Assembly (NCBI GenBank): GCA_003021005.1
Contig: PXRI01000026.1
Span: 1-64,000 of the forward strand
DNA length: 64,000 nt
From: Halobacteriales archaeon QS_1_69_70
GTDB lineage: Archaea > Halobacteriota > Halobacteria > Halobacteriales > Haloarculaceae
Direction: 5' to 3'
The position numbers were made by a program, and so were the translations under genes. Below are positions 1-64,000 of the stretch, in pieces; within the stretch, counting starts at the first letter, position 1; each line of letters begins with the position of its first letter. The notes below the pieces were generated by a model, which did no database searches, was not told the origin of the DNA, and saw only the letters and a program-made list of their open reading frames with translations.

Positions 1-173
1 GACGTCAGGACGTACCCACCCTCGCGGCTCTCGACGTCGAACCCGGTCGACCGGAGCGCCTCGACGTGCTTCCAGACGGCCGCCCGCGAGACCCCGAGCC
101 GATCGGCCAGCGCCGGCCCGCCGACCGGGCCGCCGGCCAGCGCCTCGAGAACCCGCCTACGTGTCTCCTGCAT
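1..173 (-). CDS. birA: Biotin ligase/BirA-type HTH N-terminus (partial)
   Basis: The first 57 codons of a gene that runs off the left edge of the window. The peptide begins MQETRRRVLEALAGGPVGG and reads as a winged helix-turn-helix, with the recognition-helix segment LADRLGVSRAAVWKHVEALR followed by a wing ending GGYVL. This matches the N-terminal regulatory domain of bifunctional BirA (biotin operon repressor plus biotin-protein ligase). The ligase domain would lie outside the window, so a stand-alone HTH regulator cannot be excluded. The ATG at 173 is the only sensible start, just before the helix. Confidence 0.7.
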   Translation of the reverse strand, partial: MQETRRRVLEALAGGPVGGPALADRLGVSRAAVWKHVEALRSTGFDVESREGGYVLT

Positions 174-370
174 ATCCGCCGGTTCGGCGCCGAAAAATAA
201 ATAGTCACCCCGCTCGCGGCCGCACTGGACTCCCGGTACCGCCGGTCACACGAGCAGCAACTCGGACAGCCAGGGCGTTCCGGCGTCATCGGGTTTCTGG
301 CTAGTCCGCAGTATCACCCCCGCCGAGGGGATGGCTGTTTCTTTTGTCGTGACACCGTCGATTTGAGTCG

Positions 371-1054
371 CTACTGAGTCACGCGTAGTTCGACGACTGC
401 TTCTGTTACGTTCGCTCTGATACCGCCGATTGCAAAGACGTTGCTCAGTATGTGGGTGTCAGACGGTGGACACGGGGCGTCCGGGGAGAGGAGGACTGTT
501 GAGCGGTTCGAAACCGTCTCCTCGCGATCCAACTCTGGTATAACGCCCGGGTCCCTTGTTATCGGTTTGCCACGTGACCGCCAGCAACCGTTTTTATTGT
601 CGTCGGGAATGAATTCTTCCCGTGTACTCGGCCCGTCCGGGTTGAATGGGCCAAAGTGTCGGTCCATTCCCTCTTTCTTGTCTGGAATAAGGACTAATTC
701 CTGGGACTCACTGTACAGTGTCGAGAACGGGTAGTACGGAGCCATGAAGAAGTTATTTCGTGGCCCGGTGTTCGTCAGTCGAAACTCGATTTCCGGGGGA
801 CGCTCCGGTGATTGGAAGAGTTCGGCCTCGAACCGCGCGCTCGCGTCCGGATCGACATGTTCTTCGGGGAAGTCGGTGTCCGTGACGAACTCGTCGGTGT
901 TCTCGATCGTCTCCGCGCTCTCGATCATAAGTTCGGTGTTCGCTCCAAGTGTCATCTCCGTTTCACTCGTCTCGGATTGACCCGACCGTTCATTACAGCC
1001 GCTGAGGACACCGGTGGTTGCCGCCGCGGTACAGAGGAACTTACGACGATGCAT
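371..1054 (-). CDS. Tat-exported lipoprotein, hypothetical
   Basis: A 227-residue protein starting MHRRKFLCTAAATTGVLSGC. It has a twin-arginine motif (RRKFL), a short hydrophobic stretch and a lipobox (LSGC), so it is probably exported by Tat and anchored by a lipid on the Cys near residue 20. The mature part is acidic and I do not recognise a domain; the C-terminus (GGIRANVTEAVVELRVTQ) looks like beta strands. AT-rich sequence around 1109-1119 is the only TATA-like element upstream, which would leave a leader of roughly 30 bases. It stands alone, and its function is unknown. Confidence 0.75.
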   Translation of the reverse strand: MHRRKFLCTAAATTGVLSGCNERSGQSETSETEMTLGANTELMIESAETIENTDEFVTDTDFPEEHVDPDASARFEAELFQSPERPPEIEFRLTNTGPRNNFFMAPYYPFSTLYSESQELVLIPDKKEGMDRHFGPFNPDGPSTREEFIPDDNKNGCWRSRGKPITRDPGVIPELDREETVSNRSTVLLSPDAPCPPSDTHILSNVFAIGGIRANVTEAVVELRVTQ

Positions 1055-1215
1055 TTATATGGTGAGATCGCATCTTGACTCGACTCCGTCTATCGTCGTC
1101 GCCCGGGATTTATTTATCTTACCGGCAGGATATTGGGGCGGTCTCGCCGCCACGCGTGACCGGTGTTCGCCGGCGGACGCCGGCGGCGAACCCGCAGAGC
1201 GTGCGAAAAGTTGAT

Positions 1216-2364
1216 TTATAGGCGCTCGACGATCGTCGCGATTCCCTGACCGAAGCCGATGCACATCGCGCTGAGGCCGTAGCGACAGTCGCATTCCTCC
1301 AGTTGGTATGGCAGCTTCCCGACGAGCGCCGAGCCGGTGGCACCTAGAGGGTGGCCGTGGGCGATGGCGCCGCCCCATACGTTGGTCCGCTCCCGGTCGG
1401 CGCCGGTCTCCTCGAGCCACGCGGCGACGACCGAGGCGAACGCCTCGTTGACCTCGAACCGGTCGACGTCCTCGACCGTCATGTCGTTCCGCTCGAGGAT
1501 CTCCTCCGTGGCCGGGATCGGGCCCTTGAGCATCGTCACCGGGTCGACGCCGACGACGTGGGTGTCGACGATCCGTGCCATCGGGTCCCAGCCGTGCTCC
1601 TCGGCCGCCGCCTCGCTGGCGACGAGCAGTCCGCCGGCACCGTCGACGATGCCGGAGGAGTTGCCGGCGTGGTGGAAGCCCTCGCCCGGCGCGCGGAACG
1701 ACAGCGGGAGATCCGACAGTGTCTCCACGTCGGTGCTCGGGCGCGGGTGTTCATCCTCCTCGACGCGGACGTCCTCGCCGTCGACCTCGGTGTCGACTGG
1801 CACGACCTGGTCGTCGTACCTGCCGGCCGCGGCGGCCTCGCCCCACCGCGTCTGGGACTCGGCGGCGAGTTCGTCGAGGTACTCCCGGGAGAAGCCGTAC
1901 TCCTCGGCGATGCGCTCGGCGCCCTCGCCCTGCGTGGTCAGCTCCTCGAAGTGCTCGAAGTAGGTGTCGGTGACGCTCTGGCCGTCCGACCCCATCGGGA
2001 CCCGGGTCATGTGCTCGACGCCGCCGGCGATGACGACGTCGTGGTAGCCGGCGGCGACCTGGCCGGCCGCGAAGTTGATCGCCTGCTGGCCGGACCCGCA
2101 CATCCGGTTGAGCTGGACGCCGGGGACGCCGTCGCCCCAGCCGGCGACCATCGGCGCGAGCCGGGCGATGTTCAGTCCCTGTTCGTCGACGGGCGTCACG
2201 CAGCCGTAGACGACGTCCTCGATGGTCTCGGGGTCGAAGCCGTTCCGCTCCCGCAGCGCCGTGAGTGGTTCGGCGGCGAGGTCCTGCGGGTGCGTGTCGC
2301 TGAAGGAGCCGTCTCGCTTCCCGAACGGCGTCCTGACGGCGTCGACGATGACTGGTGTGCTCAT
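1216..2364 (-). CDS. Thiolase family acetyl-CoA acyltransferase
   Basis: A 382-residue thiolase, which condenses or cleaves acyl-CoA thioesters (acetyl-CoA C-acetyltransferase or 3-ketoacyl-CoA thiolase). The nucleophilic Cys is C89 in NRMCGSGQQA. The C-terminal catalytic pair is H338 in AHGHPLGATGS and C368 in MCIGFGQG, and NEAFASV is also present. Length matches the family. I chose the ATG at 2364 (MSTPVIVDAVRTP) rather than one five codons upstream because family members begin at this motif. The gene stands alone, with no 3-hydroxyacyl-CoA dehydrogenase or HMG-CoA synthase beside it, so beta-oxidation and mevalonate/PHA precursor roles both remain possible. Confidence 0.92.
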   Translation of the reverse strand: MSTPVIVDAVRTPFGKRDGSFSDTHPQDLAAEPLTALRERNGFDPETIEDVVYGCVTPVDEQGLNIARLAPMVAGWGDGVPGVQLNRMCGSGQQAINFAAGQVAAGYHDVVIAGGVEHMTRVPMGSDGQSVTDTYFEHFEELTTQGEGAERIAEEYGFSREYLDELAAESQTRWGEAAAAGRYDDQVVPVDTEVDGEDVRVEEDEHPRPSTDVETLSDLPLSFRAPGEGFHHAGNSSGIVDGAGGLLVASEAAAEEHGWDPMARIVDTHVVGVDPVTMLKGPIPATEEILERNDMTVEDVDRFEVNEAFASVVAAWLEETGADRERTNVWGGAIAHGHPLGATGSALVGKLPYQLEECDCRYGLSAMCIGFGQGIATIVERL

Positions 2365-2484
2365 GAGACGGGCTAACAAAGGTAACTGCCGCCCTTGGGC
2401 GTTGCGGTGCGCATAGCAGGGAGGTTAATGGCCGGCCGGGGTCGCCGGCCCACGGCGCTGCCGGATCGGCCGGTGGCGTCTCTT

Positions 2485-2565
2485 CCGGAGACAGCCTGAC
2501 AGTCACCTGTACCGGAGACAGCCTGACCGTCGACTATACCGAAGACAGCCTGACTTTCAACGGCG
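2485..2565. repeat. Three 27-bp imperfect tandem repeats
   Basis: Three consecutive units start at 2485, 2512 and 2539 and share the core CCGGAGACAGCCTGA (third copy CCGAAGACAGCCTGA). The period is exactly 27 bases. The array lies in the intergenic region between the divergent thiolase and small zinc-ribbon genes. It could be iterated operator sites or the decayed remnant of a coding repeat, since 27 is nine codons. Confidence 0.8.
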
Positions 2566-2611
2566 GTCGGGAACCGGTAAGCTTCAAAGCAGGGGGCTCC
2601 TATCTTGACGC

Positions 2612-2773
2612 ATGAGCCTCGCTGTGGAACGGGACTGCCCGGACTGTGAGACGTCGCGGGAGTTCTACCAGGCCGCGAGTACCCGTCACCACCTCGGCGT
2701 GAAGGAGAAGTGGCACTGCCCGGAGTGTGACTACGGCTTCGTCACCATCGACGGCATCGACACCAGCGCCTGA
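2612..2773 (+). CDS. Small two-CPxC zinc-ribbon protein
   Basis: A 53-residue protein with two zinc knuckles, CPDC near residues 9-12 and CPEC near residues 41-44, separated by a basic, His-containing stretch (TRHHLGVKEKWH). Spacing and size fit a single zinc beta-ribbon of the type common in haloarchaeal small proteins. Codon third positions are GC-rich as in neighbouring genes, which supports real coding. It is divergent from the thiolase with the 27-bp repeats between them. Function is unknown; small zinc ribbons often bind nucleic acids or act as protein adaptors. Confidence 0.75.
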   Translation: MSLAVERDCPDCETSREFYQAASTRHHLGVKEKWHCPECDYGFVTIDGIDTSA

Positions 2774-2888
2774 CCGCCGGACCCCAGCTGCCCGCGGCCG
2801 CCTCATCCCCGTCGACATGACCATTGCTCCCCTCCCGTCGCCGTGACGGCCGCGGCGATCGGTCCGAACAGGCGACCGCGGAGGGTGC

Positions 2889-4463
2889 TCACACATCGTC
2901 AAGTGCATGCCAGGAGAGCCGCGGGTTCCGGGCCGCCGCGACCTGGTCGATCCTGCGGGCGGCGGTCCGGTCCGGGGCGTCGGCCAGCGCCGCCTCATCG
3001 TCCCCGCGGGCGGCGTCGAAGGCGGCGGCGAGCTGGTCGAGCGTGCGCTTTGACTCCGACTCCGTCGGTTCGGTCATCAGGGCCTCGTCGACGATCTCGG
3101 GCCACTTCGTCGTCGGCGGATGAACCCCGTAGTCGAGCATGCGCTTTGCCACGTCGGCGGCGTCCGTCTCGCCCGCGCTCGCGACGAACTCGTGGTGGAA
3201 CGGCCCGAACGGGACCTCGTAGTCGATCCGTTCGGCCAGGTAGTTCGCGTTGAGGACGGCCTTCGCGCTGGCGTCGGACAGCCCGGCGTCCCCGAGCCGC
3301 GCGATGTAGGCGAACGCCTTGACCAGGACGAGCCAGTTGCCCTCGTATCCGTGGACCTTCCCGATGGTCCCCTCGGGGGTGTAGCGCTCGTATCGGTCGT
3401 CCGTCTTCCGCACGTGCGGGTCGGGGAGGAACCGGGCGAGGTCGTCGGTGACGCCGACGGGACCGGCGCCCGGGCCCCCGCCGCCGTGTGGCGTGGCGAA
3501 CGTCTTGTGGACGTTGTAGTGCATGACGTCGAACCCCATGTCGCCGGGGCGGGCGCGGCCGAGCAGCGCGTTCAGGTTCGCACCGTCGTAGTACAGGAGG
3601 CCGCCGACGTCGTGGACCATCTCCGCGATCTCCAGGATGTCCCGCTCGAACAGCCCGAGCGTGTTCGGGTTCGTGAGCATCAGCGCCGCGGTCTCCCCGG
3701 AGAGGGCCGCCTCCAGGGCCGCGAGGTCGACGCGGCCGTCGTCGCCGCTGGGCAGCGTCACGACGTCGTAGCCCGCCATGGCGGCCGACGCGAAGTTCGT
3801 GCCGTGGGCGGAGTCGGGGATGAGCACCTCGCTGCGCTCGTCGTCGGCGGCGCGGTGGGACGCGCGGGCGATCCGGATGCCGGTGAACTCGCCCGCAGCG
3901 CCGGCCGGCGGCTGGAGCGTGACCGCGTCCATCCCGCCGATGCGGCCGAGGTAGTCCTGGAGCCGGTACAGGAGCTCGAGGGTGCCCTGGACGGTCTCGC
4001 CGGCGCGGTCCGGGTGGACGAGGCCCGCCGGGGTGGCGGCGACGTCCTCGACGAACGCGGGGTTGTGTTTCATCGTACAGGAGCCGAGCGGGACGGGCCC
4101 GGATTCGACGCCGTAGTTCATCGCCGACAGCCGCGTGTAGTGCCGCGCCAGTTCCGGTTCGGCGAGCGCCGGCAGCTCCAGGGTCTCGCGGGTCAAGTCG
4201 TCCGGCAGCGGCGAGTCGACGTCGACGGTGTCGAGGTTCTTCTCGGCCAGGAGCGGCTCGTAGGTGTCGGCGTCCTCGGTCCAGCGAGCCTGGTCGTACC
4301 GCAGCGGCTCGCCGGGGTCCTCCTCACCCGGAGCGCCACCGGGGGTCCCGTCTGCAGCCGAACTGTCGGGCTCCCCGTCGGTCGGCGAGTCCCCGGTCTC
4401 GTCGGTCGCCGGGTCCCCCGGGGTCTCGTCGGAGGTTCCGTCGGATGCAGTGTCATCCGTCAT
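2889..4463 (-). CDS. gcvPB: Glycine decarboxylase P-protein, subunit 2
   Basis: A 524-residue PLP-dependent glycine dehydrogenase (decarboxylating) subunit 2 of the glycine cleavage system. With subunit 1 it decarboxylates glycine and passes the aminomethyl group to lipoyl-H-protein. The PLP lysine is K320 in [16 protein letters not shown], and [11 protein letters not shown] near 125-135 is characteristic. The first ~55 residues are a low-complexity Asp/Glu/Thr/Gly-rich extension not expected of the family. The start overlaps the gcvPA stop by four bases, so the two are co-transcribed and probably translationally coupled. The gcvT and gcvH genes are not in the window. Confidence 0.95.
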
Positions 4464-5788
4464 CGGGCGGCCTCCCCGAGCGCGTCGACGAACCCGTCAC
4501 GTTCGTCCGCGGTGGTCCCGGTCGCGCAGATCTGGACCTCGTTTTCGCCGACCACGTGGACAGCGTGGCCGGCGGCCCGGAGGTCGGCGGCGACGGCCGA
4601 GGCGGGCCGGTCGGTGCGGGCGAGGAACTCCCGGAAGTGGTGGCGGTCGTGGACGGGTGCCGTCACCCCGTCGACGTCGTCGACCCGGGCCGCAAGCTCC
4701 TTGGCCTGGGTGACGCAGTCGTTCGCCAGGTCGACGAGGCCCTCGGGGCCGAGCCAGGCGGCGTGCATCGCGACGCGGAGGGCGACCCACGCCTGGTTCG
4801 TGCAGATGTTGGAGGTGGCCCGCTCCCGGCGGATGTGCTGTTCGCGGGTCTGCAATGTCAGCGTGTAGGCCCGGCGGCCGCTGTCGTCCTCGGCAGCGCC
4901 GACGAGCCGGCCGGGCACCTGGCGGAGGAACGACTCGCGACAGGCGAACAGCCCGATGCCGAACCCGTAGGCGGTCGGGACACCGAGTGCGGCTGCGTCC
5001 CCGACAACGACGTCCGCGCCGACGTCGGCCGGCGGCCGGAGGACGGACAGCGCTACCGGGTCGGAGCCGACCGCGAACAGCGCGTCGGCACGGTCGGCCA
5101 CCTCGCCGACGGCCGCCAGTCGTTCCTCGAGGGCGCCGCGGACCGTGGGGGTCTCCGCATACACCAGAAGTGTCGCCTCGTCGACCATCGCGTCCAGCGC
5201 GTCGACGTCCGCGTTGCCGTCTGCCATCGGGTAGGACTCGACGGTCAGGTCGTGGCCGGCGACGTAGTTCTCCAGGGTCCGACGGCGCCCCGCCTGGAGG
5301 TGTGCGGGGACGAGCACGCGGTCGCCGGACGCCGCCCGGACGCGGGCGGCGAGCGTCGCCGCCTCGCCGAGCGCCGAGGCCGCGTCGTACATCGAGCAGT
5401 TCGCGACCTCGAGGCCCGTCAGTTCGACGAGCAGCGACTGGTACTCGAAGAGCGCCTGGAGGAACCCCTGGGCGACCTCCGGTTGGTACTGGGTGTAGCT
5501 CGTGAGGAACTCCGAGCGGTCCGCGAGGTGGTCGACCATCGACGGCACGTAGTGGTCGTGGTGGCCGCGGCCGAGGAACTCGACGAGGTCGTCGTTGGCC
5601 CGCAGCGTCCGGTCGACCAGCGCCCGGACCGCCTGTTCGCTCCGGGCCGGGATCCCGAACTCGCCGTCGAACCGGACCCCCTCGGGGATGTCGAACAGCG
5701 CCGCCTCGTCCGCCGCCCCGACGGCCGAGAGCATCTCCCCGGTCTCGGCGTCGGTGTGAGGTACGTAGGGGCTGCCTTGAGCGGTCAT
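4460..5788 (-). CDS. gcvPA: Glycine decarboxylase P-protein, subunit 1
   Basis: A 442-residue subunit 1 of the split (archaeal/Gram-positive type) P-protein of the glycine cleavage complex. Family features include [20 protein letters not shown], the [16 protein letters not shown] segment and a C-terminal AWLGPEGL region. This subunit lacks the PLP lysine and pairs with GcvPB just downstream (four-base overlap). The ATG at 5788 is well placed at the family N-terminus. The ~290 bases upstream contain no gene, so the promoter for this two-gene operon should lie there. Confidence 0.95.
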
Positions 5789-6048
5789 GGAAACGGGACG
5801 TCGTCAGGTTGCGCGCCACCGGTAATGAGAGCCCCGGTTCCCGGCCGCCCCACACCGGAGTTTCGCTCCACCTCTCCCCCAATGGGTGAAAGGTGGCATC
5901 ACACCATACCGATGGACCGGCTATCCACCCCGATCCATAGGCAACCGATCAGCCAGCCCGACCCAATGCCCATTGGACCCCAAGTGCGATCACCGGCCCG
6001 GGCACATCGGCCGGGCAGATCGGGCCTGCCGGCCGCCACCCGGGTGCA

Positions 6049-6057
6049 CAATTAAGT
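6049..6057 (+). promoter_or_regulatory. TATA-like element of universal stress gene
   Basis: CAATTAAGT lies about 28 bases before the ATG at 6081, the spacing expected for a leaderless haloarchaeal transcript. It favours 6081 over an in-frame GTG at 6072 as the start. Confidence 0.55.
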
Positions 6058-6080
6058 GACTGGGTGGGGACGTGACGGAC

Positions 6081-6470
6081 ATGACAACGTACCTGGCCGC
6101 GACCGACGACGTCGCCACGAGCACGCGGCTCGGACGGTACCTGAGCCGCCACGCGTCGGAGGCCGAGACCGTCTACGTCGTCAACTCCCTGCCGGGCGGG
6201 AACGAGACCAGCGACGACGACGTCCTCGACGGCGAGGAGGCCATGGCGACGCTCGCCGAGGGCCTGCCGAACACCGAGACACACCAGCTCGTCCGCGGCA
6301 ACGACCCGGCGACCGACATCAAGAAGTTCGCGAACGCACGGGACGCCGACGAGGTCGTGATCGGCATCCGCCAACGGAGCCGCACCGGGAAGCTCGTGTT
6401 CGGCTCGACCGCCCAGGAGGTGCTGCTGTCGGCAGATATACCCGTCGTCGCCGTACCACTGGAGACATGA
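6081..6470 (+). CDS. Universal stress protein (UspA-like)
   Basis: A 129-residue compact alpha/beta protein of UspA type: N-terminal strand [10 protein letters not shown], central [28 protein letters not shown], ending PVVAVPLET. The segment [15 protein letters not shown] corresponds to the nucleotide-binding G-x2-G-x9-GS region, although the first part is atypical. It is probably a cytosolic stress-related nucleotide-binding protein. The following gene overlaps its stop (ATGA), so the two form an operon. Confidence 0.85.
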
Positions 6471-6736
6471 GCGCAGACGAACTCGAAACCGCACTCGACC
6501 GACTCCGCACCGCCCGGGACGCCGTCGACGGCGAGGCCGCCGGCCGCATCGATACGACCGTCGGCAAGGTCGAACGGGCCCTCGAGGAGGACCGAACCCT
6601 CGACCATGGGGCGCTGGCTCGCATCACGCGGACCGTAGAGGAGGTCGCCGAGGACGCCGACGCCGACGCTGCCGAGAAGCTTTTGGCCGCGAAGGACGCC
6701 GTCTCGAGGTACCGCGAGGGCGTCCCCGGCGCGTAG
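6467..6736 (+). CDS. Small acidic helical protein, hypothetical
   Basis: An 89-residue, highly acidic and probably all-helical protein ([20 protein letters not shown] at the start, heptad-like patterns throughout). Its ATG overlaps the stop of the universal stress gene in an ATGA arrangement, so it is translated from the same transcript. No domain is recognised. The context suggests an accessory or regulatory partner of the stress protein, which is inference only. Confidence 0.7.
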
Positions 6737-6749
6737 CCGGGTCGGACCG

Positions 6750-8033
6750 TTAGGCTCCGGCCTCGGTCGCCTCGTGGCCATCGGCGAGTAGTTCCGCCGC
6801 GAGCAGCGGGACGAAGGTGCCGATGTCGGTGACCATCCCGACCGCCTGTGCGGACCCGCGGTCGAGCAGCTGGGTCACGGTCGCCGGGTCGATGTCGACA
6901 CAGACGACCCGCGTCGTCGACGGCAGGCAGTTCCCGACGGCGACGGAGTGCAACAGCGTCGACAGCATCAGCACCATGTCGGCCTCGTGGGCCTGCGCTC
7001 TGATCGCCTCCTGGGCCTCGACCGCGTCCGTGATCGTCCCCGGGAGGGGACCGTCGTCGCGGATCGAGCCCGCGATCACGTACGGGACCTCGTTCGCCAC
7101 GCACTCGTACATCACGCCGGAGTCGAGCTGGCCCGCCTCGACGGCCGCCTCGATGCCGCCCGCCCGGATGATCTCGCTGATCGCGTAGATGTGGTGCTGG
7201 TGGCCGCCCCGGGCGTGGTCCAGCGTCTCCGTGTTCACGCCCAGCGAGGTCCCGTAGAGGGCCCGCTCGACGTCGTGGACCGCGAAGCCGTTCCCGATGG
7301 AGAGCGCGTCGACGTAGCCACCCTCGACGAGACGGGCCAGGTCGTCGCGGGCGCCGGAGTGGATCACGGCCGGGCCGGCGACCACCAGGACGGTTCCGCC
7401 CTCGGCCCTGGTCTCCTCGATGGCGCCGGCGATCCGCCGGATGGTCGACTTCGAGGGCCGCTCGGCCGACACGCCACCCTGCATGAAGCCGAAGGCGCCT
7501 TCCTGGCCGCGGGGCCGCTCCGGCGGCTGGACCCTGATCCCGGCCTCGCCCGTGACGATCAGGTCCCCCGCCTCGACCGCGTTCAGCGTTCTCGTCCGTG
7601 CGCGCACGGCCGAAGGGTCGACGGTGTCGGCGTCGCCCCCGTCCGGTTTCTCCACGACGACGGCACAGTCCATCTCTACGTCCTCGACGTCGATCCACTC
7701 GCCGTGGTACCGGATCTGGGTCGGGTGGTTCGTCGTGGAGTAAAAGCCCTGCGGGACGACGCGGTCGTCCGGCGCGGGTTCGAGGGTCGCGTCGTCGGGA
7801 TCCGCGGGGTTCGCGCCCTGCTGGTGGAGGTCGTGGACGATCCGCTGGAGGTCGTCCTCGGTGTCGGCCGTGACGAGCAGGCGGGCGTAGGACTCCTCGT
7901 CCTTCCGCCGGCCGATCTCGAACTCCTCGACGTCGAAGGAGCCGCCCTGGTCCATGACGATGCCGAACGCCGCCTGCATCATCCCCGAGTCGATGATGTG
8001 GCCCTCCAGCTCGACGACGCGGGAGACACTCAT
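6750..8033 (-). CDS. Ornithine cyclodeaminase-like (TIGR00300) enzyme
   Basis: A 427-residue protein of the archaeal TIGR00300 / LOR-SDH-like family, members of which include an archaeal ornithine cyclodeaminase that uses a nickel-pincer nucleotide. It opens MSVSRVVELEGHIIDSGMMQ. It has a beta-rich N-terminal domain and a C-terminal Rossmann-like domain with GGTVLVVAGPAVIHSGA and conserved GNGFAVHDVERALYGTSLG. The ATG at 8033 is preferred over an upstream in-frame start because family members begin at this motif. It would convert ornithine to proline plus ammonia. The specific activity is inferred from family. Confidence 0.8.
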   Translation of the reverse strand: MSVSRVVELEGHIIDSGMMQAAFGIVMDQGGSFDVEEFEIGRRKDEESYARLLVTADTEDDLQRIVHDLHQQGANPADPDDATLEPAPDDRVVPQGFYSTTNHPTQIRYHGEWIDVEDVEMDCAVVVEKPDGGDADTVDPSAVRARTRTLNAVEAGDLIVTGEAGIRVQPPERPRGQEGAFGFMQGGVSAERPSKSTIRRIAGAIEETRAEGGTVLVVAGPAVIHSGARDDLARLVEGGYVDALSIGNGFAVHDVERALYGTSLGVNTETLDHARGGHQHHIYAISEIIRAGGIEAAVEAGQLDSGVMYECVANEVPYVIAGSIRDDGPLPGTITDAVEAQEAIRAQAHEADMVLMLSTLLHSVAVGNCLPSTTRVVCVDIDPATVTQLLDRGSAQAVGMVTDIGTFVPLLAAELLADGHEATEAGA

Positions 8034-8140
8034 GGACGCGAGGATGGGGGCGGGGGGTAAGACGATTATGGGTCCAGCCGGCGACAAATACGGTTGAAAT
8101 TGGGTAAATACCTATCAAATGCGATCCGGAACGTCCAATC

Positions 8141-8539
8141 ATGGCAGGTGCCACAACCACGCGATCGGAGGTACAGACCGGCAGCGGCCAGCAGAAGACC
8201 GTCGCGCTCGTATTCGGGGCGGTGTTTACCCTCGTCGGGATACTCGGACCGATACTCGGCGGGGCGAACGACCCCCTCATCGTTTTCGGCCGGAACTACC
8301 TGCACGACGTCATCCACCTCGCGAGCGGCCTCGTGGGGCTCGGTGCCGGGGCGTACGCCGGCGGGAAGTTCGCGGGCGAGTACCTGAAGGGATTCGGCGT
8401 GGTGTACCTGGTCGTCACCGTCGCCGGCTTCGCGCTCCCCGGCGTGTTCGAGAACCTGATCGCGCTGAACATGGCCGACAACGTGCTCCACCTGGTCCTC
8501 GCCGTCGGGCTGCTGGGCGCCGGGTTCGGGCTCGACTGA
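8141..8539 (+). CDS. DUF4383-type small membrane protein
   Basis: A 132-residue integral membrane protein with four hydrophobic segments (about 20-42, 55-75, 82-103 and 108-130). The motif NYLHDVIHLASGLVGLG followed by MADNVLHLVLAVGLL is typical of DUF4383 proteins, which carry HD/HL motifs in two helices. Function is unknown. It is divergent from the cyclodeaminase-like gene with about 107 bases between starts; AT-rich GGTAAATACC at 8103-8112 may be its TATA element. Confidence 0.8.
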   Translation: MAGATTTRSEVQTGSGQQKTVALVFGAVFTLVGILGPILGGANDPLIVFGRNYLHDVIHLASGLVGLGAGAYAGGKFAGEYLKGFGVVYLVVTVAGFALPGVFENLIALNMADNVLHLVLAVGLLGAGFGLD

Positions 8540-8802
8540 CGACGGCCCGCCGCCTCGCTTCTCCGGAACGTAACCTGGGATAGCGACGTCTCAAGGTAGT
8601 GACTTTGTCGTCCCAGTCCGAGCCCCATCGCCGAGAGGTAGGCACGTCTTCGCCGATCCTGGATCGGGTTGCCGGATTCCCTTTTAACGTGTGTGAGCCA
8701 GGTACCATCGAGGACGTCAGGGCCTCCAGCGGACAGCACAGGTGCCCGCACGGTGGCGAAACCCGCACGAACGGAGATGCACGCGAACGCAGCCGCCGGC
8801 GG

Positions 8803-11190
8803 TTACAGGGGCGTGCCGGCGATCAGAACGGTGTCCGTCCCGCCGAAGGTGTCCGACCCGGAGCCGCGCTCCCTGTCCTCGTCGCTCTGGAAGGCCCACT
8901 CGGTGAGGACGGCCTCCGCCGGGCCGAGCGAGTACGGCCCGGACTCGTCGGGGCCGCCCTCCGGCGTGCGGACGAGGTAAGTGAAGGTCACGCTGGCGTC
9001 GCCATCGACCTCGCTTGCCGAGACCGTGTCGTCGCTGGCCGACTGGAAGAGCCGGAGCCGGGTCCGGGAGTCGCCCGTGTCGCCCTGGTCGGCGGCGACC
9101 GTCGCCTGGTCGCTGTACTCGTCGATCAGTGTCCACTCGGCGGGGATCTCGTCGTACACCTCGACCTCGTCTGTCGCCTCGTCATTGAACGAGTCGATGG
9201 TGACCGAGACCTGCTGGGTGCGTGAATCCTGATTGACGGAGCTGTCGGTGCTCCGGCTCCCCGAGGCGGTGAGGTCGATCACGTCCGGCGGCGTGACCGT
9301 CTCCGGCGGCTCCACGAGGGCGTCGAGGCCGGTGTCGAGGTCCTCGATGGTGAGAGACCCGTTGGCGAGGGCCTCGGCCGTCTCGACGGCCGCCTCGGCG
9401 TCGACGAACCCGGTACCGGTGTTGACGACCGTGTAGTTCGGGTTGTGGTCGGCCGCGGCGTGCTCGAGGACGCGAATGGTGTCGATCGGCGACAGCTCCT
9501 CGCCGCCGCTGTTCTCGCGGTGGGCCTGCCGGACTATCATCGCGATGCCGGCCGCGCCGGGACAGGCCATCGAAGTCCCGGACAGCCGCCCGTAGAACGG
9601 TTCGCCGGCGCCGAACTCGCCGAGCGGCCCGAGGACGTCGAACTTGTCCTGACTGCTCATGACCTGGTTGCCGTGGGCGCTCAGGCCGGGGCGGAACAGC
9701 GTAATGGGGCGGTTCCTGTATAAATCACCCCGCCGTTTCGCATACGACGTATATTCGATGGTGTAGTCAGCAGTTACGGAGTCTTCGGGCTCGAGTTCTA
9801 TGAGATAGTCGAACCCGCCGACGACGTCGACGGTCAGGGTGTCGTGCTGTTTGAGGATCTCCTCGCGCGACTGTGCGATCTCGACCCAATCGTCGCCACG
9901 GTTCTCGTAGACTCTCATCCTGACCCACTGACCCTCGGGATTCAGGGACAGCGTCAGGTCAACGAGGTCGACGTTATCGGCGGCAGTGAAGTGTTCGTAG
10001 TTCGACCCGGTGTCCTCGTCGACCACACCGATGAGGGCGGGCCCGGTGTTCACTGCTGGCCCGACAGACCCTGTAAACGTTTGTTCCTTGACAGTCCGGG
10101 TTTCGCTGTTCTGGATGTCGAAGAAATCCTCCAAATTACTGATCAAGAGATCGCGGTCGTAGAAGTCCGCCCGCACGTTACTCCGACCCCGGGACGAGAA
10201 GTCCACGATCGGGCGGTTGTTCGCGTTGTCCTCCGGATCGATCGTCTTCTCGGCGGCACCGACACCGAGAACGTGCGGCGCCTTCGCGAACCGGCTGCCC
10301 GTGTTTTCACCGGCCTCGCCGTCGTTCCCGTACGCGAAGACGGGTAGGACACCTTCCTGGAACACCTTCCATGTGGCGACGTTGACCGGGTCGTTCGGGT
10401 TGTAGACGTTCCCGCGGGCGACGCCGTAGGAGTTCGACACGACGTCCGGCTGGAAGTCCGGCTCGGTCCGGATGCGGCCGAGCAGGTGGTTCCAGGCGGA
10501 CACGACGTACGGCAGGTAGATGTACTGGGTGGTGCAGTAACTGGTGATGGTCGCCTTCGGGGCCATCCCGGTGTAGTCGCCCCGTACGCCGCCACCGCCA
10601 TCGCCGGCGGCGATCCCGGTGCAGTGGAGCCCGTGGCCCAGTTCGTCGGTGTCGCCATCGCGGGCGTCCACCCAGAACGGAGCGCGGGGGCCCGTCGGTT
10701 CGTCGACGTAGCGGTAGTTCGCCTCGACGCGGCCCCGGAAGCCGGGATGGCTCCCGTTGATCCCGGAATCGATGATGGCGAAGTGTGCGTCTTCGCCGTC
10801 GTAGCCCAGCTCGTGGGCCGCGTCGACGGCCATGGACTCCCGGGACGTCGAGTCGTTGTACCACTCGAGTTCCTCGGCGCGCTTGACGCGACGCACCGAT
10901 GGCCAGCCGGCGACGGTCTGCAGTTGGTCGGCGTCGAGGAACGTCCACGCGATGTCGACGTGCTCGAACACTTGGTACGGTTCTTCGAGGTCCAGCGAAT
11001 CCAGTCGCGTCGCGCTCTCGCTGTCGTCGAAGACGATCAGCGACTCCTGGAGGCCGCCGTTTTCGTCGAACGAGTCGTCCAGGACGCTTGTCGACACCTC
11101 GGAGGCGCCGGCCGTCCCGGTCAGTGCTGCGCCGGCGCCCGCGGCGCCGACGACCTGCACGAACCGCCGTCTGGGTAGCTCACCGTGCAT
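8803..11190 (-). CDS. Secreted subtilisin-like serine protease with inserted domain
   Basis: A 795-residue S8 (subtilase) protease. The N-terminus has a Tat signal (PRRRFVQVVGAAGAGAALTG) and then an inhibitor-type propeptide region. The catalytic triad is visible: D141 in IIDSGING, H186 in DELGHGLHCTG, S540 in LSGTSMACPG; N289 in AYGNDGE is the oxyanion-hole residue. Residues ~350-480, between His and Ser, form an inserted beta-rich segment (NTGPALIGVV to DYTIEYTSYA) resembling a pre-peptidase C-terminal (PPC-like) domain. The tail (~600-795) is beta-rich like DUF11/NEW-type modules. ATG 11190 sits just before the Tat motif. Extracellular proteolysis is its likely role. Confidence 0.92.
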   Translation of the reverse strand: MHGELPRRRFVQVVGAAGAGAALTGTAGASEVSTSVLDDSFDENGGLQESLIVFDDSESATRLDSLDLEEPYQVFEHVDIAWTFLDADQLQTVAGWPSVRRVKRAEELEWYNDSTSRESMAVDAAHELGYDGEDAHFAIIDSGINGSHPGFRGRVEANYRYVDEPTGPRAPFWVDARDGDTDELGHGLHCTGIAAGDGGGGVRGDYTGMAPKATITSYCTTQYIYLPYVVSAWNHLLGRIRTEPDFQPDVVSNSYGVARGNVYNPNDPVNVATWKVFQEGVLPVFAYGNDGEAGENTGSRFAKAPHVLGVGAAEKTIDPEDNANNRPIVDFSSRGRSNVRADFYDRDLLISNLEDFFDIQNSETRTVKEQTFTGSVGPAVNTGPALIGVVDEDTGSNYEHFTAADNVDLVDLTLSLNPEGQWVRMRVYENRGDDWVEIAQSREEILKQHDTLTVDVVGGFDYLIELEPEDSVTADYTIEYTSYAKRRGDLYRNRPITLFRPGLSAHGNQVMSSQDKFDVLGPLGEFGAGEPFYGRLSGTSMACPGAAGIAMIVRQAHRENSGGEELSPIDTIRVLEHAAADHNPNYTVVNTGTGFVDAEAAVETAEALANGSLTIEDLDTGLDALVEPPETVTPPDVIDLTASGSRSTDSSVNQDSRTQQVSVTIDSFNDEATDEVEVYDEIPAEWTLIDEYSDQATVAADQGDTGDSRTRLRLFQSASDDTVSASEVDGDASVTFTYLVRTPEGGPDESGPYSLGPAEAVLTEWAFQSDEDRERGSGSDTFGGTDTVLIAGTPL

Positions 11191-11281
11191 CGTGTCTCTA
11201 ACTTTCCCGTCCTTCCCCTTCAATGAAGTAGAAAAACCGTCCAAACGTCATTAGCAAAATCGTCCAAACGTCCGACCCCGA

Positions 11282-11671
11282 TCAGTCGGCGGTGGTCCGA
11301 CGATCGACCGACCACGTCCAGCCGGAGGCGGTCCGCAAGCGCTCGAACAGCCGTCGCAACCCCGGCGGGTCGGTCCCCGGGAGCGCGTGAAACTCCACCG
11401 TCCCGTCGCGGACGGCGACGCGGAACGTATCCCCCGTTCGGTGGTCGTGGACGAGGTACAGCGGCATCGGGAGGTCGAACCAGTCCCCGTACGTGTAGCC
11501 GTCGGCCGACAGCACCGATTCGACGAGTTCGACGAGGTCCCCGTCATCGACGGCGGTACCGGGCGCGAGATCGAAGGCGGTCTGACCCTCGTACTCGACG
11601 CCGCCGCGGCGCGGATATCGACGCCTGGGCCGCTCGGCGATCGCGAACCGGGGCGTCGATTCGCCCGTCAC
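11282..11671 (-). CDS. Hypothetical protein, leaderless GTG start
   Basis: A 129-residue protein of unknown function with a central beta-rich region (LPMPLYLVHDHRTGDTFRVA) and a C-terminal RRLFERLRTASGWTW helix. I chose GTG at 11671 because a TATA-like GCTTAAGC lies 24-31 bases upstream; a longer frame reaching 11782 has no such support and its extra N-terminus is Arg/Ser-rich and non-haloarchaeal in composition. It lies between the protease and a divergent RDD protein. Confidence 0.6.
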   Translation of the reverse strand: MTGESTPRFAIAERPRRRYPRRGGVEYEGQTAFDLAPGTAVDDGDLVELVESVLSADGYTYGDWFDLPMPLYLVHDHRTGDTFRVAVRDGTVEFHALPGTDPPGLRRLFERLRTASGWTWSVDRRTTAD

Positions 11672-11694
11672 GCAGCGAGTTTCGTCGGCTCCCC

Positions 11695-11702
11695 GCTTAA
11701 GC
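11695..11702 (-). promoter_or_regulatory. TATA-like element
   Basis: GCTTAAGC lies about 27 bases upstream of the GTG at 11671 and decides that start. Confidence 0.5.
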
Positions 11703-11896
11703 TTCCGGTGGGTCGGCGTGTGGATGGAACAGTTCTCGGACGGACATGATCGAACTGGAGCCGTTCCCGACAACTCCACCACCCGGGGCCCTGAACTTTC
11801 CGTGCGAGCCCCGGCCGACCGGGCCTTGCCGGGGCCAGACCGGCGTCATACGGTGGTCTGACGTAATTTTATGGGACGTGTCGCCCAGGGAGCCGT

Positions 11897-12331
11897 ATGG
11901 GAACGTTCGAACGGCCCACCCCGAACCTCGGCACCGAGCGGGACATCCTCGAAAAGCGCGCGATGGCGTTCGTCGTCGACCTACTCATCCTGGGCGTCGT
12001 CCTCGGACTCGCGACCAACGTCGCGTTCATGGTCGCAGTGCCACTCGGATTCCTCTCGATGGCGCTCAGCGTCGTCGCAGCGTTCGCGTACTTCAGCTGC
12101 CTCGAGGCCGCCTTCGGCCAGACGCTGGGCAAGACGGCCATGGGCATCGTGGTCATCTCGGAGGACGACGACCCCATCTCGACGAGGGCGTCGCTGATCC
12201 GGACCCTCTTGCGGCCCGTCGACACCATCGGCCTCCTCGCCATGTTCCTGACGGACCGGCGGCAACGGCTCGGCGACCTGGCGGCCGACACGATCGTCGT
12301 CGACACCAAGGCCAAACCCCCGGCGCTGTAG
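11897..12331 (+). CDS. RDD family membrane protein
   Basis: A 144-residue RDD-family membrane protein. It has two hydrophobic segments (about 23-45 and 47-72), the conserved FGQTLGKTAMGIVV after the second helix, and a third hydrophobic stretch near 112-122. The family name comes from Arg-Asp-Asp; here the first helix starts with RAMAFVVDLLIL. Family members are proposed to act in ion or solute transport, but no substrate is known. It stands alone. Confidence 0.85.
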   Translation: MGTFERPTPNLGTERDILEKRAMAFVVDLLILGVVLGLATNVAFMVAVPLGFLSMALSVVAAFAYFSCLEAAFGQTLGKTAMGIVVISEDDDPISTRASLIRTLLRPVDTIGLLAMFLTDRRQRLGDLAADTIVVDTKAKPPAL

Positions 12332-12705
12332 ACGGGCGAACGTTCACATACTGAGACGGGGCCACGTCCCCGTGTGTACTGATCCGTCGTAGGCGGCCGG
12401 ACGAGACGGGAGCGCGGGACACCGTCGCCGAACGCGTTCGTTCCGCCTGCTCGAATCAGAGGCGGCACCGGGTTTGCCGCTCGAATCGCGGCCCCCTATC
12501 CCGGCCATCCGCCGGCGGTACGTCGTCCTCGGGTTCACGGCCGGGCTGTTCCGGAGCGCCATCGAGACCGTAGACCGGTTCGGCCGCGATAAGGATCGCC
12601 TACGGTGATGAATGCGCTGAGGGGGCGAACGATTCATGAACGACGGCGTCAAACCGGTGACGCCCAAAAAACCTTTATCCGTTAACCTGTGTGTAAGTGG
12701 CACAC
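12332..12705. other. Intergenic region with possible coding remnant
   Basis: No complete gene is seen. Plus-strand bases ~12463-12608 read without stops as a GC3-rich stretch ending FTAGLFRSAIETVDRFGRDK before a TGA at 12606-12608, but there is no credible start; it may be the tail of a decayed gene. The promoter of the next gene lies at 12671-12680. Confidence 0.4.
12671..12680 (+). promoter_or_regulatory. TATA-like element of REC-PAS gene
   Basis: ACCTTTATCC is centred about 30 bases before ATG 12706, compatible with a leaderless or near-leaderless transcript. Confidence 0.5.
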
Positions 12706-13941
12706 ATGTCGATGAAACCGGGCCCGCCCGACACGGGGGCCCGCGAGGAGTCGATCTCGGTCGTATACGTCGACGACTACGAGGAACTCTGTGAACTCAC
12801 GGCCGAGGGCCTCGAAGACGCGAGCGACCGGCTCGCCGTCGAGACGACGACCGACCCCGAGACGGTCCTCGACCGGGTCGAGGAGTTCGACTGCGTGGTG
12901 GCCGACTACGCCATGCCGGAGATGGACGGCCTGGACCTGCTCCGCCGCGTCCGGGTGACCACGGAGGAGCTTCCCTTCATCCTGTATACCGGTCAGGGGA
13001 ACGAGGACATCGCGAGCGAGGCGATCTCGCTCGGCGCGACCGACTACCTGGCGAAGACCGGCGGCCCCGAGCGGTTCATCCGTCTCGCCCACCGGGTGGA
13101 GAACGTGGTCGACGCCGGACGTGCCTCGGCCCAGGCCAAGCGGGCGCGACAGCGAGCGCGGGCCACCATCGAACGGGAGCGTGGCCGGCTGCACGCGCTC
13201 ATCGAGTACTCGCCGACTGTCACGGGGATACTCGACGGCGAGGGCCGGTTCCAGTTCCTCAGCCCGTCCGTGGAGGACGTCACCGGCTTCTCGTCACACC
13301 AGCTCCAGGGGGAGATCGCCTTCGAGTACGTCCACGATGAGGACCGGGAACGGGCCGAGCGGGCGTTCGGCAACATCCTCGAGGAGCCGGGCCGATCGGT
13401 GACGGTCGAGATCCGCTTCCGGGAACGGGAGGGCGGCTGGCGCCACGTGGAGGTCCACGGGACCAACCACCTCGAGAACCCGGACGTCGAAGGCGTCATC
13501 TTCAACGCCCAGGACGTCACCGACCGGAAGCGAACCCAAAACGAGCTTCGCCGGGAGCGGACCCTCGCCCAGCGGGTGTTCGAACTGGCTCCGTGCCCGC
13601 TCCTGTTACTCGGCGAGGAGGGCCGGATCCGGCGGGTCAACGAGCGTGCCACCGAGGTGTTCGACGCGGACCGGTCGGCGCTGCAGGGCCACCGGCCGGC
13701 GGAGTCGTCGGTCACGTTCCGGGACGACCGCGGCGACGACATCGACGCCGGCGACGACCTCTGGGCGGTCGTCTCCCACGCCCGGCGACCGGTCCGGGAC
13801 GCCGAATGTGTCGCCACGCTGCCGAGCGGCGAGTACCGCCTCCGGGTGAGCGCCGCCCCGATCCGGGAGGCCGACGAGCGGTACGTCGTCGTCGCCGTGG
13901 AGAATGCGGACCCGTTGCAGTCGGGCGATGACACCACGTGA
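12706..13941 (+). CDS. Response regulator receiver with two PAS domains
   Basis: A 411-residue cytosolic signalling protein. The receiver domain occupies residues ~17-135 with the phospho-acceptor D67 in CVVADYAMPEMDG, acidic D23/D24, and Lys in YLAKTG. A coiled linker (QAKRARQRARATIERERGRL) leads to a PAS domain (~165-285, IEYSPTVTGILDGEGRFQFL, ending in a PAC-like VIFNAQDVTDRKR) and a second PAS (~295-405). No histidine-kinase or DNA-binding domain follows; it ends shortly after the second PAS. It probably acts as an adaptor or phospho-relay partner for a kinase elsewhere. A winged-helix gene lies 200 bases downstream. Confidence 0.85.
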   Translation: MSMKPGPPDTGAREESISVVYVDDYEELCELTAEGLEDASDRLAVETTTDPETVLDRVEEFDCVVADYAMPEMDGLDLLRRVRVTTEELPFILYTGQGNEDIASEAISLGATDYLAKTGGPERFIRLAHRVENVVDAGRASAQAKRARQRARATIERERGRLHALIEYSPTVTGILDGEGRFQFLSPSVEDVTGFSSHQLQGEIAFEYVHDEDRERAERAFGNILEEPGRSVTVEIRFREREGGWRHVEVHGTNHLENPDVEGVIFNAQDVTDRKRTQNELRRERTLAQRVFELAPCPLLLLGEEGRIRRVNERATEVFDADRSALQGHRPAESSVTFRDDRGDDIDAGDDLWAVVSHARRPVRDAECVATLPSGEYRLRVSAAPIREADERYVVVAVENADPLQSGDDTT

Positions 13942-14110
13942 GGCGGCCGCGACCGCCGCTCGACGTGGAACGCGTGTGGATCGAGACCGCCGAGGGCGGC
14001 CTACTCGGCCAGGTCCGCTCGGACCGACGCCGTCTCGTCGGCGTCGGCAGTGGGTACGATCCGATGGTTCAGCACCGGGTCGACGCCGCGCTCCGGTCGG
14101 GGCCGGAAAC

Positions 14111-14120
14111 GCTTTGTATC
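14111..14120 (+). promoter_or_regulatory. TATA-like element of winged-helix gene
   Basis: GCTTTGTATC lies about 25 bases before GTG 14140 and supports that leaderless start over an in-frame ATG at 14050. Confidence 0.5.
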
Positions 14121-14139
14121 GGCGCGTGCCATTCGAAAC

Positions 14140-14490
14140 GTGGACGACGACCGGAGCATCGAGGACGTCCTCGACACCATCGGCGACCAGCACGCCCGGA
14201 CGGTGCTCGCCTCCATCAGCCGGGAGCCGCGGTCGGCCAAGGAGCTGAGCGGGGTCTGTGACCTCTCGCTGCCGACGATCTACCGGCGCCTGGAGATCCT
14301 GGAGGGACACGACCTCGTGACCGAACGGACGACCGTCGCCGAGGACGGCAACCACTACAACGTCTACGAGTGCAACTTCGAAAGCACCGTCATCCGGCTC
14401 GAGGACGACGAGTACAACGTCCGAATCTACCGCAGGGAGAACCTGCCGGATCGGTTCACCCAGCTGTGGGACGACCTGAGCCCGGAGTAA
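14140..14490 (+). CDS. Winged-helix (ArsR-like) transcription regulator
   Basis: A 116-residue winged helix-turn-helix protein. The HTH is near residues 28-55 (SAKELSGVCDLSLPTIYRRL), followed by a wing with VTERTTVAEDGNHYNVYECN and a C-terminal segment ending RFTQLWDDLSPE. It is clearly related to the regulator at 38441-38785 (shared SLPTIYRRLE/SQPTVYRRLE and DRFT-L endings). Both are followed on the same strand by a small membrane protein. It is probably a DNA-binding repressor of itself and its membrane partner, which is inference from synteny. The sensed signal is unknown. Confidence 0.85.
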   Translation: MDDDRSIEDVLDTIGDQHARTVLASISREPRSAKELSGVCDLSLPTIYRRLEILEGHDLVTERTTVAEDGNHYNVYECNFESTVIRLEDDEYNVRIYRRENLPDRFTQLWDDLSPE

Positions 14491-14505
14491 CGGCCGTCAC
14501 GTAGT

Positions 14506-14513
14506 TTTAATAC
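14506..14513 (+). promoter_or_regulatory. TATA-like element of membrane-protein gene
   Basis: TTTAATAC lies 22-29 bases before ATG 14535, so the small membrane protein can be transcribed independently of the regulator upstream. Confidence 0.5.
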
Positions 14514-14534
14514 CGCCGCCGGGGTTGCCGGCCT

Positions 14535-14825
14535 ATGGTCACGGTCCTCCAGGGCGTGCTCGTCCTCGTGCGGCTCGCCCTCTTCGGGCTCTCGCTCGGC
14601 CTGACGCTGATCAGCTTCCAGGCGTACACGAAACGGCCGAGCGAGCGCCTCCAGTACGCGTTCATCGGCTTCGCGTTCATCAGCATGGGGATCGCGGTGA
14701 CGAACCTGACGACCCAGGTCGCCCTCGACGGCGACCTCGGGTCGACCCTCCAGCTCCTCCAGATCGCCGAGACCATCCCCTACATCGTCGGCTTCGTGAT
14801 GATCTACCTCTCGCTGTACCGATAG
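14535..14825 (+). CDS. Small membrane protein paired with winged-helix regulator
   Basis: A 96-residue protein with three hydrophobic segments (about 3-25, 38-58 and 75-94) and a basic loop YTKRPSERLQY between the first two, which would place that loop in the cytosol. The same arrangement, with a short basic loop after helix one, occurs in the membrane protein at 38124-38444, also directly downstream of a homologous winged-helix gene. No enzymatic motif is visible. It may be a membrane sensor for, or target of, the regulator. Confidence 0.75.
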   Translation: MVTVLQGVLVLVRLALFGLSLGLTLISFQAYTKRPSERLQYAFIGFAFISMGIAVTNLTTQVALDGDLGSTLQLLQIAETIPYIVGFVMIYLSLYR

Positions 14826-14844
14826 CGGACGGTCCGGCGTTCGC

Positions 14845-14946
14845 CGGCCACTCGATGCTCGCTCCGTCGTGCGGTTCGTCGCGTGGGCCCGCTATCGGCC
14901 GCTCGATGGCCGCCCCGTCGAGTGGTTCGTCGCGAGGGCCCGCCAC
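14845..14946. repeat. 51-bp imperfect tandem duplication
   Basis: Two units of 51 bases (14845-14895 and 14896-14946) share cores such as GGTTCGTCGCG and GGGCCCGC. They lie between the convergent ends of the membrane-protein gene and the mini-gene on the minus strand. This is probably local slippage duplication; no coding frame is convincing. Confidence 0.75.
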
Positions 14947-14959
14947 CGGCCGGGCCGGC

Positions 14960-15082
14960 CTACAGGAGGGTGCCGGCGGCGAAGTACGCGACGCCGAGCA
15001 GGAACACCAGACCCAGCACGCCGGTAGTGATGAGGACGACGGGCGAGAGCTGCTCTTCGTGCTCGACGATGAGCCGGTCCAT
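14960..15082 (-). CDS. Single-pass 40-residue membrane mini-protein
   Basis: A 40-residue frame starting MDRLIVEHEEQLSPVVLITT with one transmembrane helix (about 14-37) and an acidic cytosolic N-terminus. GC-rich third positions and the clean amphipathic-then-hydrophobic layout suggest a true gene. Function is unknown. A weak T-rich element (CTTTTT on the minus strand, ~15107-15112) precedes it. Confidence 0.5.
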   Translation of the reverse strand: MDRLIVEHEEQLSPVVLITTGVLGLVFLLGVAYFAAGTLL

Positions 15083-15161
15083 GGCCGGCCCGACGGCACG
15101 GGCCGGAAAAAGCGTTGGGGACGGAAACGTTCATCCGTCCCACAGCGCTGTCCCAACCTGG

Positions 15162-15749
15162 ATGCCGCTGGACCGTCGCCCGGCGGCCGGGGCGTCCCCG
15201 GTGGCTGACCGCTCGCCGCTGCCGCCAGTCCTGGCCGTGGTCTGTGGGCTGCCCGGCGTCGGCAAGTCCACCGTGGCCCGCGCCGTCGCGGATCGGATAC
15301 CCGCCACCGTCCTCCGCACGGACGTACTCCGGACGGAGCTGTACGCCGACCCCTCGTACACCACCGCCGAGACCGTCGACGTCTACGACGAACTCCTCAC
15401 CCGGGCGTTCGACCACCTCGATGTCGGGGAGTCGGTGGTCCTCGACGCGACGTTCAAGACCGGCGAGCGCCGCATCCAGGCCCGCGACCTCGCCAGCCAG
15501 GTCGGTGCCCGGTTCCGGCTCGTCCGCGTCGAGTGCGAGGCGTCGGTGCTCGAGGGCCGCATCGAGGAGCGGGACGGGGTGAGCGACGCCGACCTCAACG
15601 TCCACGTCGAGTTCCGCGACCGCTTCGAGCCACTCGCCCTCGACCACGTCGTCGTCGACAACTCCGGGTCGAGGGCGGCGACCGAGGACCGCGTCGCGCG
15701 GGCGTTCGGGGACGTGGTCGCTGCCGACCCGCGCCGACCGCCACGCTGA
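15162..15749 (+). CDS. P-loop kinase-like ATPase (AAA_33 type)
   Basis: A 195-residue nucleotide-binding protein with Walker A GLPGVGKST near residue 31 and a pattern (LRTDVLRTELYAD, VVLDATFKTGERR, VRVECEASVLEGRIEER) typical of the AAA_33 / zeta-toxin / small-molecule kinase group. It probably phosphorylates a small molecule with ATP; the substrate is unknown. GTG at 15201 is an alternative start that would shorten it by 13 residues and still retain the P-loop. It stands alone. Confidence 0.8.
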   Translation: MPLDRRPAAGASPVADRSPLPPVLAVVCGLPGVGKSTVARAVADRIPATVLRTDVLRTELYADPSYTTAETVDVYDELLTRAFDHLDVGESVVLDATFKTGERRIQARDLASQVGARFRLVRVECEASVLEGRIEERDGVSDADLNVHVEFRDRFEPLALDHVVVDNSGSRAATEDRVARAFGDVVAADPRRPPR

Positions 15750-15762
15750 AAGAGCCCCCGGA

Positions 15763-15780
15763 CCGAACCTCCGGGTTCGG
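15763..15780 (+). terminator. Hairpin after kinase-like gene
   Basis: CCGAACC and GGTTCGG form a 7-bp perfect stem with a four-base loop, 13 bases after the stop at 15749. It may stabilise the 3' end, but no U-tract follows, so a terminator role is only suggested. Confidence 0.3.
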
Positions 15781-15815
15781 ATCGAGCCTCCGGGTCCCTC
15801 GCCCGACGGGTACGG

Positions 15816-15947
15816 TCACTCGATAGTAACCCGGACGAGTGCCGCGACGCCCCCGGTCGCATTCCGGGACCGTCCATCGCGCACGATGGCCTCCGGCATC
15901 ACGGTGGGAGCCGACGCAGTGCCGGTGCCGATTCCGGTCGGGTCCAT
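15816..15947 (-). CDS. Possible 43-residue protein or gene remnant
   Basis: A short frame MDPTGIGTGTASAPTVMPEA continuing to ALVRVTIE. The ending resembles the C-terminus of the lipoprotein at 371-1054 in style (GG-x-VRVT), so it could be the tail of a decayed secreted protein rather than a full gene. The surrounding gap (15750-16077) holds otherwise only the hairpin at 15763-15780. Confidence 0.25.
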   Translation of the reverse strand: MDPTGIGTGTASAPTVMPEAIVRDGRSRNATGGVAALVRVTIE

Positions 15948-16077
15948 CCTCGAGGTCGCTCCCGCGTGTCACCGACTTTATGGGATATGACTCCGAACCG
16001 GCGTCCCGAAGCGTGAACGACACTCCGCCCGCTACCTCCGTCGTCATCACGAGCGTGGCCACCGTGCCGGAGTATCC

Positions 16078-16993
16078 ATGAGTGGGGACGTGAGTACGGC
16101 GCGTTCGGTGCGGAGCATCGACGGCCCGCGGGAACGAGCGATGCACTGGTTCCTTCTCGGGGGCAACCGCCTCGCCGTGTCGGCGGTCCTCGTCGGAGCC
16201 GTCGTCGCCGTATTCGTCCCCCTGACACGGTTCAGGGTACTGGCCGTCGGGCCGAAAAGCGCCGCCGCGTCGGCCTTTTCCAGTGGCCTCATCGCCGGAA
16301 CGGTGACGCTCGTGACCATCGCACTGTCCATCGACCAGCTCATCCTGTCGCGCGTGTTCGGCTCCCCAAACGAGCTGTTCGACCGCCTCGAGGGGGCGGA
16401 GGACCTCCGCGGTCGCCTCCGGGATCGGGCCGACGAACCGGCCGTGCCGAACGACCCGGCCGAGTTCCTCGAGCTGGTGGCCGAGACGCTGACCGAGCGC
16501 GCGAACCGCCTCGGGTCCTCGCCCGGCGGGCCAGACGGCCATCGTGAACGTCCTGGAGGTCATCCTCGGCACCGAGTACGCCCGGAACCTGACCGCGACG
16601 CGACACGTGCGAAACGAGTACGGCGACCGGCTCTCCGAGGCGGCAGTCACGGAACTCGAAGCCATCGTGGACCTCCTGGAGGCGGTCGCGGTGACACGGC
16701 AGTTCTTCAAGACGCTCTCGCTCCAGCAGGACCTCGCACGGCTCTCCCGGCTCGTCGCCTACAGCGGGTTCGTCGCACTCGTCGTCAGCATCGCGATGGC
16801 GCTCATCTACCGGTCGGACTCGGTCACCGTCGCGGCGCAGCACCTCCCGCTCCTCGTCAGCCTGGCGATCGGGATCATCCTCGCGCCGCTCGCCGTCTTC
16901 CTCGCGTACGTGCTCCGGTCGGCCACCATCGCCCACCATACCGTCTCCGTCGGCCCCTTCGTCCCGCCCGAGGAACGGGCAGACGAGGGGTGA
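16078..16993 (+). pseudogene. Frameshifted four-helix membrane protein
   Basis: Two overlapping frames together make one ~304-residue membrane protein. The first (from ATG 16078) has two helices (about 29-50 and 63-88) and runs in register to SSPGG near 16530. The second continues QTAIVNVLEVILGTEYARN and ends with two further helices and VGPFVPPEE. One extra C around 16531 in GGCGGGCCAGACG explains the shift: removing one C joins the frames without loss. The protein family (helix pair, cytosolic acidic domain, helix pair) is one I associate with haloarchaeal hypothetical membrane proteins. This could be a real pseudogene or a base-call error. Confidence 0.75.
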
Positions 16994-17004
16994 GGTGCCG
17001 TCGT

Positions 17005-17052
17005 CGCGTTAGGACGAGCAGGCCCGTTCGCGTTGGGACGAGCAGCCTCGCC
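17005..17052. repeat. 24-bp direct repeat pair
   Basis: CGCGTTAGGACGAGCAG (17005-17021) recurs as CGCGTTGGGACGAGCAG (17029-17045) with a period of 24 bases. It lies in the gap between the frameshifted membrane gene and the next signalling gene. The rest of 16994-17330 has an open frame upstream of ATG 17331 but nothing I can defend as a gene. Confidence 0.6.
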
Positions 17053-17330
17053 ACGTACGCTCCAGTCACGCGTCTCGTTGGGAGGCGAGCCGGCCGGCCC
17101 CGAGCGCTTCGGCCACCTCGACTCTCGACCCATCGGGGTCGGATGCAGCAGGAGGCTCAGCGACGACCGTACGCTCATGGTCAGCGTCCGCGACATTCGG
17201 TCGACGGGCAATGTTACACGGCCCCCACCAATGGGACCCATCCACGGGTCCTTTGGACGCCGAGCTTGCCGCTACCATTACAATCGAGCACGCAGAGTTG
17301 CTCGCCACGAACGAGGAGAGAGCAATCGAG

Positions 17331-18890
17331 ATGCCTTCCCAGTCATCCCTCCCGGGCGGTTCGCCCGAACCTATCCACATCCTGCACGTCGACGACGAAC
17401 CGGACTTCACCGATCTCGCCGCGACGTACCTCCAGCGCGAGGACGACCGTTTCAGCGTCCACACCGAACTCAGCGCGAGCGACGGGTTGGATCGGCTCGC
17501 CGACGACCGTTTCGACTGTATCATCTCCGATTACGACATGCCCGGCCGGGACGGTATCGAGTTCCTGGAGGCCGTTCGAGACGACCATCCGGACCTCCCG
17601 TTCATCCTGTTCACCGGGCGAGGGTCCGAGGAAGTTGCCAGCGAGGCCATCTCGACCGGGGTGACCGACTACCTCCAGAAGGATTCGGGAACGGAGCAAT
17701 ACGCGATCCTGAGAAACCGGGTGGTAAACGCCGTCGATCGGCATCGGGTCGACCGCGAGAGCCAGCGGATGCGAGAGCGAATGGAACTCGCACTCGAAGT
17801 GACCGACTCCGTCATCTTCGAGGTCGACCCCGACACCGGGGACCTCCGCAGCCAAGGGGCGATGGGAGAGGTCTTCGACGAACCGTCCGGGGACGGAACG
17901 AAAGGGGCCGACTTCGTGGAACGGGCCGTCCACCCCGAGGACCGTGACCGGCTCCATGAACTGTTCGGCCGGATGCAGCGAGGCGAGTCCGAGTACGACG
18001 TCATCGACTACCGGACGAACCCCGCGGTCGGCCGGCAGCGCTGGATGCGGGGCCACGCCTATTACGAGGCAAGCGAGCCCCGCATCGTCGGCTTCGCGAC
18101 CGACGTCACCGAGCAGAAAACCCGGGAGCGGCAACTCCGAGAACTGAACGAGCGGTTCGAGCACCTCGCGGAGGCCGTCCCACAGGGGCTCTTCATCGTC
18201 GCGGCCGACTACTCGGAGGTCCTGTACGTCAACTCCGCGGCGAAGGAACTGTACGGGATCGACGGCGAGGACATCGCCGCGGACCCGTCGTCGTGGCAGC
18301 GACACGTCCACCCGGAGGACCTCGACCGACTCCGGGCCGACGTCGAGACACAGCGCGCCGGTAACGTCGAGGGGCCACAGCACCAGGAGTTCCGGATCCA
18401 GCACCCGGAGCGCGGGACACGCTGGCTCAACGTCGACATGTACCCCATCCGAGAAGACGACGAACTCGAGCGTCTTGCCGGCGTCGCGACCGACGTCACC
18501 GAGCGCAGGGAGCGCGAGATGGAACTGATGCGGTACGAACGGATGGTCGAGGACCTCCGGGATGTCGTCGCGATACTCGCGCCGGACGGAACGGTACGGT
18601 ACGTGAACCACGCAGTGGGACGGACGCTGGGGTACGAGCCGGAGGCCCTGATCGGCGAGGGCGGTTTCCCCGACCAGCCACAGGCGACCGTCGACGACCT
18701 GAGTGCCGCAATACACGACGTCGTCGACCAGCCCAGCGAATCACGGACGATCCGGACCGAGATGCGGCGGAACGACGGATCAGTCTGCCGGGTCGAGGCG
18801 GCGCTGCGGAACCGGATCGACGACGACACGCTCCAGGGCATCCTCGTGAGCATCCGCGAGATATCCGAGCGAAACGAGTCCCAGGCGTAG
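17331..18890 (+). CDS. Response regulator receiver with three PAS domains
   Basis: A 519-residue cytosolic signalling protein. The receiver domain (~12-135) has the phospho-acceptor D67 in CIISDYDMPGRDG and a following FILFTGRGSEEVASEAI helix. PAS domains follow at about 155-265 (ending VGFATDVTEQKTR), 270-395 (ending AGVATDVTERRER) and 400-515 (ending LVSIREISERN). As with the protein at 12706-13941, there is no kinase or output domain. The frame stays open to 17211, but ATG 17331 begins at the family-like N-terminus. AGGAG lies ~14 bases upstream. The partner kinase is not in the window. Confidence 0.85.
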   Translation: MPSQSSLPGGSPEPIHILHVDDEPDFTDLAATYLQREDDRFSVHTELSASDGLDRLADDRFDCIISDYDMPGRDGIEFLEAVRDDHPDLPFILFTGRGSEEVASEAISTGVTDYLQKDSGTEQYAILRNRVVNAVDRHRVDRESQRMRERMELALEVTDSVIFEVDPDTGDLRSQGAMGEVFDEPSGDGTKGADFVERAVHPEDRDRLHELFGRMQRGESEYDVIDYRTNPAVGRQRWMRGHAYYEASEPRIVGFATDVTEQKTRERQLRELNERFEHLAEAVPQGLFIVAADYSEVLYVNSAAKELYGIDGEDIAADPSSWQRHVHPEDLDRLRADVETQRAGNVEGPQHQEFRIQHPERGTRWLNVDMYPIREDDELERLAGVATDVTERREREMELMRYERMVEDLRDVVAILAPDGTVRYVNHAVGRTLGYEPEALIGEGGFPDQPQATVDDLSAAIHDVVDQPSESRTIRTEMRRNDGSVCRVEAALRNRIDDDTLQGILVSIREISERNESQA

Positions 18891-18938
18891 CGACAGCGCC
18901 CGAACTAAGTCCTGAACGTTCGTGACCCCCGTCGCTCG

Positions 18939-18971
18939 CGGTCCGGTATCGGCAACGACCAGTCTACTCAT
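18939..18971 (-). pseudogene. Truncated PIN-like toxin start (DUF3368-type)
   Basis: Ten bases after the antitoxin-like gene a frame opens MSRLVVADTGP, the typical beginning of a PIN-fold/DUF3368 toxin (hydrophobic strand, then the catalytic Asp in VADTGP). After codon 11 similarity stops and the sequence becomes the 3' flank of the REC-PAS gene. This is best read as a toxin removed by a deletion whose left end is at about 18938. Evidence is from a short peptide only. Confidence 0.5.
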
Positions 18972-18980
18972 CGAGACTCC

Positions 18981-19235
18981 TCAGGCATGGAGTCCCCACT
19001 CTACGTCCTCCTCAACCGCAGCTCGGGCGGATTCGACCTCTTCGATGACTTCGATGCCGAGTTGGTCAACTGCTTCCTCACGTGTAATCTCGTCGGCGAG
19101 ATACTTTCTAACGAGCATGTTGCGATACAACGTCTCGACACCGGTTTCGACCGCCCGCTGGATGACCGCCGATTCGTCGATATCGTGGTGTGCGGCAAGT
19201 TCGTGAACGTGATCCGAAACGCCATCGGTTCCCAT
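18981..19235 (-). CDS. VapB/UPF0175-like antitoxin
   Basis: An 84-residue acidic helical protein. The segment VIQRAVETGVETLYRNMLVR then YLADEITREEAVDQLG, and the ending VEEDVEWGLHA, match haloarchaeal antitoxin-like proteins that precede PIN-domain toxins. The expected toxin frame starts ten bases downstream but is cut after 11 codons (18939-18971), leaving an orphan antitoxin. It has its own TATA-like element at 19257-19266. An orphan antitoxin could still neutralise related toxins elsewhere. Confidence 0.7.
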   Translation of the reverse strand: MGTDGVSDHVHELAAHHDIDESAVIQRAVETGVETLYRNMLVRKYLADEITREEAVDQLGIEVIEEVESARAAVEEDVEWGLHA

Positions 19236-19256
19236 AGGAGTTCGTTAGACGCCTAC

Positions 19257-19266
19257 CGATATAAGT
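19257..19266 (-). promoter_or_regulatory. TATA-like element of antitoxin gene
   Basis: CGATATAAGT (plus-strand reading) is centred 26 bases upstream of the ATG at 19235. Confidence 0.5.
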
Positions 19267-19389
19267 TCGGGTCCGACTGGAGACTCGTGTTCGGGTAAGG
19301 AGTGTACTCGGCGTGAAGCTGACCGGGGCCTGAGTCGACCAAGGCCACAGCCAGATACCCTCAGAGACGTCGTCTACCGTCAAACATGA

Positions 19390-19404
19390 TGGCCTCGGCA
19401 CTCA
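19390..19404. repeat. Candidate left attachment repeat
   Basis: TGGCCTCGGCACTCA, identical to 27210-27224. A 15-base match can occur by chance in a 64-kb window; its position at both edges of the low-GC segment is what gives it weight. Confidence 0.4.
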
Positions 19405-19466
19405 CGACTCACCTTCTATCCACAAACCACGGTCGATTAGACGGTGGATACGGATCGACCGAGGCC

Positions 19467-19694
19467 CTAGCTGTCGAGTAGCGGGGAGTCCTCGAACGTT
19501 TCGCGGTCGGGACGCTCGTCTTCGAGGTGGCGTGCGGACTGGAGTTGTGAGTCCACGAGCGTGTTCACCTGCTCACCCCAGTCCTCGTCGGGATGCGTTC
19601 GGACGTACGCTGCCCACTCGCGGATCTGGCGGCGCCGCTCCTCGCGATTGTGAGCGTGTTTGTCATCACTATCCCATGAATCGTTCGTATTCAT
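19467..19694 (-). CDS. Small acidic hypothetical protein
   Basis: A 75-residue hydrophilic protein (MNTNDSWDSDDKHAHNREER at the start, then WAAYVRTHPDEDWGEQVNTL). It overlaps the end of the nucleotidyltransferase frame (true end near 19669) by 26 bases, so the two were one operon. The RTHPDEDWGEQVNTLVDSQL segment resembles short haloarchaeal proteins found beside nucleotidyltransferase or AbiEii-like genes. No catalytic motif is seen. It is possibly the antitoxin or partner half of a toxin-antitoxin module, which is inference from context only. Confidence 0.55.
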   Translation of the reverse strand: MNTNDSWDSDDKHAHNREERRRQIREWAAYVRTHPDEDWGEQVNTLVDSQLQSARHLEDERPDRETFEDSPLLDS

Positions 19695-20586
19695 CCTCGA
19701 CCCCGAGTTTCGTGACGTATCTTTCGAGTGCAGTCCTCTTAAGGCTTGGTCCCGCGACTTCGTAGAGGTAGAGCGCATCTTCGTAATCCCTCCGGGCACC
19801 CATATCGAGTTTGTAGGCGATCTGGAACTCCAGCGAGCCAACACGGATGGTTTCCCCGCCGAGGCGGACGTGGATAGCGTCGTCGAGGGAGGTACGGTCG
19901 TGCTCGTCGGAGGCGAATTTGAGTTAGACGTTCGGAACCCGGTGTCCGTCTTCGGCGACACGGACCGGGAGGTCGTCGGCCAACGTTTCATACACGTCCT
20001 CGAGTGGCATCGCCGAGCCCCAGTAGCCCGCCTCCTGAAGTCGCTTCGCCAGCTCATCGGCCGTTCCATCGTCGAACCGTTCCGTGATCACGTCGATGTC
20101 TTCGGTCGCACGCGCGCGACCGAACAACACTGCCACGTAGCCGCTCACGACGGAGTACTCGATGCCGACGTCATCGAGGATGCCGCCGACCTCGAGTATG
20201 AATTCGTCGAGGTCACTGGGCGGCTTGTCGATGACGACCCCCTCGTCAGTGAACTCCATCCGTGGAGTTAGGCGAAAGCTACCCAGGTGGGTGACCCACC
20301 GCCGCCACAGGTGCAAGCGCCACGCGTTCGGGTCCCAGTCGGTGTCTTCCGGACGCGCTCGCCCCCGGTCGGAATCGCCCAATCGCTCTTTGTTGTCGAT
20401 GTTGTCATAGTAGTACGCGAGCGCCCGATGGACGTCACCGAGCGAGAGGTCCGGATACAGTTGAGTGATCTCGTCAGGTTCGTACCCGCTATGCTCGTAC
20501 GCGACCGCGACGTCTTTCACCCGGATGCCGGTCCCCTCGATGATCGGGGCACCGTCGCTGTGCTCGGAGTCCTGAATGATGCTCAT
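19669..20586 (-). pseudogene. DUF433 / nucleotidyltransferase gene with in-frame TAA
   Basis: A 306-codon frame interrupted by TAA at 19924-19926. Residues ~12-60 resemble DUF433 (PIIEGTGIRVKDVAVAYEHS, then VHRALAYYYDN), an antitoxin-associated HTH-like domain. From about residue 111 (MEFTDEGVVIDKPPSDLDEF) a nucleotidyltransferase-fold domain begins, with the substrate-binding/metal motif FGRARATEDIDVI. After the stop the same frame continues KFASDEHDRTSLDDAIHVRL, through a DMGARRDYEDALYLYE helix typical of AbiEii/DUF6036-like nucleotidyltransferases, to TAG at 19669. One base change would create the stop. A TATA-like element at 20611-20620 supports ATG 20586. The fusion of two toxin-antitoxin-type domains is itself unusual. 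Confidence 0.65.
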
Positions 20587-20610
20587 AGACGTTTGTTCGT
20601 GCTCTATCGA

Positions 20611-20620
20611 TATTAAAATC
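20611..20620 (-). promoter_or_regulatory. TATA-like element
   Basis: TATTAAAATC (plus reading) is centred ~29 bases before the minus-strand ATG at 20586. Confidence 0.45.
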
Positions 20621-20635
20621 CTGGTTGGATTGTGA

Positions 20636-20836
20636 CTAATTGTGGCCGATGTCTACCAAGACCACGATTAGAAGTCCTCGGCAACACCTTCTACAAAAAA
20701 TGGCGGCCTCCACTCTGTCATGTATGATAACATCTGGATAGACCGTCTTCGCGTCAAGTTTTTCTGAGTCTACGTTATCTGAGATACTGCTCTGGAGGTA
20801 CTCCACCGGTGCAGCTTTGCTCACATGTTCAACCAT
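20636..20836 (-). pseudogene. Short low-GC frame, possible nuclease-like fragment
   Basis: A 66-codon frame including PVEYLQSSISDNVDSEKLDA and then VYPDVIIHDR. The YPDVIIHDR motif recalls the conserved strand of haloarchaeal restriction-like hypothetical proteins (YPDIIVHxR), but the sequence then loses sense, so this may be a gene fragment. The rest of 20587-21003 shows no gene. Confidence 0.2.
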
Positions 20837-21003
20837 GTGATTATATTCTACACCACCATCCCATTCATTGCCGATTTCCTCACCAATTTACACCGCCAGT
20901 CAATGGTGATGCTTCTTTCGTAACATTATACCTCCCTCGACATCTCTCACCTGAGAATTAGTTGATCCAGAAGGCGCTCTTCCAATTGTTATTTTCTATT
21001 TCC

Positions 21004-22209
21004 TCAATCACGCTCATAATTTTCTACTCCATCATACGCGAAGTAGGCTCCATACAAAGTTAGAATAATGACTACAATTGAAATTCCAATAATCACCCTG
21101 CCGGCGATTGTTTTCTCCATACCGACCTGGAATAGTATCGACAGAGTACTCAAGAAGACTCCCCCCAGTGACAATCCCACTGCCGCACCGACTACTCCGC
21201 CTAAGATTCTGTTCCCAACTCTAACCCAATCTACGACATCATGATATATGTCTGAAAACTCCGCTGTGAGGCGCTTACCATCCTCCTCGCTGATCTCCGG
21301 TAACTTCTTGTTCAATTTGTTTTGTTGGTCGGCCACTAGCCCTGCATACGGGCGGGGACTTCCAGTCGTATGTATAAAGACGAATGCAGCGAGGATGACT
21401 CCGGTCGCAATGAATAAACCACCCCAGATCATGGGATCTTGGACATTGACGAGGCCCGATTCGATTTCCTGCCGGAATACCGAAAGGGAAGCCACAACGA
21501 TACCAAATAACAGAATTGCAATTTGGAGACTAGCTTTAGAAGAATCTTGAATTAAAGATCTACTCGCGTAAGCTTGCTCAAGCAAGGTCCCAGTTCGATC
21601 GACAATCAAGTCACCCCCATTGTCGTCGAACTCATCAGAGGAGTAGTTTCGGTTGGGGCCTCTCCCTCCACCGGGGTCAGTATAGAAATTTGAGGAGTCT
21701 ATACCACGAACCTTTCCGAGAGGCAAGCTCGGAGAGGTGTAATCACTCCATAGCCGATCTGGGATTTTCTGTAGTATCCAGTTCCTCCCCGGAGGAAATC
21801 CTGTAGGTAATGCCTCATCCAAATCGTTCGCATCAATATCTTCAAACACAGCTTCCAAATTGGGCCGACCACTTCGGCGTTGGTAATCTGGTTCTTGGTA
21901 CTGAACAATTGTAGCTACAGCCCCAATGGATTCGTTGATTTCGTCTTGATCAACTAGTTGGTGGAGATAATCAATGGTGGATTCCTGAGTGGATATCCCA
22001 CCAATGCGTCCTATCCCATGTATCTCACCACTCGCTGACGTGAAGATCACATAATCCCCAGGATTTGGAATATCCGTAGAGATAGAATCCGGAACCGGCC
22101 AGACACCCACTGATTGGCCCAAAGCAAATTCCGGATCAACTTTCGGCAGTTCAATATCGCCAATCTCGTCCGAAAACAGGTGCCAGTTTCCAAGATAGAT
22201 TGAGGTCAT
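21004..22209 (-). CDS. Unrecognised protein with four C-terminal membrane helices
   Basis: A 401-residue protein. Residues 1-235 form a soluble domain with PNPGDYVIFTSASGEIHGIG near 48-67, reminiscent of a small beta-barrel (EVE/PUA-like) fold, and a Gly/Asp-rich linker (~190-215). Four predicted helices follow: about 236-255, 270-295, 335-362 and 372-396. Sensor-plus-membrane layouts of this kind occur among membrane-acting defence effectors, but I do not recognise the family. Codon usage is clearly more AT-rich than in the flanks. It is followed upstream on the same strand (22342-23421) by another unrecognised gene, separated by 132 bases containing AT-rich promoter-like sequence. Confidence 0.75.
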   Translation of the reverse strand: MTSIYLGNWHLFSDEIGDIELPKVDPEFALGQSVGVWPVPDSISTDIPNPGDYVIFTSASGEIHGIGRIGGISTQESTIDYLHQLVDQDEINESIGAVATIVQYQEPDYQRRSGRPNLEAVFEDIDANDLDEALPTGFPPGRNWILQKIPDRLWSDYTSPSLPLGKVRGIDSSNFYTDPGGGRGPNRNYSSDEFDDNGGDLIVDRTGTLLEQAYASRSLIQDSSKASLQIAILLFGIVVASLSVFRQEIESGLVNVQDPMIWGGLFIATGVILAAFVFIHTTGSPRPYAGLVADQQNKLNKKLPEISEEDGKRLTAEFSDIYHDVVDWVRVGNRILGGVVGAAVGLSLGGVFLSTLSILFQVGMEKTIAGRVIIGISIVVIILTLYGAYFAYDGVENYERD

Positions 22210-22341
22210 GGACTATCCCGATATACTGTCATTTTTGCGAATATAATATCCATCATGCTCTACGTTTTCCTTCTGGGTTGGCTGGAGGTAGTAGTGGTTG
22301 AAATTCGAGAAATATCAAGGTTCACACCCGGTTACACCAGA

Positions 22342-23421
22342 CTAGAAATTGCTCAGTGCCCGCTGATATATTTTAAATCGTTCGTCAACGTGTAAAGCAC
22401 CGTCTGAAATACCCTCTTCGCAGGCTTCACGGTAATACCGCAATTCACGCTCAAACCGTTCGAACCCGAATGCACAAATCGCAGCCACCTCTGCGGTTGA
22501 AATTGCCGAGTATGTCAATAGTTGAATCGCTCTATCTATGAACTTGATATAGCCGGGTCCGTACAATCTGCTGAATATACCTCCGTGTCCGTAGTTCGCC
22601 CATTCTCGAAGAAGTTTGAACACATGGAAGAACGTTGATGTCTCTCTGTCTGAATCCCAAGTGCTGATATTTTTCGCTTTGCTATACAGTGCCGTCATAA
22701 GGCGCTCATAGTGGTCTGCGTAGGAGTCTATCCTATCCTCGCGGAGTGGTTCTCTCCATTTCTCGTCTTCAACACTGATGTGTTGCGGGAATGGAAGTCT
22801 GAATTCGAAGAAGTCTCCCGAGGAAGGATTGTGATTTAGGGGGTATCCGTATAGACATCGAGCACGAGATGATAAGAACTGACTTGCATGGATATTGAGC
22901 GTTCTCACATGGGAGTTCGATAGGTCAGAGCTATCTTTCGTATGAACTATTGCTGACGCAGATTTGTAGAGTGCATAATAACACATCGTAATCCGCCATT
23001 CAGCAGTCTTCATTCTCTCCTCGGGTTCTGCGTTAACTGGGGAGTTCAGGCAGTACTCATCGCGCCAAGCGTTCGTCAAGTTGCGGAACGCTTTCTCTTC
23101 GTATAGCCTATCGGAACCAGTACGACCTCGGAAGAACTGCAAGAGTTGATCTCTATCGTCTACTGCCTGTCCAACCGTTGCAAAAATGATGTGTTCCTTC
23201 AGCCTTTCAATATCATTCTTATACGTGGCTTCCTCTAAGTTCAATTCCCAGACAGTCTGACTATCCGCGTCTATTTCTGAATTAGGCGCAGTGGCATTTT
23301 CTACCCCCATCCATTGCCCGCGATTATACTCATAAGCCCAATAGAACCCCTCTGAGAGAGTTTTCATAAACTGTCCGACTGGCATTGCTTGTTGTGCAAA
23401 TCTACGGGCCGTATGCGACAT
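22342..23421 (-). CDS. Unrecognised cytosolic protein, possible HEPN-like
   Basis: A 359-residue, mostly helical protein with no signal or membrane segment. The helix WRITMCYYALYKSASAIVHT (142-161) and the motif LLREWANYGHGG (271-281) resemble the two-helix arrangement and the R-x(4-6)-H signature of HEPN ribonuclease domains, but spacing (R272, H279) is atypical and I hold this loosely. Low GC marks it as acquired. It precedes the membrane-protein gene at 21004-22209 on the same strand. An alternative is that both are cargo genes without a shared role. Confidence 0.7.
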   Translation of the reverse strand: MSHTARRFAQQAMPVGQFMKTLSEGFYWAYEYNRGQWMGVENATAPNSEIDADSQTVWELNLEEATYKNDIERLKEHIIFATVGQAVDDRDQLLQFFRGRTGSDRLYEEKAFRNLTNAWRDEYCLNSPVNAEPEERMKTAEWRITMCYYALYKSASAIVHTKDSSDLSNSHVRTLNIHASQFLSSRARCLYGYPLNHNPSSGDFFEFRLPFPQHISVEDEKWREPLREDRIDSYADHYERLMTALYSKAKNISTWDSDRETSTFFHVFKLLREWANYGHGGIFSRLYGPGYIKFIDRAIQLLTYSAISTAEVAAICAFGFERFERELRYYREACEEGISDGALHVDERFKIYQRALSNF

Positions 23422-23548
23422 TCTGTCTGGTGATTGAGACAGTAGTGACTAAGGCTTTCTTCTCCAGAAGTGATTCAGTCGTCAAATCCGTCGTTGCTAT
23501 CCATAGGCCTAGGTGCATCCAGTCCTAATTGTCTGTTGTGATACATGA

Positions 23549-24082
23549 ATGAGTAACATCGAGCCACAGCAGACCGAGTGGGAAGACGAGGTCGGCTTGT
23601 CCGAGGAGACGACTTATGTCGCCCTCTACCCGAGTCGCAAGCACGCCGAGGAGTGGATGGAAGAGGCCGAAGAACAGGGCTACGGGAGTCGGTCGAAGTA
23701 CCTATACGAGCTGATACAAGAGGCCCGTGCTGCTCGTCAACAAGGGTTCCTCGCGTACAGTCAGAACGAGTCGAAGGTCGAAGAACTACAACTGCAAGTC
23801 GAGCTGTTACAGGACGAACTCGAAAACGCCCGCAACTCCGACCCCGGCGAAATCGATATCGAACACGAGGAGTTCGTCACTGCGTTCCTGACCGACCGCT
23901 ACCAGGAGTTCGAAAGCATCCTCAAAGATGTCACGGGAAGCGGCGTCCTCACGGGCATTGTCAAGGATGCTGTCGAAGAGCAACTATTCGACCTCGCGGA
24001 AGAGAACAAGGTCGAGTATAAGCAGGGGTATGGGTGGCGACTCGCTCACGAGGACGCTGACGCGGAGCTGGTCGAGGCATGA
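23549..24082 (+). CDS. Small DNA-binding-like protein overlapping integrase
   Basis: A 177-residue protein. Residues ~20-60 (ETTYVALYPSRKHAEEWMEE and SRSKYLYELIQEARAAR) resemble a ribbon-helix-helix DNA-binding domain. A coiled coil (about 72-98) and a C-terminal winged-helix-like stretch (VEYKQGYGWRLAHED) follow. Its stop overlaps the start of the integrase gene by four bases (ATGA), so it is co-translated with it. It is probably an accessory or excisionase-like factor or regulator for the integrase. GC is higher than in the genes to the left. Confidence 0.7.
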   Translation: MSNIEPQQTEWEDEVGLSEETTYVALYPSRKHAEEWMEEAEEQGYGSRSKYLYELIQEARAARQQGFLAYSQNESKVEELQLQVELLQDELENARNSDPGEIDIEHEEFVTAFLTDRYQEFESILKDVTGSGVLTGIVKDAVEEQLFDLAEENKVEYKQGYGWRLAHEDADAELVEA

Positions 24083-25011
24083 CGGGGAAGACCCGCGAGA
24101 AGATTTACGAGAACGACCACGACGCGGTCAACGACTTCATCGAACGCAAGCAAGCGATGGGTCGCAGTCGTCGGACGCTCAACGCCTACTCGCGTACCCT
24201 GAAATCGTTCTTCCACGAGGAGTTCCCGGACCTCGCACCCGAAGACGTCGAGGTGCGCCACATCGAGGACTACGTCGGGAAGCTCGCTGCTCGTGACCTT
24301 TCGCAGAACACGAAACGTAGATACCTCGAATCGCTATAATCATTCTTCGGCTGGGCGATGAAGCGCCCACGGTTCGAGAACATCACCGGGAACCCCGCGG
24401 CGGTCGTCCGCGAAGAAATCCCGCAGAAGTACCGTGAGCGCCCTGACTGCGCGACGTGGGAGAACGCGAAGAAAATCGTCCACGACACCGTTGACCCACG
24501 GAACAAGGCAATTGCCGTTATTCTCGCAAAGACGGGCTGCCGGATTCATGAGGCCCTTGAAATCGAACAGGTCGACCTCATGCTCGACGACGGATTCATC
24601 CGCCTTCGTGAGCGCAAGGGCGGGAGTCAGACGGTCGTCCCTGTTGACGAGGAAGTGAGACACGCTATCAAGCGGTATCGCCTTGTTCGCCCAGATACCG
24701 ACTCCGAGTACCTGTTCCTGAGCATTCGGGGGAGTCGAATGGATACGACGCAGGTGCAGCTGGCCGTTCGTGATGCTGCGGTCGAGGCAGGCGTGATGGA
24801 CGAGGGCAGGACGCGTTTCCACTGCAAGTTCACGCCTCACACGTTTCGGACGGTGTTCACGATGTTGATGCGCAATCAGGGGATGAAAGACCACATCCTC
24901 CTGCACATCCGTGGAGACGCGAACAACCGAACGATGGATGTCTACACCCGCGTTGACCGCGACGACGCCCGACAGGAATATCTCGAGTGCATCAAGTCGC
25001 TCGGCCTCTAA
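24079..25011 (+). pseudogene. Tyrosine recombinase/integrase with in-frame TAA
   Basis: A phage-type integrase (XerC/D-like) of about 310 codons. The N-terminal SAM-like core-binding domain ends KRRYLESL; TAA (24337-24339) follows and the same frame continues SFFGWAMKRPRFENITGNPA. The catalytic domain is otherwise complete; numbering from ATG 24358: R62 in GCRIHEAL, K87, H161-x-x-R164 in HTFR, H183, and nucleophile Y196 in DVYTR. One substitution (for example TCA to TAA) would create the stop. The catalytic half could still be made from ATG 24358. Presence of the integrase supports the integrated-element reading. The overlapping gene upstream is intact. Confidence 0.85.
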
Positions 25012-25166
25012 CTTCGCCTCGTAGAGCACTTCGCGGAGACGCAAGAGACTCGTTCGTCTGACGGTTGACGGAGTGAGTCCCTGTGTTCTATCAGACATCT
25101 ACTGGACCGTGAGAGACGACAAGCGTCTTGATTCTCAGGGGAACGGAGTAGACGCGACGAACCCTT

Positions 25167-25190
25167 CTGCAAAATTCTGCGTGAAGTCCT
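25167..25190. repeat. 24-bp direct repeat, copy 1
   Basis: The sequence containing CTGCAAAATTCTGCGTGAAG followed by TCCT is repeated exactly at 25867-25890, 700 bases downstream. The two copies bracket the gene at 25378-25746. Confidence 0.8.
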
Positions 25191-25343
25191 GAAGACAGCG
25201 AAACAGCGGCATCTATTTCGGAATTATTAGGTAGAGCTATGCAACATACAGAGAGTGCATTTAGCAAGCACAAAGCAAACCTTGAATGACTTCTGATTTA
25301 CCTCCAAAAATTCAGGAATATTCGGGAGTATACCATGACCCAA

Positions 25344-25353
25344 TTTTTATAAG
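25344..25353 (+). promoter_or_regulatory. TATA-like element
   Basis: TTTTTATAAG lies about 30 bases before ATG 25378. Confidence 0.55.
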
Positions 25354-25377
25354 TGGCCATTACGTAAATGAGAGTGA

Positions 25378-25746
25378 ATGACGAGTTACAAAGTGCTCGA
25401 AGAGTATCCAGTCGAATCGACGCAAAAGGATGATGAGTCTGACGGCTCAGGAAAGATGCTTCAGGTGATTATTCCACAAGACGAGTCGCCGCGTGCTGAT
25501 GTTAGGTACGGCTATACGGGGCCGTCTGGTAAATTCATCAACAACCCGCCGACGTTCAACTCATCCAAAGAGACTGAGGAAGAGGTACTCGAAAAGACGG
25601 AGGCCGCTTTCTCTAAGGCTCAACTGTACACTCTAGCATGTGAAAGCCTACAGCAAGCAGGCGTTCCCGACGAGCGCATTCCCGGAGTTCTTGAACTCAT
25701 CGAGAAGAAGGACGATATCGATGAGGTCGTCCAGCTCGCGAGTTAG
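25378..25746 (+). CDS. Hypothetical protein between 24-bp repeats
   Basis: A 122-residue acidic protein with a clear TATA element upstream. It contains a central PSGKFINNPPTFNSS loop and a helical C-terminal half (EEEVLEKTEAAFSKAQLYTL). I recognise no family. It is flanked by identical 24-base repeats 700 bases apart, which could mark a separately acquired cassette. Confidence 0.6.
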   Translation: MTSYKVLEEYPVESTQKDDESDGSGKMLQVIIPQDESPRADVRYGYTGPSGKFINNPPTFNSSKETEEEVLEKTEAAFSKAQLYTLACESLQQAGVPDERIPGVLELIEKKDDIDEVVQLAS

Positions 25747-26059
25747 CGAGCAATAATCCGTATTTCAAAACTTTTCGAATGGAGATAGGTGCCTTCCATC
25801 TTACACGGCAATCGATGACACTATCATCAATTCGATGCTTGTTTCGCTGAGTTAGAAAAGAACTTCCTGCAAAATTCTGCGTGAAGTCCTACTCAACGAG
25901 GTTCCTGTTGTAACTTCACGGTCGCCGGTACGCCTGCGTTCGAGTCTACGACAAGACGCGACGGTCTCTCCCTGTTCGTCCCACCGGCCCCCACGATGGG
26001 TCAGATAGAACCTGCCTCCCGAGAGCAATGAGTCTGCTACGTCTCTTCGATTAGGGTTA
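25747..26059. other. Intergenic stretch with second 24-bp repeat
   Basis: No gene is recognised. A minus-strand frame over 25852-26127 is Arg/Ser/Thr-rich and partly built from the repeat itself, so I do not accept it. Confidence 0.5.
25867..25890. repeat. 24-bp direct repeat, copy 2
   Basis: Identical to 25167-25190, in the same orientation. Confidence 0.8.
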
Positions 26060-26443
26060 TCAGTCGGACTTGAGGAACCCGAGCACGTTGTCGGTGACGT
26101 GCAGGAGTCTCCACAGCGGTAGTCCAACGACGATAACGCCGAACCAGAATGCGAACAGTGCGATAGGGATGGGATGCGGGAGCGCAGTGATGGGCAGGCC
26201 CACCCCGTTGAGACCGATGGCGAGCAGGAACGAGACGAACCCGAGGAGGTTCAGGGAGGCAACGGCGCGACGAGGTGACTGGAACGGGCCACGGGGAGAG
26301 AACCACTCCCACGAGTCGTTCTCTGTCGAAGTCGCGTTATCGGTCGTCTCGTAGTCGTCTCCGACTGCGGCACCACACTCGGGACAGTACGATGATTCGT
26401 CGTCAAGTTCTGTACCACACGCCTGGCAGTAGCGAGCAGGCAT
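26060..26443 (-). CDS. Zinc-ribbon membrane protein
   Basis: A 127-residue protein. An N-terminal zinc ribbon (CQACG near 7-11 and CPECG near 20-24) is followed by an acidic linker and two hydrophobic segments (about 66-83 and 93-113). The C-terminus LLHVTDNVLGFLKSD is cytosolic. This is the common haloarchaeal layout of a double-CxxC ribbon anchored to the membrane. No specific function is known. It lies near the right end of the candidate integrated element. Confidence 0.75.
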   Translation of the reverse strand: MPARYCQACGTELDDESSYCPECGAAVGDDYETTDNATSTENDSWEWFSPRGPFQSPRRAVASLNLLGFVSFLLAIGLNGVGLPITALPHPIPIALFAFWFGVIVVGLPLWRLLHVTDNVLGFLKSD

Positions 26444-26665
26444 GTTACGGCGCTCGGAGAAGTCGCTAGTAGGATTGGTGGATTTTCTATTCCGGATCTA
26501 TCTGAATCGCTGGAACAGAGATTCGCGCTCTCCCTGCCCCATCACATCAACCACTAGTCCAGAGAACGTGCTGTCTATGGCTGACTTGATTAACCAGTGT
26601 TCACCGACAAACACCGACATGATGCTGAGGAGACAATAGCGTCCCTCTGCGCCCTCAATCAAACT

Positions 26666-27204
26666 ATGACCCAATACAAGTACGAAAAGAATCAGAAGAT
26701 CGACTGGGAATCAATCTTTGAACGAATTCTTGGCTCAAAGAAGCCACCACTTTCTATCATACGCTTTCCCGACACCTTAATCAGACCAATGAACGTCTTG
26801 ACCCGGATTCAGCGTGGGAAAGAGTCACCGGCGGGAGCGCAACCGGCGATTTGTTTCTAATAGCGGTGGAGTGGTAGCCCGGAGTCAATAGGAAGTACTA
26901 CTTCATCCCGAGACGACGGTTCGTGGACGCAGGGAGAGCCTTTCTTCCCTTTTGGAGTTACGCATACGACGATGGTCTTACCGGCGATGGATGGTTCAAC
27001 CGCTCTGAATTATACGACCGAGTTCGTGAACGATTGAGAGAGGACGTACCAGAATGGGTGATTAATGCTATAGACAACTATCTTCCTGCACTGACTCCTC
27101 AGAGTTTACTCTATTCGACCTCAAATGACGACTGCCCTCTCTCAGAGGGTGGCAGACGCGATTCTCTGACGTTCGTTCACTTCTCCTCGCAAACCTATGC
27201 ATAG
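26666..27204 (+). pseudogene. Degraded hypothetical gene (frameshift and TAG)
   Basis: Three frame pieces line up as one decayed gene. The first (MTQYKYEKNQKIDWESIFER) is in one frame. Near 26730-26745 sense shifts to a second frame reading KEATTFYHTLSRHLNQTNER and on to GDLFLIAVEW, which meets TAG at 26875-26877. The same frame then continues KYYFIPRRRFVDAGRAFLPF and ends at 27204. The combined product (~180 residues) has no family I recognise. The lesions place it in the decaying right end of the element, six bases before the right repeat. Confidence 0.5.
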
Positions 27205-27209
27205 AAAAC

Positions 27210-27224
27210 TGGCCTCGGCACTCA
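27210..27224. repeat. Candidate right attachment repeat
   Basis: TGGCCTCGGCACTCA, identical to 19390-19404. GC-rich chromosomal sequence resumes immediately to the right. Confidence 0.4.
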
Positions 27225-27320
27225 TAGGGCTCGTCACCGCCGCCTGCCCACGACGGCTCGGCCCCGTCTCTCGTCATTGGCCACCCGCCGGTACGGCGCC
27301 CGCGATGAAGTGCGTTCTCC

Positions 27321-27716
27321 CTACGTCTCGCCGTCGTCGGCCGGTGGGACGAACCCGAGTTCCTCGCCGATGCCGAACACGTCCAGTCCGCGGAGCAGCT
27401 CCTCGAACTCCTCGGAGGACGGGTCGACGAACAGGACGTCGTCGTCGAACGCGAACCGGGCCTCGTCGTCGCCGAAGTTTACGAACAGGTCGCCGTCCGT
27501 CATTTCGGCGAAGACGTCGTCGCTGATCTGGATGGCGTCCTGGAGGAGTTCCCCGACGGACTGGCCGGTCTCGGCGGCTTCCTGGAGCAGGTCCACGGCG
27601 ACGTCCGGGGCCGACGAGGGCTCCTCGATGGCCTGCTGGAGTAGGTCCCCGAGGGTCTGGCCGGTGTCCTGCAGTTCCGCCTGGAGGTCCTCGAACAGCG
27701 CCTGGGCATCGGTCAT
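27321..27716 (-). CDS. Acidic hypothetical protein
   Basis: A 131-residue, strongly acidic helical protein starting MTDAQALFEDLQAELQDTGQ, with paired repeat-like segments TLGDLLQQAIEEPSS and SVGELLQDAIQIS. An in-frame ATG ten codons upstream (27746) is possible. No domain is recognised. It is divergent from the glycosyltransferase gene and lies just right of the candidate element. Confidence 0.65.
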   Translation of the reverse strand: MTDAQALFEDLQAELQDTGQTLGDLLQQAIEEPSSAPDVAVDLLQEAAETGQSVGELLQDAIQISDDVFAEMTDGDLFVNFGDDEARFAFDDDVLFVDPSSEEFEELLRGLDVFGIGEELGFVPPADDGET

Positions 27717-27818
27717 CGTGTCCGAGCGCTCGGCCCGGACCGGCATAGGTATGGTGGTCGCCGCCGGCGTGCGGCGACCCCGTGCGCTTTTGGTCCGGGC
27801 GCCGGTCACGGTCCGGTG

Positions 27819-28514
27819 ATGTCGACACCGGCCGTGAGCTTCGTGGTCCCAGCCCGCAACGAGGTGGACTACCTCGATGGGACGCTCGCGAGCATCGGCT
27901 CCCAGATCACAGCGCGGCCCTACGAGGTCGTCGTGGCCGACGGCGACAGCACGGACGGGACCCGGACAGTCGCCCGGCGCCACGGTGCAGCGGTCGTCCG
28001 GGAGGGCGGCCACAGCATCGCGAGCGGACGGAACCGCGGCGCGGCCGCGGCCGCCGGCGAGTGGCTGGTCTTCGTCGACGCCGACACGACCCTGGCGCCG
28101 GAGTACCTCGAGCGGATGCTCGCGTTCGCCGACCGGGAGGGACTGGCGGCCGCCTCCTCCAGGTGCCGGATCGCCGGGCCGCGGCGGGCGAAGGCGATGG
28201 AGTGGACGATCAACCACGCGTTCCCGCGCCTGTCGGCCCCGATCCTGCCGGGGTTCAACACGGTCGTCCGGCGGGAGGCCTTCGAGCACGTCGGCGGGTT
28301 CCCCGAGGTGCCCAACGAGGACACCGCGTTCAGCCGTCGGCTCGGCCGGCGCGCCCCGACGGCCTACCACCCGGCGGCGCTCGTCACGACGTCGGGTCGC
28401 CGCGTCGCCGACGCCGGCCTGACCGGCACGCTGCTGCACTACCTCCGGCTGGACGTCCGCCGGCTCCGGGGCCCGGGGCGGCCCGCAGGCGACCCCGTCG
28501 GGGACGCCGATTAG
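27819..28514 (+). CDS. Family 2 glycosyltransferase
   Basis: A 231-residue GT-A fold glycosyltransferase. It opens with SFVVPARNEVDYLDGTLASI, the nucleotide-sugar-binding VADGDSTDGT, the metal-binding DAD motif at 87-89 (VFVDADTT), and NEDTAFSRRL near 175 as the acceptor/catalytic acidic region. It lacks membrane helices, so it is probably a soluble or peripheral enzyme. The sugar and acceptor are unknown. GTG at 27816 is an alternative start one codon upstream. It stands alone. Confidence 0.88.
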   Translation: MSTPAVSFVVPARNEVDYLDGTLASIGSQITARPYEVVVADGDSTDGTRTVARRHGAAVVREGGHSIASGRNRGAAAAAGEWLVFVDADTTLAPEYLERMLAFADREGLAAASSRCRIAGPRRAKAMEWTINHAFPRLSAPILPGFNTVVRREAFEHVGGFPEVPNEDTAFSRRLGRRAPTAYHPAALVTTSGRRVADAGLTGTLLHYLRLDVRRLRGPGRPAGDPVGDAD

Positions 28515-28545
28515 GGTCCGCCAAGGAGCGCCGGGTGACGAGGTA

Positions 28546-28555
28546 GCGTTAAGTG
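28546..28555 (+). promoter_or_regulatory. TATA-like element
   Basis: GCGTTAAGTG lies about 28 bases before ATG 28578. Confidence 0.45.
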
Positions 28556-28577
28556 CGTCGGCGACGGAGTGATGACC

Positions 28578-28721
28578 ATGTCAGTTCAGACCACACACCG
28601 GTGTCTGACGTGCGGCTTCGAGGCGCCGACGGGCGACGCCTGGGACACCGTCGAGCACCCGCCGCTCGGGGAGCTTACCCAGTGTCCCGAGTGTGGCAGC
28701 ACGAACACCCGCTCGGTGTAG
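28578..28721 (+). CDS. Small zinc-ribbon protein
   Basis: A 47-residue protein with CLTCG near the N-terminus and CPECGS near the C-terminus, separated by 25 residues: a single zinc ribbon. An ATG two codons earlier (28572) is an alternative; the TATA spacing slightly favours 28578. Function is unknown. Confidence 0.7.
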   Translation: MSVQTTHRCLTCGFEAPTGDAWDTVEHPPLGELTQCPECGSTNTRSV

Positions 28722-28839
28722 CGCACCGAGAGGGCGGGGCCGGATTGCGTCGGACGGGCCCCGTCGACCGGTCGCCGGCCTCGTTTGGGTACCGTTCCCC
28801 CTGGCGGTCAGTCGGTCCGATCCGGACCAGCGGCGACGG

Positions 28840-29847
28840 TCAGTCGGCTCGATCCCGTGCCGCGGCGACCAGGAGCGGGAACGTGATGGTCGCGTCGGCG
28901 TAGACGGAGACGCTGTGGGCGTCCGGTTCGAGTTTGCCCCACGACCGGGCCTCCTCGAGCGTGGCGCCGGAGAGCCCGCCGGTTTGGGGCGGGTCCATCG
29001 TCAGCTGGACGGCGTAGTCGTAGGCGTCCGGCGTGACTAGCATCGCCTGGAGGACGTAGTTCTTCGGGACGCCGCCGCCGACGACGATGGCGGCCGTCGA
29101 GTCGGCGGCGTGCGCGAGGTCGTTTAGCGGGGACATGTCGGCCAGCGCGTCCAGCGAGAAGCCACTGCCCTGCGAGCGGAGCCACGCCTGCAGCCCCAGG
29201 ACGGAGTCCTGGATCGCCGGCACGTGGAGGGGCACCTCCTGCTCGTAGGCGGCCGCGGCGATGCCGGGCGCTGCGGTGACATCCTGGCTGTCGTTCACGG
29301 CGGCGTTCGCCCGGCCGAGTTCGCGGGTGAACTCGGCGATGGAGACGACCTCGTCGCCGACCGCCTCGAAGACCTCCGCGCGCAGGTGCGCCTCGAACTT
29401 TGCGAAGTGCTCCTGGGGGAGGTAGACGTTGTAGATCCGGTCGACTTCCTCCTCGCGCAACCGCTCGTCGAAGTCGCGGGCCGACAGCTCCGGGTGGGTC
29501 TCGCGGCCGTGGTGGTGGGTGCCGCCGATGGCCTTGATGGCGTCGTGGGTCAGCGTCGCGCCGGTCGTCACCAGGGCGTCGACGTGGCCGTCCCGGATGA
29601 GGCCGGCGACGATCTCCCGCATCCCGGCGGGCACCATCGCGCCGGCCAGCCCCAGGAACGTGGTGGTGTCCTCGCGGGCGAAGATCTCGCCGGTAACCTC
29701 GATGGCCTCGTGGAGGTCGGCGGCGCCGATGCCGGCCTTCCCGTACTCGTCGGCCAGCTCGGCGACGGTCATCCCCACCGCCACCTGGGCGTGCTCGACC
29801 GGGTCGTGGCCGAACTCGGCCCGGTCGGGTGCATCCTCCTCGCTCAT
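28840..29847 (-). CDS. dys: Deoxyhypusine synthase
   Basis: A 335-residue enzyme that transfers an aminobutyl group from spermidine (or an analogue) to a lysine of translation factor aIF5A, using NAD. Family motifs include LATTG-like ALVTTGATLTHD, GGTHHHGRETHPE, and the active-site lysine in IVVGGGVPKNYVLQ near residue 258. ATG 29847 (MSEEDAPDRAEFGHD) begins the acidic N-terminus that haloarchaeal members have. It is essential in archaea and eukaryotes studied. It lies downstream of, but is probably not coupled to, the frameshifted membrane gene at 29943. Confidence 0.93.
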   Translation of the reverse strand: MSEEDAPDRAEFGHDPVEHAQVAVGMTVAELADEYGKAGIGAADLHEAIEVTGEIFAREDTTTFLGLAGAMVPAGMREIVAGLIRDGHVDALVTTGATLTHDAIKAIGGTHHHGRETHPELSARDFDERLREEEVDRIYNVYLPQEHFAKFEAHLRAEVFEAVGDEVVSIAEFTRELGRANAAVNDSQDVTAAPGIAAAAYEQEVPLHVPAIQDSVLGLQAWLRSQGSGFSLDALADMSPLNDLAHAADSTAAIVVGGGVPKNYVLQAMLVTPDAYDYAVQLTMDPPQTGGLSGATLEEARSWGKLEPDAHSVSVYADATITFPLLVAAARDRAD

Positions 29848-29942
29848 TGTCGTCCCGTGGGCCGGCGGGCGCTTGAAGGCCGCGGAATCGGGCAGAGACG
29901 GGTGGGTAGGCGAATCGTAGCCCCCTCTCGGGACGCGAGGTG

Positions 29943-30753
29943 CTACGTGGCCGTCGATCGGTCGGCGCCCTCGGCCAGGCGACGAGCGACCAGGACGAAG
30001 AACACGGCGGCGACGAGGCCCACCGGGGCGACGAGGGCAGCTGCGGCCACCGCCGCGAGGACACCGTCGCTGTACGCAAGTCGAGAGAGCGGGAGCGAGA
30101 ACGCCGTGGCCGGGACGGCGAACCCGAGGAACGCGAGCGCGGCGTCCGCACGGCTGGTGGTCAGGCCTGCGCTGTGCCGGATCGCCTCGAGGAGGTCGTC
30201 CTCGCTCGCCACCACGAGATACGGCGCGAGATACGTGAGATATCCCACCGCGTAGACACTGACGAAGGCGACCGGGAAGAGGAACGGCGCCGTTGTGAGG
30301 AGGAGGACGATGGCGCTCAGGACGACCAATATGAGGGCCTCGTAGGCCACCAACGACCGCCCGTATCGGCGGACGTTCGCCACGAAGTCGAACCTGCCAG
30401 TCCGAATCGACTGATCGATGCTCCCCAGGTAGCCGGCCAGGAGAAGGCCCGTCGCGACGACGTAGGCGGCAAGCGAGAGCAGGAACGCCGCGCCGAATGC
30501 CACACCGACGACGGCCGGGAGCGTGGCGGGCTCGATACCGCCGCCCGCATCGGTCGGTGGCTGCACGAAACGACCAGATCATGACGAACGAGTGCGGCAT
30601 CGGGAACGAGACCGAGAACACCCGGCTGGTGTCGGTGCCGAGTCGGACGAGATCGTTCCAGCGGAGCAGCGCAACCACGAAGGGGAGCACCGCCAGGACG
30701 GCGACGTCCCGGGTCGCCTGGAGGGCCTCACGGAGGACGGCGACCAAATGCAT
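29943..30753 (-). pseudogene. Frameshifted integral membrane protein
   Basis: Two frames join into one ~269-residue polytopic membrane protein. The first (MHLVAVLREALQATRDVAVL) has one helix and ends VMIWSF; the second begins VQPPTDAGGGIEPATLPAVV and has at least four more helices. A single extra base at 30567 (GTTTCGTG on the minus strand) accounts for the shift: removing it gives a continuous frame of 270 codons. The TATA-like element at 30783-30791 supports the start at 30753. This could be pseudogenisation or a base-call error. Function is unknown. Confidence 0.75.
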
Positions 30754-30807
30754 GGTGCCTGAACCGGATAGATGACGCCGGGTGATATAAACCGGGGGTT
30801 CGTTGCC

Positions 30808-31305
30808 TCAGAGTTCCACCTTCGTCGTCGGGTCGTCCAGCTCCCACAGCAGTTCCGGGAGGAAGGCGTCGAGGTGGTCGACGACGCGGCGGTCGCTGAC
30901 GTCGAGGCCGTCGCAGTGCTCGTGGGCCGCCGCGCGGACCGAGACGTGGATGTCGCCGGCCTCGACGTGGACCTCCAGCGGGAACACCGAACACCGGGCC
31001 GGCTTCCAGCCGTGCTCGGCCTGCAGCGCACAGAGGCCGTCCTCCCCGAGGAAGAAGCACGCCTGGCCGTCGGCCGCGGCGTGCGGGTGGCCGTCGGCCT
31101 TCGGCTCCCGCCGGAGGAAGTCCCGGCCGCGGAACGCCGCGACGGCCTCGCTCACCGACTCGCGGGCGGCGAGTTCCAGCAGGTCCTTCTCGTACAGGAG
31201 GACGCCGTGGCGGCAACACCACGTGCAGTCGTCGACACACTCGAAGGTCAGCGAGGGGTCGAAGTCGACGACGGCCTCCCTGCCGGGGAACACCTCGACG
31301 CGCAC
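30808..31305 (-). CDS. YkgJ-family cysteine cluster protein
   Basis: A 165-residue protein of the YkgJ/CxxCxxCC family. It has FECVDDCTWCCRHGVLLYEK near the N-terminus, CFFLGEDGLCALQ in the middle and RPARCSVFPL-like KPARCSVFPLEV, giving the family's conserved cysteine cluster expected to bind zinc or an Fe-S cluster. The role in cells is not established. It is followed by the interrupted MBL-like gene upstream on the same strand (70 bases apart). Confidence 0.85.
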   Translation of the reverse strand: MRVEVFPGREAVVDFDPSLTFECVDDCTWCCRHGVLLYEKDLLELAARESVSEAVAAFRGRDFLRREPKADGHPHAAADGQACFFLGEDGLCALQAEHGWKPARCSVFPLEVHVEAGDIHVSVRAAAHEHCDGLDVSDRRVVDHLDAFLPELLWELDDPTTKVEL

Positions 31306-31375
31306 ACCGGCGGTCGGGGAGCCAGCGGGAAAGGGATGTCGGGCGGGCGGCTTCGTGGTGCCGGGGATCGACGCG

Positions 31376-32074
31376 TCAGGTTCGGACTGCCGCGATCACG
31401 GTGCGGAGTTGCCGCGTGCCGTTCTCGAGCAGGGCTCTGGGGAGCCGGCGACGGGCGGACGACAGTGTATCTTCGAGCGCCTCGCCGGCGTTCTCGTGGA
31501 GTCCGGGGCCGTGGCCGGTCAGGACCCGGTCGGGGTCCCGTCCGGCCAGCGCCGCCCGCGGCGGCGTCAGCCGGCGAAGCAGCATCACGCCCAGGGCCTC
31601 CTCGCCGGCGCGGAGGTACTCGGCCGTGCCGACCGACTCCCCGACCACGAGCGTTTCCCCGTCGGCCAGCCCGTACTCCTGCCACCAGGAACTGCGGGCC
31701 ACCGTGAACAGCTCGTACCCACCGACCGCCGTGCCGACCTCCAGCCGAGAAACGGACGCGTCGAGGCGGTCCTCGAGGCCGGTCATTGACGCCGGCAACG
31801 TGACCGGGACGTCGTACCGCTCCGCGAAGACGTCGGCGTCTCGTAGATGGTAGTTCGACAGCAGGATCACGCCGGCGACCTCGCCCAGGTCCCCCAGGAG
31901 GTCGGCGACGCCCGGCGCACAGAGCGGGTCGACGAGCCAGACGCCCTCGTCGGTCGAAAGCGCGTGGCTCGCACGCTCCATCGTCTCCTAGGGGTGGGCG
32001 ATCCAGCCGACGCCGCCGTCCCACTGGTCGACGACCGCCGGATCCGTCGGCTCGGCCGTCGCTTTCGCCGGCAT
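31376..32074 (-). pseudogene. MBL-fold-like protein with in-frame TAG
   Basis: A frame of 233 codons with TAG at 31988-31990. Before the stop it reads PAVVDQWDGGVGWIAHP; after it, ETMERASHALSTDEGVWLVD. The combined N-terminus GWIAHP-x-ETMERASHAL is the conserved opening of a haloarchaeal metallo-beta-lactamase-like family, so both parts belong to one gene. The metal site is degenerate (SNYHLRDAD in place of HxHxDH), as is usual in this family, and TGHGPGLHE near the C-terminus is retained. A downstream ATG at 31981 could restart translation and give a 201-residue product. Read-through is not supported by any visible pyrrolysine machinery. Confidence 0.75.
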
Positions 32075-32270
32075 GGGCCTCACAACCGGAGAGAGGGCCA
32101 AAAGTGTTGCCGGAGGGTATACCGGCCCGGAGATCCCGTGCTTGGCGGTCGCGCCGCCCGGCTCGCGGCTCACTCCGTTCGCCGCTCGCTCAGTCCGCGG
32201 CCTCCCTCCGGTCGGCCGCGCGGCTCGCGTGTCGTCCCTCCCTGCAGTCGGTCCTCCCGCTCGCTTATAC

Positions 32271-32295
32271 CGAGGCCTCACTTCGTTCGGCCTCG
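32271..32295. terminator. Hairpin between MBL-like and tfs genes
   Basis: CGAGGCC and GGCCTCG form a perfect 7-bp stem around an 11-base loop, just downstream of the tfs stop (32306, minus strand). It may stabilise the tfs transcript. The surrounding gap is rich in CGCTCG-type simple sequence. Confidence 0.35.
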
Positions 32296-32305
32296 CTATC
32301 GCCCC

Positions 32306-32629
32306 TCAGCTGTACCCCCGCCACCGGTTGCCACAGTCGGTGCACTTGAAAAAGCGCGTCGGCGGTTCGTCGGCCGACCCGGTCTGTTTGATGGTGTACC
32401 ACGCCTCGCCGTTGCCACAGGACTCGCAGGTGACGTCGTCGGCGGTGGGTTTGCCCTCGAAGTCGGCGTCGGCGGAGGACTCGATGACGTCGCCGTCGGT
32501 CTGGGACTCCGTCGAGACGAACGCCTCGGCGCGGTCGGGGTCCTTCGACTGGCTCGCACCGCAGGCCGAACACGCCATCTCGCCGTCCCGGGGCCGCATC
32601 ATCGCGCCGCAGTCGTCGCAGAACTGCAT
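32306..32629 (-). CDS. tfs: Transcription factor S (TFS)
   Basis: A 107-residue archaeal TFIIS-like factor that stimulates transcript cleavage by stalled RNA polymerase. There are two zinc ribbons: C4/C7/C20/C23 and C68/C71/C96/C99. The invariant acidic catalytic pair of the C-terminal ribbon is D87-E88 (SADEPPTRFF). The start MQFCDDCGAMM is the family N-terminus. It lies next to two coiled-coil/zinc proteins on the same strand, probably in one transcript. Confidence 0.95.
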   Translation of the reverse strand: MQFCDDCGAMMRPRDGEMACSACGASQSKDPDRAEAFVSTESQTDGDVIESSADADFEGKPTADDVTCESCGNGEAWYTIKQTGSADEPPTRFFKCTDCGNRWRGYS

Positions 32630-32653
32630 GCCCGGCCGGAGGGGCCCGGCGGC

Positions 32654-33100
32654 CTAAAGCGTGCGGTCCGGGCTCTCCCCCTCGAGGATGCTGGAGGCAC
32701 CGTGCCGGTCGGCGACCACGGGGCAGTTCTGCACCCGGAAGCTGTCGGTGTCGACGACCTCCGCGATGGTCGTGCCGGCGTGCGAACAGCTCACGTCCGG
32801 CGGCTCGGTGAAGTACTCACACCGCTGGCAGTACTTCGACTTCGGGACGACGGTGGTCTCGGCGTCGGCGTCGACCTCCAGGTCGACCGTCCGGGTCGGG
32901 CTCTCCTCGGCGAGCCGCTCGAACAGGTCGCCGTCGACGTCGGCGCCCTCGTCGAGTTCGGCCCATACCTCCCCGTCGACGTCCGCCGCGTCGAGGTCGG
33001 CGAACGGGTCGGCAGTCCCGTCCGCGCCGTCGGCCGGCTCCGCGCCGTCGTCCGACCCGGGGCCGTCACCGGCGTTCCCCTCGGGCGCTCGCTCACCCAT
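32654..33100 (-). CDS. Hypothetical acidic zinc-binding protein
   Basis: A 148-residue protein: an acidic, Gly/Asp/Ala-rich first half followed by a C-terminal domain with KYCQRCEYFTEPPDVSCSHA, a likely zinc site, then VQNCPVV. The start overlaps the preceding gene's stop by eight bases, and TFS follows 24 bases downstream, so the three form an operon. A GTG three codons upstream (33109) is possible. Haloarchaea often carry this family beside tfs; its role is unknown. Confidence 0.75.
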   Translation of the reverse strand: MGERAPEGNAGDGPGSDDGAEPADGADGTADPFADLDAADVDGEVWAELDEGADVDGDLFERLAEESPTRTVDLEVDADAETTVVPKSKYCQRCEYFTEPPDVSCSHAGTTIAEVVDTDSFRVQNCPVVADRHGASSILEGESPDRTL

Positions 33101-33899
33101 GCTGCTCACCTTCGTCGGCCGGCCCCTCGTCGGGGCCGCCCGCGTCGTCCGCCGGCTCCGGGCCGGTCAGGACGGTCCGCGTGAAGACGATGCCGGTCGT
33201 CGTGAGGTCCCGGAGGTCGGTATCACAGTGCGGACACGACGGCTCCGAGAGCAGCGGGATGGACACCGTACCCCCGCAATCGTGGCACGTCCCCTCGGTG
33301 ACGCCACGGTGGCTCGCGGCCGTCCGGAGGCGTTCCAGGTGACGGCGTCGCTCCGTGGTCGCGTCCTCACCGTCACCCGTCAGGTCCACGAGGACCTTCG
33401 CGAGCGTGTCGAGCTTGCCCGTCGCGTCCGCCAGCTCCGTGTCCAGCTCCGCGACGTCCTCCGAGAGGTCGGCGTGGTCGGACGTCACGGCGTCGAGCCT
33501 GTCGTCGAACCGGGCGATATCGTCGTGGGTGTGGTCCGTCTTCGCCCGGTTGCGGACCGCGTCCCGGAGCTGCAGGACGCGGTTCCGGATCGACTCCAGG
33601 TCGTCCTCGAGGCCGGCCTCCATCGCGTCGAGCCGGTCCTCGACGGCCGCCAGGTCCGACCGGTGGTCCTGGAGCTGGGTGCGGACCTCGGTCTCGATCA
33701 GGTCCGATACGTCGGCCTCGTCGGCGAGCGATCCGCCGCCGCCGTCGTGGTCGGCCGTCGCCCGGTAGGCGCTCGCCACCTGGACGAGCAGTTCCTCGCG
33801 GGACACCCCGAGGCTGGCCGCCCGATCGTCGAGCCACTCCTCCAGCGGCGGCGGCAACGAGAGGGCCCCGTCAGCCCCGTCCGCCGACTCGGTCGCCAT
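33093..33899 (-). CDS. Coiled-coil protein with zinc ribbon
   Basis: A 268-residue protein. An N-terminal segment (PPPLEEWLDDRAASLGVSRE) resembles a CopG-like helix pair. A long coiled coil (about 75-195) with heptads such as LAAVEDRLDAMEAGLEDDLE follows, then a zinc ribbon (CHDCG ... CPHCD near 215-240) and an acidic tail. ATG 33899 is preferred to an upstream frame start because the extension is Arg/Pro-rich. The layout suggests an oligomeric DNA- or protein-binding protein. It is in an operon with the next two genes. Confidence 0.75.
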   Translation of the reverse strand: MATESADGADGALSLPPPLEEWLDDRAASLGVSREELLVQVASAYRATADHDGGGGSLADEADVSDLIETEVRTQLQDHRSDLAAVEDRLDAMEAGLEDDLESIRNRVLQLRDAVRNRAKTDHTHDDIARFDDRLDAVTSDHADLSEDVAELDTELADATGKLDTLAKVLVDLTGDGEDATTERRRHLERLRTAASHRGVTEGTCHDCGGTVSIPLLSEPSCPHCDTDLRDLTTTGIVFTRTVLTGPEPADDAGGPDEGPADEGEQHG

Positions 33900-34016
33900 G
33901 TGCGAGCCGTAGGACCGTTGGAAAGTTAAGGGTTCGCCCCCCGGACCGCGGTCGCTCCCGGCCGTTTCCGGCCGCCGTGTGCATCGAGGTCCGGGGGCCA
34001 CGGGTGGACCGGCAGG

Positions 34017-34853
34017 CTACCTGATCTTCCGGACGTCGCTGATGTCGAAGCCGGCGTCGCCGATCTCCGTCTCGAACCGGACGATGTTCTCGTCTTCGAT
34101 CCGGGACAGCACGCCGCGGAACTGCTTTACGATCATGGTCCGGGCCCGGGAGGAGCCGCCGCTTTCCCACTCGAAGGACAGCGTCCCGTCGGCCGCGTCG
34201 ACGAGCTGGCCGTGCTGCTGGGCGTCCAGCGTCTCTCGGTTGACGTGGGCCAAAATGAGCCCACCCCAGTCGTAGGCCGCCCGCGACAGGCCCTTCAGGA
34301 GCACTGGGATGTCGGGGAAGGGGAGGTCGGCGTTCCGGGCGCCGACGAGGTCCGCCAGCGAGTCGATGACGACCACGTTGCCACCGCCGTGCTCGGTGAG
34401 CCGGTCGCCGAGCGCCTCCGGGACGGCCTTCCGGTCCTGGGACCCGCCGAGTTCCGAGACGGCCCGGGTCCGGTCGGCGTACCACTGCCGGGGTACCTGG
34501 CTCAGCCGGAAGAACTCCGGCGAGAGGTCGTGGAACTCGACGTTGCCGATGCTCTCCTCGACGATCTCGTCGTCCATGGCGAGGGTGATCTCCCGTTCGA
34601 CCTGTCGGGCCGCCGCGGTAAAGGAGATGTAGTGGACCTCCCCGGGCGGCGTCGCCCGGTCGTCGAGGCCGCCGTAGTAGAGGTCGAAAAGCTCCGGGTC
34701 GCCCTCCGCGAGGCCGTTCATCACTGCGGCGGTGTACATGAACTCCCGGGCGCCAGCCCCGGCGTCACCGGACAGGAGGACGACGCTCCCCGGCGGCGCC
34801 CCGCCGCCGATCGTCGTGTCGAGCCGCCGGATCCCGAACGGGATGCGGTCCAT
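34017..34853 (-). CDS. RecA-superfamily ATPase-like protein (KaiC/RadA type)
   Basis: A 278-residue protein of the KaiC/GvpD/RAD55-like group. It begins IPFGIRRLDTTIGGGAPPGS, the family's entry to the P-loop. The loop itself reads LLSGDAGAGAREF, lacking the GKT/S lysine, so ATP binding may be weak or altered. A Walker-B-like VVVIDSLADLV is present near 168-178. Haloarchaeal proteins of this kind have been labelled HTR-like. Role unknown; it is possibly regulatory. It lies between beta-RFAP synthase and the coiled-coil gene on the same strand. Confidence 0.8.
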   Translation of the reverse strand: MDRIPFGIRRLDTTIGGGAPPGSVVLLSGDAGAGAREFMYTAAVMNGLAEGDPELFDLYYGGLDDRATPPGEVHYISFTAAARQVEREITLAMDDEIVEESIGNVEFHDLSPEFFRLSQVPRQWYADRTRAVSELGGSQDRKAVPEALGDRLTEHGGGNVVVIDSLADLVGARNADLPFPDIPVLLKGLSRAAYDWGGLILAHVNRETLDAQQHGQLVDAADGTLSFEWESGGSSRARTMIVKQFRGVLSRIEDENIVRFETEIGDAGFDISDVRKIR

Positions 34854-34877
34854 ACCCCTCCCAACGCGTGCGGACCC

Positions 34878-35867
34878 TTAAATCGTGGAGCCGTCCCCGG
34901 CCGGGTGGACGCGCGCGCCCTCGTTTCTGGCGCGGACAACCCGGACCGTCCCGTCGACGCCGGCTGCCGCGAGGGCGTCCTCGGCGGCTGCTCTCGCCCG
35001 GTCGGCCATCGAGTCATCGGTCACGCCGAAGACCGTCGGACCCCAGGAGGACTGGCCCACGCCGCGGACGGCCGGCCGGTCGGCCAGGGCGTCGATGATC
35101 CGGCCGGCGGGCGGCCGGTAGACGCCGCCCTGCTCGTCGGCGTACCACGCGCCGTTGAGGCGACCGAACGCGCCGACGGCGTCGCCGAACGCCGCGAGAC
35201 GGCCCTCGGCGACCGCCGGGAGGAGCCGCCGGACCAGGAGCGTCGCGAGGTCTTCGGCGACCGCCGGGTCGGCCCCCTCGACGACGGCGCGCATCCGCTC
35301 GGTTTCCTCGTCGCCGCTCGGCCCGGGGTCGGCGTCCGGGACCACGAGCAGGAACCGCCACGACGGCGGGACGTTCCGGCGGACGGCGATCGCCGGAATC
35401 GTCCACTCGCCGACGGCCGGCGGGTCGACCGTGAACCGTTCGGTCGGGTGCCCGGCGTCGACCACGAACCCGCCGGCCTCGAAGGCGGCGACACCGACTC
35501 CGCTCCGGCCGCCGCGCCCCATCGCCGGCGCCCGCTCCCGGACCGCCGGGGCCCGGTCGTGGGCCGCCGTGACGGCCGCGAGCGTCGCCAGCGCAACCTG
35601 GGTGCCGCTCCCGAGGCCGACGTGGCGCGGCAGCGTCGACTCGACGGTGACGTCGGCGCCGGCGACGTCTATGACCTCGCAGGCGGTCCGGGCACACGCC
35701 GCGACGAACGGGTCCGCACAGTCGACGCCGTCGGCCCGGTCGGCCCGGAGGACCACGCGTGGCTCGTCGAGGGCGAGGCCGACGCCGCCGTAGAGCCGCT
35801 CGTGGGCCAACGAGAGGTTGCAGAAGCCGACGTGGAGCCTGGCTCCCGCCTCGACGCGGACCGTCAT
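34878..35867 (-). CDS. Beta-ribofuranosylaminobenzene 5'-phosphate synthase
   Basis: A 329-residue GHMP-superfamily enzyme that condenses phosphoribosyl pyrophosphate with a benzoate precursor in methanopterin-type cofactor biosynthesis. It begins MTVRVEAGARLHVGFCNLSL, carries the glycine-rich motif PRHVGLGSGTQVAL near 82-95, and ends with VGQSSWGPTVFGV, both typical of the family. Haloarchaea use folate-like C1 carriers, so the actual pterin product here is uncertain. It lies 24 bases upstream of the KaiC-like gene. Confidence 0.88.
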   Translation of the reverse strand: MTVRVEAGARLHVGFCNLSLAHERLYGGVGLALDEPRVVLRADRADGVDCADPFVAACARTACEVIDVAGADVTVESTLPRHVGLGSGTQVALATLAAVTAAHDRAPAVRERAPAMGRGGRSGVGVAAFEAGGFVVDAGHPTERFTVDPPAVGEWTIPAIAVRRNVPPSWRFLLVVPDADPGPSGDEETERMRAVVEGADPAVAEDLATLLVRRLLPAVAEGRLAAFGDAVGAFGRLNGAWYADEQGGVYRPPAGRIIDALADRPAVRGVGQSSWGPTVFGVTDDSMADRARAAAEDALAAAGVDGTVRVVRARNEGARVHPAGDGSTI

Positions 35868-36010
35868 CGGCCGGCTTTCGCCCCTCCGGCGGTTGTGGGT
35901 TTCGGCCGCGACACCGGCCCGTCCGCGTCGGACGGATGGCGCAGTCGGTGGCGACGACGTCCGGGGCCGCCCGTGGGCGGGCCGCCGCTACACGGGGGCG
36001 CGGACACAGG

Positions 36011-36020
36011 TGGTTAAGTC
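36011..36020 (+). promoter_or_regulatory. TATA-like element of ilvD
   Basis: TGGTTAAGTC is centred about 27 bases before ATG 36042. Confidence 0.5.
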
Positions 36021-36041
36021 GCTGGACGGCAACTGGCTCCC

Positions 36042-37784
36042 ATGAGCCGCCAGGAGCCACACGACCGCGGGTCGGGTCCCGGCGAGAAGCCCGACCACCT
36101 CCGGAGCCGCGAGGTCACGGAGGGTATAGAGCGGGCGCCCCACCGGGCGATGTTCCGCGCGATGGGGTTCGACGACGAGGATCTGGCCAGCCCGATGGTC
36201 GGGGTCGCCAACCCGGCCGCCGAGCTCACGCCCTGTAACGTCCACCTCGACGACATCGCCGGCGCCGCCATCGACGGCGTCGACGACGCCGGCGGGATGC
36301 CGATAGAGTTCGGCACCATCACTATCTCCGACGCCATCTCGATGGGCACGGAGGGGATGAAGGCGTCGCTCGTCTCCCGGGAGGTCATCGCCGACTCCGT
36401 CGAACTGGTCGCGTTCGGCGAGCGGCTGGACGCCCTCGTGACCATCGGCGGCTGCGACAAGAATATGCCCGGGATGATGATGGCCGCCATCCGGACCGAC
36501 CTGCCGTCGGTGTTCTGCTACGGCGGCTCCATCATGCCCGGCGAGCACGAGGGCCGCGCGGTCACCATCCAGAACGTCTTCGAAGCCCGCGGCGCCGTCG
36601 CGACCGGCGAGATGACCGAGGGCGAACTCGATGAGCTGGAGCGCACCGCCTGTCCCGGCGCCGGCTCCTGCGGCGGCATGTTCACGGCGAACACGATGGC
36701 GGCCATCAGCGAAGCGATCGGCTTTGCCCCCCTCGGCAGCGCCGGCCCGCCCGCCGAGCACGACGCCCGCTACGACGTCGCCCGTGAGGCCGGCGAGGTC
36801 GTACTCGACGCCGTCGCGGCCGACCGCCGGCCTTCGGACGTTCTCACGAGGGCCTCCTTCAAGAACGCCATCGCGCTGCAGGTCGCCATCGGCGGCTCGA
36901 CCAACGGCGTCCTCCACCTGCTCGCGATGGCCGCCGAGGCCGGCGTCGACCTCTCCATCCAGGCCTTCGACGAGACAAGCGTCCGCACCCCGAAGATCGC
37001 CGACCTCCAGCCCGGCGGCGAGCGCGTCATGAACGACCTCCACGAGGTCGGCGGCGTGCCCGTCGTCCTCCGGGAACTCCACGACGCCGGGCTGCTGGAC
37101 GGCGACGCGCTGACGGTCACCGGCGAGACGCTCGGGGAGGCGCTGGAGCGGGTCAACCCGCCCGCCGTTGAGGAGCTGGACGTCGACTTCCTGTACACCG
37201 TCGAGTCGCCGAAGAACCAGCAGGGTGCCATCCGTATCCTCTCGGGCAACCTCGCGCCGGACGGCAGCGTGCTTAAGGTCACGGCCGCCGAAGACCTCCA
37301 CCACGAGGGCCCGGCGCGCGTGTTCGAAGACGAGGCGGCCGCCACCGAGTACGTCCAGGGCGGCCACGTCGAGTCGGGCGACGTCATCGTCATCCGCAAC
37401 GAGGGCCCCCGCGGCGGGCCCGGCATGCGAGAGATGCTCGGCGTCACCGCCGCCCGCGACGGCCAGGGCCACGCGGCGGACGTCGCGCTCGTCACCGACG
37501 GCCGCTTCTCCGGGGCGACGCGTGGACTCTCCGTCGGCCACGTCGCCCCGGAGGCGTACGACGGCGGCCCCATCGCCGCCCTGGAAGACGGCGACACAGT
37601 CACCATCGACGTCCCCGACCGGACGCTCGGCGTCGACCTCACCGAGGAGGAATTAGAGGCCCGCCTCGACGCCCGGGAGCAACCGGCCCCCACGTACGAG
37701 GGTGGCGTGCTCAGGAAGTACGGCCGGGCGTTCGGCTCCGCCGCCCGCGGGGCCGTCACGAACCCCGGCGTGCGGCGCGAGTGA
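36042..37784 (+). CDS. ilvD: Dihydroxy-acid dehydratase
   Basis: A 580-residue IlvD/Edd-family dehydratase, the third step of valine/isoleucine (and leucine) biosynthesis. It dehydrates 2,3-dihydroxy-isovalerate or -3-methylvalerate to the 2-oxo acids. Likely Fe-S ligands are C65 (LTPCNVHL), C138 (TIGGCDKNMPG) and C210 (CPGAGSCGGM). TDGRFSGATRGLSVGHVAPE near the C-terminus is diagnostic. The length matches the family. Other ilv/leu genes are not nearby. A weak inverted repeat (GGGGCT/AGCCCC, 37785-37824) follows the stop. Confidence 0.96.
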   Translation: MSRQEPHDRGSGPGEKPDHLRSREVTEGIERAPHRAMFRAMGFDDEDLASPMVGVANPAAELTPCNVHLDDIAGAAIDGVDDAGGMPIEFGTITISDAISMGTEGMKASLVSREVIADSVELVAFGERLDALVTIGGCDKNMPGMMMAAIRTDLPSVFCYGGSIMPGEHEGRAVTIQNVFEARGAVATGEMTEGELDELERTACPGAGSCGGMFTANTMAAISEAIGFAPLGSAGPPAEHDARYDVAREAGEVVLDAVAADRRPSDVLTRASFKNAIALQVAIGGSTNGVLHLLAMAAEAGVDLSIQAFDETSVRTPKIADLQPGGERVMNDLHEVGGVPVVLRELHDAGLLDGDALTVTGETLGEALERVNPPAVEELDVDFLYTVESPKNQQGAIRILSGNLAPDGSVLKVTAAEDLHHEGPARVFEDEAAATEYVQGGHVESGDVIVIRNEGPRGGPGMREMLGVTAARDGQGHAADVALVTDGRFSGATRGLSVGHVAPEAYDGGPIAALEDGDTVTIDVPDRTLGVDLTEEELEARLDAREQPAPTYEGGVLRKYGRAFGSAARGAVTNPGVRRE

Positions 37785-38123
37785 GGGGCTAACTCGAACG
37801 GTCGTTTCAGGTAACAGGAGCCCCTTACCCACCGCAAGCGTCGGCCCGCCTACGAGGACGCGACGGGCGGCACCCGTGACCGTCGGGGGTCTCGTGGTCG
37901 CGGGCTGCACCACCGGCGGCGCTAAACTGCTCAAGGTCGAACCGCTGCCAGGCGGCCCCTACGGCGTCGAACTCCGGCGAGGCGTAGACGACGGGGCCGA
38001 CTACGAGAACGGTTCATCGCGGAGCGGTTCGACCCCGAATGAATCATAGTGATTACTATAATCGTTTACCGGTACGAACGCCAGCAGTCGGGCGGTCGAT
38101 CCTATAATTACTTACAGCAGTCA
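37785..38123. other. Intergenic region with possible lipoprotein-like remnant
   Basis: Between convergent genes. A plus-strand frame from GTG ~37876 to TAG ~38049 reads VTVGGLVVAGCTTGGAKLLK and on, with a lipobox-like VVAGC, but it is short and composition drifts, so it may be a gene remnant. The right part (38040-38120) is AT-rich and probably untranslated. Confidence 0.3.
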
Positions 38124-38444
38124 CTATCGGGCCGGCATCCGGAGCGCATAGACGACAAGCAGGAGTCCCGCGACCTGACTGGTCTGAGACAGGAGCGTCG
38201 CCAGCATCTCCCCGAGGAACGGCAGCGCGACGAAGACCAGAAGGAGCAGGAACGGGACGGCCAGCGCGAGCACGAACCCGGCGGCGAGAAACAGCATCGG
38301 CCGGCTGTCGTTGCGGCGGTAACCCCGGTAGGCCTGGTAGGCGATGAACAGGCCGACGAGCGCGCTGAGGATATCAGTCGCCTGAGCGAAGACGACGACC
38401 CACTCGGGCGGCGAGGCCTCCCACAGCTGTATCGGGACCATCAC
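38124..38444 (-). CDS. Small membrane protein paired with winged-helix regulator
   Basis: A 106-residue protein with three hydrophobic segments (about 14-40, 48-73 and 82-102) and a basic loop YQAYRGYRRNDSRP after the first. Its start overlaps the stop of the winged-helix gene by four bases, so they are co-translated. The layout parallels 14535-14825 downstream of a homologous regulator. It probably works with the regulator as a membrane-signal or feedback pair (inference). Confidence 0.8.
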   Translation of the reverse strand: MMVPIQLWEASPPEWVVVFAQATDILSALVGLFIAYQAYRGYRRNDSRPMLFLAAGFVLALAVPFLLLLVFVALPFLGEMLATLLSQTSQVAGLLLVVYALRMPAR

Positions 38445-38785
38445 ATCCCCTCGATGAGCCGGGTGAACCGGTCGGCCATGTCCTCGCGGCGGTCGATACT
38501 GAGCTTCAGGCGGCCGTCATCGAGTTCGACGGTCATACACCGAACGTTCGTCGCGTAGAGGGTTCGGTGGTGGCCGCCCTCGGGGTCCGGGCGGGTCCGC
38601 TCGACGACCAGGTCGCACTCGCGGAGGTCCTCGAGCCGGCGGTAGACGGTCGGCTGTGAGACCTCGCAGTGGTCGCTCAACGTGGTGGCTGACATGGGTC
38701 GTTGATCGGTCTGGACGAGGATCGTCCGGACCGTCGGGTCACCGAGCAGCGACCCGACTGTCCCGACGTCGCACTCCTCGCTCAT
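38441..38785 (-). CDS. Winged-helix (ArsR-like) transcription regulator
   Basis: A 114-residue winged-helix protein. HTH: SATTLSDHCEVSQPTVYRRL near 31-50, then LEDLRECDLVVERTRPDPEG as wing, and a C-terminal RREDMADRFTRLIEGM. It is homologous to the regulator at 14140-14490 (shared PTIYRRLE/PTVYRRLE and DRFT-L). ATG 38785 is preferred over the longer frame because a TATA-like element (38806-38815) lies ~25 bases upstream, indicating leaderless expression. It overlaps the downstream membrane gene. Confidence 0.85.
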   Translation of the reverse strand: MSEECDVGTVGSLLGDPTVRTILVQTDQRPMSATTLSDHCEVSQPTVYRRLEDLRECDLVVERTRPDPEGGHHRTLYATNVRCMTVELDDGRLKLSIDRREDMADRFTRLIEGM

Positions 38786-38805
38786 GGTCCGGGTGTCGTG
38801 GCAGG

Positions 38806-38815
38806 GTGATAAAGC
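38806..38815 (-). promoter_or_regulatory. TATA-like element of winged-helix gene
   Basis: GCTTTATCAC on the minus strand, about 25 bases before ATG 38785. Confidence 0.55.
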
Positions 38816-38887
38816 GGTTTCCACGACTGCACGCGCTGAAGTCGTGGTCGACCCACTATCTCCCACCCGACCGTCGGTGGTGACGTG

Positions 38888-39250
38888 ATGGTTGCAGACA
38901 GCCTCCGACCGGAGAGCCGGCTTCGACCGACCGCCTGGAGCGGTCTGGCGGTCGTGGCCGCGAGTGTCATCCTCAGCGTCCTCGCGCGTACCAGCCTCGG
39001 CGACAGTGTCCGGATCCGCTGGTCCGTCGGGACGTACTATGGCCCCGAGTTCGCGCCGACGGCGCTGGTGTTCGCAGCGTTCCCCGTCGCGGTGGCGGCG
39101 CTGTACGTCGGCTTCCGCTGGGTCGCCGCCCGCCTAGAGCGGGCCGACGACCTCGAGGACGGACGCGTCGCCTACGAGCTGAGCGCCCTGCTGACGCTTT
39201 TCGTCGTCCTTCTGGGCCAGGTGGCCCTGTTCGTTGCGAACCTGGCGTAG
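38888..39250 (+). CDS. Small membrane protein, hypothetical
   Basis: A 120-residue protein with three hydrophobic segments (about 16-36, 55-78 and 98-118) and a basic/acidic loop FRWVAARLERADDLEDGRVA between the last two. It is divergent from the winged-helix regulator (about 100 bases between starts), so it may be co-regulated with the pair. GTG at 38885 is an alternative start one codon earlier. No function is recognised. Confidence 0.7.
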   Translation: MVADSLRPESRLRPTAWSGLAVVAASVILSVLARTSLGDSVRIRWSVGTYYGPEFAPTALVFAAFPVAVAALYVGFRWVAARLERADDLEDGRVAYELSALLTLFVVLLGQVALFVANLA

Positions 39251-39413
39251 GGGTCGGACGAGGCCCCCGCGGCGCTCAGAACAGCCCTTCCTCGAGCTGT
39301 CACCGGAGTGCGTCGACGGCACCCGACTCGGCGTCCGTGGCCCGTTGCCGTTACCCTCGATCCAGGTCGGCCGACGGATGCAAAAATGTGCTGCCACCCA
39401 CACCGCCTCGTGG

Positions 39414-39761
39414 TTACTCCTCGAGGCCGACGACCGCCGGTTCGTCATCGCCGTGCCGGACCTCGATCGTGTGGCGGGTGTGTCGGGCGTGGGCCGCCGC
39501 CCAGCGGCGTGTCGGCCGTTCGGCGAGGAACGCCTCGCCGTCCGGACACTGCCGGCAGTCGGCGACCCACGGCGTCACCTCCTCGGGGAAGTGGCCGGTG
39601 TGCTGTCTGTGGTCCAGCGCGAACTTCTCGACGGCCCGGTTGCCGACCCGCAGCTCGTCGAGTTCGTAGGTCAGCGTCCATGACCGGTCGCAGCGCGAGC
39701 AGGTGACGGTGGGCGGGTCCTCGACATCCTCCGGCGCCGGCGAACCACTCCGGTCGGTCAC
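39414..39761 (-). CDS. Hypothetical protein with zinc-knuckle
   Basis: A 115-residue protein with VTCSRCDRSWTLTYELDELR near 19-38 (CxxC) and a second metal-like pair in ADCRQCPDGEAFL near 70-82. A His-rich C-terminal half (RHTRHTIEVRH) could bind metal too. GTG 39761 has a TATA-like TCTAAATACC about 27 bases upstream and is preferred over a longer frame. Function is unknown. Confidence 0.65.
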   Translation of the reverse strand: MTDRSGSPAPEDVEDPPTVTCSRCDRSWTLTYELDELRVGNRAVEKFALDHRQHTGHFPEEVTPWVADCRQCPDGEAFLAERPTRRWAAAHARHTRHTIEVRHGDDEPAVVGLEE

Positions 39762-39831
39762 GTGCCGCGGTCGGGCGTCCTGGTATTTAGACCCACCGGG
39801 CCGTGCCCGTCGGCGACGAAGCTGCAACCAC

Positions 39832-42800
39832 TCACTCGGGAGGCATCGTCTCGAAGGACGTCGAGTTCGTCTCGCCCGTCGGGTAGTCGTTCGCGTCCGT
39901 CAGTTCGTAGGTGATGTCGTATGCGGTAGCCGACGTGGTGTCGGCGTCACTGGTGTCGGTGTAGTCGGCCGCGATGACGATCCGGTCACCCTCCAGGTCG
40001 GACTCGGATTTGGTCTGGTAGGTGACGCTTTCCACCTGGTTGTTGTTCGCGTTCAGGGAGATCGAACCGTCACCCTCGACGATGGTCCAGTTGGCGCTGT
40101 CGGCGTCATGGCTGACGTCGTCGCTGGTGTTGGTGAGGTCGATCCTGATCGATGCGCCGCCGGTGTCCTCGCCCAGGGTGAAGCCCATCGTTTGGTTCAC
40201 CCGACTCTCGCCTGCCGGGACGTCCTCGACGGTCGGCTCCTGGATGAGCGTCGGCGGGTCGATGGTCACGGTCCGGGAGTCCGTGTCGTTGCGTGCTTCG
40301 GCTTCGAGTTTGGCGTCACCGATCACGTCGCTGTCGAGTTGCTCCGTGTCGTACGTCATCGTGACGTTCGTCGACGCGCCAGGTGCAAGCTGGACCGTTT
40401 CCTCGGGTCCACCCTCGCCGGCCAGCGACAGTAGGATCCCCGAATCGCCCTCGGCGCCGCCCTCGTTCGTGGCCCGGACCGTCGCGGTGAAGGTCTCGCC
40501 GTATTCTATGGGCTCCCCGGAGTCGACGATCTCGACCTCGATCTGCTGGCCTGACGTCGTCTCGAAGGACGTACTTTCAGTGTCGCCGTTCTCCCCTGCG
40601 GCGTAGGAGTTAGCGCTCTCGACCCGGTACTCCACGTCGTAGCGGATGTCGGCATCGGCCGAGGAAGCGTCGATGCCGGACCCCTGGAACCTGATAGTGT
40701 CGCCCTCCGAGTCGTCGGACCCGACCTTGTAAGTGACTTTCCCGTTATCGAGGTCCGGGGAGAGTTCCGTGCCGTCGCCCTGGACGATGGTCCAGCTCCC
40801 GTCGTTGCCGTCGTATTCGACGGCGTCACCGGTGTCGGAGACGTCGCGACGACGGTCTCGGTGTCGGTCGACTCGTCGTTCCAGGTCGCCTTCAGCGTCT
40901 TCTCACCGGTGTTGGTGGGGTCCAGGTTCTCCTGGGTGTCGTACTCCAGGGTGAGTGTGGTGTTTTCGCCTGCCGCGAGGTCGAACTGTCGCTGCGGTCC
41001 GTCCTGGTCGGCCATCGAGAGATCCAACTGTGCGTCATCGGCGTCGGTGTCGCCGACGTTCTCGACGGTGACGTTCGTCTCGACGGTATCGCCGTAGTCT
41101 ACCGGCGACGTCGCGTTGTCGATCGTGACGTTGAGGCGGACGTTCCCGCCCTGGAAGATCTCGACCGTGGCGAACTCTTGGTCGCTCTCGCCCTCGACGA
41201 GTATCTGGTACTCGCCGTTGTCGACCTGTTCCCAGTCCGGTTCCCAGGTCAGGGTGAACGACTCCTCGCCGTCGACGTTCGTGAGGGTCTGGCGGTCGGC
41301 CCGCGGCCTGGCGCTGTCTATCTGATCGCCGCTGCTGTCCCGGATGACGAGGTCGACGTTCTCCTCCCCCTCCATCTCGCCCCTCGCCGTGACGTCGAAC
41401 TCGATTTCGCTCGTTTCCCCCTCCTTGATGGTCTTGAACTCGTCCTCGTCGTCTATGTCGTGTATGAGATCACCCGCCTCCACCTTCATGTCCAGGCGGC
41501 CCGCGACGTTGGAGGTATGCAGGGTCGCGTCTTCCATTACCTGGATGGTGTCGACGAGCGATCCGATGTCGTCCTGGTTCTGGAAGCTGTCCTGGTAAAT
41601 GCTGTCGTCGAGGATGTCCGGGCCGTTCTCGACACTTTCGTTCTGGAGGATGTGGCGGGCCGCGCTCTCCCGCAACTGCATCGAGTTCGGGTCGTTGCTC
41701 GGGTCGTCGGAGAACCCGACGTAGCCGACCCACTCGTCGTTACCGGCGTCGTAGGCCGCTTCGACCTTGACCGAAACCTCTTTGTCGCTGTTGCCGTCCC
41801 GGAGCACGTACTCCATGATGACCCCCTCTCCCTGGACGTTGTCGGTATTTACCGGGACTGCCTCCGCGTTGGCGTATCTGATGCTTTCGATGTTGGCGAT
41901 ATCGACCCACTTCCCGTTGGGGATGACTATCCTGTCCGTGTTGGAGTCGGGCGTGTGCTCGGTGATGCCACCACGGCCGACACCGCCATTCTTTATCTTC
42001 GGCTCTTGCGGCGTGTTGCTTCCCTCGAACTCCGGCGACGGCTTGTCTCCAATGGTCGTGATGGCACACCGGACCGTCCACGGGAACTGATCCGTCTCAT
42101 TGAGTTCGATGCCGACCTCGTTCTCGTCAAGGGCGTCGACGTCGGACAATTCCCCGGCTTCGGACGACACAGTGGTGACCGAGCCGCTCTGGGAGTCGAG
42201 CAGTTCATCATTCCAGACGTCGGCCGAAATCTTCGTCGGCACGACGAGCGTCGGCGTGGCGGACGCGTTCAGTTCCTTCTCCCTCAGGTACCCCTCGCTC
42301 GCCAGCGTGACCGACGTCGTGGGGCTACTTCGGTTCACCTCGCTCTGGACCGGCAGGATGTTGATGTTCGACCCCTGGATGAGGACCTGGGTGGGCTCCG
42401 GATTTAGCCCCTCCCGGGTGGTGACCGTGTTCTCGTAGACGATGGGTGGGGTATCCGAGTCCGAGAGGCGGTTGTACGCCGGATCGTACCGCAGCGCGTC
42501 GGTTTGCGGTGTCGTGCCACAGATCTCCTCCGCGGTCACGTCGACGCGTTCGCCTTTTATCTCGTAGGTTCCGAGCGGTTCCGTTTCGAGTGACCCCTGG
42601 GGGTTCGGTGGATTCACCCCGAACACCCTCGGTCTGTAGCTCGCGCCGAGCCGGAGCGTCGGTGACTGTGGTTCGCCGGAGCTTGCGACCTCGTGGTGGG
42701 CCTGCCGGAGGTCGCCCATGTCCGCCCGGATGTCGCCGTAGTGGTCGAACTCTACTTCCTCGTTCTGCTGTGGGATGACGGTCGTCTGCCATGCCGAGAG

Positions 42801-42896
42801 GCCGATGGCGGCGATGGCGAAAAGCAGTGCGACTCCGAGGACCGGCGCGACGGCGCGATCGTCCGACTTGAACAGGCGCTCAAGGGTTTCTTTCAT
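39832..42896 (-). pseudogene. Large pilin-like secreted protein, frameshifted
   Basis: One gene split into two frames. The N-terminus has RAVAPVLGVALLFAIAAIGL, the class-III signal/hydrophobic core of haloarchaeal type IV pilin-like proteins. A large beta-rich ectodomain follows, with two CARDB-like modules (first ATVEIFQGGNVRLNVTIDN to STDTETVV, second QQIEVEIVDSGEPIEYGETF to SRTVTIDPP), each apparently followed by a further repeat domain. At ~40845 the frame breaks; the second frame resumes DVSDTGDAVEYDGNDGSW. Aligning the two modules suggests about 45 residues are absent between TETVV and DVSDTGD, so this is an out-of-frame deletion of roughly 130 bases, not a single-base slip. Probable surface/adhesin-like protein. 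Confidence 0.7.
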
Positions 42897-43414
42897 GTGT
42901 GTCGTTTCGTAGTGAGAGCCCGGCGTCTACGGCTCTCGTGGCGTGATACCGCTCGTTTTCGCTCCAGAGTAATGTATCTGAGGGTGATGTTCCGGGTTGA
43001 GCTAAACCCAATTATGGCCGTGTTCCAAGTGGCGTGTCGAGTGGGACAGCCAGCGTGTCGGCGAGGCGCCGAGGTCGCGCTCGCTCCCACGGCCGCCCGC
43101 GGCCGCCAGAAGACTCATTGCCGCTCACGACTCACTCCCCTCGCTGTTCGCGTATTCTCGAGACGCTCGCTTCGCTCGCGTCTAGCTACCGCTCGTCTTC
43201 CGTGCTCCCTTGTTCGCTGCGCGAAAAGTGGGACCGGCGACGCGTCGCAGACGCGCCGAGGCCGCGCCCGCTCCCATGGTCGCTCGCGGGACCGCCGAGA
43301 GTTGAACTCTCACTCGTTCAACTCTCGGGGCCGCTTCCATCTTCCGACCCAGGAAAACTCACAGCGCCTCGCGATGCTCGGCGCTGTTCGCGTGGTGGGT
43401 CGGAACGATTCCAG
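42897..43414. other. Repeat-rich intergenic region before tRNA-Pro
   Basis: No gene is recognised. It holds CGCTCG-type palindromes (for example 43151-43171), two related ~45-base segments (43067-43110 and 43254-43300, sharing CGCCGAGG and CGCTCCCA blocks), and a copy of the tRNA-Pro 3' sequence with a hairpin (43288-43328). Confidence 0.5.
43288..43328. repeat. tRNA-Pro 3'-end fragment with 12-bp hairpin
   Basis: GGGACCGCCGAGAGTTGAAC (43288-43307) copies the 3' half of the tRNA-Pro gene at 43415-43485. The T-arm part of the copy then forms a perfect 12-base stem: CCGAGAGTTGAA (43295-43306) with TTCAACTCTCGG (43317-43328). Confidence 0.7.
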
Positions 43415-43485
43415 TGGGACCGCCGAGAGTTGAACTCGGGTCCAACGCACCCCATGCGCAGAGGATACCACTACCCCACGGTCCC
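43415..43485 (-). tRNA. tRNA-Pro (GGG)
   Basis: A 71-base cloverleaf on the minus strand. The acceptor stem is GGGACCG pairing with CGGTCCC; the D-arm is GGGTAGTGGTATCC; the anticodon loop is ATGGGGT giving GGG (proline); the T-arm is the GAGTTCAACTC region. The discriminator base is A and CCA is not encoded. It follows cbf5 in the conserved operon. Confidence 0.9.
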
Positions 43486-43531
43486 GGGCGTATCGAGGGA
43501 GGGCAACCGCGCCTTTAATCTCTTCGTTTCG

Positions 43532-44410
43532 TCACACCAGCACCCGCTCGAGGACGGCGACCAGGCCCTCGTCGGCGCCCGGGTCGCCGGCCAGCGAGCC
43601 GAGACAGGCCGCGGCGCCGTCGGGGGTATAGCAGGCGACCAGGGCCCCCTCGTCGGCGCCCTCGAGATCGTGCTCGACGACGCCCGGGGCATACACCGGC
43701 GCGCCGTTCGCGATCTCCGCGGCGGTCGAGGGGGCGACGGTGAGCTGCGGGAGCCCCCGGAGGGCGCGTTCGGCGGGCCGGACGACTGCCTGCAGGAGGT
43801 CGGCGTCCCCGTCCTCTTCCCAGAATGCGACGGCATCGGCCAGATCGTGCATGGTGACGAGGCCGGTGTCGTCGAACGTCCCGGTGTGTCGCCGTCGGAG
43901 CTCGCCCATGTTCGCGCCGGTGCCCAGCGCGAGCCCGAGGTCGTGGCAGAGCTTCCTGACGTAGGTCCCGCTGTCGCATTCGACGTCCAGGAGCGCTCGC
44001 CGCTCCTCGGCCTCCAACGCCTCGAGACGGTGGACCGTCCGGGTGCGGAGCCGCCGGGCGACGGCGGACTTCCGCGGCGGCTTCTGGTGGATGGGGCCCT
44101 CGAACTCCGCGAGGATCGACTCGAAGTCCGTCGGCCTGGGGGCGTGGAGTTCGAGGACGGCGACGTATGCCTTGCGGGCGTCGTCGAACACCTGTGCCAG
44201 CCGGGTGGCGTCGCCGGTTAACACCGGCAGACAGCCCGTGACCTTCGGGTCCAGGGTGCCGGCGTGGGCGGCCCGCTCGACCCCGGCGACGTCCCGGACC
44301 CAGGCGGCGACCTGGTGGGCCGACGGCCCCGGCGGCTTGTCGAGGTTGACGACGCCGAACGACAGCAGGTCGGCCGGGTCGCGCTCGGCGGGCGGCCCGC
44401 GCTCGCGCAT
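43532..44410 (-). CDS. cbf5: tRNA pseudouridine synthase Cbf5
   Basis: A 292-residue archaeal Cbf5/TruB-family pseudouridine synthase, the catalytic subunit of H/ACA RNPs (with Nop10, L7Ae and Gar1), which also makes pseudouridine 55 in tRNA. The catalytic Asp is D54 in AHAGTLDPKVTG; the PUA domain occupies the C-terminus (EIANGAPVYAPGVVEHDLEG). N-terminal GVVNLDKPPGPSAHQVAAWV is the family motif. It follows cmk by two bases in the operon that continues from the ribosomal block. Confidence 0.95.
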   Translation of the reverse strand: MRERGPPAERDPADLLSFGVVNLDKPPGPSAHQVAAWVRDVAGVERAAHAGTLDPKVTGCLPVLTGDATRLAQVFDDARKAYVAVLELHAPRPTDFESILAEFEGPIHQKPPRKSAVARRLRTRTVHRLEALEAEERRALLDVECDSGTYVRKLCHDLGLALGTGANMGELRRRHTGTFDDTGLVTMHDLADAVAFWEEDGDADLLQAVVRPAERALRGLPQLTVAPSTAAEIANGAPVYAPGVVEHDLEGADEGALVACYTPDGAAACLGSLAGDPGADEGLVAVLERVLV

Positions 44411-44412
44411 GG

Positions 44413-44991
44413 TCAGAAGTCGTACTCGACGCCCTCGATGGGGACGCGGCCCTCGTCGCCCGAGGGCTCGTAGCCCTCGACGGTCGTGAGGATGACATCC
44501 AGGACGGCCCCCGGCGAGAGGCGGGCGGTGTTGACCGACAGGTCGTAGATGCCCAGTTCCTCGACTTCGATGCCGTAGTACTCCCGGTAGCGGCGGGCCT
44601 CGCTGTCGCGGCGCTCGCTTGTCTCCTCTCGGGCCACCTCGACGGGCTTGTCCTCCCGGTCGGCGATCCGCCGGGCGCGCACCGACAGCGGGGCGTCGAG
44701 CCAGATCCGGAAGTCGGCGTGTTCGCCGGCCATCCAGCCGGCCAGGCGGGACTCGAGCACCACCTCGTCCCGGGTCTCGGCGATCCCGCGGAGCCGCCGG
44801 TCCAGATCGCGGTCGATCTCGTCGTCGTCCTCGGCGAGTTTGTTCAACTCCAGCGGCGTGATGCCGCGCTCGACGGCGAGGTCGCGGAAGATGTCACCAC
44901 CGCTTACGTGGTCGTAGTCGAGGGCCTCGGCCAGCGCGGCGGCGGCGGTGCTCTTCCCGCTGCCGGCGGGGCCGGAGATGGTGACGAGCAT
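44413..44991 (-). CDS. cmk: Cytidylate kinase (archaeal type)
   Basis: A 192-residue kinase that phosphorylates (d)CMP to (d)CDP with ATP. The P-loop is [11 protein letters not shown] at residues 7-17. The start [13 protein letters not shown] places the loop where the family has it; a longer frame (to 45033) adds only a Lys/Arg-rich tail. The conserved [14 protein letters not shown] follows. It is located between the EMC3-like gene and cbf5, as in other haloarchaea. Confidence 0.93.
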
Positions 44992-45102
44992 GGCGACACT
45001 CCGCCGCTGCGGTTGAAAGAGGTTGCCCTTCACGGGCCGGCGCGTCGGTGGCTGGCCTGCCCGGCTGCTCGACGGGTCGGGGTGACAGACCCGGGCGGCC
45101 CG

Positions 45103-45996
45103 TCAGGTCGGCGTCGTCTGGATGTTCAGCGACTTCCGGATGACCTGGGTGAACGCCATCGAGCACAGGAAGTACCAGACGATCCACAACTGGATCGGGC
45201 CTAGTAAGTCGAAGGTCCACTTTCTCTTGCCCACGAAGGGGACGACGATCTTGGACGTTTCGTACACGCCTTCGCCCCCGCTTCGGAACCCGATGGCCCA
45301 GTACATCCACAGGAACACGGGGATGGTCAGCACCATGATCCAGACCATCGGCCGGAACTGCTCTTTGAACATCCCGAGGTTGTCGGCCATCGCCTCCATC
45401 TGTTCGTCCTGGATCCGATCGAGGGCCTCGTCGTCGCCGCGCTCCTTGGCCTCCTTGCGGCGCTGCTGGATCTCCTTCATCCGGTCCTGGTAGGCACCCA
45501 TGACCTCCATATCCATGAGGTTCGCCTGCAGGAGCGTCGAGTACAGGCCGGTGAAAAGCGCAAGCACCATCACGACGGCGAAGAAGGGGAGCAGTTCCAT
45601 GAGCGGGCCGAACGCGATGTCGAGGGTGCCCGCCAGCGGGTCCCGAACCTCGCTGAAGGTGTAGCCGGCGAACAGCGCGATCGACACCACAGCGGCCATC
45701 TTGTCCCACTTCGTCCACGACGAGTCCTCGTCGGGAGCGTCCGGCAGCTCCAGGTCGTCGTCCGAGAGCGCCGACCGGACCCCCTCGGGGTCGGCGACGT
45801 CGAACCCCTCGCCGTCGGAGTCGACGAGGACGCCCGTCTCGATGAGCCGTCCCCACTGGCCGCTCGTCAACTCCTCGGAGACGTCGCCCCACGCGACGCT
45901 GCCCTCCCCGGCCGTCTCGAGGACGTGCTCGAGGGCCGCCTCCATCTCGGCGTCCTCCGAGACGAGGTCCTGTACCTTCGATGCGGTCCGTGCCAT
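45103..45996 (-). CDS. DUF106 / EMC3-like membrane insertase
   Basis: A 297-residue protein of the DUF106 family, archaeal relatives of the Oxa1/YidC/EMC3 insertases. It has an acidic N-terminal domain (~1-95), then helices at about 98-118, 138-160, 205-230 and 265-285. Cytosolic coiled region QDRMKEIQQRRKEAKERGDD sits between helices two and three, as in Oxa1 proteins. It probably helps insert or fold membrane proteins made by SecYE. Its location just downstream of adk and SecY fits that role. Confidence 0.88.
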   Translation of the reverse strand: MARTASKVQDLVSEDAEMEAALEHVLETAGEGSVAWGDVSEELTSGQWGRLIETGVLVDSDGEGFDVADPEGVRSALSDDDLELPDAPDEDSSWTKWDKMAAVVSIALFAGYTFSEVRDPLAGTLDIAFGPLMELLPFFAVVMVLALFTGLYSTLLQANLMDMEVMGAYQDRMKEIQQRRKEAKERGDDEALDRIQDEQMEAMADNLGMFKEQFRPMVWIMVLTIPVFLWMYWAIGFRSGGEGVYETSKIVVPFVGKRKWTFDLLGPIQLWIVWYFLCSMAFTQVIRKSLNIQTTPT

Positions 45997-46080
45997 TGAC
46001 GTCGTGTTAGGAAGCGGCCGTAATCAACCTTTTACCTTCCCGATTGGAGATATCTCAAGCGCGCGTTTCACATTACGGGC

Positions 46081-46090
46081 CTTTTTAAGC
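46081..46090 (+). promoter_or_regulatory. TATA-like element
   Basis: CTTTTTAAGC lies about 27 bases before ATG 46113 (leaderless spacing). Confidence 0.6.
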
Positions 46091-46112
46091 GTCTTCAGAG
46101 GACAGGGAGCGT

Positions 46113-46646
46113 ATGGAACGACGGCGTCTGCTCTCTGCCGGCCTCCTCGTCGCGACCGGACTGGCCGGGTGCAACACCGGCGGGCCCGACGAGGAACCAA
46201 CCGGTACGGCGACGGACATTCCCTCGGCGACGACGTCGCCCGCCCCGGATCCGGCGGACGCCCCCATCGCGGACGAACTCGATAGCTACAGGTTCGACAT
46301 CGTAGGTGGGGCTGATCCCGAGGGTCCACACATCGAGGAAGTCGACGTGACGTTCGAGCCCGCCGCGAACGCCGTCGTCGTGTCCAGCACAGTCGTCGTC
46401 GGCTCCAGTCGATGTTTTCGGGTCGGTCTCGAATCGCTGTTGTATGGCGAGGAGACGCTTCAGGTAGCGATTACGTCCACGGGCAAGGACGTGATGGCAG
46501 CCTACGAACGCCGGAATACCTATGTAGGCTGCACCAGCGACCTCATTGCCCAGGAATACAGCCTCCGGGCGACCTTCGACGGCGGCCTCCCCGGGCGGGT
46601 CGTCGTCCGGGAACCCGGCGACGTCATCGAGGATGTGGAACGGTGA
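46113..46646 (+). CDS. Tat-exported lipoprotein, hypothetical
   Basis: A 177-residue protein starting MERRRLLSAGLLVATGLAGC: twin-arginine motif, hydrophobic core and lipobox Cys near residue 20, so it is probably a membrane-anchored lipoprotein. The mature half begins with a low-complexity Thr/Pro linker and continues as a beta-rich domain with two Cys (SSRCFRVG and YVGCTSD), which may form a disulfide. It lies on the opposite strand between the DUF106 gene and adk, which it converges with. Confidence 0.75.
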   Translation: MERRRLLSAGLLVATGLAGCNTGGPDEEPTGTATDIPSATTSPAPDPADAPIADELDSYRFDIVGGADPEGPHIEEVDVTFEPAANAVVVSSTVVVGSSRCFRVGLESLLYGEETLQVAITSTGKDVMAAYERRNTYVGCTSDLIAQEYSLRATFDGGLPGRVVVREPGDVIEDVER

Positions 46647-46674
46647 TCGGAAAGCACCTCGGCGCACGCCCTCT

Positions 46675-47307
46675 TCAGGTCACAGACTCGATTTCCTCGT
46701 GCAGGGCCGCCCAGACCTCCTCGGGCGACCCCTCGCCGTCGATCCGCACGAGTTCGCCCGCCTCGTCGTAGTACTCGACGACGGGTCGGGTGTTCGCCGC
46801 GAAGACGTCGAGGCGCTCTTCGACCGTCTCCTCGTCGTCGTCATCGCGCTGGACGAGGTCGCCACCACACCTGTCGCACACGCCCGTCTCCACCGGCGGA
46901 TCGAACTCGACGTGGTAGTTCTCGCCGCAGTTCGCACAGATCCGGCGGCCGGACAGCCGCGCGATCAGTTCCTCGCGGGGGACCTCCAGCAGGGCGACGA
47001 GGTCGAGGTCCGCGATGTCATCGAGGTACTCCGCCTGGGCGATGTTCCGGGGATAGCCGTCCAGCACGAAGCCGTCGGCCGCGTCGATAGCGGCCTCGAC
47101 GATCTCGTTGACGACCGGGTCGGGGACGAGTTCGCCGGCCTCCATGTACTCGCGTGGCGCCCCGTGGGCGGTCTCCATGTCCTTGTTCGCACGGAGGGCG
47201 TCGCCCGTGGTGACGTGGTCGACGCCGTACTCGTCGACGACGTTGCTCGACTGGGTGCCCTTGCCGGCGCCGGGCGGCCCCAACAGCAGGACGTTCGGCT
47301 TGCTCAT
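46675..47307 (-). CDS. adk: Adenylate kinase
   Basis: A 210-residue adenylate kinase (AMP + ATP to 2 ADP). The P-loop is [13 protein letters not shown] near 7-19; [15 protein letters not shown] carries the AMP-binding region. The LID domain holds a four-Cys zinc site (CANCGENYH and CDRCGG). ATG 47307 ([10 protein letters not shown]) is preferred over an upstream frame start that adds ten Arg/Lys-rich residues. It is in the SecY-Adk-DUF106-Cmk-Cbf5 block conserved in haloarchaea. Confidence 0.95.
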
Positions 47308-47392
47308 ACGCGCCGGTTTTCGGCCCCCGGTCATAGAGTTGTCCCACCGCGGCGAGCGCCGCCTTCTTGACTACTGCGGCGAAACGGCACCC

Positions 47393-47740
47393 ATGGAGTC
47401 GACCCCGGATGATCGGCGCCAAGCGGTGGTGTCGGCGATCGCGACGGCCCGCCGGGCCGACGACCGGGTCGAGTTCGTCGCCGACGACACGGACGACCGG
47501 GTGGTCTTCGAGGACCGTCGCCTCCGGGTCGAGGTGGCCGACCGCGACCGGCTGGAGGCCCTCCTCGAGGAGTACGGCGTGTTCAAGGTCCGCCAGCCGG
47601 CCACCCGGAAGGCCGACGACGGCGTGGTCTACCTCTCCGCGGTCACCGACCCGAAACACGCCGCCGACTTCGTCGAGGCGCTGTTCCGCGAGGTGTATGA
47701 CGCGCCGAGGGACTACCGGCTCCGGGTCGAATCGGGGTAG
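47393..47740 (+). CDS. Hypothetical protein between adk and secY
   Basis: A 115-residue alpha/beta protein (MESTPDDRRQAVVSAIATAR at the start, FKVRQPATRKADDGVVYLSA in the middle). The frame is GC3-rich and looks coding. It is encoded opposite to adk and secY, so it is not part of their transcript. I do not recognise a family. Confidence 0.65.
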   Translation: MESTPDDRRQAVVSAIATARRADDRVEFVADDTDDRVVFEDRRLRVEVADRDRLEALLEEYGVFKVRQPATRKADDGVVYLSAVTDPKHAADFVEALFREVYDAPRDYRLRVESG

Positions 47741-47929
47741 CCCTGTCGTCGACGACGCCGACGGTTCCACGGTTGACTTGGCAGTGGGGTGCTTCGGTAC
47801 CGGCCTGGCCGCTACCGTCGCGGGGCGGCCTGGACGGGCCGCCCGCACGTGCGCCGACGCCGTTGCGACGCCGAGAAACGCGCTGGTACGCAACCAATCC
47901 GACGCACATCAGGGAGATGTTCGGCGGCT

Positions 47930-49287
47930 CTACCCGAACATCTGTCGCATCATCGGGTGCATCTCCATCAACTGCTCTTCGGCGATCTCTTCGTAGAGTT
48001 TGTAGGTGATGGAGACGGTGAGCAGCAGGCCGGTGCCGGTGACCTGCCCGATGGTGCCCAGCATGTTCGCCATGACGGCGAGCAGGCCGACGAGGGCGCC
48101 ACCGATCACGGTGACCTGCGGGATGTATCGCTCTAGGACCTTCTCGGTGACGCCGGGCGACTGCCGGAACCCCGGGATCTGCATCCCGGAGTTTTGGATC
48201 TGTTTGGCGGTCGCCTTCGGCCCCATGCCGGTGGTCCGGCCGAGCCACCACATCCAGTCACCTCGTCTGTAGATGGGTGCCAGATAGTAGAACAGTCCGT
48301 CGATGGGCTGGGCGAAGCCGCTGGGCGGGTCGTTGTACTGGCCGAGCCACGGGAGCCGTTCGCCGAACAGGACGATCGCCGACTCGTCGTCCGGCGACTG
48401 CGAGTACAGGATGCGGCCGAGGAACTGGATGTTCGCCTGGAGCGCCCGGACGAGGATCATCGGCAGGACGCTGGCGTAGATGAGCTTCACGGGGAAACGG
48501 CCTCGGGCGCCCTTCACACGCGAGTGTGAAAGCGGAATCTCGACGCGGACGGACTCCGCGTAGACGACCACGACGAAGATGAGAAACGTCGTGACGAAGA
48601 TGAGAAACGTCGTGAGGAGTGCGAGGAGCCGGCCCTGGTCGAGGAAGAGGTCCGACAGCCCCGACATCGTCAACGGCGAGCCGATCTCGATGGCGCCCGT
48701 CAGGATGCCGTACCACTGGGGGAAGAAGCCGATGTAGTCGCTCCCGAGGCCCTCCCAGGAGAGGAATCCGCCGATGAGCCGCTGGCTCACGCCGGCGATG
48801 ATGAACAGCCCGATCCCGGAGCCGACGCCCCACTTGGAGATGATCTCGTCCATGTACAGTATCATCATCCCGCCGACGAAGATCTGGGCGAACATGATCC
48901 AGGCCAGTGCCGTCGTGCTGATCCCGAGCTGCAGGGCAATATCCGAGTTCGGCCTGAGGAAGCCGGCGAACACCATCGGCGCCGCGGTCAGCGCCGTCAT
49001 CACGATGACGAGCGTCTTCTGGAGGCCCTGATAGAGCGCCTGATCGCGGGGATTCTCCTCGGTGTCGAGCCCGAGGAGGTCCGCGCCGCCGAGCAGCTGG
49101 AGCACGATCGACGCCGTGACGATCGGACCGATCCCGACCTGGAGCAGCGACCCCTGGGCGCCGCCCAGGATCGACCGGAACCGCCGGCCGTCCAGCCGAG
49201 CTTGCGCCTGAACGGGACGTGGCCCGTCGGGCGCTCGACGGCGGGGAGTCGCGTGAGAACCGGTTCGGCGGCCTCCTTCCAGCTCAT
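47930..49287 (-). pseudogene. secY: Preprotein translocase SecY, first helix lost by out-of-frame deletion
   Basis: SecY is the channel subunit of the Sec translocon. The N-terminus MSWKEAAEPVLTRLPAVERP and LGWTAG are intact in one frame, and from RFRSILGGAQGSLLQVGIGP to the C-terminal QLMEMHPMMRQMFG the protein is intact in another. The segment between, which normally encodes the first transmembrane helix (about 26 residues), is missing and the frames do not match (junction ~49180-49188). About 80 bases appear to have been lost. secY is essential, so an assembly or consensus error is the likeliest explanation. A natural product would start only at ATG 49105, lacking helix 1. Confidence 0.85.
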
Positions 49288-49812
49288 CTACGCGTCCTCG
49301 TTAGCCTCGTCCGTTGTATCTCTGTCGGCTTCCTCCGCCGCCTCCGCCTCGGCCTCGGCGGCCAGTTCCTCGCCACGTTCCGAGAGCACGGCCTCGCCGC
49401 CGGCGTCCTCGAGGGCCGCGGCGGCGTCCTCGGAGAAGTCGTCGGCGACGACTTCCAGGGACTCGTGGACGCGGCCGCCGCCCAGCACCTTCACGACGTC
49501 GACGTCGTGGCCGTCGTCGACGACGTCGCGGGCGTCGACCCGGTAGCCGTCGCCGGTCTCCTCGGCGTCGCCATCGGCGGCCAGCACGACGGCGTCCTCG
49601 TCGAGTTCGCGGACGTTGATCGTTTCGACGTCCCGCTGTACCTTCTGCGGTCGGTCGAAGCCGGACTTGCCGAGCGGCTCGTAGTCGTGGAACTCGTGTT
49701 TGTCGCGGCCGGCGCGGCCGCGGCCGCCGCGGTTGCCGGCGCCGCGCCGGTTCTTCTGGCTGCCGCCGCCGTGGGTCCGGGAGCCGCGCTGGCGGCGCGT
49801 CTTGTCCGTCAT
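49288..49812 (-). CDS. rpl15: Ribosomal protein uL15
   Basis: A 174-residue large-subunit protein. The Gly/Arg-rich N-terminus RQRGSRTHGGGSQKNRRGAG that penetrates 23S rRNA is present, followed by the globular domain and an acidic tail (EELAAEAEAEAAEEADRDTT). The start overlaps the uL30 stop by one base. It is the last ribosomal gene before secY. Confidence 0.95.
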   Translation of the reverse strand: MTDKTRRQRGSRTHGGGSQKNRRGAGNRGGRGRAGRDKHEFHDYEPLGKSGFDRPQKVQRDVETINVRELDEDAVVLAADGDAEETGDGYRVDARDVVDDGHDVDVVKVLGGGRVHESLEVVADDFSEDAAAALEDAGGEAVLSERGEELAAEAEAEAAEEADRDTTDEANEDA

Positions 49813-50276
49813 CACCGCATCACCTCCAGGAGGCCGTCGAGTTCCGCGGTGGAGTGTGGGCCGAGCTGCCCGCCCTCGACCGTCGGACGCTTGAGGCCGT
49901 CGTGGCCGCCCCGCGGCGGGTGCAGCCGGAGCGTCGGCGACAGCCCCTGCTCGGACAGCGTGGTCTCCTCGTCGAGGAGCGCCGCCGCGAGCGCGCCGAC
50001 GTCGTCGTAGTCGGTGCGGTCGGCGACCCATTCGTCGTCGATCGCGGCGTCGCCCTCGGCGGGCTCGGCGCGCCGCTCTAACAGCAGCGCCACGGTCTCA
50101 GCGGAGGGCTCGCCGTGGGCGACCCAGTCGTTGACCTTCGCGACCATGCCGCGGTAGGCCTCGGTGTCCGGGACGAAGGTCGCGTGGTTCACCCGACCGA
50201 GGTTCAGCATCTCGAGGGTGTCTTCGACCTCGGCGCTCTGGTTGACCTCGCCGCGGACCTGGACGACCGCCCTCAT
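49812..50276 (-). CDS. rpl30: Ribosomal protein uL30
   Basis: A 154-residue archaeal-length uL30. It opens [20 protein letters not shown] and contains [20 protein letters not shown], the conserved core. The archaeal C-terminal extension ([20 protein letters not shown]) is present. The start overlaps the uS5 stop by four bases. Confidence 0.95.
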
Positions 50277-50905
50277 TCGACCACCTCCCGCTTCTGTAGG
50301 GTGCGCTCAGGCACCCGGGACTCGGCGGTCGCAGTCAGCGCGTCGAACGTCGCCTTCGCGAAGTTGACCGTCGTCCGCGTGTTCCCGGACGACCGTGTCC
50401 AGCTGTCCTCGATGCCGGCCAACTCGAGGACGTGCCGGACGGTCTCGCCGCCGGCCAGTCCCAGCCCGCGCGGCGCGGGCTGCAGTTCGACCTCGACGGA
50501 CCCCGCCTTGCCGGTGGTCCCGAGCGCGACGGTATGCGGTCGACCGCAACCGCACTCCCAGGAGCCACAGCCGCGGGAGACGTCGACGATGTTCAGCTTC
50601 GCGATGTCGATCGCCTTCTGGATCGCGCCGCCGACCTGGTCGTCGCGACCCTGGGCGTAGCCGACGAAGCCGTCGCGGTTCCCCACGACGACGACACACC
50701 GGAACTTCACCCGGCGGCCGGAGTCGGTCATCCGCTGGACCATGTTGATGTCGAGCACCTCGTCTTCCAGTCCCGGGAGGAGCTGGTCTATGATCTCCGG
50801 TTCCTTCAGCGGGAGCCCGGACTGCAGGGCCTCGCCCATCGCGGTGATTTCGTCCTCTGCGACCTTCCGTCCGAGCCGCGTGCGCGGCTCCCATCCGTTA
50901 CTCAT
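50273..50905 (-). CDS. rps5: Ribosomal protein uS5
   Basis: A 210-residue small-subunit protein. The double-stranded-RNA-like N-terminal domain ([20 protein letters not shown]) and the C-terminal [20 protein letters not shown] are intact; length is as expected for archaea. It overlaps uL18 by a few bases. Confidence 0.95.
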
Positions 50906-51455
50906 ACGTGTCCTCCAGGCGCTGTCGCACCTCGTCGAAGTGGGCCGGCAGCTCGGTCGCGTCGAAGTCGCCGCTGTACAGCTCCTCGTCGAGCTGCTCG
51001 GCGTACGCCGCGACGTGTGTCCCGCGGGTCCGCTCCCAGTCGGCGAACACCGACTCGTTGTGCGGGATCTCCAGCCCTGCGTCGATCGCTCCCTCCTGTA
51101 CTGCGAACACCTTGTTGCCGGGCGTCGCCGTGTTGAGCCCGATGTCGAGGACGGCCGCCTCGAGGCCGGCCTCGACCGCCCGGGCGCCGGCGAGGTAGCC
51201 GGTCAGGTACGCCGCGGGCAGGTTGCCCGTCGGCGCCTCCCAGCCGTAGTCGCCGAGTTCGCCCGAGACGGCGCTCGTGACGGTCTCGTCGCCCCGAGGG
51301 CCCGTGACGATCAGCTGCGCCCTGGTGTGGTCGTTGCTCTTCCGGGCGACCAGGCGTGGCTTGCCCGATTTCAGCAGGCGCAGCCGCTGGTGGTAGTCGG
51401 TCCGGGCCTCGCGGCGACGACGCATCGGCACCTTGTACCGTGGTCCTGTCGCCAT
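50898..51455 (-). CDS. rpl18: Ribosomal protein uL18
   Basis: A 185-residue archaeal uL18, which binds 5S rRNA. The N-terminus [20 protein letters not shown] is basic as expected, and [20 protein letters not shown] is intact. The ATG at 51455 is preferred over a GTG one codon upstream. Confidence 0.95.
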
Positions 51456-51904
51456 CACTGCTCACCCCGGGTGTCCTCGACGTACCGCCGCAGGTCACCC
51501 ACGCTGTCGAACTCGCCACCGCTGGCCATGTCGTACAGCTCGCGGTACTGCGAGCGGGTGATCTCGTCATCGTCGCGCAGCTCCCGCAGCGTGCGGCGCT
51601 GTGCGCGGATGCGGCTCTGCCACTCCGCCGATCCGTCCGTGCGACCGCCCGACGTGCCCTTCCGGGAGCCGTGTCCGCTCCGGTGGCCGTAGGCGCGCTT
51701 CTCGTTGCGCTCGCGGGCCCGGCCACGGGAGTTACCCTGCGTGGGCTCGGCCTCGATGACGCCGTCCTCGATGAGGTCGCGCACGTCCTCGCGCGTGATG
51801 GCGTCGGCGATCTCGCCCTGGGCCTCCGGGTCGAACCGGACGCGGTTCTTCCCGACGCCGAGCACGTCGGCGGCCAGTCGCTTCTGTGCCGTCAGGTCAG
51901 TCAT
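51455..51904 (-). CDS. rpl19e: Ribosomal protein eL19
   Basis: A 149-residue archaeal/eukaryotic-type L19. It has [20 protein letters not shown] and a long basic helix region ([20 protein letters not shown]). One-base overlap with uL18. Intact. Confidence 0.95.
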
Positions 51905-53337
51905 TCTTCGAGTTCCACCTCGACGTAGGTCGGGTTGAGGACGCGGATTTCCTCCGCCTCGGCGACCTCCTCGATGCGCTCGCGCTTGCGAGCGCCGACG
52001 GTCGCGCCGATGCGGACGGCCTCCCGGTCCCCGTCGACGCCGTCGAGGTCGTCGACGTTCTCGACGCGGACCTCCTCGAAGCCGCTCGGGTGCCTGCCGC
52101 GCACCGCGGTCGGCGTCCGGAAGCCCGCCTCGACGGTATCGCCCTTCCCCTTGACGCCGCGGCGCTGCTTCGACAGCTGGCCGCGCGGGCGGCGCCAGGA
52201 GGTGGGCGTGCGCTTCTTCACGTGGTGGTCCTGCCGGTTGAACTGCGGCTTCCCGTCGCGCCGACGCTGTCGGAGGAGCCGTTCCTCCTCGTCGGTCAGC
52301 TCGGGCGTCTTCTCGACCAGTCCGCGGGGCCGCAGTTCGGTCTCGACCTCGGCCTCGGCCTCTTCGTCCGGCTCCGGCTCTTCCTCTTCGAGTTCGGCCT
52401 CGGTCTCCTCGGCGACCTCGAGGTCGCCGACGTCGGCCTTGATCCGGGCCGCCAGCGCGTTCCCGACGTCCTCGACGTCGGCCAGCTCCGACTGGCTCGC
52501 CCCGCGGATGGCGTCGACGGAGTCGTAGCCGGCCTCGCGGAGCGATTCGGCCTTCGAGTCGCCGACGCCGGCGATGTCCTCGAGACCCGAGGGGCCGGCG
52601 TCGGCCTCGTCGGCCGCGTCGGCCGCCGCAGTCCCATCGGCCTCGTCAGTCGCGTCTGCCTCGTCGGCCGCTGTCTCGCCGACGTCGTCGGCAGCGTCGT
52701 CAGCCGCGACGTCAAGGTCGTCGGCAGCCGACGCGTCATCATCGTCGTCGTGCTCCTCGACGTCGTCGAGGGCCTCGGAGGCTTCGGGGTCGGACTCGGC
52801 GACGTCGGCCCTGATCTGTGTCGCCAGCTCCTCGTCGAAGCCGGTGATGTCGGCGAGCTTCTCGACGGAGGCCTCCCGCAGGTCGTCCACGTCCTCGTAG
52901 CCGGAGCCGCCGAGCACCTTCGCCTTCTGCAGGCCGACGCCCGTGACGTCCGTCAGGTCGTCGAACTCCGTCTCGCCGACGTCGGCCTTGATCCGGGCGG
53001 CGAGGGCCTCGTCGATGCCCTCGACGTCGGTGAGGTCCGCGACGGAGGCTTCCTTCAGCTGGGCGGCCGACTCGAAGCCGGCGCCGCCGAGCTTCCGGGC
53101 CCGCTGGGGGCCGATCGACTCGACGTCTGTCAGCACCTCGTACTCGAGGTCGCCGACCGCCTCGAGGATGTTCTCGGCGGTCGCCTCTTCGATGCCGTCG
53201 ATCTCGACCAGCTCGGTGACCGACGCGTCTCCCAGCGCCTCGATGGAGCCGTAGCCCGCACCGCCGAGCTTCCCGGCGGTCGCGGGACCGACGCCCTCGA
53301 CGTCCGTCAGTTCCTCGTAGGTCTCCTCGTCCGCCAT
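51901..53337 (-). CDS. rpl32e: Ribosomal protein eL32 with four helix-hairpin-helix modules
   Basis: A 478-residue protein whose last ~135 residues (344-478) are canonical eL32 ([20 protein letters not shown] and [20 protein letters not shown]). Before it lie four ~53-residue helix-hairpin-helix repeats at about 9-61, 69-121, 127-179 and 251-303, each with an LTDVEGVG-type hairpin and an AARIKADVG-type second hairpin. Two acidic low-complexity linkers (~185-250 and ~305-340) separate them. Haloarchaeal eL32 normally carries about one such module (total ~240 residues), so this is roughly double. Extra modules could bind rRNA or DNA; their role is unknown. The frame is intact. Confidence 0.93.
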
Positions 53338-53763
53338 CAGACCTCACCTCGCTCGGGCGTCGCCGTGATGTAGACGCCGTCCTGGAAGACGCGCGTGTCC
53401 TTGTCGGGCACGCGGGTCAACTGTTCGATGTCGGCCGCCGTCTGGCCGACGTCCTCGATGCTCGGGCCGCGGATGGTCAGTCGTTCGCCGTCGACTTCGA
53501 CGTCGGTGTCGCCGCGGACGGTGGTCCGCCGCGGCGCCGTCTCGCCGAGGAAGTTTTCGATCCTGACCTCCGCCCCATCGACGGCGACCTGCATCGGGAA
53601 GTGGGAGTAGAAGACCTCCATCTCGTACTCCCAGCCCTCGGTCACGCCGTGGATCATGTTCCCAGAGCCGTCTCGTGACGCTCCCGTTCGGCCCCTCGAC
53701 GGTCAGCTCGAGGTGGTCCATCGTCGCCGCGACCTCCTCGGGGATCTCGATAGTCTCCTTCAT
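53337..53763 (-). pseudogene. rpl6: Ribosomal protein uL6 with out-of-frame internal deletion
   Basis: uL6 sits by the factor-binding site of the large subunit and is essential. The N-terminus (MKETIEIPEEVAATMDHLEL to SVTRRLW) is in one frame and the C-terminal two thirds (NMIHGVTEGWEYEMEVFYSH to the end) in another, joined at about 53661. Haloarchaeal uL6 has ~178 residues; the 427-base gene here is about 110 bases short, matching loss of the ~37 residues (YPDI... to ...SHID in relatives) between RRLW and NMIHG. Natural loss of a core ribosomal protein is implausible unless a second copy exists, so suspect assembly. Confidence 0.88.
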
Positions 53764-53765
53764 TG

Positions 53766-54158
53766 TCAGTATACGTATGCGATCACCTGGCCACCGACGC
53801 CCGTCTCGCGGGCGTCGTAGTGGCTCATGATGCCGTGGCTGGTCGTGACGACGAGCGTCCCGTAGTCGCGGGCCGGGAGGAACCGCTTTTCCCATTTCTC
53901 GAACTCGTCGGCGCCCGCCGCGTAGCGGGGCTTGACCGCGCCACACTCGTTGATCGCGCCCTTCAGTTCGACCTCGAACGTGCCGGCCTTGCCGTCCTCG
54001 ACGTACTGGAAGCCGTCGACGTAGCCGCGGTCGTAGAGGACCTCGAGGACGGAGCCGATCTCGTTCGAGGCGGGCGATATCGTCTGCTCCAGGTGGCCGA
54101 CGCTCTCGGCGTTGTCGAGTCCCGACAGCGCGCTGGCCAGTGGGTCGTTGTCCGCCAT
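53766..54158 (-). CDS. rps8: Ribosomal protein uS8
   Basis: A 130-residue small-subunit protein of normal archaeal length, MADNDPLASALSGLDNAESV at the start and SHGIMSHYDARETGVGGQVI at the end. Two bases separate it from the uL6 gene. Intact. Confidence 0.95.
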   Translation of the reverse strand: MADNDPLASALSGLDNAESVGHLEQTISPASNEIGSVLEVLYDRGYVDGFQYVEDGKAGTFEVELKGAINECGAVKPRYAAGADEFEKWEKRFLPARDYGTLVVTTSHGIMSHYDARETGVGGQVIAYVY

Positions 54159-54160
54159 GG

Positions 54161-54328
54161 TTAGTTGTACTTCCTGAATCCCATGCCGCGGGCGACCTCG
54201 CGGAAGCACTGTCGGCACAGCCAGATATCGTACTTGCCGACGAGGCCCTGCTCGCGCCCGCAGCGTTGACACGCCTCGAGCTGACCGGTCCGTTTCGCGG
54301 CCTGCTCGCCCGTCTCCCGTTCCGTCAT
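54161..54328 (-). CDS. rps14: Ribosomal protein uS14
   Basis: A 55-residue zinc-binding uS14 ([20 protein letters not shown] at the start, [14 protein letters not shown] at the end) with two CxxC pairs, CQRC and CRQC, that coordinate zinc. It abuts uL5 (stop at 54329) and uS8. Confidence 0.95.
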
Positions 54329-54856
54329 CTAGTTCACCTCCAGTTCGTAGTTCGCTTCGAGGAACGCGATCGCGTCCTCGGTGGTCAGCCGGTGCCGTGA
54401 GGGGATCGAGCGGGACACCTTGTCCCGCTTTGCGACCCGGTAGCCCGGTCGGACGAGGTTCACGGTCACGTCCAGTCCGTAGATCCCGATCTCGGGGTCG
54501 TACTCCTGGCTCGGGAACGCCGTGTGTTCCTCGACGCCGAAGCTGAAGTTCCCGGTCTCGTCGAACTGCGACCGCGAGACCTCGGTGAACGATAGCGCGG
54601 TCTCGAGGAACGCCTCGGCCTCGTCCCCGCGGAGCGTGACCTTGGCGCCGATCGGGTCGCCCGCCCGGACCTCGAAGTCCTGGACGGTCGCCTCGGCGAC
54701 GGTCCGGACCGGCGTCTGGCCCGTGATCTCCGCGAGGATGTCCTCGGCCTGTGCGAGCGGCTCGCCGCCGCGGCCGACGGCCATGTGGACGACGACCTTC
54801 TCGACGGCCGGCTGCCGCATCTCGTGGACCTCGCCGGCCTCCGACCCGGAACTCAC
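54329..54856 (-). CDS. rpl5: Ribosomal protein uL5
   Basis: A 175-residue archaeal uL5, which binds 5S rRNA. Intact: [32 protein letters not shown] and [20 protein letters not shown] are all present. The start overlaps the eS4 stop by four bases. Confidence 0.95.
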
Positions 54857-56010
54857 TGGTCGTCACCTCCGTCGTCGGCCCCGGCGGCATCCGCAGCATC
54901 TGCTTCCGCATCGTCGGACTCCGCGTCGGCGCCCTCCGCGGCCGCTTCGGACGCCTCCTCGGACTCTGTCTCCTCGGCGTCTGCGTCGGAGGCGTCCCCC
55001 ACATCGGACTCGTCGTCAGCCTCCGCGACGGTGGACGCCTCGTCGGCAGCTTCAGTTTCCTCGTCGTCGTCAGCCTCGTCGTCGACCTCCGCAGGCTCCT
55101 CACCAGCCTCGGCCTCGGACTCGGAGGCGTCGTCGACCTCCGCTGACTCCTCATCAGCCTCGGCATCGGACTCGGAGGCGTCGTCAGCCTCGTCGTCGGC
55201 CTCCTCGGCCTCCGTCTCGTCGACCACCTCGGTGTCCTCGTCGGCCTCGGATTCCTCGTCCGGCTCCTCCTCGACCTCGGACTCGGTCGGCTCGTCCGCG
55301 TCGGCGTCGGCGCCCTCGACGAAGTTCTCGTCGATGATGACGACGTACGCCTCGATCGTCTCGAAGTCGTCGTCGCCGTGGAAGTCCTCGATGCGGACGT
55401 TGTTCGCCGAGGAGCCGGGCGTGACCTGGATGTCGTCGATGGTGCCGATCCGGCCGGCGTGGGCGCCGCGGACGGCGGTCACCAGCGCACCTTCTTCGTA
55501 GGGGAAGTGCGCGACGACTTCGTCATCATCGTTCGATACGACGATGGAGTCGTTAGTGCCATACTGGTCGGCGTCCTCGACGAGCAGCGTCTGCCCGTCG
55601 TGCAGCGTCAGCTGCGTGTCCCCGCCCGGCACCTGGCGTTTGCCCTCGATCTTGCCGAGCTTCGAGCCCGCCGCGTCCGCGCCGATGGAGGTCAACGAGA
55701 GCCGACCGCCCTCGTCGGGGAAGACGCGGTAGTGTTCGCCACGCTCGCGGAACGTCAGGATGTCGAACATCCCGATCGGCCGGCGCTCGTCGGAGACGGC
55801 CCTGCCGTTTACGAGTACGCTATCCTGGCCGAGCGCGAAGCGGGCCTCCTTCGTCGAGTCGACGTAGCCGAGCACGTCACGCAGGACGATGAGCAGCGGC
55901 ACGCCGCCCTCGCCGTGCGGGCCCGCGCCCGCCTTCGTCGTGTAGGTCGCCTCCTTCCGCTCGACGGGCCAGGAGTCAGGGACCGCCAGTCGCTTCTGGT
56001 GGTTGCTCAT
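54853..56010 (-). CDS. rps4e: Ribosomal protein eS4 with long acidic tail
   Basis: A 385-residue protein. Residues 1-~235 are normal archaeal eS4 ([53 protein letters not shown]). About 150 residues of Asp/Glu/Ser/Ala-rich low complexity follow (for example [20 protein letters not shown]), with short internal repeats such as [11 protein letters not shown]. Haloarchaeal eS4 is normally about 235 residues. The tail may extend from the ribosome as a halophilic solubility or binding extension. It is directly upstream of uL24. Confidence 0.95.
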
Positions 56011-56363
56011 GCGTCGTCCTCCCGGAGACGCGTCTCGCGGCGGTCGTCCTCGAGGTCAAGCTCCGTGACCGCGACGTTGCTGGCGTCGAGCGACCGCGGG
56101 ACCTCCTCGCCGTCGGCCGTCTCGATGGTGACGTCCTCGACGTCGATGGTCGCCGCCCGGAGGTCTACGTCGACGACCTCGCCGGACTCGCCGGCGAAGT
56201 CACCGCGCCGTATCTCGACGGTGTCGCCCGCGTTCACGCGGACGTTCCGCTGATCGAACTCCTCGCGGAGCTCGCCGGATAGCGGCGCGCGGACCTGCTT
56301 TTGCTTCTCGTGTAGCGTGGCGCGTTCCTCGCGGTTGCGCTGTTTGTGTGGTTGTCGTGTCAT
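56007..56363 (-). CDS. rpl24: Ribosomal protein uL24
   Basis: A 118-residue archaeal uL24 ([20 protein letters not shown] at the start; KOW motif in [20 protein letters not shown]). Overlaps eS4 start by four bases. Intact. Confidence 0.95.
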
Positions 56364-56365
56364 GG

Positions 56366-56764
56366 CTATACGATCATCGTCGCGGTGCTCGCGATGGTGC
56401 CGAACCGCTCGGCGACCTCGCGGGCGATGGGGCCTTTCAGTTCGGTGCCGCGTGGGTCCTCGTTCTCGTCGACGACGACGGCCGCGTTGTCCTCGAACTT
56501 CACGCGCGTGCCGTCGGGCCGACGGATCGGCTTCCGCTGCCGGATGATCACCGCCTCCAGCACCTGCCGCCGCATCTCCGGGGTGCCCTTGGTCACCGAG
56601 ACGGTCACCCGGTCGCCGAGCCCCGCCTTCGGGTGGCGGTTCTTGGTGCCGGAGTATCCCGCGATGGAGACGACCTTCAGCTCGCGGGCGCCGGTGTTGT
56701 CCGCACACGAAAGCAGCGACCCCTTCTCGAGGCCCTGCGTGACCTCGGCGTTCATCGCCTCCAT
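56366..56764 (-). CDS. rpl14: Ribosomal protein uL14
   Basis: A 132-residue uL14 ([20 protein letters not shown] and [14 protein letters not shown]). Intact, with normal length. Confidence 0.95.
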
Positions 56765-57120
56765 CAGGCGTCACCTCCCTCGTCGCCGTCCGGGACGCCC
56801 ACGACGACGTGGTGTTTCGTCTTCGAGAGCGGTCGCGTCTCGGCTATCTTCACGTCGTCGCCGACCGACAGCGGTTCCAGCACCTCCGGCACGTGGGCCG
56901 GGATGCGCGACCGTCGCTTCATGTGGCGGTCGTACTTGGGCACCTTCACCTCGTACTCCCGCTGGACGACGACCGTCCGGTCCATCTCCGTCGAGACGAC
57001 CGTCCCCTCGATGACCTGTCCGCGGACGGACAGCTCGCCGTGGAACGGACACGTCTCGTAGTCGTACTCCTCCGGGTCGTCGGGCTCCGGCGGGGTGGGT
57101 ACGTCGAGTCCTATCGCCAT
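56764..57120 (-). CDS. rps17: Ribosomal protein uS17
   Basis: A 118-residue archaeal uS17 with an acidic/Pro-rich N-terminal extension and [20 protein letters not shown] near the end. One-base overlap with uL14. Intact. Confidence 0.95.
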
Positions 57121-57440
57121 ACTGAACCTCCGTTCGTCTCAGTGCGTCGGGCCGGACGGGCGACGAGCCGCTCTCCCTCGACGAGGACGTCCTCGTCCGC
57201 TCGCAGGTCGTCACCGCCCGCCTGACTCGAGGCGGGTCGCGTCCCGCGATCCAGGGAGAACCGGAACGTCGTCGACGCCTTCGGCAGCTGCTTGACCCCG
57301 TCGTCGGTCTCGACGAGCAGCGTCCCCGTCGTCTCGTCGACGACGCGGCCGGCCACCCCGACCAGGTCCGGGTTCGGCGACGCCTCGACGGAGACGTCGA
57401 GGCCGGCGAGTTCGTGACGGGGCAGTGATTCCGGCGTCAT
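57111..57440 (-). CDS. rnp1: Ribonuclease P protein component 1 (Rpp29/Pop4)
   Basis: A 109-residue RNase P protein of the Pop4/Rpp29 type, a Sm-like barrel that helps the RNA subunit mature tRNA 5' ends. Signature [20 protein letters not shown] and [15 protein letters not shown] are present. It overlaps uS17 by ten bases. Its place between uL29 and uS17 is the usual archaeal position. Confidence 0.9.
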
Positions 57441-57646
57441 ACGTCCGGATCACCCTCCTCACGCTGGATCGTCTTCAGGCGGGCGATGGTGCGCTTGAGT
57501 TCGCCGATGCGGCCCGGGTTCTCCGGGGCACCACCGGCCGCCAGCACGGCCTTCTCGTTGAGGAGCTCGGTCTCGAGCTGCTCTAGCTCCGCCTCGCGTT
57601 CGGCGGGCGTCATGTCGCGGATCTCCTCGACGTACAGGATGGCCAT
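57437..57646 (-). CDS. rpl29: Ribosomal protein uL29
   Basis: A 69-residue helical-hairpin protein ([20 protein letters not shown] and [20 protein letters not shown]). Overlaps rnp1 by four bases. Intact. Confidence 0.95.
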
Positions 57647-57648
57647 CG

Positions 57649-58794
57649 TCAGTCGCCCCCCTCGTCGTCCTCGTCGGCCGCGTCGGTCGATTCTTCGTCG
57701 GTCGAATCCTCCTCGGTCGAATCCTCGCCCGCCGATTCCTCGTCGGGGGATTCATCACCAGCCGATCCTTCGTCAGCCGAATCCTCGGCCGATTCCTCAT
57801 CGGCGGATTCATCGTCAGCCGATTCATCCGCATCGGCGGACTCGGTCCCGTCATCATCATTGACCGCACCGGTGTCTCCCTCGGGTTCCGTCTCGTCGTC
57901 AGCCACCGCCTCCTCCATCTCCTCGACGAGTTCGGCGGCCTCCTCCTCGACGTCCTCGTCGAGGGCCTCGGGCTCCTCTTGCCCGCCCTCGGCGGAGTCC
58001 GGCGGCGAGGTCGGTGACTCGCCGGTCTCGGCGTCGACCTCCGCTTCGATGATCTCCTCGTCCGGCGCCTCGGCCGCGGTCTCCTGTTCTATGACCTCCT
58101 CGGGGTCGGCGCCGACGGGTTCGGCCTCGGCCTCGTCGGGAGTCTCGAGGAGTTCGTCGACGTCGCCGTCGGCTTCCTCGACGAGTTCGGCGACCTCGAC
58201 GTCCTCGTAGACCTCGAAGTCGTCGGGCAGCTGGGCGTCCGGCGGGATGATCTTCACGCGGACGCCGATGGTGCCCAGCTTCATCACGGCGGTGCCGACG
58301 CCGCTGTCGACGATCTCCTCGGCGGGCTCGCCGTTGTGCTTGACGTAGCCGCGGTTGAACTTCTCCACGCGCGAGCGGGCGCCCGTGACCTTCCCGCTCA
58401 GGACGATCTCCGCGCCCAGCGCGCCGGCGTCCATGATGCGGTCGATGGTCGTGTGGCCGGCCTTCCGGAAGTACCAGCCGCGCTCTAGGGCGTTCGCCAG
58501 CCGGTCGGCGACGACCTGGGCGTTCAGGTCGGGCTCGTCGACCTCCTGGACGTCGACCTGCGGGTCCTCGAGGTCGAACCGTTCCTCGAGCTCCGTGGTG
58601 ATCTTCCGGATGTTCTTGCCGCCCTTCCCGATGACCATCCCGGGCTTTTCGGCCTTCAGGACGATCTGGGTGCCCATCGGCGTCTTGGCGACCTCCATGC
58701 CGCCGTAGCCCGCGCGGGACAGTTCCTCGGAGAAGAACTCGTCTATCCGGGTCCGCTGGAGGCCGTCGTGGATGAACTGGTGTTCGTCCGCCAT
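57649..58794 (-). CDS. rps3: Ribosomal protein uS3 with repetitive acidic tail
   Basis: A 381-residue uS3. The type-II KH domain is intact ([24 protein letters not shown] at 56-59) along with [16 protein letters not shown] near 195-210. Beyond ~residue 215 the protein is an acidic Glu/Asp/Ser tail of ~165 residues including tandem [14 protein letters not shown]-type repeats. Haloarchaeal uS3 usually has an acidic tail but is typically nearer 300 residues. It is near the mRNA entry site, so the tail may project there. One-base overlap with uL22. Confidence 0.95.
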
Positions 58795-59258
58795 TATTCG
58801 GCCGCCACCTCCTCCAGTACCAGTTCGACGTCGACCTGCGGGGTGTTCCAGTCCGACGCCCGACCGAACGCGCGCGGCTTCTGGCCCGGGGACTCGCCGA
58901 CCTTGTGGGCGGCGACGTGGGCGATCTCCATCGTCTCGCCCTCGAAGCCCTGGTGGTCGGCGTTGTTGATCCCGTTCTCGAGGAGGTCGAGGAAGGCCTC
59001 GGCGGCCTTCGCGGGATAGCGGCCGGCGTCCCACCCCTCGATGTCGCTGCGGTGGCCGACGCCGGAGTTGTGCGAGCGGAACGGGACCGACTGCTCCTCC
59101 TCGATGACCGCCTCGAGGTACTCGATAGCTTCGCTGGCCGTCTTGCCCCTGAGCTCGCGGGCGATCTCCGTGCTGTGCTTGTGGCTCACGTGCCGCTCCC
59201 GGAGCATCGCCTTGGCGGTCTCGTCCGGGTCGGCGTCGACGCTGTAGCTGATTCCCAT
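58794..59258 (-). CDS. rpl22: Ribosomal protein uL22
   Basis: A 154-residue archaeal uL22 ([20 protein letters not shown] at the start; [34 protein letters not shown]). It lines the exit tunnel. Intact, two bases after uS19. Confidence 0.95.
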
Positions 59259-59260
59259 GG

Positions 59261-59683
59261 TCACTTGAGCGGGACGAACTTCGAGGAGCGGGTGGCCCCG
59301 ATACCCGCCTGGCCGTGCTCGACGGACTGGCGCGTGAGCTGGAACTCGCCGAGGTAGTGGCCGATCATCTCCGGTTCCACCTCGACGCGCTCGAAGCTCT
59401 GGCCCGCGTGGACCGCGAAGGTGAGTCCGACGAACGCCGGCAGGATGGGCATGTCGCGGAGGTGGGTCCGGATCGGGTCGTCGGCCGTCGCGTCCGGGTC
59501 CGCCTCGCGTGCCTCCTCGCGGAGCTTCTCCTGTTCGGGGGAGAGGCCCCGTTCGATGGTTCGCCGCTGTCGTGCGGGCAGCAGTTCCGCGACCTCCTCG
59601 AGCGTCATCTCCTGCAGTTCCTCGAGCGTGTGGCCACGGTAGGTGAACTCGCCCTCGTGGCCGATCTGGTAGTCCGAACTCAT
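59261..59683 (-). CDS. rps19: Ribosomal protein uS19
   Basis: A 140-residue archaeal uS19 ([60 protein letters not shown]). Overlaps uL2 by four bases. Intact. Confidence 0.95.
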
Positions 59684-60411
59684 TCGTCGCCTCCGGCCCC
59701 GCCGCGACCGGTCCGCTTGGAGGCGATGTCGCCCACCTTGCGGCCCGGCGGCGCGTCGCGGGAGATGCTCTTTGGTTTCCCGGGGTGCTGGCGGCCGCCG
59801 CCACCGAAGGGGTGGTCGACGGCGTTCATCGCGATCCCGCGGACGCGCGGATACTTGGTGCCGCGCGCCGTCAGCTTGTGGTGCTTGTTGCCGGCCTTGA
59901 CGAACGGCTTCTCCGTCCGGCCGCCGCCGGCGACCACGCCGATCGTGGCGCGGCACTCCGGCGAGAGGCGGCGCATTTCGCCGCTCGGCAGCTGGACGAC
60001 CGCGGCGTTGCGGTCGTGGGTGAGAAGCGTCGCGGAGACGCCGGAGGCGCGTGCGAACTTCCCGCCGTCGCCGGGCTGGCGCTCGACGTTACACACCGGG
60101 ACGCCCTCCGGGATCTCGGCCAGGGGCATCGTGTTCCCGGGCGCGATCTCCGCCGAGACGCCGATCTGGATCTCGTCGCCGACCGTCACGCCCTCGGGGG
60201 CGAGCACGAGGCGGCGGTCGCCGTCGTCGAACTCGACGTCCGCAAGCGGCGCCGACCGCGCGGGGTCGTGTTCGATGCCGACGATCTCGCCGGTGACGAC
60301 GTCGTCGTCCTCGACGGTGCGGTGGGAGAGGTCGGCCTTGTAGCGATGCGATGGCGACCGGAACGTGGGGGAGCCGCGACCGCGCCGTTGACCGAGGATC
60401 CGTCGTCCCAC
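59680..60411 (-). CDS. rpl2: Ribosomal protein uL2
   Basis: A 243-residue uL2, part of the peptidyl-transferase centre. The conserved [20 protein letters not shown], including the His close to the centre, is intact. Two bases separate it from uL23. Confidence 0.95.
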
Positions 60412-60413
60412 GG

Positions 60414-60662
60414 TCAGAACACCCCGATCCTGGAGGCGACTTCCTGGGCGTCGTCTTCCTCGGAGAGGAGGACGGTCGCCTTCTTGTCGCCGTCCATGGT
60501 GTTCTGTGTGTTCACCGAGGCCACCGCGACGTCGAACTGCCGTTCGATCGCTGCGGCGATGTCGTCCTTCGTCGCCCCGCTCTCGCAGACGAACTGGAGC
60601 TTGTTCCCGAAGTCCATCTCGTTCATCGCCTTCTCGGTGACGAGCGGGTGTTTCAGCGTCAT
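60414..60662 (-). CDS. rpl23: Ribosomal protein uL23
   Basis: An 82-residue archaeal uL23 (MTLKHPLVTEKAMNEMDFGN at the start). It forms part of the tunnel exit, where SRP docks. Overlaps uL4 by four bases. Intact. Confidence 0.95.
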   Translation of the reverse strand: MTLKHPLVTEKAMNEMDFGNKLQFVCESGATKDDIAAAIERQFDVAVASVNTQNTMDGDKKATVLLSEEDDAQEVASRIGVF

Positions 60663-61405
60663 CGGTCGGCCACCTCCGCGACGGCGGACTCGGTCCAGAC
60701 CGTCAGCCGGCCCGGCTGGGTGCCGGGCGCGAGGTCCTCGGCGTTGACCTCGGCGGCGGTCGCCACGTCGGCGCCCGCGAGGTTCCGCGCCGCGAGCGAG
60801 GGCTCCTCGCTCGTGACGACGAGGACGGACGTGGGCTCGGTGTACTTCCGCCCCCGGGTGGTCCCGCGGCCGGCCCGGACCGACTTGCCGTCCTCGGCGC
60901 GCTCGACGTCGGCGTAGACGCCCAGCGACTGGAGGACGTCGACCGCCTCCTGGGTCTTCGTCAGCTCCTCGAACTCGTCGTCGACGACCAGCGGGAACTC
61001 GACGTCGTCGTCGAAGGCGTGGCCGCGGTCCGCGACCATGTCGCCGTCCGCCGTCGCCGCGACGGCGCTGCGGGTGGCCAGCTTCCGCTCCTTTTCGTTG
61101 ATATCGAGCCCGCGGTCCGTCTCGACCTTCGGCGGGTGGGCGGCACGGCCGGAGACGGCCTGCGGCACCTCCCGGGCGCGCCCGTCCTGTCGGGGCACGT
61201 GCGCCATCCCGCGGCCGCTGCCGTGGGACTCCGCCGGGGTTCGAAGGCCCGCGTACTCGTCTGTACCGGCGTCCTGCGTTCGGTTGGCCCGGGCGGCGAG
61301 CACCGCGCGCTTGACGAGGTCGGGCCGGAGCGTCGTCTCGAAGACCTCCGGGAGGTCGAGTTCGCCCGCGTCGTCGCCGTCCAGGCCGCGTACTGTTGCC
61401 TTCAT
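60659..61405 (-). CDS. rpl4: Ribosomal protein uL4
   Basis: A 248-residue archaeal uL4 with AGLRTPAESHGSGRGMAHVP (tunnel loop), ARNLAGADVATAAEVNAEDL and a conserved C-terminus. Intact. Confidence 0.95.
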   Translation of the reverse strand: MKATVRGLDGDDAGELDLPEVFETTLRPDLVKRAVLAARANRTQDAGTDEYAGLRTPAESHGSGRGMAHVPRQDGRAREVPQAVSGRAAHPPKVETDRGLDINEKERKLATRSAVAATADGDMVADRGHAFDDDVEFPLVVDDEFEELTKTQEAVDVLQSLGVYADVERAEDGKSVRAGRGTTRGRKYTEPTSVLVVTSEEPSLAARNLAGADVATAAEVNAEDLAPGTQPGRLTVWTESAVAEVADR

Positions 61406-61408
61406 GGA

Positions 61409-62419
61409 TCATCCCTGATTCGATTCCGTCGAGACGTACCGCACCTCGGGGTCGAGGCGCGGCTGGTCCGCCGGGCGGACCGCCGGCCGGAGGCGCACGA
61501 GGCGCTTGTCCGGGCCGGGGACGGAGCCTTTCACCAGCGCGTAGGCACCGTCGACCTCCCCGTAGTTGACGAAGCCACCGTCCGGGGTGACGTCGTCGTC
61601 GCCGAACTCGAGGAGCCGCTTGTTCAGCTCGGTGCGCTGGTGGTAGCCCGTCTGGCCCTGCTGGGGCACGGTCGACCGGACGCGCGAGGGGTTCCAGGGG
61701 CCGAGGTTGCCGATGCGTCGGCGCCAGCCCTGCCGGGCGTGTTTGCCCTTCCGCTTCTGGACGCCCCAGCGCTTGACGGGCCCCTGGGTGCCCTTGCCCG
61801 TCGTGACGCCCGCGACGTCGGCGTACTCGCCGGCGCGGAACACGTCGGTGACGGCGTGCTCGCCGCCGTCGTCGAGCAGGTCGAAGCCGTACTCGACGCG
61901 GTCGTCGAGCGAGCCGCCGCCGACGCGCGTCTCCATCACGTCGGGTCGCTTCTTCGGGACGCTCGAGAGATCGCCGGGGACGGTATGGGTGATGACCCGC
62001 ACGTCCGCGAGCGCGTCCTCCTCGAGCGCGTCCCGGATCCGGCGTTCGGCGTCCGTGGTCTGTTCGTCCGGCACGGCCAGCGCCCGCTGTAGGTCCTCGT
62101 GGACGTCGTCGGCCCACGACTCGGTGAGGGGGCGCTTGCCGTACGGCGTGTCCTCGTAGGCTCTGAGGGCGACGGCCCGCATCGGTGGCGTCTCGACGAC
62201 GGTCACCGGGACGGTCTCCTCCCGGCCCTCGCGGGGGGAGTCGGGCTCGTCGTTTATCGCGACGACGTGGCTCATGCCGGCCTTGTAGCCGGCGAAGCCC
62301 TGGAGCCCGGGCTGGCCGTCGTCGTCCGGCCAGCTGTCGAACCGCGGTACCTCGCCGGCGGCGCGGCTCCGGGGGCCGAAGCCCAGCGAGCCTTTGCGTG
62401 GTCTGCGTGGTTGTGGCAT
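61409..62419 (-). CDS. rpl3: Ribosomal protein uL3
   Basis: A 336-residue archaeal uL3 (MPQPRRPRKGSLGFGPRSRA at the start; VAGVTTGKGTQGPVKRWGVQ; GFVNYGEVDGAYALVKGSVP). Intact; first ribosomal protein of the block, seven bases after the methyltransferase gene. Confidence 0.95.
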   Translation of the reverse strand: MPQPRRPRKGSLGFGPRSRAAGEVPRFDSWPDDDGQPGLQGFAGYKAGMSHVVAINDEPDSPREGREETVPVTVVETPPMRAVALRAYEDTPYGKRPLTESWADDVHEDLQRALAVPDEQTTDAERRIRDALEEDALADVRVITHTVPGDLSSVPKKRPDVMETRVGGGSLDDRVEYGFDLLDDGGEHAVTDVFRAGEYADVAGVTTGKGTQGPVKRWGVQKRKGKHARQGWRRRIGNLGPWNPSRVRSTVPQQGQTGYHQRTELNKRLLEFGDDDVTPDGGFVNYGEVDGAYALVKGSVPGPDKRLVRLRPAVRPADQPRLDPEVRYVSTESNQG

Positions 62420-62426
62420 TCGTGTC

Positions 62427-63260
62427 TCACTCCAGTGTGAGGGGCGCGAGGGTGGCGAACAGCGCTTCCTCGGTCCGCACGACCTCGCTGCCCTGGTTCG
62501 GAACCGCATCCAGCCAGAGGTCGAACCGCGCTGTGGGTTCGTCGTCGAACGGCGCCTCCTCGCCCGGCCGGCAGTCGAGTAGCTCGGGCAGGCCCCGTTC
62601 GGGGGCGCCGAAGACGACCGTCGTGCCGTCGTCGGCCGCCCGCCCGGCCAGCTGGCCGAGCCGGTCGATCGACAGCGGCTCGCCGTGCCGGGACGCGGCG
62701 ATCCGCACGCCGGCGTCCGGCCGCGTGAGCGCCTCCTCGATGGTCGCACGCTCGACGTCGAACCCCGGAAGGGGAACGTCCTCGAGTTTCGCGCGAACCG
62801 GCCGTCGCGAAGAGACCCTGACGGCGACGCGCTCTCCCTCCGCGTGCTCCTCGTCCGGAGCGGGGAGGGAGATCGGGTGTTGCAGTCCGCAATTGACCCG
62901 GACGCGCCCGTCAGGACCGACCTCGGTCACGATTCCCTGTCTCAACGACCCCGAACCGTCCGATCCGGAGCCGGTCCGTGAAGCGACGCGGAGCGGCGGC
63001 AGGACACCGGCGTACTCCAGTTCGTCCCGCCTGCCCCAGGCCTCCTTTCGGAGGTACGGGGGCGTGGCGGCGTACTCGAGCACCGTGCCGACGAACCCGT
63101 CGTCGAACCGCCCCTCGCTTCCCCGGTCGGGGAATATGAGGAGCCGGTCCACCCGGAAGACGACCGCCGCGCGTGCGACGTAGCCGAGTTTGCGAGTCGC
63201 CTCGCGTCCGTCCTCGGCCTCCCGGGCGAGTGACGACGGCACGAGCACGCTGCGTGTCAT
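62427..63260 (-). CDS. SPOUT RNA methyltransferase (putative N3-uridine type)
   Basis: A 277-residue SPOUT-superfamily protein. LLIFPDRGSEGRFDDGFVGT near the N-terminus and the knot region ATIEEALTRPDAGVRIAASR with VVFGAPERGLPELLD correspond to the SAM-binding deep trefoil knot. ATG 63260 (MTRSVLVPSSLAREAEDG) is preferred over an upstream in-frame codon. It leads the S10 operon in haloarchaea and probably modifies rRNA or tRNA. A TATA-like element (63314-63323) lies ~55 bases upstream. Confidence 0.8.
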   Translation of the reverse strand: MTRSVLVPSSLAREAEDGREATRKLGYVARAAVVFRVDRLLIFPDRGSEGRFDDGFVGTVLEYAATPPYLRKEAWGRRDELEYAGVLPPLRVASRTGSGSDGSGSLRQGIVTEVGPDGRVRVNCGLQHPISLPAPDEEHAEGERVAVRVSSRRPVRAKLEDVPLPGFDVERATIEEALTRPDAGVRIAASRHGEPLSIDRLGQLAGRAADDGTTVVFGAPERGLPELLDCRPGEEAPFDDEPTARFDLWLDAVPNQGSEVVRTEEALFATLAPLTLE

Positions 63261-63313
63261 GCCGTGACGCTTCCTCGTCCCTACACTAGACTGTACCGGT
63301 CGTACCGAACCCA

Positions 63314-63323
63314 TCCTTAAAAG
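63314..63323 (-). promoter_or_regulatory. TATA-like element of ribosomal operon
   Basis: GCTTTTAAGG on the minus strand, about 55-60 bases before ATG 63260, implying a short untranslated leader. Confidence 0.5.
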
Positions 63324-63420
63324 CACCGCGGTATGGAGCGGTCTTGCGGCCGGTTGACAGGCGTTGGAGGCGTGGGTGTCGGGGACACGTGGCCCCGGGT
63401 CTCGGCGGGGGTTCCGGAAC

Positions 63421-63430
63421 GCTTTTATCC
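63421..63430 (+). promoter_or_regulatory. TATA-like element of tRNA-Gly
   Basis: GCTTTTATCC is centred about 34 bases before the tRNA 5' end. Confidence 0.55.
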
Positions 63431-63459
63431 ATCTCTGCGGTATTCTGGGACGCGAACGC

Positions 63460-63530
63460 GCGTCGGTAGTGTAGTGGTATCACGTGACCTTGCCATGGTC
63501 ACAACCCGGGTTCAAATCCCGGCCGACGCA
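63460..63530 (+). tRNA. tRNA-Gly (GCC)
   Basis: A 71-base cloverleaf. The acceptor stem is GCGTCGG with CCGACGC; the anticodon loop is TTGCCAT giving GCC (glycine); the T-arm is CGGGTTCAAATCCCG; the discriminator is A. CCA is not encoded. No intron is seen. Confidence 0.92.
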
Positions 63531-64000
63531 CTTCTGTGGCGAGCACCCCGTGAGCGACGCCGAGCGGCAGCGAGGCGTCGCGAACTATTCGCGAGCCACG
63601 AATGCGAAACCCGGGATTTGAGCCCTGCCAGTCGCAGCCCGGAAGCGCAGCGCAGCGAGCATCCCGGAACGTCTGGCTCTGGTTCAAATCCCGGCCGACG
63701 CACTCCCTTCGGTCGTGCGTCGCCCGACTTCTCGCTCGCTCCGCTCGCGAGAATCCCGGCCGACGCATTTCTGCGACGAGCAACACGCCGAGTGGCCCGG
63801 AGCGGCAGCGACGGGCCACGAGGCTCGCAGCGAGTCGCGAAATCGGAACCGGTATTTGAAGCCGACGAGTCGCAGCCCGCGCAGCGACCAGCGGGAGCGA
63901 GCAGGACCGTCTCGGCTCGGTTCAAATCCCGGCCGACGCACTTCTGTGGCGACCACATCGCGAGCAGCGCCGAGCACGGCGAGGCGCTGCTCGCTCCCAC
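63531..64000 (+). repeat. Array of degenerate units ending in tRNA-Gly 3' sequence
   Basis: After the tRNA, the 3' sequence (GGTTCAAATCCCGGCCGACG and CA, 22 bases) recurs at 63681-63702 and 63919-63940, and 16 bases of it (AATCCCGGCCGACGCA) at 63752-63767. Intervals between 3' ends are 172, 65 and 173 bases. The 172- and 173-base units are diverged copies (CTTCTGTGGCGAGCA / TTTCTGCGACGAGCA starts; GTCGCAGCCCG in both), and a fourth unit begins at 63941 and leaves the window. GAGCAGCGCC/GGCGCTGCTC (~63962-63992) forms a 10-bp inverted repeat. No protein gene is credible here. Confidence 0.75.

What the first reader, a model, noticed from the sequence alone, without database searches (positions are those of the whole stretch)
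47930..49287. secY lacks the segment encoding its first transmembrane helix, out of frame
LGWTAG ends one frame and RFRSILGGAQG begins the other, at about 49180-49188; the first transmembrane helix normally lies between. Loss of ~80 bases in an essential gene, next to a similar lesion in rpl6, points to a systematic cause.
Basis: partly seen in the sequence, partly recalled or inferred. Interest (0 to 1): 0.7.

Follow-up and report, generated by a model that had tools for sequence, protein, structure and literature searches.

The report
Assembly gap, not a broken secY
The gene for a protein-export channel in this salt-loving archaeon looks broken because short pieces are missing at joins in the assembled sequence, and other genes there and in a sister draft genome show similar losses, so this is almost certainly an assembly error and not biology.

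Summary
secY (47930-49287, minus strand) lacks 73 nt encoding most of TM1 at 49181/49182, out of frame, relative to its closest relative (MAG QH_7_69_31); 19 of 19 other genomes of the genus have TM1. rpl6 lacks 107 nt at 53661/53662. The missing TM1 piece was found nowhere else in the assembly, which has one SecY locus.

The cause is systematic but most likely technical. This MAG and QH_7_69_31 differ by 34 abrupt losses of 40-306 nt in 122 kb, in both directions; three same-genus control pairs of similar identity have 4 in 130 kb. Only 13 of 34 are multiples of three. They hit secY, rpl6, gyrB and aIF6 here, and rps5 and GAPDH in the sister MAG. N-marked gaps with a comparator understate the true gap in 5 of 7 cases. 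The sister MAGs' names match a project assembled with IDBA_UD, whose local assembly errors are described in print.

No reads were available and this genome's source is unnamed, so assembler and mechanism are inferred. Verdict: not a real feature.

The parts
49182..49287 (-). secY 5' piece (codons 1-35, up to LGWTAG), frame 1
49181..49185 (-). junction 1: 73 nt (most of TM1) absent relative to G014; 75-79 nt relative to the other relatives aligned; 4-nt imperfect overlap at the join
47930..49181 (-). secY 3' piece in the shifted frame, with its stop at 47930; carries junction 2 and the duplication
   Evidence: PF00344 221.8 bits against a cut-off of 32.2
48572..48615 (-). in-frame 21-nt exact tandem duplication within secY, absent in the seven aligned relatives
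48234..48237 (-). junction 2: 96 nt (32 codons, a membrane helix) absent, in frame; 3-nt overlap at the join
   Evidence: the segment separates two matches in 38 of 39 other genomes, the 39th (G037) having one match at a contig edge
53662..53763 (-). rpl6 5' piece (MKETIEIPEEV...)
53661..53662 (-). rpl6 junction: 107 nt absent relative to G014 and G016, out of frame, no overlap at the join
53337..53661 (-). rpl6 3' piece in the shifted frame (PF00347)

Best explanation
Local assembly (scaffold-join) error in a short-read metagenome assembly. Where the assembler failed to build a short stretch, the flanking pieces were placed directly together without Ns, so 40-200 nt vanish without a mark; elsewhere gaps of similar size are marked with Ns. 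secY, rpl6 and other genes in this MAG, and a different set in the sister MAG, carry such joins. The living organism most likely has an ordinary intact secY. Shown: the losses, their number, their indifference to frame and to the kind of gene, their excess over control pairs, and N-gaps that usually understate the real gap. Inferred: that this genome was assembled with IDBA_UD like its sister MAGs, and the exact failing step.
For: (1) 34 abrupt losses of 40 nt or more in 122,119 aligned bases between this MAG and G014 (14 in this MAG, 20 in G014; 93.9% identity) against 4 in 129,894 bases for three same-genus control pairs at 93-94% (Poisson about 3e-21). (2) 13 of 34 are multiples of three, what a frame-blind process gives (binomial P 0.59). 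(3) They break indispensable or near-universal genes: secY twice, rpl6, gyrB (171 nt inside the ATPase domain) and aIF6 (69 nt at the N-terminus) here; rps5, MoeA, GAPDH and enoyl-CoA hydratase genes in G014. (4) Among 10 loci whose record names fit that project, 4 have lost 15 or more residues from a ribosomal protein beyond naturally variable linkers, one of them at an N-marked gap; 0 of 70 other loci have such a loss. (5) Of seven N-gaps of 60 or more with a comparator, five are marked shorter than the real distance (78 for 159, 96 for 194, 144 for 282, 128 for 235, 68 for 108), so shorter gaps could easily be closed to nothing. (6) Sites Sw, Qh and Qs, Illumina paired reads of 100 bases and IDBA_UD are stated in PMC5532433 (passages); [quoted passage not shown] (7) No second SecY and no stray TM1 segment in the assembly.
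Against: Control pairs cover only the secY neighbourhood, which is more conserved than some contigs compared. Not every loss lies in a proven gene (2 of 31 had no ORF spanning them). Seven of 31 junctions have overlaps of 8-28 nt, which true slippage could also leave. Lost segments do not differ from random ones in GC or folding energy, so the reason assembly failed there is unknown. Exact tandem duplications are not enriched (5 in 308 kb, 1.6 per 100 kb, against 0-1.9 in the others), so the 21-nt duplication is not explained. One N-gap is overstated and one exact.
Confidence: 0.94

Rival explanations
1. Real deletions: this secY copy is a pseudogene, or a deletion-bearing minority of the population was assembled, and an intact copy exists in cells or in the unassembled part of the genome.
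For: The MAG is 82% complete, so a second copy could be missing; 7 of 31 junctions have overlaps of 8-28 nt, as slippage leaves.
Against: secY sits in its usual place in the ribosomal gene cluster beside an equally broken rpl6, and gyrB and aIF6 are hit too; the sister MAG has its own set of losses; 18 of the 20 genomes of the genus searched gave one match to the SecY N-terminus each besides G014, and this one gave only the two pieces.
Confidence: 0.04
2. A real shortened SecY that starts after TM1 and works without it.
For: The 3' piece is an open frame of 456 codons counted stop to stop.
Against: 19 of 19 other genomes of the genus have TM1; the same copy has also lost a second helix; the sequence of TM1's 5' flank is kept and would be useless; rpl6 next door is frame-shifted.
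Confidence: 0.01
3. The missing piece is supplied at the RNA or protein level (a separately coded segment joined in trans).
For: None found.
Against: The G014 segment has no match elsewhere in the assembly better than E 0.07, and there is no shared signal at the junctions.
Confidence: 0.003

Closest known systems
Archaeal SecY (Pfam PF00344) of the Natronomonas-like haloarchaea
   Same: Sequence, gene order (after rpl15 and before adk) and 82-89% identity over the aligned part to the closest relatives
   Different: As assembled it lacks TM1 and a later helix and has a frame break and a 21-nt duplication
Local assembly errors in uncurated metagenome-assembled genomes, as described in PMC7111523 (passages seen)
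   Same: Wrong or missing sequence at joins that breaks genes; N-gaps of wrong size in the same genomes
   Different: That paper's diagnostic, absence of perfectly supporting reads, could not be applied here

Membership tests
SecY (PF00344) | Match to the family profile above its cut-off | tested here: met
   221.8 bits against 32.2 over profile positions 1-306
SecY (PF00344) | One open frame that includes TM1, as in relatives | tested here: not met
   Two frames with 73 nt missing: the locus is secY, but the assembled copy is not an intact one
Local assembly error | Assembled junction not supported by reads | not testable with these tools
   No reads held
Local assembly error | Excess of abrupt losses over comparable genomes | tested here: met
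   34 in 122 kb against 4 in 130 kb
Local assembly error | Indifference to reading frame | tested here: met
   13 of 34 multiples of three
Local assembly error | Known error-prone pipeline used for this very genome | tested here: inconclusive
   Sister records are named QH/QS/SW like the sites of PMC5532433; the window's own record is unnamed

The most novel reading that the evidence does not exclude
A living haloarchaeon whose only chromosomal secY lacks TM1 and a second helix and is frame-shifted, so that export works with a truncated SecY or with pieces brought together by an unknown route.
Probability: 0.01. Interest if true: 0.9.

Novelty: not a real feature. Interest (0 to 1): 0.06.

Why it matters
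It matters only as a warning: in this MAG and its sister, abrupt unmarked losses occur about once per 9 kb and 6 kb of compared sequence (14 and 20 in 122 kb), so apparent gene losses, truncations and frameshifts in them, and surveys built on them, should not be taken as biology without read support.

Tried and rejected
A second secY or a stray TM1 segment elsewhere in the assembly: none found. Hairpins or extreme GC in the lost segments as the reason for assembly failure: 13 losses here average GC 0.679 against 0.698 for random segments and -0.199 against -0.207 kcal/mol per nt; 18 in G014 likewise unremarkable. Tandem duplications of one k-mer length as a mark of unmerged contig ends: not enriched. 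I first misread negative gaps as tandem duplications at the joins; one search showed that they are single-copy overlaps. Mosaic of two strains as the cause of the joins: 12 runs of 200 or more identical bases against 0.01 expected under uniform divergence, but conserved genes alone could give this, so it is left open. One search was useless because loci were in mixed orientation; one search repeats it properly. In one search I set aside before comparing: 4 of 9 raw lesions in the 10 project-like loci and 1 of 20 in the 70 others in the variable linker of the L32e gene, 10 of those 20 as a shared 12-aa difference in one ORF, and 5 as a shared N-terminal offset in another; that leaves 5 against 4, of which 5 against 0 are losses of 15 or more residues. 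Four of the 24 'conserved' ORFs look like wrong-frame ORFs (my judgement). G016 (complete) also shows single abrupt losses: 1 in 39 kb against this MAG (164 nt) and 1 in 22 kb against G011 (85 nt).

Full report
What is there. Its relatives are Natronomonas-like haloarchaea; the closest found is MAG QH_7_69_31 (G014; PXQY01). secY lies on the minus strand at 47930-49287. Codons 1-35 (to LGWTAG) are in one frame, and from 49181 the gene goes on in another. Aligned with seven relatives, 73 nt are missing relative to G014, encoding most of TM1 and the loop after it. Thirty-five residues before the join are 100% and 76 after it 99% identical to G014.

More lesions than reported. The same gene has lost 96 nt in frame at 48237/48236, a whole membrane helix, and has an in-frame 21-nt tandem duplication at 48572-48615. 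rpl6 has lost 107 nt at 53661/53662, out of frame. A possible further loss of 124 nt relative to two relatives lies at 40846/40847 in a gene that I could not identify. Against the complete genome G016 the losses in this MAG over 39 kb are exactly the three in secY and rpl6.

It is peculiar to this assembly. SecY is open over 480-676 codons in 38 of 39 other genomes and 365 in G037, whose match lies at a contig edge. TM1 is intact in 19 of 19 other members of the genus. The assembly has one SecY match, and the missing segment, searched with flanks from G014, has no other match better than E 0.07.

It is systematic. I compared about 308 kb of this genome with G014 contigs: in 122,119 aligned bases at 93.9% identity there are 14 abrupt losses of 40 nt or more here and 20 in G014, from 40 to 306 nt. 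Three control pairs of the genus (G015, G010 and G001, in the region around secY) at 93-94% identity have 0, 3 and 1 in 129,894 bases (Poisson P about 3e-21). The control covers only that region, so the ninefold ratio is approximate. In the secY neighbourhood alone (G014 contig C17, 12.3 kb) this MAG and G014 already show three and two losses. G013, another MAG with a name of the same style, has four losses (47-313 nt) against G011 in 24 kb, and G011 has none.

It is blind to frame and function. Thirteen of the 34 are multiples of three, close to one third. Of the 31 found between alignment blocks, 29 are spanned by an open frame in the longer form, though in such GC-rich DNA that alone proves little. 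Profiles confirm real genes for those tested: here gyrB (171 nt inside the ATPase domain), aIF6 (69 nt at its start) and a nuclease with a lamin-tail domain (75 nt); in G014 MoeA, GAPDH, enoyl-CoA hydratase, a pyridine nucleotide-disulphide oxidoreductase and rps5. A cell could not live with the secY, rpl6 and gyrB alleles as assembled (general knowledge).

The likely mechanism. These MAGs also contain N-gaps. For seven of them with 60 or more Ns a relative shows the true distance: five are marked too short by 40-138 nt, one too long by about 47 and one is exact (the 68-N case lies in a repeat and is ambiguous, and the 144-N case in this very contig rests on one relative). A scaffolder that understates gaps by about 100 nt would close real gaps of 50-150 nt without any N, which is the size range seen. 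This step is inference. Lost segments have ordinary GC and folding energy, and 7 of 31 joins have overlaps of 8-28 nt, so the failing step may differ from case to case. Short indels of 3-30 nt are also commoner in the MAG pair (0.43 and 0.57 per kb against 0.04-0.17 in control pairs), which fits error but also the less conserved regions compared.

The pipeline. Passages of PMC5532433 give sites Sw, Qh and Qs, 100-base paired Illumina reads and IDBA_UD scaffolds; the QH, QS and SW record names fit it, but the link from record to project is by name, and the window's own record is not shown. [quoted passage not shown] In 10 loci with such names, 203 gene checks gave 5 lesions after setting aside naturally variable places (rps5, rpl6, rpl5 at an N-gap, rpl19e, rps8; in 4 loci), all losses of 15 or more residues; in 70 other loci 1518 checks gave 4, none such a loss.

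Conclusion. Without reads this stays at 94%, not certainty.

Noticed in passing
48572-48615: Exact in-frame 21-nt tandem duplication in secY absent from seven aligned relatives; tandem duplications are not enriched in this genome, so it may be real or another join error.
   Followed up: partly
40846-40847: Abrupt loss of 124 nt relative to G011 and G013 in an unidentified gene.
   Followed up: partly
57674-57913: About 240 extra bases relative to G011 and G013 (about 200 relative to G016) in the acidic, repeat-rich tail of the rps3 gene.
   Followed up: no
L045 13969-14112 (G000:C26, beyond the window): 144 Ns where G016 has 282 bases between the same flanks (one comparator).
   Followed up: yes
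L138 (G000:C12), about 14564; L143 (G000:C8), about 11858: gyrB lacks 171 nt in the ATPase domain and aIF6 lacks 69 nt at its start, both in frame, relative to G014.
   Followed up: yes
L036 about 9021 and 11855 (G014 contig C17): The sister MAG has its own losses: 180 nt in rps5 and 44 nt in rpl6, where this genome is intact.
   Followed up: yes
43376-53854 and sampled contigs: Twelve runs of 200 or more bases identical to G014 amid 94% mean identity (0.01 expected under uniform divergence): conserved genes, recombination or strain-mixed assembly.
   Followed up: partly
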